The translations under genes were made by a program, and so were the position numbers. Below are positions 1-24,860 of a stretch of DNA of 24,860 nt, in pieces (position 1 is the first letter of the stretch; the number at the start of each line of letters is the position of its first letter). The notes under the pieces are model-generated. The model had not been told where the DNA came from, searched no databases, and saw nothing but the letters and a program-made list of their open reading frames with translations. Source of the DNA: a virus; the IMG/VR virus record IMGVR_UViG_3300007538_000167, positions 1-24,860 of that record; one strand, 5' to 3'.

Positions 1-36
1 ATTGTGGCTGGTGTTATTCGCCACTGGAACAATTGA
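1..36 (+). CDS. C-terminal tail of an upstream gene (partial)
   Basis: Reading from base 1 gives IVAGVIRHWNN and then TGA at 34-36, which looks like the end of a coding region entering from the left edge. The two other plus frames are also partly open here, so the frame choice is a guess. An imperfect hairpin (33-40 with 47-54, one G-T pair) follows immediately and would suit the end of a transcript. Nothing can be said about function. Confidence 0.3.
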   Translation: MVAGVIRHWNN

Positions 37-125
37 GTCTTGTTTGAGACTTAACACTTTCTCCCTACCATCCCTAGGCTCCAGGCAAAAGGTCTGCTAA
101 TCTTGGTGCGGCCTCCTGCACCCCT

Positions 126-449
126 ATGCCTGAGTTCTACTACAGCGACTACGACAATTATTTCGATCTCTTTATTAAGCACTCTGAAAAGATTGCTAAG
201 ATGATGTCTCAGTTGAATTATCAAATTACTGAGCTTGGCATGTCTCCAATGCCAAGTCAAGATTTGCTTCGTATTACTATTGATCTTCTTTATTATGTTG
301 ACCAAACATATAAAAAAGAAAACAAGATCTCCGATAAGTACGACGTTCTAGATTTCCCGACCTCTGATGAATTGCTTAATTCAATGCGATCTCTCCTCAA
401 AGAAGAACTTGATCGGTACTTGGGATCTAGCGATGCAACCAACCAATGA
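126..449 (+). CDS. hypothetical helical protein, 107 aa
   Basis: The ATG at 126 opens a 107-residue acidic protein. The N-terminus is rich in Tyr and Asp (residues 4-14), and the rest is predicted to be mostly helical, with no signal peptide or membrane segment. Its stop at 449 overlaps the next gene by 17 bases, which supports both genes being expressed as one plus-strand unit. No ribosome binding site is obvious in front of the ATG (the preceding bases are C-rich), so the start is not certain. I do not recognise the family. By position it is one of the small genes that precede the replication genes. Confidence 0.6.
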   Translation: MPEFYYSDYDNYFDLFIKHSEKIAKMMSQLNYQITELGMSPMPSQDLLRITIDLLYYVDQTYKKENKISDKYDVLDFPTSDELLNSMRSLLKEELDRYLGSSDATNQ

Positions 450-669
450 AACCGCTCAGTCCTGGATCTGTGATGTTGATGAGGAAGGTGTTCTTACCTT
501 CCCCGATGAACTCTGGGATCTCATGGGATGGAAAGAGGGTGACACTGTGGAGTTTGTTGACCAGGAAGATGGATCTTTTCTTCTCCAAAAGGTAGAAAAT
601 CCTGACAACCCTGCTTACACTGGAGTAGTTGAAAAAGCTACTCTTGAAACCAGTGATCAAGCTCCTTAA
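433..669 (+). CDS. AbrB/SpoVT-like swapped-hairpin domain protein
   Basis: An open frame begins further upstream, but the ATG at 433 is the sensible start because translation before it duplicates the 126-449 gene. The 78-residue protein carries a pattern typical of AbrB/MazE-type DNA-binding domains in residues 10-55: a D-E-x-G-V-L-T-F-P stretch, then ELWDLMGWKEGDTVEF, then a closing LLQK strand. In the family this fold dimerises and binds DNA, either as a transition-state regulator or as the antitoxin of a toxin pair. No toxin-like gene is next to it, so a stand-alone regulator is more likely (inference). Stand-alone proteins of this type occur in marine phages. The C-terminal 20 residues look disordered. 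Confidence 0.7.
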   Translation: MQPTNETAQSWICDVDEEGVLTFPDELWDLMGWKEGDTVEFVDQEDGSFLLQKVENPDNPAYTGVVEKATLETSDQAP

Positions 670-838
670 AGATAAATTAATCCGTAGGTTGAATGTACAT
701 CTGGTGTCTCGTTATGAGACGCCAGAAGTATCAACAGATTGGATTAATGGTTATCAACAAGCTATCAATGATTCTGAAAAGTTTCTTGATCAGCTTGAGA
801 TCTATGAACCCTACACTGAATGCGACTCTCAGAACTGA
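653..838 (+). CDS. hypothetical protein, about 61 aa, non-ATG start
   Basis: The frame is open from about 629 to the stop at 836-838 and has no ATG. GTG at 653 gives 61 residues and a short overlap with the upstream stop at 669. TTG at 629 would give 69 residues and has a GGAG-like sequence very close in front. The product has a basic start (KLLKDKLIRRLNVH) and then an acidic helical C-terminus (SEKFLDQLEIYEPY). Its end overlaps the next gene by 19 bases, as expected in this packed run. The family is not recognised, and start choice is the main doubt. Confidence 0.5.
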   Translation: MIKLLKDKLIRRLNVHLVSRYETPEVSTDWINGYQQAINDSEKFLDQLEIYEPYTECDSQN

Positions 839-1233
839 TCAACAAACTGCAGCGTTTTCATGATCTGTATCCACAGATTGATCCCCAGGTGACATTAACT
901 GAAGTAGCTTATTGTAGCTATGATAAAAACAAAAAAGAACCTGAGTTTTTCTGTCGTACCGTTGATAAGATTGGTTGTTTTGAATTGAAGACATTTTTGC
1001 ATATTCCTTCAGAACAACTCTTCTCAGAACGCGGTCCCTATCTAAACATCTTCTATGAGGGGGATGTCATTGATAAGCCAGAAGATTACTGGAAAAACAA
1101 TTACTTTGCTCAACATGCAAACAAACAAACTCGGTCAACTAATTCAAGCAGCTGCTCAGCACCAGACGCAGGAACTCCAATGGATCAGCAACCTTTATCA
1201 GAAGAGGTTGAAGACTCTTATGGAAACAAATGA
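820..1233 (+). CDS. hypothetical protein with phage-type LSELI N-terminus
   Basis: The ATG at 820 gives 137 residues beginning MRLSELINKLQRFHDLYPQIDPQVTL. This helix followed by a short strand is a common start in small phage proteins. Residues 1-98 look folded (mixed alpha/beta, with an aromatic-rich segment around FYEGDVIDKPEDYW). The last 35-40 residues are low-complexity, rich in Ser, Thr, Gln and Glu. They coincide with another open frame at 1115-1288 that looks more protein-like, so the tail here may be a tolerated by-product of an overlap. The stop at 1231-1233 overlaps the ATG of the next gene (ATGA). Function unknown. Confidence 0.6.
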   Translation: MRLSELINKLQRFHDLYPQIDPQVTLTEVAYCSYDKNKKEPEFFCRTVDKIGCFELKTFLHIPSEQLFSERGPYLNIFYEGDVIDKPEDYWKNNYFAQHANKQTRSTNSSSCSAPDAGTPMDQQPLSEEVEDSYGNK

Positions 1234-1288
1234 GAAATATAATGAATGGAAGAACCTTAATTCCAATGAAAACGCACAAACCACTTGA
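1115..1288 (+). CDS. small helical protein, 57 aa, overlapping both neighbours
   Basis: ATG at 1115 opens a 57-residue frame, MQTNKLGQLIQAAAQHQTQE..., rich in Gln, Asn and Lys and predicted to be one long amphipathic helix. It overlaps the end of the 820 gene by 119 bases in another frame and the start of the 1230 gene by 59 bases. Its codons look ordinary and its sequence is less like random translation than the overlapped tail of the 820 gene. That suggests it is real, but the double overlap lowers confidence. No family is recognised. Confidence 0.4.
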   Translation: MQTNKLGQLIQAAAQHQTQELQWISNLYQKRLKTLMETNEKYNEWKNLNSNENAQTT

Positions 1289-1493
1289 CCTCCAGCAACC
1301 TGACTGGGTGTGTCGTGATTGTGGTGGACAGTGGGGACTGTGGTGGGACGGTGGTAACTACTCCGGCCCACCTCATCACTGTGCTACTTACCATAACGGA
1401 TACTGCGGTGTCTGCGGTAAGAAGACCGGTGTAACAGAGGCTCGTGATTATGGTGGTTTAAAAGAAGGTTGGCATAAACCTTTGGTAAACTAA
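1230..1493 (+). CDS. zinc-ribbon protein of a cyanophage type
   Basis: The protein has two Cys pairs around a Trp- and Gly-rich stretch: W-V-C-R-D-C-G-G near residues 26-33 and C-G-V-C-G-K near residues 59-64, then VTEARDYGGL. Two C-x2-C pairs of this form make a zinc ribbon, and small proteins with this layout and the VTEARD(F/Y)GG ending occur in cyanophages (recalled family knowledge). The start could be the ATG at 1230, which overlaps the upstream stop (ATGA), or the ATG at 1266, which gives MKTHKPLDL and trims 12 residues that look less natural. Likely nucleic-acid or protein binding; no enzymatic motif is seen. Confidence 0.65.
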   Translation: MRNIMNGRTLIPMKTHKPLDLQQPDWVCRDCGGQWGLWWDGGNYSGPPHHCATYHNGYCGVCGKKTGVTEARDYGGLKEGWHKPLVN

Positions 1494-1512
1494 AAGAAAT
1501 ACTTCGTTATTC

Positions 1513-1689
1513 ATGGAAGATCGTACTGAAGATCGCAAGGTTGACCGCGATACCGTTGAGCGCACCAAAGGTAAGCTCATGCAAAAAGCTGCTGAAAAGC
1601 GTAGTGAGAAAGAATCTGGTGGTAACAGTGGCGTAGAAACTGCTCGCCGTCGTTATGAAGAAAATCGTCGTCTCCAGGGTGTTGGCTGA
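1513..1689 (+). CDS. small highly charged protein, 58 aa
   Basis: ATG at 1513 to TGA at 1687-1689 gives 58 residues, starting MEDRTEDRKVDRDTVERTKG and ending RRYEENRRLQGVG. More than half the residues are charged, with Lys/Arg and Asp/Glu intermixed, and no hydrophobic core is visible. This suggests a disordered or helical nucleic-acid-associated peptide (inference). It fits between the 1493 stop and the promoter/operator at 1692 without overlap, and codon use matches the neighbours. It is below common gene-length cut-offs and is easily missed. Confidence 0.55.
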   Translation: MEDRTEDRKVDRDTVERTKGKLMQKAAEKRSEKESGGNSGVETARRRYEENRRLQGVG

Positions 1690-1691
1690 CG

Positions 1692-1719
1692 TTGCAAGTT
1701 AGTTAATACTTGCTAGTTT
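1692..1719 (+). promoter_or_regulatory. promoter-like site with palindrome in the spacer
   Basis: TTGCAA (1692-1697), 16 bases, then TAGTTT (1714-1719) resembles a sigma70-type promoter facing the 1743 gene. An inverted repeat GCAAGT (1694-1699) / ACTTGC (1708-1713) lies across the spacer and -35 box, as expected of a repressor operator. The winged-helix gene at 1990 is two genes downstream and is a candidate regulator (inference). Confidence 0.4.
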
Positions 1720-1742
1720 GGTGCTGTCGGCTTCTCTTTTAT

Positions 1743-1982
1743 ATGGCCCGCAGCACTAAACAAATTCGTTTTAAAGGTAAACCCTCCGAAATCCTGGAAC
1801 CAATTGAGTTCGAGGGTTACACCATCAAGTCCCTTCGCCATGGGGTGACGGGACATGTTCTTTATTGCGCTCCTAGTGAGGAGTATGAATGGGAAGGCTG
1901 TTGGGGTATGGACCTTGAAACAGCTAAAAAGAATGTGCTGAAATTTAAAGAAGCACAGCAGTTACAATCGAGTCAGACTTGA
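1743..1982 (+). CDS. hypothetical protein, 79 aa
   Basis: The frame opens at 1710, but the ATG at 1743 (MARSTKQIRFKGK) is the better start because the upstream residues would read through promoter-like DNA. The protein is basic at its N-terminus. The middle looks beta-rich (EFEGYTIKSLRHGVTGHVLYC), followed by a Trp-containing segment (YEWEGCWGMDLETAKKNV) and a helix. It may be a small DNA- or protein-binding fold, but I recognise no family. It is the first gene after the promoter-like site and is followed after 7 bases by the winged-helix gene, probably in the same transcript. Confidence 0.6.
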   Translation: MARSTKQIRFKGKPSEILEPIEFEGYTIKSLRHGVTGHVLYCAPSEEYEWEGCWGMDLETAKKNVLKFKEAQQLQSSQT

Positions 1983-1989
1983 ATTAAGC

Positions 1990-2250
1990 ATGGGACCGGC
2001 AAAGAATGACTTGATGGATGATCTTGCAATCTCCATCTATGAATACTTACACCAGGAGGCAACTGCCTTTCATGGTTCTTTGCTGGTCCTTATGCCAATC
2101 ACTAAGATTGCAAAACAATTTGAACGCAACCACCGCACTATTACACGCCGCTTAACTGCTCTTAAACATGAAGGGTTGATTCAACCTATCATCAAAAAAG
2201 ATTACGTTACTCTGTATAGTGTAGCTAGCTTGGAGGATTCTGATGAGTGA
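1990..2250 (+). CDS. winged helix-turn-helix regulator, 86 aa
   Basis: The ATG at 1990 gives MGPAKNDLMDDLAISIYEYL and onward. Residues about 36-65 read ITKIAKQF-ERNHRTITRRLTALKHEGLI, a clear helix-turn-helix: a first helix, a turn, then a recognition helix with RTITRRLTAL, followed by a wing (IIKKDYVTLYSV). This fits MarR/GntR-like or replication-initiator winged helices in which strand and recognition helix sit next to each other. It has no ligand-binding domain and is likely a simple DNA-binding protein. It may act on the palindromic promoter at 1692 or on the replication genes downstream (inference). It overlaps the next gene by 8 bases. Confidence 0.7.
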   Translation: MGPAKNDLMDDLAISIYEYLHQEATAFHGSLLVLMPITKIAKQFERNHRTITRRLTALKHEGLIQPIIKKDYVTLYSVASLEDSDE

Positions 2251-2536
2251 ACGAGAACAAAACCCCGTTGCTGATCTCACGTTCCTTCTGGGCAGCTTCA
2301 CTGATAACGGACGCTCGCTAAGGTCTTTTGTGAACCATCCCCAGGAATTAGCCATTACCATCTTGGTTTCTGGCCTGCTGGCTAACTCCAGGTGGGCTAT
2401 GGATCCTGAAGACGCTATTAAAACTGCTTTTGTTATTCACGAAAAGATACAGAAAGAGGTCCAAAACTACCAATCTCTGAAGTTCGTGAATAATGTGGAG
2501 GGGTGCTTCCGCCGTCCTGAACTCACAGAAGAATGA
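2243..2536 (+). CDS. hypothetical helical protein, 97 aa
   Basis: The ATG at 2243 is preceded by a GGAGGATTC stretch that makes a good ribosome binding site, and it overlaps the winged-helix gene by 8 bases. The protein has a hydrophobic helical middle (ELAITILVSGLLANSRWAM) too broken by polar residues to be a clear membrane span, then an amphipathic helix (AIKTAFVIHEKIQKEVQNY). The C-terminus overlaps the next start by 4 bases (ATGA). The family is not recognised. Its place in a tightly coupled run suggests co-translation with the regulator. Confidence 0.6.
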   Translation: MSEREQNPVADLTFLLGSFTDNGRSLRSFVNHPQELAITILVSGLLANSRWAMDPEDAIKTAFVIHEKIQKEVQNYQSLKFVNNVEGCFRRPELTEE

Positions 2537-2775
2537 AACTTCCTTTCTACTTCGATGTTGACATCGAGTGGGGTCATGTCAGGGTTGGTCCCATGATTCT
2601 CACTTGGTTTAATTCAGACACCAGTTGGGACTCCTGGGGCAGCGTTGATATCCTTTGGAATTTTAACTATTCCTTCCTTTTTGCTTTCCACGAATTTGTC
2701 CACCGTCCTTTCATTAAGGTCAGGAAGCTAGATCCTGAAATTTCAACAGCTTTGAGGGGGTCTAAAGAGCTGTAA
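2533..2775 (+). CDS. hypothetical Trp/Phe-rich protein, 80 aa
   Basis: The ATG at 2533 overlaps the upstream stop by 4 bases. The protein is unusually aromatic, with five Trp and more than ten Phe/Tyr in 80 residues: FYFDVDIEW, ILTWFNSDTSWDSWG and FNYSFLFAFHEF. The alternating pattern suggests a beta sheet followed by an amphipathic segment rather than a membrane helix. The C-terminus is basic (RPFIKVRKLD). No family is recognised. It is the last gene before the second promoter-like site at 2780. Confidence 0.55.
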   Translation: MKLPFYFDVDIEWGHVRVGPMILTWFNSDTSWDSWGSVDILWNFNYSFLFAFHEFVHRPFIKVRKLDPEISTALRGSKEL

Positions 2776-2779
2776 CTCC

Positions 2780-2807
2780 TTGCAACTACAGGAATTCCTG
2801 CTACATT
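2780..2807 (+). promoter_or_regulatory. promoter-like site upstream of the nuclease gene
   Basis: TTGCAA (2780-2785), 16 bases, TACATT (2802-2807), about 22 bases before the ATG at 2829. The spacer holds a perfect 12-base palindrome, CAGGAATTCCTG (2789-2800). The GAATTCCTG core recurs inside the promoter-like site at 9931-9960, which supports a shared phage control element. Confidence 0.45.
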
Positions 2808-2828
2808 GCGTGGACTTGGGTTCCCTGG

Positions 2829-3746
2829 ATGCCTGCTGTTCTGGATGAAATTGCTGCAGACGTTAGCTTCATAGAGGAACTAGAGCGCAAGATTTATACG
2901 CCGTACTCTAAAACTGCATCGTATGAGCAGTTTTTGGATTACCGGTCCGAAGGAGATACTCGCTTAACCGTTAACGGAAGCCGCCATTACAAGACTCCGT
3001 ATGGTGCTCTACCGTCAGTTACTACCATCCTGTCAGCTACAGGTGGTAATAAAGCTGCATTAGAACGCTGGGCTAAGAAAAATCCTGGTGGTCGAGAAGC
3101 TGCTGCCGCCAGGGGAACCAAGGTTCACTCCCTGATGGAGGAGTATCTGCTTGGGATCAATAAGAATCCACAGATTGATGACCCTGAGATTGCTGAGTTT
3201 TGGTCTGGACTGCCAGAAAATTTAGACAAACTTGGTCGTGTTATCTGGGCGGAGTCACCTGTGGGTGACGCGTATCCTTGGACAAAGGGAGGAGACGGTG
3301 TTAGCAGAGTATGGCATCCTGGAGTCCATGAAACTGAGACATGGGGATTTGCAGGGGCTCCAGATATTGTTGCAGAATATAAAGGCAAGGTTGTTCTTGG
3401 TGACCTCAAAACTAGTAATGGTCCCTACTATGGTAAGTGGCCTGGTCCAGATTGTCCAAAAAACGAGTACGGAATGAGGCGTGCTGGTTTTATGAAATAT
3501 CAGAAATGTTTAATGCAATTAGGTGCTTATGCTATGGCATTAGAGCACACTGTTGGCATTATTCCAGAGATTCTTATGATTTTTGTAGCTACTAGGGAAC
3601 GTTCTCAAGTGTTTGCTGTTCAGGGTGGCACCATCGAGAAGTACAAGAACAAGTGGTTAGATGCTGTAAACAAGTATTATTCTGAGATTCTTCCGGCTCT
3701 TGCTGAGACTGAAATTGATATGGAAGTAGTCAACGGCGACACTTGA
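2829..3746 (+). CDS. PD-(D/E)XK exonuclease, RecB/Cas4-like
   Basis: The 305-residue protein carries the ordered motifs of this nuclease fold. RGTKVHSLMEEYL has its His at about residue 100. A GAPD stretch has the metal-binding Asp near 179. VVLGDLKTS has Asp 192 and Lys 194, the D-x-K catalytic pair. MQLGAYAMALE (Gln 230, Tyr 234) is the QxxxY motif of the RecB branch. Family knowledge: such phage proteins trim DNA ends during recombination or replication, or degrade host DNA. It lies directly upstream of the primase-helicase and is probably part of the replication module. The ATG at 2829 follows the promoter-like site at 2780 and lacks a strong ribosome binding site. Family call is firm; exact role is inferred. 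Confidence 0.85.
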   Translation: MPAVLDEIAADVSFIEELERKIYTPYSKTASYEQFLDYRSEGDTRLTVNGSRHYKTPYGALPSVTTILSATGGNKAALERWAKKNPGGREAAAARGTKVHSLMEEYLLGINKNPQIDDPEIAEFWSGLPENLDKLGRVIWAESPVGDAYPWTKGGDGVSRVWHPGVHETETWGFAGAPDIVAEYKGKVVLGDLKTSNGPYYGKWPGPDCPKNEYGMRRAGFMKYQKCLMQLGAYAMALEHTVGIIPEILMIFVATRERSQVFAVQGGTIEKYKNKWLDAVNKYYSEILPALAETEIDMEVVNGDT

Positions 3747-3804
3747 AGTACAGGTTTCTGCCCCGTACATTAGAGGTACGAAGAAAAACGGTTGATCCTA
3801 CACC

Positions 3805-3819
3805 AGCGTTGAAAACGCT
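3805..3819 (+). other. small hairpin in the nuclease-primase gap
   Basis: The 119-base gap 3747-3865 holds a perfect 6-bp hairpin, AGCGTT-GAA-AACGCT. It has no T-run after it, so it is not a typical terminator, and I see no convincing promoter here. It lies about 45 bases before the GTG start of the primase gene and could affect its translation. Confidence 0.3.
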
Positions 3820-3865
3820 TGCTACGTTGGCTCTGCCGTCTCCCTCTGACCTGCCATAACCTCCT

Positions 3866-6502
3866 GTGACGACTGCAACGCCTGAGCCCAAACCTCCTCA
3901 TAAGCACCTTGCTCCAGGGCAGATCAACCTTGATCTCATCCCTGTTGATTTCCCCCTAACTCCCCTGCAAGGTAAGAAAGCTTATCTTCCTGGCTGGACT
4001 CAGGATCCCAAGACAGTCAATGAAATCCGTAAAGAAATTGAAGAAGGTCGCGCTACAGGTGTTGGTCTCCTTTGCGGTCAGTGCAGTAACGATCTTGCTC
4101 TAATCTTTGTTGATATTGATGGGGAAGAAGCTATCCCCGTCATTGAAGAGCTGGGTGGTGGTCCCCTCGAAGAGATTTTCCCGCCAACACTGACGATCAC
4201 CAGTGGTAAACCTGGGAAGCTACGGATGCTTTTTCAGGTGCCGCCGCATCGTGTGCAGCAGTTGCCGGATAAAGCAACACTTAAGATCGGTAAGGCGCCA
4301 TGGGAAATCCTATGGAGGTCCCGTCAAGGTGCATTGATGGGTGCACACCCCGATACAGAAGGGTATCGCACTCTTCCGCACGGTGGATTTGAATATGCCA
4401 AGCGGCTTCCTGAGATGCCTGAGTGGCTCTATGAAGCTATCGCACGGGCATACCCTAGCAGCCGTTATAAGAAACCAATCTCACCTGTTGGTGCTGTTAT
4501 TACACAGAGCATCACCATTAATTATGATAACGATAGCAAATTCTTCCTTGAAAGTATCATTGAAGAAGCACTTGACTATCTACAATACCTCAGTGTTGAA
4601 CGCGCTGATGATTATGAGGAGTGGCTTGCTGTTGGCATGTCACTCCACCAGATTGATGACAGCCTGCTAGAAGCTTGGATTGAGTGGTCCTCTCAATCTG
4701 AGCACTTTGAAGATGGTGCTTGTGAGCAAAAGTGGAGCACCTTTGAACGGCTTCCAGGTGGTCCAAACCCTGATGGCGCCAGAGGTCTCAAGACGCTTCG
4801 AGCTAAGGCCAAGGAGGATGGCTTCATTGATATGGGCGGTTTTACTGTGCCCAACATTGAAACTATCAACAAGAAACTAGGTGATGCAGAAGCTGGTGAC
4901 TTCCCAGCATTTATCTTTGATGGGCTCTTTGGTGAACTAGAAGATGAAGAAGACGGTGAACAGGAGTATCCTGAGGATCTGCAAGCCATCCTTGATGATG
5001 TTCGTGGTGGCTCCAGGAATCGGCGTTCTGTAAAGAAAGATAAAGGCAGCGAAAAGAAAGGAGCACGCAATCCTCCTGCTTCTGTACTGGCTGCTGACCT
5101 CCGTGATCACCCAGAAGCTTGCCTTTCAATCTGGCGGTATAACCCAACTTCTGATAGCTTCTTAAGATATAACAAAAATACAGGTGTCTGGAGCAAAGAG
5201 GATTACCCCAAGGAGTTTTGGCACACTGTTCAGTCCATTCTTGAAAGCACCAATCTCCCTGGTGGGCATAGTACTCATCTTATTTCTGATGTCGTTACCC
5301 TTCTTCAGTACCACCTCACTGAGGTTCGATGGGATCAAAACTCCGAGAATCTTGCGTTCCGTAACGGTGTCTACAACCTCTACACGGGTGACTTTGTAGA
5401 ACACTCCCCTGAAAACTACATTACCTGGGGACTTGATATTGATTACGCGCCAGAGGTTGATCCTGGTCCGATTACTGAGTGGCTTTATCGCACTCAATAT
5501 GGTGATGAAGCCAGGGTTAATGTGCTGCGGGCATGGTTGCGTGCTTGTTTAGTTGGCCGGGGTAATGAAATCCAGCGGTTCCTTGAGGTGATTGGTCCCG
5601 GTGGTCGTGGTAAATCTACCTTTGCTAACCTCTGCTGTGCCATGGTCGGTCATGGGAACTTTGCTAGCACTAACCTCAACCAGCTGGAGCAAAGCCGCTT
5701 TGAGTTGGCATCCATCAAAGGAAAACGTCTGACGCTGATCAATGATTCTGAACGGTATGGTGGTTCTGCTCAAAACTTCAAGGCGCTAACAGGTGGTGAC
5801 TCCGTTCGCTATGAAGAGAAGCTCAAGCCCATTGGTGAACCGTTTGTGTACACCGGTATGGTCATGGTGGTTGCTAACGAACCAATTCAGACCACAGATA
5901 ACACCAGTGGTTTGAGCCGTCGCCGACTCACTATTGAGTTCAACCGTCCTCTTTACGATAAAAATAGTGAAGCTAAGGACATGATCAAGATTGAAAATGG
6001 TTATATCAGCGGCTTATGGAAAGATTATTTACCCGGCTTAGTGAACTGGGTTCTTGCTATGGATGAACAGTCCATGCGCCAGTACCTGCTGGATACAGCT
6101 GAGATGGTACCTGCACTACGCCGCGTTCGTAATAATATCCTCCTCAACAGTAACAACCTCATTGAGTGGCTAAACTCTGAGATTGTGGTTGCTGATGTAG
6201 TGACTGCAGTGGGTAAGAAGATTCCCAATGGCGATAAGGAGCGTAACGAACGTTACTTCAATAGCCGCTATCATCTCTATCCCAGCTACTGTGAGTACTG
6301 TGAATCTACGGGTTCTAAAGCAGTTGGTCAGAAACGATTTATTAACTTGCTACTTGACTGCTGTAAAAACCAGCTGGGATTAGATGATGTTCGTACCTTC
6401 TCTAAAGCAGGTAAGAATTTTATTAAAGGTCTTGCAATCCGCGTATCTGATTCCAAATACGAGAACTACAAGACCATCCTTCCTGAAGGTAAAGATGAAT
6501 AA
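3866..6502 (+). CDS. primase-helicase: prim-pol domain plus D5/P4-type SF3 helicase
   Basis: The start is GTG at 3866 (MTTATPEPKPP), giving 878 residues. Residues about 20-190 match a bifunctional primase-polymerase: GVGLLCG, then FVDIDG with Asp 83 and Asp 85 as metal ligands, and LTITSGKPGKLRMLF. Residues about 235-310 (YEEWLAVGMSLHQIDDSLLEAWIEWS) resemble a PriCT_2 domain. An acidic, charged linker follows (about 350-400). The C-terminal half is a D5/P4-type helicase with FRNGVYNLYTGDF, Walker A GPGGRGKST (577-585) and a Walker B-like segment LTLINDSER (622-630). Family knowledge: such proteins open the origin, unwind DNA and lay primers. It is the main replication protein in view. No DNA polymerase appears in the window. 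Confidence 0.9.
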   Translation: MTTATPEPKPPHKHLAPGQINLDLIPVDFPLTPLQGKKAYLPGWTQDPKTVNEIRKEIEEGRATGVGLLCGQCSNDLALIFVDIDGEEAIPVIEELGGGPLEEIFPPTLTITSGKPGKLRMLFQVPPHRVQQLPDKATLKIGKAPWEILWRSRQGALMGAHPDTEGYRTLPHGGFEYAKRLPEMPEWLYEAIARAYPSSRYKKPISPVGAVITQSITINYDNDSKFFLESIIEEALDYLQYLSVERADDYEEWLAVGMSLHQIDDSLLEAWIEWSSQSEHFEDGACEQKWSTFERLPGGPNPDGARGLKTLRAKAKEDGFIDMGGFTVPNIETINKKLGDAEAGDFPAFIFDGLFGELEDEEDGEQEYPEDLQAILDDVRGGSRNRRSVKKDKGSEKKGARNPPASVLAADLRDHPEACLSIWRYNPTSDSFLRYNKNTGVWSKEDYPKEFWHTVQSILESTNLPGGHSTHLISDVVTLLQYHLTEVRWDQNSENLAFRNGVYNLYTGDFVEHSPENYITWGLDIDYAPEVDPGPITEWLYRTQYGDEARVNVLRAWLRACLVGRGNEIQRFLEVIGPGGRGKSTFANLCCAMVGHGNFASTNLNQLEQSRFELASIKGKRLTLINDSERYGGSAQNFKALTGGDSVRYEEKLKPIGEPFVYTGMVMVVANEPIQTTDNTSGLSRRRLTIEFNRPLYDKNSEAKDMIKIENGYISGLWKDYLPGLVNWVLAMDEQSMRQYLLDTAEMVPALRRVRNNILLNSNNLIEWLNSEIVVADVVTAVGKKIPNGDKERNERYFNSRYHLYPSYCEYCESTGSKAVGQKRFINLLLDCCKNQLGLDDVRTFSKAGKNFIKGLAIRVSDSKYENYKTILPEGKDE

Positions 6503-6516
6503 TGTTCCCGTTTGAG

Positions 6517-6545
6517 GGGATAATCGGATATTTTCCGATTATCCC
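6517..6545. terminator. perfect 12-bp hairpin between convergent genes
   Basis: Arms 6517-6528 and 6534-6545 pair perfectly (GGGATAATCGGA with TCCGATTATCCC) around a 5-base loop. It lies between the primase stop (6502) and the stop of the convergent S74 gene (6588), where a bidirectional terminator is expected. Neither strand has a clean T-run directly after the stem: the plus strand continues TTAAAAAA. Termination may therefore be weak, or the stem may protect the 3' ends. Confidence 0.6.
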
Positions 6546-6587
6546 TTAAAAAATCAACGCTAGGGAAGATCAGTACTGAAGGGGACT

Positions 6588-7349
6588 TCAAGCCTTGAGA
6601 GCTGCTATCTCAGCTTCCAAAGTTTCGACCTTGCTGATTAGCTTTTGGATTGCGCCGTACATGGCAGCGTAGAGTTGATCACTATTCAGGTCTCGGCAGT
6701 CTTCGATGACCTCCTCGCTGATTAGCTCACCCTTTTCAATCCGCTCTGGCTGCTCTTCGATGATGACGTTGCCGTTTTCGTCCAATTCTGCCGGAACAGC
6801 GGGAACGATGACTTCCTCGAAGATTTGGTTGTATTTGAACTTATGTTGGCGAACCGCCTTGGGAAATACAGCTTCAACGTCTTGCGCGATCCATCCAAGC
6901 TTGCGGCGATCATATGCTTGATCTTCTGTGTAAACCTCATCTTTCCACTTAAACCGTTTCAGTGGAATGTTCTTGACGGCTTCGTAGCAAAGATCAAGAT
7001 CGGCAAGCTCGATCTCCTCTTTGATGCGCTCGTCGGAAACAATCGTCCAGGTATTTGTGGAAGGTTTACCGGCAGAGTCCGTAGACAGTTCAAGTTGATA
7101 ACTGGGACTCGTAGTGCCGACCCCTACACGTCCTGAGGAGTTAATCGTAATCCGCTCGGTGCCACCTGTCGATACGGCTACAGTATCAGCAGCAGGGAAT
7201 AGTAAGCCGGTGTTACTATCACCTGTAGCTTGTAAAGCTGGTGCTGCAGCAGTACCTGCTTGAAGTGCAATATTACCTGATGTATCTAATTCAATATTAT
7301 TGCTAATGCTACTTGCATTCTTGAGATAAGTCGAGCTTAACGTACTCAT
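6588..7349 (-). CDS. tail fibre with C-terminal S74 intramolecular chaperone
   Basis: The 253-residue protein has a beta-rich fibre part (residues 1-95) with SNTGLLFPAADTVAVSTGGTERITINSSGRVGVGTTSP, a repeat style common in cyanophage fibres. The C-terminal peptidase S74 domain follows. It contains SDERIKEE (Ser 105, Lys 110), matching the Ser-Lys autocleavage dyad of the family, then LGWIAQDVEAVFP (151-163) and a terminal trimeric coiled coil (LYAAMYGAIQKLISKVETLEAEI). Family knowledge: the domain folds the fibre trimer and then cuts itself off. The start overlaps the upstream small gene by 4 bases. It is the last gene of the 9391-to-6588 minus run. Confidence 0.85.
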   Translation of the reverse strand: MSTLSSTYLKNASSISNNIELDTSGNIALQAGTAAAPALQATGDSNTGLLFPAADTVAVSTGGTERITINSSGRVGVGTTSPSYQLELSTDSAGKPSTNTWTIVSDERIKEEIELADLDLCYEAVKNIPLKRFKWKDEVYTEDQAYDRRKLGWIAQDVEAVFPKAVRQHKFKYNQIFEEVIVPAVPAELDENGNVIIEEQPERIEKGELISEEVIEDCRDLNSDQLYAAMYGAIQKLISKVETLEAEIAALKA

Positions 7350-7522
7350 TCTGGTTCCTTGTTCTTATCCTTCATTTTACAGGAGCAAGATTCACATTTC
7401 TTGCACCACGTTTTGTCGCCAGGAATTACTTCGGTACCGTATTCAAAGTCATCGTAATCTTGTTGATTACGCAACCACTTAGCAAACTCTTCGATGTACT
7501 TCTTGATAAGTTGTGTTGGCAC
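7346..7522 (-). CDS. small Cys-cluster protein, 58 aa, GTG start
   Basis: On the minus strand GTG at 7522 opens MPTQLIKKYIEEFAKWLRNQ, then a short acidic segment, then WCKKCESCSCK, a C-x2-C-x2-C-x-C cluster that could bind zinc or another metal, then a charged tail. The stop (7346-7348) overlaps the start of the S74 gene by 4 bases (ATGA), and the GTG lies 2 bases after the stop of the gene before it. That tight fit is strong evidence for a real gene despite its length. No family is recognised. The amphipathic helix plus Cys cluster suggests a small binding protein. Confidence 0.6.
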   Translation of the reverse strand: MPTQLIKKYIEEFAKWLRNQQDYDDFEYGTEVIPGDKTWCKKCESCSCKMKDKNKEPE

Positions 7523-7524
7523 GA

Positions 7525-7824
7525 CTAGACACCAAATGTAGTACCTTTGTAGCGCACATTAGCAGGGCGTCCAGCTCCAGGGTTGGGTACAAAGCCACCC
7601 ATGGATTCATCGTATTTTACTGGTGTGCTTGGTCCTTGATTTGCAGCTTGAAGAGGGGAGCCAGAGATCATAGTTTCTTGTACCAGTGGGCCACCAAACT
7701 CCTGAGCATACTGAGTTTCTAATTCCACATCAGGTATGTCACCTTGTTGCTTGTACTTACCTTCACCTTGAAGATAAGATTGTAAGAATCCTAATGCTTT
7801 GGGGGAATCGTTATCCATCATCAT
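7525..7824 (-). CDS. small virion-cluster protein with FLxxY motif, 99 aa
   Basis: Three ATG codons in a row open the gene (MMMDND), and any could be used. The protein has one helix, ALGFLQSYLQGEGKYKQQG, followed by a Pro/Gly-rich, apparently unstructured tail ending GRPANVRYKGTTFGV. The helix and the Gly-Arg near the tail end resemble the 14647-14943 product (LGFLRNYMQA ... GRVGFRNSF), so the two may be distant paralogues. It lies between virion genes on the same strand. Function unknown; a small virion or scaffold-binding role is inference from position. Confidence 0.6.
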   Translation of the reverse strand: MMMDNDSPKALGFLQSYLQGEGKYKQQGDIPDVELETQYAQEFGGPLVQETMISGSPLQAANQGPSTPVKYDESMGGFVPNPGAGRPANVRYKGTTFGV

Positions 7825-7832
7825 AGTTTTAC

Positions 7833-8573
7833 TTAAGGATTCTCTAGTGCAGTTACACGTGCTTCTAATAATGTTAACCTATCTGTAGGTTCCCAGCGAT
7901 TAGCTGTTGCATTCCAATTCAAGATATCAAGATCTGATTTGGTGCCATTGGCTTCCACATCATGTAGATCCTGTAGACGATCACCAGTAGACCAACGAAC
8001 AAACAGTGTTCCGTTATTTTTACTGTTAATAGCAGCAGCAACAGCTAACTTTAGGTTAGGTGCCTGAGGTTCTGTTGCTGTAAAACCTCCTGGTACAGCA
8101 GGATCGCACCACAGAATTGCTCCTTCACTAAAACCACTGGTATTAAATCCTCTGACTTCACCAAATACTGCAACTAATCCGTCACTGGCCCCTTCAATCT
8201 GTTCAGCAGTTACACCAAAAAAGACGTAGCCAGGATAAGTCCCATTGGCTACCATAGGAGCTACCTTGAGGCGGCCACTAGCACCTAAGGTGCCAGCAAA
8301 CATTACGGCAGTTCCAAGAGGAATGGGAACTGTGTTGCTTGCATTACGACATTCAACGTAGTTATTACCTCCAGCAATTAGTTCTCCTTTGTCTTCACTG
8401 TTCTTCACATAATGAACAGATCCATCAGTATCACAGCGTAACCCGCTATCAAAAGAGTTAGTGAAGGACAAGCTAGGCTCTGTTGCAGTACCTGCTGGTA
8501 CTTCAACAAAAGCCTGGCTAACTAAATGTCCCGTCTTTCGATTGAGATTTAAAGGAAAGGAGTCAAGTCCCAT
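7833..8573 (-). CDS. virion structural / tail protein of cyanophage type
   Basis: The 246-residue protein is beta-rich, with SFTNSFDSGLRCDTDGSVHYV near the N-terminus and a middle of repeated Gly/Ala strands. The C-terminal segment STGDRLQDLHDVEANGTKSDLDILNWNATANRWEPTDRL then a short coiled coil (LLEARVTALEN) is a pattern I associate with cyanophage virion proteins. The coiled coil suggests trimer formation, and the N-terminus may dock onto the particle. The start overlaps the stop of the upstream gene by one base (TAATG). Likely a fibre or capsid decoration; the exact place is not known. Confidence 0.7.
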   Translation of the reverse strand: MGLDSFPLNLNRKTGHLVSQAFVEVPAGTATEPSLSFTNSFDSGLRCDTDGSVHYVKNSEDKGELIAGGNNYVECRNASNTVPIPLGTAVMFAGTLGASGRLKVAPMVANGTYPGYVFFGVTAEQIEGASDGLVAVFGEVRGFNTSGFSEGAILWCDPAVPGGFTATEPQAPNLKLAVAAAINSKNNGTLFVRWSTGDRLQDLHDVEANGTKSDLDILNWNATANRWEPTDRLTLLEARVTALENP

Positions 8574-9391
8574 TACATTCCGCCTTGCGGGAAAGCTTGA
8601 ACTCGATTACGAACAGGAAGCTTCACAGTAGTTGCCATGTCAGCTTGATCTGCTGTTGCTTGCTGTTGTGCTTCTTGTTTATTGAGTAGGCCCAGGCTTT
8701 CCATGGTGGGACCAAACTCACCTTGGGCACGCGTTCCCAGGTCGCCCATCTGAACTTCTTCAGTAGGTTCAAAGGTACCTGCAAACCCCTTGGTTTCAGG
8801 GAACATCTTAGCAAGTAAAGGATTGTAAGCACCAACTGCGCCACCAGGTTGCCCCATTGCAGTCTTCCCGTACTTCTCCATCCAGATCTTCATACCCAGA
8901 TCTTCCGCTTCCTGAGTTTTCTTTTGAGAAATCAGGTTGCGATATTGCGCCATCTGAGATTTGTACTCATCACTTTGAGAACGGTCTACTTCTCCAGCAG
9001 GTGTTAAACCGCTAACAATAGCTGCTGGTTGGACAGTGCCTGCTGGGATAACTGCTGAAGGTTGTGCTGGCGGAGGAAGTTGAGGTGCTGCAGGAGGCTT
9101 ACCCATTCCTTTGGGAACAAATACGCGTCCCATCTCATCCATATAGCCACCTAAACGATAGGCATCTTCAGAAGTCATCCCACCAACGCGGCCTGCTTCA
9201 TTCATAAATGCGCCAGGGGGCAGCTGATCGCTACTGATAGACGTGTAAGGGGAGGCTTGAGGAGCAGCTTTAGCCCCACGTCCAGCAAAAAAGGATCCAG
9301 GACCAAATAAGAACTGAGCACCTGGAAATGTAGGTGTCCAGTTAGGTGCTGCTGCTTTTTTACCGCTACGTTGACCGCCTTGGTATGGCAT
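8573..9391 (-). CDS. putative virion protein, Pro/Gly/Gln-rich, 272 aa
   Basis: The 272-residue protein begins MPYQGGQRSGKKAAAPNW and alternates low-complexity Pro, Ala, Gly and Gln stretches (for example PPAAPQLPPPAQPSAV) with short folded-looking parts: MTSEDAYRLGGYMDEMGRVFVPKGM and a helix SQMAQYRNLISQKKTQEAEDLGMKIW. No enzymatic motif is seen. It is the first gene of the minus run that ends in the S74 fibre and is transcribed away from the 9445 gene, so a promoter should lie in 9392-9444. An AAGGA ribosome binding site precedes the ATG. By company it is structural; family not recognised. Confidence 0.65.
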   Translation of the reverse strand: MPYQGGQRSGKKAAAPNWTPTFPGAQFLFGPGSFFAGRGAKAAPQASPYTSISSDQLPPGAFMNEAGRVGGMTSEDAYRLGGYMDEMGRVFVPKGMGKPPAAPQLPPPAQPSAVIPAGTVQPAAIVSGLTPAGEVDRSQSDEYKSQMAQYRNLISQKKTQEAEDLGMKIWMEKYGKTAMGQPGGAVGAYNPLLAKMFPETKGFAGTFEPTEEVQMGDLGTRAQGEFGPTMESLGLLNKQEAQQQATADQADMATTVKLPVRNRVQAFPQGGM

Positions 9392-9444
9392 TGTTTATAA
9401 GAATCCTTTCTTACAATAGTAACACTGGGCAATAGAAATTCCTC

Positions 9445-9630
9445 ATGCAAGTTATTCAAACCTTCCCTCACGGAACCACCATTGAATTTGGTGAGGATAA
9501 GCACAACAACCAGGTACACAGAGTTTGTACTCCAGGGGGATCCATGTGTCGGTATGTTGAGCCTTACCATTGTGCGCTTTGTTATGCACAACAGTATGAG
9601 GAGTTCTATGCAATCAAGCCTGAGGGTTAG
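9445..9630 (+). CDS. small Cys/His-containing protein, 61 aa
   Basis: The ATG at 9445 gives MQVIQTFPHGTTIEFGEDKH and onward. The second half contains VCTPGGSMCRYVEPYHCALCY, with Cys at four positions plus His, enough for a small metal site. It is divergent from the 9391 gene with 53 bases between starts, a space with two CAATAG repeats but no convincing promoter. A second open frame on the same strand (9482-9670) overlaps it but looks less like a protein. It is the first gene of the plus accessory block. Function unknown. Confidence 0.5.
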   Translation: MQVIQTFPHGTTIEFGEDKHNNQVHRVCTPGGSMCRYVEPYHCALCYAQQYEEFYAIKPEG

Positions 9631-9695
9631 TGATACCTCTGTTGAGGCATACAGATGTACTGCTGAGTAGTAGCTGAGATGCGTTGTGCTGCAAG

Positions 9696-9887
9696 GGTTT
9701 TCGGCAATTCAAAAAGAACTGACGAAAACCTCCATTTAGTACCGGTATTTCACTTAGGACGTAAGAAGTAGGGGTAAGTGTCCGTCCGTTCGATGTATTG
9801 GGATGAACAGTTGTGAGGTGTTAACGGGTGGCAAACGGAGCTAAGCCTTACCCTACTTCTCTTTCCTAAAGAGAAATAAGGGGGTAA
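9696..9887 (+). ncRNA. candidate structured RNA or regulatory region with alternative folds
   Basis: No gene is evident in 9631-9985; this part is full of perfect inverted repeats. Hairpin 1: GGTTTTCG (9696-9703) with CGAAAACC (9723-9730). Long stem 2: AGAAGTAGGGGTAAG (9764-9778) with CTTACCCTACTTCT (9847-9860), 14 pairs and one bulged G, enclosing TCCGTT (9785-9790) with AACGGA (9834-9839). Hairpin 3: TTCTCTTT (9857-9864), CCT, AAAGAGAA (9868-9875), flanked by TTACCC (9848-9853) able to pair with GGGTAA (9882-9887). Stem 2 and hairpin 3 share 9848-9860 and cannot both form. The strand is assigned from the plus genes around it. I match it to no known RNA family. Confidence 0.45.
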
Positions 9888-9930
9888 AACCGAGCTTCAC
9901 GTTCGTTCGTTTTCTAATCCTGGAAATCCC

Positions 9931-9960
9931 TTGACAGGACAGAGAATTCCTGGCTAACCT
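9931..9960 (+). promoter_or_regulatory. promoter-like site upstream of the HNH pair
   Basis: TTGACA (9931-9936), 18 bases, TAACCT (9955-9960), about 25 bases before the ATG at 9986. The -35 box matches consensus exactly; the -10 matches at T1, A2 and T6. The spacer contains GAATTCCTG (9944-9952), also found in the 2780-2807 promoter-like site. The leader would be short, and no ribosome binding site is visible before the ATG. Confidence 0.5.
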
Positions 9961-9985
9961 CTGAACACACCTAGCACCTCCCCTA

Positions 9986-10504
9986 ATGGACTACAAGCAG
10001 TTTTTTGCTGATCTATATTTTACTGATGAAGATCTTGCTAACTTTGCGGCCTTAGTTGCTTTCTTAAATGCAGAACTAGGTATGGGAAAGTGCTGGTGCG
10101 TAAAACGTTACAACAAGGCACTCTTCAATCAATTTCGAGTTACGCACAAGTACCGCCCCCTATACAAAAACAAAGATCCCCGCCTCATGACTCTTGCCTT
10201 GGCCAACAGGTTTGCCCCAGTGGAGGAGGGTCGCTACATCATGCTGGTGCGTAGACACACCTGTACCTCTCAGTACTGCATCAACCCGGACCACTACTAC
10301 TTCGGTACAGCTAAGGACGTGAAGCTGGAGCAAGCCAAGCGCAAAGGTCAAAACATCAGCCCGGAAGTCCTGGCAGAAATCCGGAGTCGTCGTGAGTCCA
10401 ATAAGACTAAGTGGACCTACGAAAAGCTGGGCAAATTCTTCAAGCTCCCCTACCATGTCATCAGAAGAATCTGCCTAGAAGGCGCTTACACCAATGGCGA
10501 CTGA
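9986..10504 (+). CDS. HNH-type (HNH_3-like) putative endonuclease, 172 aa
   Basis: Residues about 88-110 read VRRHTCTSQYCINPDHYYFGTAKDV. The H-x-C-x4-C-x-N-P-x-H core followed by GT-x-x-D is characteristic of HNH_3-type homing-like endonucleases. The C-terminal part (ISPEVLAEIRSRRESNKTKWTYEKLGKFFKLPYHVIRRI) looks like a helix-turn-helix DNA-binding module as found in related free-standing enzymes. The N-terminal 80 residues are helical and not recognised. Family knowledge: such genes move by cutting alleles that lack them. It lies downstream of the structured region and overlaps the next gene by 11 bases, which is also HNH-like. Nuclease activity is inferred from the motif. Confidence 0.75.
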   Translation: MDYKQFFADLYFTDEDLANFAALVAFLNAELGMGKCWCVKRYNKALFNQFRVTHKYRPLYKNKDPRLMTLALANRFAPVEEGRYIMLVRRHTCTSQYCINPDHYYFGTAKDVKLEQAKRKGQNISPEVLAEIRSRRESNKTKWTYEKLGKFFKLPYHVIRRICLEGAYTNGD

Positions 10505-11108
10505 CTCCAGCTCACCACTCTCAGACAACCTGGAGTCAATCCTGAAGCCATCAGGGAACTACATGGACCGCATCCTGAAGGTCTATGAGGAGACCAGGGG
10601 TAAGTACTGCCTATGGCATCGGCGGAGCAGCGAGGGGCACTTCGAGAACTTCGGCATCGACTACGAATGCAAGGACTGCATGGAAGCCATTAAAAAGGGG
10701 CGCTGCACCATCGATGTCACCAACTTTGATCTTGATGTCTACTGGAATGTCAGGAACTTCTGGTTAAAGGTCGATATCAAAGGACCAGATGAGTGTTGGC
10801 GTTGGTTGGGTGCAACCCGTAGAAATGAAAAAGAAACTGTTGCTTATATGCCAAGCCCTTTCCACTCAGCTAAAACACAGTCAGCACACCGGGTTGCCTT
10901 CTGGTTAAGTCGTGGGTACACAGGTAAGTACAAGGTCAGCCATAAAGAGGGTTGCAGTATTTTGTGTTGTAACCCACTCCACTTAACAATAAAGGAGTTA
11001 GGATCAGAAGCTCAGCCCACAGAGATCGAAACGATCAACCTGAACTATGGCAACATCTTCGCCCGTGCAAAAACCGATCTACAAACGGAGTCAAGTTCTC
11101 CCGAGTAA
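10494..11108 (+). CDS. second HNH-type putative endonuclease, 204 aa
   Basis: The C-terminal half has the full HNH_3 layout: DECWRWLGATRR (about 95-106), AHRVAFWLSRGYTG (about 128-141), then SHKEGCSILCCNPLHLTI (about 147-164), giving H-x4-C-x4-C-NP-x-H. The N-terminal half adds a possible extra zinc site (CLWHRR ... CKDCMEAIKKGRC). The gene overlaps the 9986 gene by 11 bases and the next by 62. Hand counts give about 53-60% G+C in 10501-10680 against about 43% in 10801-10860 and about 27% in 11641-11700, so the first half may have a separate origin. Role as free-standing mobile nuclease is inferred. Confidence 0.75.
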   Translation: MATDSSSPLSDNLESILKPSGNYMDRILKVYEETRGKYCLWHRRSSEGHFENFGIDYECKDCMEAIKKGRCTIDVTNFDLDVYWNVRNFWLKVDIKGPDECWRWLGATRRNEKETVAYMPSPFHSAKTQSAHRVAFWLSRGYTGKYKVSHKEGCSILCCNPLHLTIKELGSEAQPTEIETINLNYGNIFARAKTDLQTESSSPE

Positions 11109-11364
11109 CTATCATCTTCCCGAAAAACAATATGCAGCTTTTGTTTCTATTGGTTCTGAATACCACGTTAGTGAGTGGTTTGAATCCAAGGAAGAAGCAG
11201 AGCTAGAGCGTCGTTGTATTGAGAAACAACTTAGTTATGAGTTAATTGAAACTGTAGAAGGAGAGGGTTTCTATCCAGAACGCGCTAGAATTATCGAAGA
11301 AAAGTATCAAGCTAGTGGCCGTACCAACGGGTTATACACTGGCCTAAACAGTTTAGATGTCTAG
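11047..11364 (+). CDS. hypothetical alpha/beta protein, 105 aa
   Basis: The ATG at 11047 lies inside the end of the HNH gene (62-base overlap). The protein has a basic N-terminus and then a compact alpha/beta pattern, QYAAFVSIGSEYHVSEWFESKEEAELERRCIEKQLSYELIETVEG. This strand-turn-helix-strand arrangement is like small domains that handle DNA or peptides (compare AP2- or RHH-sized folds), but I cannot assign it. The end overlaps the next gene by 8 bases. Start choice is uncertain: no in-frame ATG lies downstream of the overlap. Confidence 0.5.
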   Translation: MATSSPVQKPIYKRSQVLPSNYHLPEKQYAAFVSIGSEYHVSEWFESKEEAELERRCIEKQLSYELIETVEGEGFYPERARIIEEKYQASGRTNGLYTGLNSLDV

Positions 11365-12034
11365 GTTCTTAGCAACACTTCCAGTTAATACCGGTTTCGT
11401 TAACTTAGGATCAGTTGAAAACTATCCAACTGGCGGAACCGGTCCTACTTCATACGGGCCTACAAGCTACTTTGGCAGTGATCCTCTGCCACAACGGTTA
11501 GGGGATTCAATTAATAACCCCGTTAGTTTAGGTAACTTAACGCCGGTATATAAGTCTATAACCATCTCTAATAGTCATGGTGGTCTCAGTAGACAACAGA
11601 CTTCTTTCTATTCTTTTAAGCTACTGGCACCACGTTCAATTAAAATAACTCAAAACTTTAGCCAGCTTTCTACAACTTCTAATACAAACAAAAATACTCT
11701 GGTATCTTTTTATAAGTTAGAGAACGGGACGCATCGTAGAGAGCTTCCTATTAATGACGTTGGTTACGTCGTTGAAGAAGCTTCTATTGAAAATGGCGAC
11801 CTTGACAACCCTATATATTCAACAGATTACCCGTCATTACAACTGTCTCCAGGGGATTACATCTTCTTAATTACAAACGATATTCGTTACTTAGAGACAA
11901 CTTATTCAATTACTTTAGAGAGCTTTCTCAATGACTGGCGCTTTGTAAATGAATCAGTTGAAGAAGCACTAAACTTTGGCTTAGTGACTGAGGGTATTGA
12001 TTCTGCTATTGATTTTGGTTTTCTAGAAAGTTGA
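11357..12034 (+). CDS. beta-rich protein with PPC-like domain, 225 aa
   Basis: The N-terminal 75 residues are Gly/Pro/Ser/Asn-rich. Residues about 80-195 look like a beta sandwich of the pre-peptidase C-terminal kind: SFYSFKLLAPRSIKITQNFSQL, a middle with NTLVSFYKLENG, then SLQLSPGDYIFLITND and TTYSITLESF. The C-terminus carries two copies of a short motif, VEEALNFGLVTE and IDSAIDFGFLES. Such domains usually bind surfaces or partners and are often secreted or virion-bound, but no signal peptide is seen. It overlaps the preceding gene by 8 bases. A role in the particle or in adhesion is inference; domain similarity is by eye only. Confidence 0.55.
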   Translation: MSRFLATLPVNTGFVNLGSVENYPTGGTGPTSYGPTSYFGSDPLPQRLGDSINNPVSLGNLTPVYKSITISNSHGGLSRQQTSFYSFKLLAPRSIKITQNFSQLSTTSNTNKNTLVSFYKLENGTHRRELPINDVGYVVEEASIENGDLDNPIYSTDYPSLQLSPGDYIFLITNDIRYLETTYSITLESFLNDWRFVNESVEEALNFGLVTEGIDSAIDFGFLES

Positions 12035-12058
12035 CCTTTCAAAAAGATTTGCTATTGT
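12031..12058 (+). promoter_or_regulatory. promoter for the Phd-type antitoxin gene
   Basis: TTGACC (12031-12036), 16 bases, TATTGT (12053-12058) gives a good sigma70-type promoter overlapping the stop of the preceding gene. The ATG is at 12082, so the leader would be about 15-18 bases. CAGCTCTGCC (12072-12081), directly before the ATG, is repeated inverted at 12181-12190 inside the gene. Confidence 0.5.
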
Positions 12059-12081
12059 AAAATCATGCGTTCAGCTCTGCC

Positions 12082-12267
12082 ATGAAAACTATTTCATTCA
12101 AAGACTTTGAGCAGCACTTTGATGACTTCCTTGATGATGTCATCGAGAACGGTCGTCACTATAGGATTGAACTTGATGACGGCAGAGCTGTTGTTCTTAT
12201 TCCTTTTAAGGACTATGAGTTTTTATCTAGCACCTATGAAGAATGGTTAGAACAATCTAACCACTAA
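12082..12267 (+). CDS. orphan Phd/YefM-type antitoxin, 61 aa
   Basis: The protein begins MKTISFKDFEQHFDDFLDDVIENGRHYRIELDDGRAVVLIPFKDYEFL. That is the Phd/YefM pattern: an initial strand, a helix in which FxxxxxxxxDxV precedes a Gly, a strand, then the conserved AVVL(I/V)-x-x-x-(D/E)(Y/W)-x-x-L segment. Family members bind operator DNA with the N-terminal domain and hold a toxin with the C-terminal tail. Here the tail is short (about 15 residues), and no toxin gene adjoins: the downstream neighbour is convergent and unrelated. It has its own promoter. A phage antitoxin without toxin could neutralise a host toxin or act as a repressor (inference). Confidence 0.75.
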   Translation: MKTISFKDFEQHFDDFLDDVIENGRHYRIELDDGRAVVLIPFKDYEFLSSTYEEWLEQSNH

Positions 12268-12312
12268 GAGCTAATAGTAAAATCTCAAATATTCCAATTC
12301 TTAGAGCTCTTA
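12265..12312. terminator. inverted repeat across convergent gene ends
   Basis: TAAGAGCT (12265-12272) and AGCTCTTA (12305-12312) are perfect complements spanning the stop codons of the convergent 12082 and 12285 genes, with a 32-base AT-rich loop. It may act as a weak bidirectional terminator. The long loop and lack of a T-run keep confidence low. Confidence 0.3.
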
Positions 12313-12722
12313 ACTTCAAACGGTCTTATACCTCTAGCGTAAGGGTTCCCAATATTAGCTTTTTCTAAGTTAGCTACCTGTTTTTCTAAATCACTAATCC
12401 TATCAGCTGTTTTAATTTCTTTTTGTGCTATGCCATATCCTTTCTCTAAAAATTCCTTAGAAGGAAGATAGGCTTTAGCATCAAAGAACTCACGCTCTTT
12501 AAATTTAGGATCAATTTGTGGTAGGCCTGCGCCAGGAAGAATGCTTGCTTTTGCTACAGCATCAGCATATGCTTCCCGTGCTTTTACAAGATTGATCCCG
12601 CTAACGTTAGCTTGCTCAGCACGTGCTTCTTGAATATAAAGCGGCTCATAGCTTTGCGTAATCGTTTTTTTACCCGGATTGTATATTGTTTCGCTCTTGC
12701 TACCGCCGCCGCCGCTGCCCAT
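12285..12722 (-). CDS. hypothetical protein, Gly-rich N-terminus and coiled coil, 145 aa
   Basis: It starts MGSGGGGSKSETIYNPGKKTITQSYEPLYIQEARAEQANV. The Gly-rich start and YEPLYIQEARAEQA style resemble small virion or injected proteins in tailed phages (recalled pattern, not proven). Residues about 43-60 form an Ala-rich helix, and residues about 100-125 (AQKEIKTADRISDLEKQVANLEKAN) form a coiled coil. The end, NPYARGIRPFEVKSSKNWNI, looks extended. It follows the 12728 membrane gene by 5 bases on the same strand, so the two likely form a transcript. No family assigned. Confidence 0.6.
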   Translation of the reverse strand: MGSGGGGSKSETIYNPGKKTITQSYEPLYIQEARAEQANVSGINLVKAREAYADAVAKASILPGAGLPQIDPKFKEREFFDAKAYLPSKEFLEKGYGIAQKEIKTADRISDLEKQVANLEKANIGNPYARGIRPFEVKSSKNWNI

Positions 12723-12727
12723 TTGTC

Positions 12728-12856
12728 TTACTTTAGCTTGAACTCTATACTTACTCTATCTGTAATAAACCTATAGGCATGGGGGATCAGCTGGAATCCA
12801 GCGGTCAGCAGGACGACAATCAGGATCAACTCAGCATAAGTAATCGGTCGTTTCAT
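12728..12856 (-). CDS. tiny single-span membrane protein, 42 aa
   Basis: On the minus strand the ATG at 12856 is preceded by an AAAGGA ribosome binding site at the right distance. The product is MKRPITYAELILIVVLLTAG followed by FQLIPHAYRFITDRVSIEFKLK. A positively charged start, about 14-17 hydrophobic residues (9-25) and an amphipathic, basic tail make a clear small membrane protein. The stop lies 5 bases before the next minus gene. It is antisense to an open plus frame that begins at 12779, which I think is spurious in its first part. Size and shape would suit a holin-like or host-membrane-targeting peptide, but function is not known. Confidence 0.6.
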   Translation of the reverse strand: MKRPITYAELILIVVLLTAGFQLIPHAYRFITDRVSIEFKLK

Positions 12857-12872
12857 AGTAAGAGTCCTTTCG

Positions 12873-12897
12873 TTGAGGATTTTAAAGATCTCCTCAA
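12873..12897. promoter_or_regulatory. 7-bp inverted repeat between divergent genes
   Basis: TTGAGGA (12873-12879) and TCCTCAA (12891-12897) are perfect complements with an 11-base spacer. They sit in the 45-base space between the 12856 minus start and the 12902 plus start. This could be an operator for divergent control or a hairpin that hides GAGGA from ribosomes. No clear promoter boxes are seen. Confidence 0.3.
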
Positions 12898-12901
12898 ATT
12901 G

Positions 12902-13117
12902 ATGTCCACTAAGACCATGCTATCATTGATGTCAACCCAGCAGAAGAATTTGGCTAGAGCTTTGTGGGAAGCCGAAAACTTTGGAGGGAAGCCCCTGCCT
13001 GGTCAGCTTAGTCAGGTCTATCCGATTCGTGAATACTACGAATGGGTTCTTCTTATGGAGCATCAGCGCCAGTGGGAGACCAGGCAGTATTATTGCCAAC
13101 ATGCAAAAAATTGTTAG
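12902..13117 (+). CDS. hypothetical protein, 71 aa
   Basis: The frame is open from 12779, but I start it at the ATG at 12902 (MSTKTMLSLMSTQQKNLARA) because the earlier part is antisense to the small membrane gene and low in structure. ATG at 12929 is another option. The protein is helical (NLARALWEAENFGGKPLPGQLSQVYPIREYYEWVLLMEHQRQWE) with two aromatic helices, and ends with a possible metal-binding YYCQHAKNC. No family is recognised. It opens the plus run that leads to the Dam-like gene. Confidence 0.5.
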   Translation: MSTKTMLSLMSTQQKNLARALWEAENFGGKPLPGQLSQVYPIREYYEWVLLMEHQRQWETRQYYCQHAKNC

Positions 13118-13139
13118 GCTGTCTACAAAGTAAACAGCC
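13117..13139 (+). other. hairpin just before the 13144 start
   Basis: GGCTGT (13117-13122) pairs with ACAGCC (13134-13139). TAC pairs with GTA inside after one mismatch, leaving an AAA loop. It sits from the previous stop to 5 bases before ATG 13144, where a ribosome binding site would normally be. It could slow translation of the next gene; there is no T-run for termination. Confidence 0.35.
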
Positions 13140-13143
13140 ATGA

Positions 13144-13701
13144 ATGAGCTACCGCTTTGTTGATCTTGATATTAATCAGGTCACTGTAGAAAACTACCAG
13201 CAAATTCTTAAACCCTCTCTAGCTCAACAGGTTAATCCCTTTGTACCACCTGAAGGCAGCTTTGAAACGCCAGATCTAAAACGATACCTGGAGTTAGTAA
13301 AAAGTTACGAAGTCAGCACAACAGACCTTGTGCACGGTCTTTCGTTGGCTGATCAGATCCGTATCACATTCAGTGATATGAAGGCTGCCACAATCTGTGA
13401 GAAGTTCCCCGACATTGACTTAGGAACAAAACGACGGTATCGTTGTGTAGCTGAATATTTGATTCGCCAGGGTGAGCTAGCTAAACTCAAAGATGAGAAT
13501 GGTAAGCTCATTAAAAAGCTAGGCAACATGGGGAAGATGGTCGTCATCTACGAACCGTTGCCTAAGATTTGTAAAACCTTACAACAAACAGGTCTCGGAC
13601 AGTTTATTAGAGATGAGCAACAGGCGGCAAAAGTTAGTCAACGGTCTTCTTTCTACGGCAAAGACTGGTGGGGAGAGGAAGATGGCACAGTTAGTGATTG
13701 A
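13144..13701 (+). CDS. hypothetical helical protein, 185 aa
   Basis: The ATG at 13144 opens a 185-residue protein. The N-terminal third is extended (MSYRFVDLDINQVTVENYQQ). The middle is helical with a possible DNA-binding region, LSLADQIRITFSDMKAATICEKFPDIDLGTKRRYRCVAEYLIRQGELAKL. The AATICEKFPDIDLGTKRRYRC part has helix-turn-helix spacing and a basic second helix, but I do not recognise a family. Residues about 110-135 are Lys-rich. It overlaps the next gene by 20 bases. Part of the run ending in the Dam-like gene, so a DNA-related role is plausible (inference). Confidence 0.6.
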   Translation: MSYRFVDLDINQVTVENYQQILKPSLAQQVNPFVPPEGSFETPDLKRYLELVKSYEVSTTDLVHGLSLADQIRITFSDMKAATICEKFPDIDLGTKRRYRCVAEYLIRQGELAKLKDENGKLIKKLGNMGKMVVIYEPLPKICKTLQQTGLGQFIRDEQQAAKVSQRSSFYGKDWWGEEDGTVSD

Positions 13702-14029
13702 ACGTATCTGTGCTGATATGTGCGATTTCTTCGAGAAGTTCTACCATAACGAGGGGCCTGGTGCCATTGTCTATGTACCTGGCGCAGAAGATCCTGAGAA
13801 CAGCATGTTTTATCTTCCGGTTTCTGCTTTGATTCAAGCGCAATCAGATTTTAACTCCAGGGAGATGGAAGGTCCTGCAGAGATTATGCAGAAAGCTATT
13901 GCTAGGGCAGAATCAATCGACCCGCAGAAACAAGGACTGTTCATCATCCAAGATGAAAAGCAAATGTCTCTGATCTGCTACGAACGTGATCAACCGTTAC
14001 CATTTGCTGACGTAGATACTGATGCGTAA
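13682..14029 (+). CDS. hypothetical protein, 115 aa
   Basis: The frame opens earlier, but the ATG at 13682 follows GGGGAGAGGAAG, a strong ribosome binding site, and gives MAQLVIERICADMCDFFEKFYHNEG. The middle is alpha/beta (GAIVYVPGAEDPENSMFYLPVSALIQAQ) and the end has an AIARAES helix and GLFIIQDEKQMSLICYERDQ strands. No motif that I recognise. It overlaps the preceding gene by 20 bases and the Dam-like gene by 8, so all three are probably translated together. Confidence 0.6.
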   Translation: MAQLVIERICADMCDFFEKFYHNEGPGAIVYVPGAEDPENSMFYLPVSALIQAQSDFNSREMEGPAEIMQKAIARAESIDPQKQGLFIIQDEKQMSLICYERDQPLPFADVDTDA

Positions 14030-14645
14030 AATCAGTGCAAAAAGGTATTATGACCAAGCTGCACGCATCTATCGCCTGGAAGATGACTGGTGTACACCGC
14101 CTGTTTATCTTCCTCACATTTATCATGTACTCGGTCATATTGATCTTGACCCTGGCAGTACAGAGCACGCCAATCAAGAATTTATCCAGGCAGATAAAAT
14201 CTTTACAAAAGAAGATGATGCTTTAAATCAACAGGACCCCTGGAAGGGAAACGTTTATTGTTTCCCTCCTACCTATGGTCGCTGTTCTTTTAGTAAGGTA
14301 AGGCAGACCTGGAGATGGTCTCTGAGCGGTGGTGGTCCCGGTGCCTGCAGTCCTGCACGCGCGTGGTTTGACAGGCTAGAGAAAGATTGGAAACTAGGTT
14401 TTGTAAATTCTGCTTTGTTTTACACAACAACAGTAGAAATCATGAGGACAATTCCATCACTGTGGAGTTATCCTGTTTGCATTCCTAAGAATCGCCCCAG
14501 CTTAGTGCACGGTAAAAAGTTTTATCTTTACGAGAACTTTCCCAAGTGGGGCTTCTTTGTTTTTCTGCCGCCACGAGAGCTTGGTTTTAATCACCTTGAT
14601 AAATTCCGTGAAGCATTTTCACCGCTTGGAAACTTGGTGATGTGA
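14022..14645 (+). CDS. Dam-like DNA N6-adenine methyltransferase family protein with atypical motif
   Basis: Residues 20-90 follow the phage Dam family closely: DDWCTPPVYLPHIYHVLG, HIDLDPGSTEHANQ (41-51), FIQADKIFTKEDDAL, then GNVYCFPPTYGR (77-87). In active members the last motif is (D/N)PPY, with Asp or Asn contacting the target adenine. Here it reads F-P-P-T (81-84), so both the first and last residue differ. A basic, Ser/Gly-rich segment (FSKVRQTWRWSLSGGGPG) and the later WGFFVFLPPRE complete the family shape. It overlaps the 13682 gene by 8 bases. It could be an inactive homologue, a methyltransferase with altered chemistry, or a DNA-binding decoy. Family call good, activity doubtful. 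Confidence 0.7.
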   Translation: MRKISAKRYYDQAARIYRLEDDWCTPPVYLPHIYHVLGHIDLDPGSTEHANQEFIQADKIFTKEDDALNQQDPWKGNVYCFPPTYGRCSFSKVRQTWRWSLSGGGPGACSPARAWFDRLEKDWKLGFVNSALFYTTTVEIMRTIPSLWSYPVCIPKNRPSLVHGKKFYLYENFPKWGFFVFLPPRELGFNHLDKFREAFSPLGNLVM

Positions 14646-14646
14646 A

Positions 14647-14943
14647 CTAAGACGGTGTAGCCCTAAAGGAATTACGGAAACCAACACGCCCATCAGTATT
14701 GCTGATAGCGGCAGAACCGCGTGGTTCATAAGGGAGCGCACCCACAGGATAGGTTCCACCTTGGCCAGCAAAGATAAAGCGATCATCACCACGACGTTCT
14801 TGAGTTACTGGGAATCTACCAGCACTACGACGTGCTTGCATATAGTTACGAAGGAACCCCAGTCCTTCTGTATTATCTGAGACTTCTTTAGCCTGCTGAT
14901 AGCGATTATCAACAGTGTAGGATTGACTCTTAGGTACTGTCAT
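14647..14943 (-). CDS. small hypothetical protein with FLxxY motif, 98 aa
   Basis: It begins MTVPKSQSYTVDNRYQQAKEV and has EGLGFLRNYMQARRSAGRFP followed by an Arg/Gly-rich extended tail ending GRVGFRNSFRATPS. The helix (LGFLRNYMQA) and tail resemble the 7525-7824 product, suggesting distant paralogues used at the same kind of site. It lies on the minus strand between two plus genes: it is convergent with the Dam-like gene (1 base between stops) and divergent from the 14976 gene (32 bases between starts). The lone orientation among plus genes suggests an insertion of a late-type gene. Confidence 0.55.
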   Translation of the reverse strand: MTVPKSQSYTVDNRYQQAKEVSDNTEGLGFLRNYMQARRSAGRFPVTQERRGDDRFIFAGQGGTYPVGALPYEPRGSAAISNTDGRVGFRNSFRATPS

Positions 14944-14975
14944 CTTAGTATTCTGACAGCACTTAATGTTTTACC

Positions 14976-15206
14976 TTGAGCGACCAGGTTAACCACCCAG
15001 ATCATTATACAAAAGGAGGAATTGAATGTATCCAAGCCATGGAAGCAGCGATGTCTCCAGAGGCTTTTCGGGGTTACTGTAAAGGAAATGTGCTCAAGTA
15101 TCTGTGGCGGTACGAATCGAAAGGTAGTACCGTTCAAGATTTATTAAAAGCTCAGTGGTATTTAGAACGTCTAATCAGAATAGAAACAGATAAAGTTGAC
15201 TCATAA
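14976..15206 (+). CDS. DUF3310-type small protein, TTG start, 76 aa
   Basis: The protein reads MSDQVNHPDHYTKGGIECIQAMEAAM, then FRGYCKGNVLKYLWRYESKGSTVQDLLKAQWYLERL. The NHPDHY-x-x-GGIE-x-I and GN-x-x-KY-x-WR-x-x-(x)K-G elements define the DUF3310 family, common in phages and sometimes labelled nucleotide kinase without strong proof. No ATG is in frame near the motif, and TTG at 14976 is the only start that keeps NHPDHY. It overlaps the end of the convergent 15201 gene by 6 bases. Probably acts in nucleotide or DNA metabolism (inference from family company). Confidence 0.8.
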   Translation: MSDQVNHPDHYTKGGIECIQAMEAAMSPEAFRGYCKGNVLKYLWRYESKGSTVQDLLKAQWYLERLIRIETDKVDS

Positions 15207-16055
15207 AAGTTCTCTTTGATTCTTATACTGCTCTTCAAATTTCTGAATACATGCAGCCTCTTCCTGAGCACGAAGCCACTCAGCCTCCTGGAGTTCCAAC
15301 TCTTTCTCCAGAGGAATTTGACTGCTTACGAATCTTAGAGTTTCTAGATCTTTTAGATCAGCTTCAAGGAAAGCAGACCGCGATCCCATACAAGTCGGAC
15401 GCTCCGTCCACAAAGTAAAAAATTTATCAACAACTTTACCTGATGGGTCGTATTTAAGTAGTTCTTTCTCCAGGTATTCAATAGCTTTCACCTGCTGAGG
15501 TGAGCCATTAAATGTCGTAGCAATATTAAGAAGGCAGCGATCTAACTTACATTTATGCTCAACTAAAAGAGAAACTTCTTTATCAACATCAAGAAAGACA
15601 TCAAGTTCTGCTCTTCTCCTGGCGACTAATCCTGGATTACTAAGGTAATTCTTCCTAAGAAAAGGCGACCATTCTCGTATAATTTCAGAACGCCTGGCGC
15701 CAGTATTAATTAATTCAAGTAGTTTGCATACTTTGAATTGAACAAAGCCAATGCTATGTGCATAACTAAGAACAGCAGCTTTCTTCTTTTCATTTAATGG
15801 TATGTAAACTACATCGTCTACATACTGTGCAAACAATTCTAGATCTTCTCTTAACTGTTGATCAACAACTTCTCTACTTACTCTTAAGTTTGCAAGAATC
15901 CCTTTTCCTTTTAAGCGGATGCTTCCATAACCAATGGCATATAATCCGTCTCTCTCATTTACTTTATAAGATGCGTATTCTTCAAAACCAGTATGAATCC
16001 TGCACGGTGTGTAGCGCCGTACCAATTCATATCCCAGCTCAGTAAAAAATGACAA
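15201..16055 (-). CDS. divergent lysozyme-fold (GH24-like) protein, 284 aa
   Basis: Residues 22-160 follow the T4-type lysozyme pattern: GFEEYASYKVNERDGLYAIGYGSI, then REDLELFAQYVDDVVYIPLNEKKKAAVLSYAHSIG and GLVARRRAELDVFL. Aligned without gaps to the endolysin at 18913, the catalytic Glu is kept (Glu 25) and the second residue is Glu 34. The catalytic Thr is Ala 40 and the Gly-His becomes Gly-Ser. The last 120 residues are helical, with a Glu-rich coiled coil. The start is TTG at 16055 after a hairpin. It may be a structural or virion-associated lysozyme relative rather than the lysis enzyme. The fold call is by motif. Confidence 0.65.
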   Translation of the reverse strand: MSFFTELGYELVRRYTPCRIHTGFEEYASYKVNERDGLYAIGYGSIRLKGKGILANLRVSREVVDQQLREDLELFAQYVDDVVYIPLNEKKKAAVLSYAHSIGFVQFKVCKLLELINTGARRSEIIREWSPFLRKNYLSNPGLVARRRAELDVFLDVDKEVSLLVEHKCKLDRCLLNIATTFNGSPQQVKAIEYLEKELLKYDPSGKVVDKFFTLWTERPTCMGSRSAFLEADLKDLETLRFVSSQIPLEKELELQEAEWLRAQEEAACIQKFEEQYKNQRELL

Positions 16056-16070
16056 GGGGCAGAGAGCCCC
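16056..16070 (-). promoter_or_regulatory. GC-rich hairpin over the start of the lysozyme-like gene
   Basis: On the minus strand GGGGC-TCTCT-GCCCC is followed by TTGTCATTTTTT, which resembles a factor-independent terminator or attenuator. It falls between the 16081 stop and the TTG start at 16055. If it terminates, it would reduce expression of the lysozyme-like gene relative to genes upstream, or the true start is further down. Confidence 0.4.
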
Positions 16071-16080
16071 ATATCAGGAC

Positions 16081-16467
16081 TCAGGGAACAACCACTGATC
16101 CGTTATAACTGATTTCACTGTAAGCGTCATCAGTGGTTAACAGAACCAGATAGTTCTTACTAGCGTTTGTAACGGTCACAGCAACAGCGCCTTTCCCGCG
16201 ACCTGCTTTGGCAATATCAAAGAACTTTTGATAGCCAGTAGGAGCAGAACCTGCAGTATAGTCGTCGTCTTGGAAAATCTCAACAGTGTTGATACCATTG
16301 CTACGATCAAACGTAACAATTAAATTACCAGTAGAAGAAGGGTTTACAAGAAACGCACGCTGACTGAGATCGCCTGTAGAACCAGGCAGTGCATCACCTT
16401 GATAGGTAATCTCAGCACCACTGGCAGTGAAAGTATCTTGGGTTCCTTGGAAAGTGCGGGTAGCCAT
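16081..16467 (-). CDS. beta-rich virion-like protein, 128 aa
   Basis: The protein MATRTFQGTQDTFTASGAEITYQ... is built from short alternating strands rich in Thr, Ser, Gly and Val (LIVTFDRSNGINTVEIFQDDDYT, AVAVTVTNASKNYLVLLTTDD), without helices, Cys or charged clusters. This is the usual look of phage tail, decoration or fibre-tip proteins. It starts 3 bases after the NblA-like stop on the same strand. A small decoration or tail protein is the best guess from composition and neighbours; no family assigned. Confidence 0.55.
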   Translation of the reverse strand: MATRTFQGTQDTFTASGAEITYQGDALPGSTGDLSQRAFLVNPSSTGNLIVTFDRSNGINTVEIFQDDDYTAGSAPTGYQKFFDIAKAGRGKGAVAVTVTNASKNYLVLLTTDDAYSEISYNGSVVVP

Positions 16468-16469
16468 TA

Positions 16470-16691
16470 TCAGCTAATTTGGTTTTGAGTTTGAAACTGG
16501 AATGAGATGTCGGCATCAATACCGTGTTCCTTGAGAATGCTTAAGAACATTTGTCGATCCATCATTTTCATGTGGAGCATATCAACAAAAGCTTCTTCTA
16601 GCTCATCACGGTCAAGGTCTTTGATTGCCAGAGCTGCTGCATGGATAGCAAATTCACTGTCCATGGGCAGATCCAAGGCATTGGCATCCAT
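16470..16691 (-). CDS. nblA: NblA-like phycobilisome degradation adaptor, 73 aa
   Basis: The ATG at 16691 is chosen over a TTG 15 bases upstream. The protein begins MDANALDLPMDSEFAIHAAA and continues LAIKDLDRDELEEAFVDMLH, then MKMMDRQMFLSILKEHGI. Against cyanobacterial NblA as I recall it (L-T-x-E-Q-E-F near the start, M-S-R-E-Q in the middle, then E-L-Y-R-Q-M-M-V-R-E-N-M-Y), the EF, the loop with D-R-D-E-L, the ML-x-x-K-M-M-x-R-x-M-F stretch and helix lengths all match. NblA dimers bring phycobiliproteins to Clp protease, and phage copies are known in freshwater and marine cyanophages. Here it lies in the late minus operon, after the Dps-like gene. Divergent enough that function needs proof. 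Confidence 0.7.
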   Translation of the reverse strand: MDANALDLPMDSEFAIHAAALAIKDLDRDELEEAFVDMLHMKMMDRQMFLSILKEHGIDADISFQFQTQNQIS

Positions 16692-16745
16692 TGAAAAACT
16701 TACCAATCCGTGTCTACATCCTAACAGCTCTGCAATTTTTGGCTA

Positions 16746-16949
16746 CTAGGCCATTGCAGTTTGGATGCCAGGTGGGATGTATCGCTGATCAACAGCGAAA
16801 TGAGGCTTATCTTCAGCGCCTTCAAAAATACCGGGAGCGACTTGAGGTAAGCGTGCGCTCACGTACTGATTTAAAAAGGAGTTCGTGTCTGGCGTTTCCA
16901 TGGAGAATAGTGTTGCTAAGAGTAGTAATACCGAAATAGACGCTAACAA
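16746..16949 (-). CDS. membrane-anchored small protein with FLxxY segment, 67 aa
   Basis: The minus frame from TTG at 16949 gives MLASISVLLLLATLFS, a hydrophobic stretch like a membrane anchor or signal segment, then METPDTNSFLNQYVSARLPQVAPGIFEGAEDKPHFAVDQRYIPPGIQ. An ATG at 16901 would skip the anchor. The part after the anchor resembles the FLxxY segments of the 7525 and 14647 proteins. Another minus frame, ATG at 16971 (2 bases after the Dps stop) to 16822, also encodes a hydrophobic start (MLTLILVFVSVYFGITTLSN), so which frame is used is open. No family is recognised. Confidence 0.45.
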   Translation of the reverse strand: MLASISVLLLLATLFSMETPDTNSFLNQYVSARLPQVAPGIFEGAEDKPHFAVDQRYIPPGIQTAMA

Positions 16950-16973
16950 AAACCAAGATAAGCGTTAACATAA

Positions 16974-17432
16974 CTAGCCCAGATTAGATTTGAGCAGCCA
17001 CTGAAACTTTTTGTGCGCCCGCCCACGTTCTATAGCTAAGTCTAAAGTCAACTGATCTTTCATGGCTTCTGCTTCTTCTGCCAGAAGGTTAAAAGATTCT
17101 GCAAGTGTATTATTGTTTACCGCCAGGGTACGAATCATCCCGTCTTGATCAAAGCAGTTTGTTGGAACTTCTTCAATCATGGAGTGGTTTAGATCTTCAA
17201 CGCTTAGTGGAGTACTAATATCAAGAGAGCGGATGTGTTCTGCAATAACATCCAAACCATCCTGTAGTTCCTCATAGATCTCTTGAGTAAGCTTATGGAT
17301 AGAATAAAACTTGCTGCCCATCAGATTCCAATGAACAATATAAGTTTGATTCAGCAGATAAGAAGTATCACGCAGCAGCTGCACCAGATGGCAGTAACAA
17401 GCTGACTTGGGATCCATTTTTACTTTAGCCAT
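16974..17432 (-). CDS. dps: Dps-like ferritin (DNA protection in starvation), 152 aa
   Basis: The ATG at 17432 lies 2 bases after the upstream stop; a GTG 9 bases earlier is possible. The core reads YIVHWNLMGSKFYSIHKLTQ then EIYEELQDGLDVIAEHI. With this start, His 34, His 46, Asp 61 and Glu 65 have the same spacing as the E. coli Dps ferroxidase residues His 51, His 63, Asp 78 and Glu 82. The Trp after the first His is kept, and Asp 67 of E. coli is a Gln. Length fits a Dps four-helix bundle. Dps dodecamers oxidise and store iron with peroxide and can coat DNA. The Lys-containing start (MAKVKMDPK) is short. Phage role, protection against oxidative damage or use of iron, is inference. Confidence 0.85.
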   Translation of the reverse strand: MAKVKMDPKSACYCHLVQLLRDTSYLLNQTYIVHWNLMGSKFYSIHKLTQEIYEELQDGLDVIAEHIRSLDISTPLSVEDLNHSMIEEVPTNCFDQDGMIRTLAVNNNTLAESFNLLAEEAEAMKDQLTLDLAIERGRAHKKFQWLLKSNLG

Positions 17433-17434
17433 TT

Positions 17435-17722
17435 TTACCACTTAACTTTGTGACTCCAGTAGCGAGCTGACATCTTATCCGGATTAGGATCTTGGGCGTT
17501 ATGTCTAGCATAGTATGACTTTTTACGCGCTTTATCTTTCTCTGTTGTTGGATTCTTTCCAGCTCCTTTAACTCCTTGTTGACCGAAACGTACAATCTTT
17601 TCTTTACCTCCTTCACAAGCTTTGACTACATGTGACTTGGTGGGGTGCCCTGGAGTGCGCTGCGGTTTATTGCACTTCATGTGCTCTTTAGCTAACCGCT
17701 TAGCCTTCGCGTGATCTGCCAT
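17435..17722 (-). CDS. conserved basic protein of cyanophage type, 95 aa
   Basis: The protein is very basic: KCNKPQRTPGHPTKSHVVKACEGGKEKIVRFGQQGVKGAGKNPTTEKDKARKKSYYARHNAQD ... KMSARYWSHKVKW. The RFGQQGV-x-GAGKNP-x-T and (A/S)-x-YW-x-x-KVKW elements are ones I recall from a small protein present in many cyanophages. Function is not known. The charge suggests binding to DNA or RNA, and two Cys are present. The start overlaps the stop of the upstream 58-residue gene by one base (TAATG), and its stop is 2 bases before the Dps start. Confidence 0.75.
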   Translation of the reverse strand: MADHAKAKRLAKEHMKCNKPQRTPGHPTKSHVVKACEGGKEKIVRFGQQGVKGAGKNPTTEKDKARKKSYYARHNAQDPNPDKMSARYWSHKVKW

Positions 17723-17898
17723 TACATGTAACCCAGCTTCTCAGGAGAAACGGTTTGATCGACCTGGCCTAAAACTGTTTTAGGAAAAGGATACGGCCAG
17801 CGCTCATCACGCGCTTCGCGCGTGACTTCATCTGGCTGAAGACGCTTCCGCTCAATAAAATCATCTAAGAATTCTTTATTAGGATTCTCATCCATCAT
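17722..17898 (-). CDS. small hypothetical protein, 58 aa
   Basis: Minus-strand ATG at 17898 (or 17895; ATGATGG) gives MMDENPNKEFLDDFIERKRL then QPDEVTREARDERWPYPFPKTVLGQVDQ and a short end. Its start overlaps the HNH stop (ATGA) and its stop overlaps the start of the next gene, a tight fit that supports a real gene. The N-terminus is a charged helix, the middle has a WPYPFP turn, and the end is extended. No known family. It has a FLDDFIERK segment loosely like the FLxxY segments of three other small minus-strand proteins. Confidence 0.6.
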   Translation of the reverse strand: MMDENPNKEFLDDFIERKRLQPDEVTREARDERWPYPFPKTVLGQVDQTVSPEKLGYM

Positions 17899-18272
17899 GC
17901 TGTAATAGCCGATTCAAGAGCGGTAGAAAGATAGATTGTTTGTGGCTTCTGTTCTAACCACTGCTTAATTCTACTAACCCTTTCCTCTGAGTACAAGGGG
18001 TGTCCTTCTTTTAACCAATCAAAAGGTAAAGTACTGGACTTAGATTTATTGCAAGAGTTACAGCAACATGCCAAATTATTTCTTGTATTGTGTCCACCTT
18101 TATGCTTAGGAACAATGTGATCTATGGTTGCAGTGCGATCACAAAGCTGTTTTTCACAGTAAGCACACTTCCATTCCCAAGCTTCAAAGATTGATTCCCG
18201 AAACTTCTTCCTTGCTGATTTAGGACTTAAAACAATGAGGTTCGCCAGGAGATCGTTCTCACTGTGAAACAT
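17895..18272 (-). CDS. HNH endonuclease, 125 aa
   Basis: WKCAYCEKQLCDRTATIDHIVPKHKGGHNTRNNLACCCNSCNKSKS is a textbook HNH motif. The first zinc pair is C36-x2-C39, Asp-His at 51-52 starts the catalytic centre (DHIVPKHKGG), Asn 66 lies in the NL turn, and the second pair is C71-x2-C74 in CNSCNKSK. Such genes are common in cyanophages as free-standing nucleases, sometimes mobile and sometimes linked to packaging. It lies next to the tRNA-Leu gene and starts a minus run (17895 to the small gene, the basic protein and Dps). Homing or packaging role is not decided by the sequence. Confidence 0.85.
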   Translation of the reverse strand: MFHSENDLLANLIVLSPKSARKKFRESIFEAWEWKCAYCEKQLCDRTATIDHIVPKHKGGHNTRNNLACCCNSCNKSKSSTLPFDWLKEGHPLYSEERVSRIKQWLEQKPQTIYLSTALESAITA

Positions 18273-18343
18273 GTTTTATTTACAATTCCTAACATCAGCG
18301 TAGGGTGCACACACCTGTACTTCCTGTTAAGCTGTGCTTGCGC

Positions 18344-18426
18344 GGGAGCGTGGCGGAATTGGTATGCGCTGCGGACTTAAAATCCGCTGGTCCTTGACCT
18401 TGTGGGTTCGAGTCCCACCGCTCCTA
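18344..18426 (+). tRNA. tRNA-Leu (anticodon UAA)
   Basis: Acceptor GGGAGCG (18344-18350) pairs with CGCTCCT (18419-18425), with one G-T pair. The D arm is GCG ... CGC. The anticodon stem GCGGA/TCCGC has loop CTTAAAA (anticodon TAA). There is a long variable arm typical of tRNA-Leu, and the T arm is GTGGG-TTCGAGT-CCCAC. The discriminator base is A, and no CCA is encoded. It is uninterrupted. It runs against the surrounding minus operon and abuts the stop of the 18427 gene. A weak promoter-like TTTACA-N16-TAGGGT lies at 18279-18306. Confidence 0.9.
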
Positions 18427-18666
18427 TTAATCAGTTAAACCAATCTCTTCTAGAAAAAAGTCTGTTTCCAGGTCGGCTGGATCGTAGTTGGCATCTTCCA
18501 GCAGTTTCAAAAGGAAGTAATGCACCCTTTCCTGTACCCACTTGAGGTCATCGTCTGATACATCACAGACAATGGCATCAAGACGGAGTTCACGAGATGG
18601 CTCACGGATGTGGTCTGCAAGCAGCTCCAATGCCCGATAACGTCCTTTCGTGAACTCCCCAAGCAT
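18427..18666 (-). CDS. hypothetical acidic helical protein, 79 aa
   Basis: MLGEFTKGRYRALELLADHIREPSRELRLDAIVCDVSDDDLKW and on to a strongly acidic C-terminus (DANYDPADLETDFFLEEIGLTD). The pattern is helix, Asp-rich turn, helix. No motif is recognised. The start overlaps the stop of the 18666 gene by one base (TGATG), so the two are likely co-translated. The stop is next to the convergent tRNA-Leu with no space for a separate terminator. Confidence 0.6.
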   Translation of the reverse strand: MLGEFTKGRYRALELLADHIREPSRELRLDAIVCDVSDDDLKWVQERVHYFLLKLLEDANYDPADLETDFFLEEIGLTD

Positions 18667-18884
18667 CAGTCCACTCCAGCGGTACTGAGAGCGTCTTTAA
18701 GGCTCTTATCTTCTAGTTCAACCTGGCGTTGCTTAATTACAGCAAGGATCTCAAGAGCACCTTGAACTTTCAAGAAGCCTTCTTTATTACGTATGAGCTG
18801 TTCTTCTCCTTTACGGATGCTATCGGTAAGGGAGGAGAGTTGAGAACTTAGTCCTTTTTCAAGATCAGTGAGGATGTCTTCCAT
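18666..18884 (-). CDS. coiled-coil hypothetical protein, 72 aa
   Basis: MEDILTDLEKGLSSQLSSLTDSIRKGEEQLIRNKEGFLKVQGALEILAVIKQR is one long amphipathic helix with heptad spacing, consistent with a coiled coil. The following short end is acidic. Similar short helical proteins sit near lysis genes in cyanophages, but I can name no function. It follows the endolysin on the minus strand after a 28-base gap and is followed, with a one-base overlap, by the 18427 gene. Confidence 0.6.
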   Translation of the reverse strand: MEDILTDLEKGLSSQLSSLTDSIRKGEEQLIRNKEGFLKVQGALEILAVIKQRQVELEDKSLKDALSTAGVD

Positions 18885-18912
18885 AACAAGGGGGTATTTA
18901 CGGACACTATAC

Positions 18913-20151
18913 CTACTGCAAATCTAACCACCAGCCACTGCCAGAGCCTTCAACGGTCCAGCGTTTTTCCATAAAATATTCGGTGTAGACAACTGCATTA
19001 CCGTTCGTACTTTCGTAGGTGCCGGTGTAGTTATCCAGTTTGCCCCAGGGATCGTGAACTGTGTATTTAGCTGGGTCAGTGTGATAGCCGATAGCGCAGA
19101 TCCAATGCCCAAAACCACTGGGATTACCACCTGGTCCCTTATGGAGGATACCAATTGGAACAGGAATGTTGGCATCAAGCCTCTTCTTAAGAAAAAGAAG
19201 TGTTCCATCCTGCCTAAATTTAGCTTTAATACCCAGGCTATTCAAGACCTTAACATGTACGTTGGGGTTAGTGGTATCTCCAATAGCAAAGACTTTTTGG
19301 ATGTATTCATTGTCATTTTTAATGCACCCTGGCCTCATGTACATTGCAGCCATCGCACAGCTGGAGGAGAAGCAGGTGCGGCTTGCGTCTCGATAGTTAT
19401 CCCGTTGCGACTGGTACGGAACATCTAGCATAACACCATCGTAAAAGACTGCTGGAGTCTTTACGGGTTGAGGATGTGGACCACCAAGACCAGACCAATG
19501 CTGATCAAAGACCCACCAAACACCTGCACCCCAGGGGAGGTTAATCTGCGTGTGACCATTTTTCTTTTGTAGAACTTCAACATCACGATAGGTTCGGTTG
19601 CCTTTAATGATTACTTTTTGATCACGCTCTAGTTTTGTACTGTCAACCGGTTCTTTCTTTAGGGCGGTTGAACGACTTGAGGTAATAGTAATCTTTTGCT
19701 TGGGTTTAATTTCTTTACCAGAGATAAACAATTCGACTTCTTTCTTACGACGTGCAACTAAACCAGGTAGTGTTTTATCACCGGCCTTAACCCACTTAGG
19801 TAACTCTTCTTGAGCCACTTTATTAGGATCTTCTCCTTTATTAAGACGCTTCCTTAAGGTCGATTCTTTAAGTGCACCTATCCCACAGTTATGAGTAAAG
19901 GATACAAGAGCATCAAACTGAGGTTGATTTAGAGGAACAGTGATATGAATGTTGACTGCATCTTCAAATCTTTTCAAATCACCAAGAAGTAGCTGCTCTG
20001 CTTTCTCTTCAGTGATGGTTTTATCTGGCGTCACATCATCACCAGTATGTCCCCAGCCAATGGTCCAGACTCCTGCAGGACACTTATAGGCAGTGAGTTC
20101 TAACCCTTCAAAGGTTTTAATGAGATCTAAACCAGCTTTAGAAATTTTCAC
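18913..20151 (-). CDS. bimodular endolysin: GH24 lysozyme plus C39-like peptidase, 412 aa
   Basis: Residues 1-145 are a T4/P22-type lysozyme with the triad spacing Glu 15, Cys 24, Thr 30 (E-x8-C-x5-T) in TFEGLELTAYKCPAGVWTIG, and GLVARRKKEVELF at the end. Residues about 168-222 are beta-rich with three Trp (GAGVWWVFDQHW), perhaps SH3-like wall binding. Residues about 243-412 look like a C39-type papain-like peptidase: Cys 260 in RTCFSSSCAM, His 349 in GFGHWICAIGY, Asp 367 in VHDPWG. Two cleavage specificities, sugar and peptide, in one protein. Start is GTG at 20151. The holin-like gene precedes it by 36 bases. No signal peptide is visible. Confidence 0.85.
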   Translation of the reverse strand: MKISKAGLDLIKTFEGLELTAYKCPAGVWTIGWGHTGDDVTPDKTITEEKAEQLLLGDLKRFEDAVNIHITVPLNQPQFDALVSFTHNCGIGALKESTLRKRLNKGEDPNKVAQEELPKWVKAGDKTLPGLVARRKKEVELFISGKEIKPKQKITITSSRSTALKKEPVDSTKLERDQKVIIKGNRTYRDVEVLQKKNGHTQINLPWGAGVWWVFDQHWSGLGGPHPQPVKTPAVFYDGVMLDVPYQSQRDNYRDASRTCFSSSCAMAAMYMRPGCIKNDNEYIQKVFAIGDTTNPNVHVKVLNSLGIKAKFRQDGTLLFLKKRLDANIPVPIGILHKGPGGNPSGFGHWICAIGYHTDPAKYTVHDPWGKLDNYTGTYESTNGNAVVYTEYFMEKRWTVEGSGSGWWLDLQ

Positions 20152-20187
20152 AGCAGTGCTACTACTGCTTCTAGTTTACCTTCTTCT

Positions 20188-20442
20188 CTATTCAGCGTTA
20201 CGAGATAAACTAATCAGTGTTGTCAATACTCCCATCATTACCGTAATAGTTCGGGTATCTACATCAGTACAGCCCATAGGAGCTGGGTCGATTTTTTCAC
20301 TCTCTGGGGTGCCAACGTATTTTGCATACCAAGGCCATACCGCAGGGAGCACATAAAACCTACAAGCTCCCCACTGAATGACAGAAACTAAAACAATAGC
20401 TGAAGCGCAACCAACAATTGATCGCCAAAGCCAGTTAGTCAC
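20188..20442 (-). CDS. holin-like small membrane protein, 84 aa
   Basis: Start is GTG at 20442, overlapping the upstream stop by one base. MTNWLWRSIVGCASAIVLVSVIQWGACRFYVL gives a first membrane span (about 8-28). A polar loop with Trp-Pro-Trp-Tyr and Asp follows, then ITVMMGVLTTLISLSRNAE, a second span (about 65-79) with a basic/acidic end. Size, two spans and position before the endolysin fit a class II-like holin, or another inner-membrane lysis factor. I recall close relatives in cyanophages. Holin function is inferred from context. Confidence 0.6.
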   Translation of the reverse strand: MTNWLWRSIVGCASAIVLVSVIQWGACRFYVLPAVWPWYAKYVGTPESEKIDPAPMGCTDVDTRTITVMMGVLTTLISLSRNAE

Positions 20443-20825
20443 TACACATTACATGTATCACATTCGTCTACTCTAATCCACGAAACCGTGTCCTCATCCC
20501 ATGCGTACTCATGCCCATCTTGAGGATAAGAAATAGGTGAATTCCAAGTCAATGTAACTGGATCAAGAATCCAGCTACTGAAATAATTTGGAGGAATGAA
20601 AGCATCTCTGGCGAGATCATAAGTAAATCCAACACCAGCAAAATGTTTTCGGAAATTGTTGTTATAACTTGTTTGTTTCCAATTAGTTTCAACACCAAAC
20701 AAGCTTTTGAGATATTGAATTCCTTTATCTTCTCGCTCTACTCCATCCTGGAGCAAGATCTCATTGGCAACTACAAGAACACGTTGAACAACGTTATTCT
20801 CATCTAGCTCTGCAAAGTGTGCCAT
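20442..20825 (-). CDS. conserved cyanophage tail-type protein (MAHFAELDEN), 127 aa
   Basis: The frame is open from 20870, but ATG at 20825 (MAHFAELDENNVVQRVLVVAN) is the family start and overlaps the previous stop by one base. The rest reads GIQYLKSLFGVETNWKQTSYNNNFRKHFAGVGFTYDLARDAFIPP and SWILDPVTLTWNSPISYP, a pattern very common in cyanophages and other marine phages. Function is not established; location among fibre genes suggests a tail or adhesion accessory. Alternating short strands with W and Y resemble small beta-barrel tail proteins. Confidence 0.8.
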   Translation of the reverse strand: MAHFAELDENNVVQRVLVVANEILLQDGVEREDKGIQYLKSLFGVETNWKQTSYNNNFRKHFAGVGFTYDLARDAFIPPNYFSSWILDPVTLTWNSPISYPQDGHEYAWDEDTVSWIRVDECDTCNV

Positions 20826-21685
20826 CAGCTTACAACAAATGTTGAAGTCGAAGTAAAAGTATGGACCCAATAATCCACACCCCCAACAGTATAAACAGTT
20901 TTAGTGCCACCACTTGCAACTAATCCTGATGCAACGCGATACCTAATAAACACCTGTCCACCTGAACCATCGCCGCCATTTAGCGTTGATGTGGAGCCAC
21001 CGCTAAGCCTATAGGCACCGCCGCCGCCGCCTGAACCACGATTAACAGAGCCATCTTGTGCAGTAGTAGGAGGCAATCCTAGAGCACCGTTTCCGCCTAC
21101 ACCTGATCCGCCTGGTGCACTAAAACTGTCACATCCACCAGCGCCACCACCACCTGCAACAAAGTACGTACCGCCTAAACCAAATGTGCTATTGAGATCT
21201 AATCCTGAACCACCAGTACTAGTTGTACCAACAGATCCTTTACCACCGCCACTACCAGCAAAACAACCTGAAGTCGGGCCGCTACCGTCATTACCTTGTC
21301 CTGGTGTACCGCTACCACCTGGAAGGTTTACAGGGGGGTTACGCGCACCGCCACCACCTGAACCTCCACTGCCGCCTTCACCTAGGGAAATACGGCTTCC
21401 TCCGCCGCCACCTCCAATTGCAGTTGTACCAAATACGCTTGAATTAGCTCCAGCAGTGCCACGTATTGAACTATTAGTCGAACCTGCGCCGCCAGCACCA
21501 ATGGTTACGGTGTAGGAAGTACCTGCGGTAACGGTATAAGAAGCTAAGTCAGTACAGCCACCAGCACCGCCACCACCAGCGCCGTGGTCACCAATATCTG
21601 CACAGCCACCACCGCCACCACCGGCAAGGACAACAAATTCAACGTCGTAGCTGCGGCCACCAAACGTTAATTGTTGGATTGTCAT
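20825..21685 (-). CDS. glycine-rich tail adhesin-like protein, 286 aa
   Basis: The N-terminus MTIQQLTFGGRSYDVEFVVLAGGGGGGCAD leads into about 200 residues of Gly runs separated by short turns (AGGGGAGGC, IGGGGGGSRI, VAGGGGAGGC, GSGGGGGAYR), then a Thr/Val-rich end. Long Gly patches of this form are known in phage receptor-binding adhesins that pack polyglycine helices, such as those of T4-like Salmonella phage S16, and in Gly-rich domains of other tail proteins. Here it follows a tail fibre (1-base overlap), so host recognition is likely (inference). Several Cys are scattered through it. Gly tracts make it prone to repeat expansion. Confidence 0.65.
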   Translation of the reverse strand: MTIQQLTFGGRSYDVEFVVLAGGGGGGCADIGDHGAGGGGAGGCTDLASYTVTAGTSYTVTIGAGGAGSTNSSIRGTAGANSSVFGTTAIGGGGGGSRISLGEGGSGGSGGGGARNPPVNLPGGSGTPGQGNDGSGPTSGCFAGSGGGKGSVGTTSTGGSGLDLNSTFGLGGTYFVAGGGGAGGCDSFSAPGGSGVGGNGALGLPPTTAQDGSVNRGSGGGGGAYRLSGGSTSTLNGGDGSGGQVFIRYRVASGLVASGGTKTVYTVGGVDYWVHTFTSTSTFVVS

Positions 21686-22650
21686 CAGGTTAAACCGCTA
21701 CCAGATACAACAAAAACATTACTGGCTACGCACAATACTGTACATAAACCATACTGAAGAAGGGTGCGATTTCCTGTTGTAGCAGTACCACTCAGTCGCA
21801 ACGTTGTACCACTACCTTGGGTGATTGTCTGGCTGGAGCCTGAATTATTATAAATGCTGATTGCATCACCAGCGGAAAAAATACCTGAAGGAACAGTAAT
21901 ACCGCCTGTTGTAATGCTGATGTGCTTGCCAGAATCAGCTGCAACCAGAATATAAGAACTTGTTTTGGCGTTCTGAGGGATTGTACGAACTTCTCCTTTA
22001 CTGTCGGTAACACTACCGCCAACATTTACGTTTCCTGTAACTGTTAAGTTGCCTGTAGTACGTGAGAAAGTAAAACGTGTTGTGGTGCCATCACGGAAAA
22101 TTAAATCACCAGAGCTGAGATCAATGTAGTTAGTGCCACCAGTCCGCCATAACTTGTACTCAGAACTAGCGCCAATACCAATGGTGCTATGGATGCGCAG
22201 GCCACTGGTCGTAATGGCTCCCACAGCAGCACCAGCACTTGCTAAACCGATTTCATTGGTAGCGTTACGGTAAAATCCAGTATCAGTGTCGTTAATGAAC
22301 GTGATACTAGGGGCCGCAGCAGTATTGTCAGGGTAAAGGCTGCCTGCTGTTACGTAATCAGCACCAGCAAGAATAACGCCAAAGAAACTCCAACCTCCGG
22401 TGGGAGGAGAAGCAAAAACAATGTCAGTTCCACTTAAAAGAAATCCGTTTGTACCGCTTGGATCTGGTTCCTGTACAACACCGTTAACTGAGATTAAACA
22501 CTGTTGCGCATTAACCGGAAACGGTACTGGAGCTGAACCCAATACAGTAAGCGCAAAGGTATCTTGAACACCATCAAAGCTACCGCTGATATCATCAATC
22601 AGCGTATAGCTTGGAAAAGCAACCTGAAGATCGTTACCAATATAAGGCAC
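21685..22650 (-). CDS. tail fibre protein of cyanophage type, 321 aa
   Basis: GTG start at 22650 with GAGGTAA in front. The N-terminal 95 residues (MPYIGNDLQVAFPSYTLIDDISGSFDGVQDTFALTV ... CLISVNGVVQEPDPSG) form a particle-docking type domain frequent in cyanophage fibres. The middle has SLYPDNTAAAPSITFINDTDTGFYRNATNEIGLASAG, the fibre repeat also seen in the 23328 and 6588 proteins. The C-terminus is beta-rich with Ser/Gly/Thr repeats. No chaperone domain. It is followed by the Gly-rich adhesin-like gene and probably carries it or works beside it. Confidence 0.75.
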   Translation of the reverse strand: MPYIGNDLQVAFPSYTLIDDISGSFDGVQDTFALTVLGSAPVPFPVNAQQCLISVNGVVQEPDPSGTNGFLLSGTDIVFASPPTGGWSFFGVILAGADYVTAGSLYPDNTAAAPSITFINDTDTGFYRNATNEIGLASAGAAVGAITTSGLRIHSTIGIGASSEYKLWRTGGTNYIDLSSGDLIFRDGTTTRFTFSRTTGNLTVTGNVNVGGSVTDSKGEVRTIPQNAKTSSYILVAADSGKHISITTGGITVPSGIFSAGDAISIYNNSGSSQTITQGSGTTLRLSGTATTGNRTLLQYGLCTVLCVASNVFVVSGSGLT

Positions 22651-22655
22651 TGTCT

Positions 22656-22982
22656 TTACCTCTTAGCTAATTTAGATGGTTGCTGGGGCCAAACAACTTG
22701 GTTTGGTTCTACATTAGCAAAAGTTTGCGGTAAATCCCGTAGAATTTGACGGTACTTAGTCCACTCCAAGGTGTCTACGGTACAGCCATTAACAGCTGTC
22801 CAATCAGTAGACATCAACAAGAAGTCACGTTTTTTGCGTACTACATCCCAGCTATCGTCGGGTAGTTCAAGAATTAAATCTGATTGAGAAGCAAGTAGTT
22901 CTTCAAAGTGAGAAACACGCCTCTTTAATTCTGCGATCTCAGCACGCAGCTCAACAATATCTAAATTCTGTGTAAGTCCCAT
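22656..22982 (-). CDS. tail assembly chaperone-like protein, 108 aa
   Basis: Residues 8-32 form a coiled coil (IVELRAEIAELKRRVSHFEELL). The second half has RDFLLMSTDW (52-61), then W-T-K-Y-R-Q-x-L-R-D-L-P-Q (74-86) and PNQVVWPQQP. This R-D-x-L-L-x-x-T-D-W ... Y-R-Q-x-L-R-D-L-P arrangement matches the phage tail assembly chaperone family (Pfam phage_tail_APC as I recall it), normally a small protein near fibre genes. Start ATG at 22982. It sits between the 22985 protein and the tail fibre. Direct role in fibre assembly is inferred from the family. Confidence 0.75.
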   Translation of the reverse strand: MGLTQNLDIVELRAEIAELKRRVSHFEELLASQSDLILELPDDSWDVVRKKRDFLLMSTDWTAVNGCTVDTLEWTKYRQILRDLPQTFANVEPNQVVWPQQPSKLAKR

Positions 22983-22984
22983 CT

Positions 22985-23326
22985 TTACGTTTGCTCAAGA
23001 TAGCTTACACAAAGATCAACTGCTGTAGCAGTATTGCAGCGTGCCCTTAAAATATCAAATGCTTCAATGATAATTTTTGTTCCACCTGTCAACTCTAAAG
23101 AGGAGCCAGCAGGCACTGGTGCATTACGGAGAAGATAAACATCATCTCCTGTTGTCGTTACTAAATAGAGATCAACAGTAACGCTAGAAGCTGTTTTGTT
23201 GGCAGCATAAACACTTAATACAATGTTTGTGCTGCCGCCAGCTGCCGTAAAGATATTAGTCGTAGCGTTACTAACAGCATCCGTAACAACATCTGATTTG
23301 GTGGCGTGCTTGAAAGTGTTTGCCAT
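22985..23326 (-). CDS. virion-like beta protein, 113 aa
   Basis: MANTFKHATKSDVVTDAVSNATTNIFTAAGGSTNIVLSVYAANKTASSVTVDLYLVTTTGDDVYLLRNAPVPAGSSLELTGGTKIIIEAFDILRARCNTATAVDLCVSYLEQT is a chain of short beta strands with Thr, Ser and Val. The ASSVTVDLYLV ... VPAGSSLEL ... RARC arrangement is familiar from small phage tail-tube or head-tail-like proteins in cyanophages. No catalytic residues. It lies one base after the upstream stop. Structural protein likely. Confidence 0.6.
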   Translation of the reverse strand: MANTFKHATKSDVVTDAVSNATTNIFTAAGGSTNIVLSVYAANKTASSVTVDLYLVTTTGDDVYLLRNAPVPAGSSLELTGGTKIIIEAFDILRARCNTATAVDLCVSYLEQT

Positions 23327-23327
23327 A

Positions 23328-23732
23328 TCAACTTAAAGCCAGAATCAGAGGAATTACGTCGCCTTGAATGAGACCGCTTTGAGCAGTAATACTGCCGGTC
23401 ACAATAAGGTTACCAGTAACAGTTGATGTACCCGATGAATCTATTGTAACTCGCGCAACCCCACCAGTTACAAGGGACATGGTATCTGGACCTGTCCGGA
23501 TGATACCTGTATTGGCATCACTGGCAAAGCGGAGAGCACAACTGCTGAGGCTACCTGGTGATAACTCAAGGTTGGTGCCGTCATTACGAGCTAAGGAGAA
23601 GCCACCTGCTGTAGATCCGTCGTGAACGACAACGGTATTAATATCAGTATCAACAGTAACTTCACCAACTGCACCAATAAATACAGCAGTTTCTCCTGTT
23701 GTACCGCGCCTAAATTGTACTTGGGTTGCCAC
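23328..23732 (-). CDS. tail fibre-related protein, 134 aa, GTG start
   Basis: GTG at 23732 gives MATQVQFRRGTTGETAVFIGAVGEVTVDTDINTVVVHDGSTAGGF, a short N-terminal fibre domain (RRGTT ... GAVGE-x-x-V-D-T-x ... VVHDGS-x-x-GG) common in cyanophage and other fibre proteins, then the ASDANTGIIRTGPDTMSLVTGGVARVTIDSSG repeat. The C-terminus is short, with no tip domain, so it may be a small connector or a truncated fibre. It is the first complete gene of this part of the minus cluster. An AT-rich stretch (TTAAAATAAAAATAG) lies before it. Confidence 0.65.
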   Translation of the reverse strand: MATQVQFRRGTTGETAVFIGAVGEVTVDTDINTVVVHDGSTAGGFSLARNDGTNLELSPGSLSSCALRFASDANTGIIRTGPDTMSLVTGGVARVTIDSSGTSTVTGNLIVTGSITAQSGLIQGDVIPLILALS

Positions 23733-23952
23733 TAAAAGTCCACATCTATTTTTATTTTAACGCGTCTCCGGCGTAGTGTGTTTTTATGCTTGATTTGTCA
23801 ACTTACTGAAGAGGGTTGTGGAGGCCACTAGACATTCCAGGGGGAACCAGGTTGTTCTGAGACCATACGAAGGTTTTCCCGGTAGAAAGCCCAATATGAC
23901 TTCGATCATGGCAGCAATGGCTACGGGTACAGCTTAGCGCCCGTTACTTGAT
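23733..23952. other. 220-base gap with no assigned gene
   Basis: Nothing clear is annotated between the BspA-like stop and the 23732 start. The stretch holds one coding-like minus remnant (see the 23803-23943 entry), an AT-rich minus-strand upstream region at about 23745-23765, and a TTGACA-like box near 23795-23800 (minus), but no matching -10 at the right distance. No RNA fold stands out. Confidence 0.4.
23803..23943 (-). pseudogene. possible remnant: startless 46-codon frame
   Basis: On the minus strand, after the stops TAG (23953-23955) and TAA (23944-23946) of the BspA-like frame, the same frame stays open for 46 codons: RALSCTRSHCCHDRSHIGLS, then TGKTFVWSQNNLVPPGMSSG and LHNPLQ stop. 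It has no start codon. The last 25 residues look like a natural protein end. It may be the decayed tail of a gene, perhaps an earlier C-terminus of the repeat protein. A competing minus frame with an ATG (MIEVILGFLPGKPSYGLR ...) overlaps it. Confidence 0.3.
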
Positions 23953-24860
23953 CTACTGCGTCACGCCGTTGAGGACGATGATCCAGCCGCGAGACTTGAG
24001 AGTGCTTACTGCTGAGCTGATGCTTGGCGTGCCGCTACTGGCGTTGTAGTCGATGGTAATCTCTTTGTTGCCGCTGCTGGGCGCAGATCTGCCGGATGTG
24101 GCGATGCTGTTGAGGATATTCTCTACGCTCGTAGCAGACAGCGAAGTACAGCCAGACCAAGCAAAATAAAAACAGCTAGCACCCGGTGTTGCGGTCCAGT
24201 TATCAAAGAAACTAGCAGGGAAGCTCACTAGGCTTGTACAGCCATACCAAGCAAAAGAAAAGGTAGTAGCGCTGTTTGCCCCCAAAAGTGGAAAGCTTGT
24301 TAGTCCTGTACAGCTAAACCAAGCTGCGTTTACGGCAGTTGCGCTTGACATATTAAGCGCGGGAAAGCTCGTAAGCCCTGAGCAGCCTTGCCAAGTACCA
24401 GCAAAACTGGTTCCGCTAGATACATCAAGCAACGGGAAACTGGTAAGACCTGAGCAGTCGCGCCAAGCGCTTGCAAAGGTGGTTCCACTGGATGTATCAA
24501 GCAACGGGAAACCGGTGAGACTTGTGCAGTTGCGCCAGGTAGTAGTAAAATTCGTGCCACTAGATACATCAATCAAGGGAAAGCTGGTAAGCCCTGTGCA
24601 ATTTTGCCAAGCGCCCGTAAAATCAGTTCCACTAGACGTAGTAATCAGCGGAAAACTGGTAAGACTTGTGCAATTTTGCCAAGTGCCAATAAATGAAGTG
24701 CCTCCAGATGTATCTAGCAAAGGAAAGCTGGCAAGGTTTGTGCAATAAAGCCAAGTACTAAAATAATTCGTAACTGCTGAGGTATCCATGTTCGCCGACA
24801 CCGAAGACAGCGAAAATAAAGCATAAAATGCCTGGCTAAGGTTTGTACCAAAGGACCACC
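23953..24860 (-). CDS. BspA-like leucine-rich repeat protein (5' end beyond window)
   Basis: The frame is open through the right edge, so the real start is outside and the protein is longer than the 302 residues seen. It consists of 24-residue units, for example NCTSLTSFPLITTSSGTDFT, each with C-T/S-G/S-L-T-S-F-P-L-L, a Ser/Thr/Gly turn, F, then W and (N/G)C. At least eight units are present, the last divergent, followed by a C-terminal cap (SATSVENILNSIATSG ... STLKSRGWIIVLNGVTQ). This is the BspA/DUF285-type leucine-rich repeat, known in surface and adhesion proteins. In a phage tail cluster it suggests a host-receptor binding protein (inference). Confidence 0.7.
   Translation of the reverse strand, partial: WSFGTNLSQAFYALFSLSSVSANMDTSAVTNYFSTWLYCTNLASFPLLDTSGGTSFIGTWQNCTSLTSFPLITTSSGTDFTGAWQNCTGLTSFPLIDVSSGTNFTTTWRNCTSLTGFPLLDTSSGTTFASAWRDCSGLTSFPLLDVSSGTSFAGTWQGCSGLTSFPALNMSSATAVNAAWFSCTGLTSFPLLGANSATTFSFAWYGCTSLVSFPASFFDNWTATPGASCFYFAWSGCTSLSATSVENILNSIATSGRSAPSSGNKEITIDYNASSGTPSISSAVSTLKSRGWIIVLNGVTQ
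24195..24860 (-). repeat. tandem 72-bp coding repeats
   Basis: The 24-residue repeat is also visible in DNA. Segments such as CTGGTAAGACTTGTGCAATT recur about every 72 bases with changes, especially 24360-24720. Close copies here are a likely hot spot for unequal recombination that changes repeat number. Confidence 0.7.

Follow-up and report, generated by a model that had tools for sequence, protein, structure and literature searches.

The window, the whole stretch of 24,860 bases of a virus record that was analysed, holds between positions 15201 and 20151 a run of minus-strand genes that is unbroken except for one plus-strand tRNA-Leu. Read from 20151 downward, the run encodes an endolysin, two small proteins, an HNH protein, a further small protein, a phrog_7595 protein (17435..17722, minus strand; 107 bits against phrog_7595) whose gene overlaps the start of Dps, the Dps mini-ferritin itself, small frames, an NblA-like protein (hereafter NblA-1), a 128-aa protein (S128; 16081..16467, minus strand), and a lysozyme (15201..16055, minus strand; PF00959, 54 bits) with which it ends at 15201. 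S128 lies 2 bp downstream of NblA-1, is found at the same position in most relatives, and matches no Pfam family above cut-off. The tRNA-Leu (taa; 18344-18426, plus strand) is antisense to the genes around it and is flanked by the HNH gene and the small gene that follows.

Sequence comparison places the window phage in the lineage of Synechococcus phage S-EIV1, in agreement with an earlier reading of the sequence alone that had taken it for a cyanophage. The terminase gene falls outside the window, and the evidence comes from that of a relative, G004, which is 64% identical to the S-EIV1 terminase, the next matches reaching at most 27%. Within the window, the primase (35%), the exonuclease (43%), the phrog_7595 protein (52%), and the HNH protein (43%) match S-EIV1, as do other proteins. 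Two relatives, G016 and G017, carry psbA, that of G017 (the only one compared) being closest to Prochlorococcus; because psbA can be swapped, the host of these two phages is uncertain.

The Dps gene

The minus-strand gene at 16974..17441 (155 aa, GTG start) is by its sequence a genuine Dps, as the sequence-only reading had proposed. It scores 49.3 bits against PF00210 (cut-off 24.5) and 85 bits against phrog_3636, its nearest solved structures are HP-NAP (1ji4) and other Dps, and the ferroxidase ligands H37, H49, D64, and E68 are invariant in 51/51 phage copies and also in 30 cyanobacterial ones. The best cyanobacterial relatives of the window protein are only about 31-37% identical to it. In the tree, the phage copies form a single clade of their own (98/96), beside which the S-EIV1 Dps emerges on a very long branch; that of S-SRM01 is also long. 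The median pN/pS is 0.26, indicating purifying selection.

Dps-family ferritins are known in other phages, namely S-EIV1 (where Dps already appears in the phage's own annotation), S-SRM01, Bacteroides 'Gratiaviridae', and Lactobacillus phages, and a protection from oxidative stress has already been proposed for gut-phage Dps (PMC8008677). The window protein differs from these by its low identity to the S-EIV1 Dps (26%), its separate clade, and its NblA neighbour. It would most likely oxidise and store free Fe(II), limiting hydroxyl radicals in the infected photosynthetic cell. Dps proteins can also bind DNA, and the gene sits in a lysis/virion region, which would fit a protein that compacts or protects phage or host DNA rather than handling iron and peroxide. 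However, all four ferroxidase ligands are invariant and the window protein does not have a long Lys-rich N-terminal tail, which makes such a role very improbable.

Homology of NblA-1 to NblA

NblA-1 (16470..16691, minus strand) is a distant homologue of the proteolysis adaptor NblA. Its 73 aa are read from an ATG at 16691, which is the conserved start and is internal to the frame as first given (16470-16706, minus strand, with a TTG at 16706). The NblA-like identity suggested from the sequence alone was borne out as a distant one, visible from family profiles only and never from a single sequence. Searches with the single protein found no match in Pfam, PHROGs, or phage records, the comparison with PF04485 gave none at E<=1, and the NblA-1 genes of several relatives score about 13-20 bits against this family, below its cut-off of 25 but still in favour of a relationship. 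Among 22,167 open reading frames, the sole match outside the family was the NblA of Ma-LMM01 (E = 0.14, weak on its own), and this protein used as a query against the genome contigs found no match.

A search of viral contigs recovered 74 NblA-1 relatives, 20 of which were used to build a profile (A1). In a blind search of 177,635 PDB sequences, A1 ranked the NblA structures 3cs5 (1.3e-6) and 1ojh (0.0027) first. In 194 cyanobacterial genomes, its seven best matches all overlapped independently obtained PF04485 loci, one of which itself scores below the PF04485 cut-off. Comparison of the NblA-1 family with cyanobacterial NblA by hhalign gave a probability of 87% (E = 4e-6), and the similarity covers the whole NblA helix hairpin. 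A structure model (pLDDT 76) likewise predicts a two-helix hairpin (helices 10-23 and 28-55); a PDB fold search with this model returned nothing significant, which is uninformative for a hairpin of 73 aa. NblA-1 is under strong purifying selection: the median pN/pS is 0.20 over 62 relatives, and the six close relatives that were listed gave 0.03-0.06. From the profile matches, the hhalign comparison, the hairpin model, and the selection, we therefore call NblA-1 a distant NblA homologue, and not a certified member of PF04485.

Along with the profile homology, NblA-1 shares with cyanobacterial NblA (PF04485; 3cs5, 1ojh) its size, its helix hairpin, and a C-terminal I/L-L-K. The residues I52-L53-K54 are invariant in the 20 members of A1 and align to the L-L-K of NblA, a phycobilisome-binding motif (L51/K53 of Anabaena NblA). 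Where NblA has 'LxLEQxF', the region of its N-terminal ClpC-binding motif, NblA-1 reads 'LDLPMDSEF', a partial match. NblA-1 differs from the cyanobacterial proteins in its score below the Pfam cut-off, in two conserved motifs, HA.A and HGIDA, and in having its own C-terminal tail.

Phage nblA genes are known from freshwater and marine cyanophages, and some of their products were active in tests (PMC9602691, PMC4103541). Like those of Ma-LMM01, PaV-LD, S-SCSM1, S-TIM5, and marine cyanopodoviruses, which are often distant homologues, NblA-1 is phage-borne, and it most likely acts in the same way, as a small helix hairpin docking onto subunits of the phycobilisome. It would pass these to the host ClpC/ClpP protease, and the breakdown of the phycobilisome would free amino acids and reduce light capture. 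Three observations count against an antenna role: the score below the Pfam cut-off; the retention of NblA-1 in G016 and G017, given their Prochlorococcus-like psbA and the fact that Prochlorococcus has no phycobilisomes; and the gene's position beside the lysozyme, whereas the nblA of Ma-LMM01 is early and lies in a nucleotide-metabolism region. NblA-1 might instead have kept the NblA fold for another target, as a Clp adaptor for a different host protein or as a lysis or virion component. Its retention in the two psbA carriers and its fixed linkage to S128 and the lysozyme, together with its position next to a lysozyme in S-EIV1 too, would agree with this, and a second NblA-like gene (see below) could do the antenna work. 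Nevertheless, we find this alternative doubtful, since similarity to NblA extends over the whole hairpin, the C-terminal I-L-K is kept, and distant NblA proteins from freshwater phages and marine viral metagenomes have been reported to be active when expressed (PMC9602691).

Gene order around Dps and NblA-1

In the window, about 0.28 kb separate the end of Dps from the start of the NblA frame, both on the same strand. The sequence-only reading had placed one small membrane-protein frame in this gap. Such a frame exists (16822..16971, minus strand), but it overlaps, in another frame, a second one that encodes a soluble protein (about 16746..16901, minus strand; about 51 aa, '..SFLNxYV..RLP..FxVDQRxxP'), recognised by tblastn and cluster conservation. 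The soluble frame usually sits immediately upstream of NblA-1, is more widely conserved than the membrane-like one, and has a median pN/pS of 0.45 (45 relatives). The membrane-like frame resembles by eye the c26 family of relatives, and its pN/pS of 0.60 (five relatives) argues weakly for coding. Both overlapping frames (16746-16971) occur in some relatives, the soluble one alone being widespread. A reading of the small middle frame as PsbN holds for G017 alone and not for the window: in G017, which also carries psbA, a PsbN-like protein (L068:7484-7747, plus strand; PF02468, 29 bits against a cut-off of 25) lies between Dps and NblA-1.

A scan of viral contigs provided 55 non-duplicate ones in which Dps and NblA-1 lie within 8 kb of each other; these are fragments, and since several represent near-identical, partly redundant populations, they should not be taken as 55 independent events. 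Dps is upstream of NblA-1 on the same strand in all 55, and the two are at most 3 kb apart in 49. The neighbourhood thus recurs in relatives and is not unique to this genome. However, uninterrupted same-strand contact is not kept: in 29 of the 55 contigs a reverse-strand 2OG-Fe(II) oxygenase (PF13640; for example L101:6840-7631, minus strand) fills the slot between the two genes, often accompanied by one or two virion-like proteins of 115 aa. The remaining 26 are the window's own clade together with L068/G017. The distance from NblA-1 to the downstream lysozyme is near-constant (396-524 bp in contigs holding both), and that from Dps to the upstream phrog_7595 gene is 0-67 bp in most relatives. 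No Dps was found in L072 and L073, where the phrog_7595 gene, the oxygenase, and NblA-1 are present, and the 74 kb contig of G016 (L066) keeps NblA-1 with no match to PF00210. S-EIV1 belongs to the same lineage and has homologues of Dps, NblA-1, and the second NblA-like protein. Unlike in the window, its Dps (18.6 kb, minus strand, beside sulfate adenylyltransferase) and its NblA-1 homologue (73.9 kb, plus strand, directly after a lysozyme) lie on opposite strands with about 24 kb between them.

The simplest reading of these data is a variable slot with a conserved block on either side, and the direct contact of Dps and NblA-1 in the window is a local arrangement. This suggests, as far as gene order can tell, two useful genes in one neighbourhood and not one dedicated cassette. 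The locus is probably a lysis/virion region of an S-EIV1-lineage cyanophage that houses two separately placed host-takeover genes, NblA-1 and Dps, which are neighbours because each belongs to a conserved block and the two blocks adjoin within a single same-strand region; the slot between the blocks would be variable, and most relatives have the oxygenase and virion-like genes there. The observation of the shared neighbourhood was confirmed, and its reading as a cassette was partly supported. A co-selected cassette, in which the dismantling of the antenna by NblA releases iron and ROS and a co-transcribed Dps buffers them, would account for the constant order and strand (55/55, with 49 within 3 kb), for the conservation of both genes under purifying selection, and for the presence of both, though unlinked, in S-EIV1. 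Yet we regard it as unlikely, in view of the intervening oxygenase in 29 contigs, the relatives without Dps, the separation in S-EIV1, and the tighter linkage of each gene to another partner (NblA-1 to S128 and the lysozyme, Dps to the phrog_7595 gene). No terminator-like sites were predicted between Dps and NblA-1 in the window, in a scan that was near chance; promoter and terminator scans were both close to the shuffled expectation.

The analysis establishes which genes these are, their homology and catalytic residues, the selection on them, the lineage, and the synteny, and we infer antenna degradation, protection from iron and ROS, and the timing of expression. A functional coupling, in which antenna breakdown would generate ROS that Dps buffers, may likewise exist.

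A second NblA-like family in the S-EIV1 lineage

Sub-threshold PF04485 matches elsewhere in the relatives belong to another family of about 80 aa, NblA-2 (G001:12754-12996, minus strand; S-EIV1 KJ410740 27768-27986, plus strand; L320-L335), identified by its NblA-like profile. This profile has just three matches in the PDB at E<=10, all of them NblA (2q8v, 2qdo, and 1ojh; E from 0.007 to 0.3), and its two best matches in cyanobacterial genomes are PF04485 loci. It also matches the annotated NblA of S-SCSM1 (3e-5), a phage protein that thus resembles the second NblA of phages bearing NblA-1. Since a direct comparison of the NblA-1 and NblA-2 profiles was negative, the two look like separate NblA types and not recent copies.

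A search of 31 metagenomic records found NblA-2 in 17; S-EIV1 has it as well, and so do most of the long relatives. Phages of this lineage carry one, usually two, divergent NblA-like genes. In G001 and S-EIV1, NblA-2 stands alone in the replication region, facing against the genes on either side. One could imagine an antenna takeover in two steps by two different NblA adaptors, with the adjacent Dps taking the iron and peroxide load: NblA-2 would perhaps act early, and NblA-1, in the lysis region, would perhaps act late or pair up in a heterodimer as NblA1/NblA2 of Synechocystis do; we consider this scenario improbable.

Both NblA-like genes of S-EIV1 are annotated as hypothetical proteins, and a survey recording nblA for other groups of cyanophages gave the S-EIV1 group only hli and ptoX (PMC5332604, Table 2). 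The literature examined contained no mention of nblA for this lineage, although the original S-EIV1 paper may say more. The single paper that combined nblA, Dps, and phage in a text search concerned the radiation resistance of Arthrospira. Single-protein annotation misses such divergent NblA-like genes. Their presence in this lineage enlarges the range of viruses that might cause bleaching of cyanobacteria, a question open to testing because S-EIV1 is available as an isolate.

NblA-2 was not found in the long contigs of the psbA carriers G016 and G017; it is present in 10 of 11 other contigs of at least 58 kb, small numbers counted irrespective of relatedness. G001 has a Dps and an NblA-1 that share 99-100% identity with those of the window, and its NblA-2 falls slightly past the position that matches the window edge.

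Follow-up and report, generated by a model that had tools for sequence, protein, structure and literature searches.

Dps proteins are cage proteins that lock up iron and prevent oxidative damage. In the Dps of E. coli, the arginine that follows the ferroxidase glutamate pairs with Asp67. Phage-borne versions of the family are already known from S-EIV1, S-SRM01 and phages of Lactobacillus and Bacteroides. The preliminary description of the DNA considered here had voiced doubt as to how widely such proteins had been reported; they are in fact well documented, and two cyanophage isolates are among the carriers, the Synechococcus phages S-SRM01 and S-EIV1, the latter from a high-arctic lake. DPS has been found in the Gratiaviridae and 36 other gut phage genomes, where it was proposed to act against oxidative stress (PMC8008677), and the same protection was proposed for a DNA-binding ferritin-like protein of Lactobacillus phages (PMC6669764). 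For freshwater phages, ferritin has been listed as one of the defences against reactive oxygen (PMC6802176). Phage infection can also induce the dps of the host: strong induction of host dps and catalase was reported in Yersinia ruckeri (PMC7354516). In our incomplete coverage of the literature, we found no paper discussing Dps in cyanophages by name.

The stretch of DNA that we analysed (the window) is a complete IMG/VR virus record of 24,860 bases, the genome itself being not necessarily complete. Its dps ORF (Table 1) opens with an ATG at 17432, and the product is matched by Pfam Ferritin (6.1e-13, above the gathering score), by PHROG_3636 (8.5e-24) and by the NCBIfam Dps model (1e-13, but under the equivalog cut-off). 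Many solved Dps proteins match it by sequence, and a profile comparison recovers the Pseudomonas Dps PA0962 (8ff9, 6e-18). The AlphaFold monomer (pLDDT 90) has helices at residues 8-36, 40-70, 78-81, 96-123 and 127-150, corresponding to four long helices, A-D, and a short BC helix, with the fifth helix absent. Its best structural match is the Thermosynechococcus Dps 2c41 (Z 21.1, rmsd 1.6 Å over 147 residues), and the top Foldseek matches are Dps or Dps-like. The Dps-like assignment made in the preliminary description is thus upheld by the family profiles, by the predicted fold of the monomer with its conserved ligands, and by trees in which the protein stays inside Dps. On its sequence family, predicted fold, four ligands and pore residues, the window protein is a member of the Dps family.

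Table 1. Features of the window discussed in the text; residue counts refer to distinct full-length relatives
Feature	Position	Strand	Evidence or conservation
Endolysin, phage lysozyme and C39-like peptidase domain, upstream of the cassette	18913..20151	-	
HNH endonuclease, conserved upstream neighbour	17895..18272	-	
Small basic protein, PHROG_7595, directly upstream of dps	17435..17722	-	
dps, Dps-type ferritin, 152 aa	16974..17432	-	Pfam, PHROG, profile and fold matches
His34 codon, predicted ferroxidase ligand	17331..17333	-	66/66
Trp35 codon, after His34	17328..17330	-	66/66
His46 codon, predicted ferroxidase ligand	17295..17297	-	66/66
Asp61 codon, predicted ferroxidase ligand from the partner subunit	17250..17252	-	66/66
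Glu65 codon, predicted ligand	17238..17240	-	66/66
His66 codon, Arg in cellular Dps	17235..17237	-	66/66
Asp126 to Asp131, aligned with the acidic iron-entry pore	17040..17057	-	Asp126, Thr129 and Asp131 66/66
67-aa protein with hydrophobic N-terminus, possible holin-like or membrane protein, next downstream of dps	16746..16949	-	
NblA-like protein (phycobilisome degradation family)	16470..16706	-	Sequence profiles
Phage lysozyme, downstream end of the cassette	15201..16055	-	Pfam Phage_lysozyme, 2.6e-14

The ferroxidase residues had been reported as His34, with a tryptophan after it, His46, Asp61 and Glu65, in the spacing of their E. coli counterparts (51, 63, 78, 82). All five are found where they were said to be, at a constant offset of 17, and all are invariant in the 66 distinct full-length relatives from which our residue counts are drawn. 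Equally invariant are Asp126, Thr129 and Asp131, which align with the same residues of the three-fold pore in cellular Dps. The surroundings of the site are less conventional. In every relative the ferroxidase Glu is followed by His66, as against Arg in 51 of 53 aligned cellular Dps, and position 50, which we take to be the Asp67 ligand position of E. coli Dps, is Gln in 35 relatives, the window protein among them, Glu in 29 and Lys in 2. The cellular Dps of the comparison likewise vary here (Glu, Met, Asp or Gln), so that the position is not decisive for membership of the family. Together, however, the Gln, Glu or Lys at position 50 and the replacement of the usual Arg by His66 suggest that the metal preference or rate of this Dps may differ from the usual. 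Two cysteines further distinguish the family: Cys12 (66/66) and Cys93 (64/66) occupy positions that nearly always lack cysteine in the cellular Dps compared. About one fifth of the family members end in short Cys-containing tails, and those of L013, L025, L029 and L041 have Cys-rich C-termini (DCTCQHSS, PCGCDH, DCNC) that are possible metal or thiol sites.

These peculiarities raise the alternative of a cage with altered metal or redox chemistry, in which His66 and the variable position 50 would rebuild the dinuclear site and Cys12, with Cys93, would add a thiol function, iron storage being no longer the main activity. Such a shift would be in keeping with the complete (His66, Cys12) or near-complete (Cys93) fixation of three residues that almost no cellular Dps compared possesses, and with the loss of the Arg in two other cyanophage Dps types. 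We nevertheless regard it as very improbable, given that the protein retains the acidic pore residues and every one of the four canonical ligands, as needed for iron uptake.

Two scans of viral contigs yielded 54 and 101 encoded Dps relatives, the two sets largely overlapping; among the matches listed, identity ranges from 58 to 100%, and the relatives, more than 100 in all, were found in viral contigs only. Against relatives with unsaturated dS, dN/dS is 0.04-0.06, synonymous sites being near saturation overall. Purifying selection and residue invariance together rule out a chance ORF or a decayed copy; the former is further excluded by the Ferritin and PHROG_3636 matches and by the five residues that 66 homologues keep. 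We regard the gene as real and well conserved, and as probably functional. A narrow search of 84,980 species genomes with two conserved peptide patterns recovered no close relative. In 386 cyanobacterial genomes the best profile matches are ordinary Dps, with about 36-38% identity at best; on plasmids, Rhodobacteraceae Dps come closest (35-37% identity). A first tree recovers the phage family as one clade (support 100/100), long-stemmed and placed outside the sampled cyanobacterial Dps, while a denser tree including S-EIV1-type proteins supports the family at only 65/86, with long-branch warnings. Recent capture from a cyanobacterial host is not supported, as the narrow pattern search found no close cellular relative, the best cyanobacterial match reaches only 36-38% and the clade falls outside cyanobacterial Dps. 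By these sequence comparisons, the family is a separate, phage-only branch of Dps that is not nested among the cyanobacterial versions.

The preliminary description had assigned the gene to a late or lysis region, and it does lie between the endolysin and lysozyme genes, with tail genes beyond the lysis block. The order conserved in relatives is HNH nuclease, small basic protein, Dps, hydrophobic protein, NblA-like protein, a protein of unknown function and lysozyme. The small basic protein is 52% identical to its S-EIV1 homologue and adjoins dps in nearly all relatives. Very basic small proteins of PHROG_7595 are common to roseophages, HMO-2011 and S-EIV1. The profile of the NblA-like family matches NblA 3cs5 (1.7e-6), and Pfam NblA weakly matches 10 of 25 family members, the window member alone being below Pfam detection. 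As a fold comparison gave no match (with a model of pLDDT only 76), this assignment rests on sequence profiles. Relatives of the NblA-like protein are encoded in 331 viral stretches. The cassette is flanked by two lysozyme-family genes, the larger, upstream one having in addition a C39-like peptidase domain.

The site of dps is fixed. Among 80 loci fetched through the NblA-like family, dps is present in all 43 that include an upstream anchor, of which 11 lie on contigs absent from the listings of the Dps searches. Another 28 loci have no dps; as every one of them also lacks any upstream anchor, they are uninformative and should not be read as empty sites. The 20 longer relatives examined carry a single ferritin-family gene each. 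In many relatives, one to nearly ten kilobases separate dps from the gene for the hydrophobic protein, and the inserts checked as examples contain tail-fibre or virion-protein genes and a glycosyltransferase. The variable stretch (L031:10517-19815, L297:4742-9525, L078:5203-10552) also includes a match to 2OG-Fe(II) oxygenase or to an endonuclease V-like protein. A promoter scan detected sites no more numerous than in shuffled sequence. A tRNA-Leu gene (anticodon TAA; 18344-18426, plus strand) lies on the other strand from the late genes, flanked by the HNH gene and 18427-18666. Elsewhere in the window, 23953-24801 (minus strand) encodes repeated units around 'TSFPLLDTSSGTxFxxxWxxC', perhaps adhesin-like; the only two contigs found to have this protein are of the same phage (100% identity).

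Late-region encoding and the tail-fibre or virion-protein cassettes inserted directly downstream of dps in many relatives might suggest that Dps is part of the virion, or is enclosed in its head or tail, where it would protect packaged DNA, deliver iron or act as a structural module. A viral structure library indeed contains Dps-like folds inside larger phage proteins, some of them annotated as prohead proteases. However, the window protein is free-standing, with 152 residues and the complete set of ferroxidase ligands, and no fusion or virion signal was seen in it, so that we consider a place in the virion unlikely.

Several lines of evidence bear on the identity of the virus. Across 98% of its length the window primase is 35% identical to that of S-EIV1, several more genes of the window have S-EIV1 matches, and 11 of 20 relatives carry on their contigs an S-EIV1-like terminase (52-68% identity). 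By sequence, these phages are a distant, deep branch of the lineage of Synechococcus phage S-EIV1. One relative (the 86-kb contig G015; L090:1402-2487) has psbA adjoining a primase gene, and the encoded D1 is about 94-95% identical to that of Prochlorococcus. The S-EIV1-like primase, the S-EIV1-like terminase of the relatives, the NblA-like gene and the psbA of this one relative make a cyanobacterial host very likely for the record.

Taking these observations together, we favour, with moderate confidence, the reading that a deep-branching cyanophage of the S-EIV1 lineage makes from this gene a functional Dps-type mini-ferritin, which removes iron and peroxide late in infection. By analogy with the Dps family, the subunits would assemble into a dodecamer, and Fe(II) would enter through acidic three-fold pores lined by Asp126, Thr129 and Asp131, to be oxidised at sites between two subunits formed by His34 and His46 of one and Asp61' and Glu65' of the other. 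H2O2 would be the preferred oxidant, and the iron would be stored as mineral. Presumably made together with the lysis and tail genes, Dps would most likely clear the dying photosynthetic cell of peroxide and free iron. Hydroxyl-radical damage would thereby be limited, both in phage DNA that has been replicated and packaged and in the remaining metabolism of the cell.

This mechanism does not assume direct DNA binding. The preliminary description had envisaged two uses for a Dps-like ferroxidase in a phototroph's phage, namely protection of replicating phage DNA and binding of released iron. The ferroxidase and its setting stand, on the predicted fold, the invariant ligands, the lineage of the primase and terminase, the NblA-like gene and psbA, and binding of released iron is plausible and agrees with the reading that we favour. 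Shielding of DNA lacks such support. PHROG_3636 is named a DNA binding protein, and the N-terminus has Lys3, Lys5 and Lys9, with lysines recurring in relatives, so that a protein that chiefly binds, compacts or shields DNA as E. coli Dps does, with iron handling secondary, has to be weighed. Yet only about 7 residues precede helix A, which begins at residue 8; the net charge of the protein is -8; and several solved Dps are without DNA binding, as the title of 1o9r states. The short tail and the acidity of the protein make it less likely that DNA is shielded by direct binding, and we judge a primarily DNA-binding role rather improbable.

These results show that dps has a fixed place and is under selection throughout a widespread lineage of cyanophages, as opposed to being a stray acquisition, and the control of iron and reactive oxygen in cyanophage infection thereby becomes testable. 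His66 and Cys12, together with two further cyanophage Dps families without the Arg, offer concrete residues for such tests.

Comparison with known systems places the family among several phage Dps types. S-EIV1 Dps (AHV82153) is 26% identical to the window protein, and the phages share a terminase lineage; its gene lies elsewhere in the genome, beside that for sulfate adenylyltransferase, and is absent at the site used in the window. In S-EIV1-type proteins (50 viral contigs, L393-L442) the four ferroxidase ligands are kept in 40 of 40 distinct proteins, as in the window family, whereas the Arg after Glu has given way to Phe at 66, Trp35 to Leu or Phe, and neither the acidic pore residues nor an acid at position 50 remain. 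A sister relationship of this type to the window family is not rejected (p-AU 0.167); the denser tree joins the two, with a long-branch flag. S-SRM01 Dps (QPX48251), from a phage of another family (Kyanoviridae), is 32% identical to the window protein. Its type, with at least 292 matching viral stretches (examined as L313-L392), keeps the ligands in 39 of 39 distinct proteins and shares with the window family a His after the ferroxidase Glu, but differs in having Gly at 50 and Ser/Asn in place of Asp126/Asp131. It is rejected as sister of the window family (p-AU 0.016), and with it a single origin of all cyanophage Dps. Since both of these widespread types have retained the four ligands and lost the acidic pore, iron storage need not be a shared function of cyanophage Dps. 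It is possible, though we put it forward as doubtful, that Dps was recruited by cyanophages on more than one occasion and that its ferroxidase surroundings were remodelled repeatedly, the Arg and a fixed acid at 50 being lost, so as to yield mini-ferritins of a virus-specific class, tuned to the peroxide- and iron-rich photosynthetic cell during lysis, alongside NblA-like breakdown of the antenna. The Dps of gut and Lactobacillus phages belong to phages of other hosts, and that of Lactobacillus phage LpeD groups with Lactiplantibacillus Dps, in contrast to the window family with its lack of a close cellular relative. Cellular Dps (2c41, 8ff9, cyanobacterial and Rhodobacteraceae versions) have the fold, ligands and pore in common with the window protein, at identities up to about 38%, and differ in having Arg at 66 and no Cys12. 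What is new in the present family, relative to all of these, is a separate phage-only branch with a fixed genomic place, changed ferroxidase surroundings (His66 and no fixed acid at 50) and an invariant Cys12.
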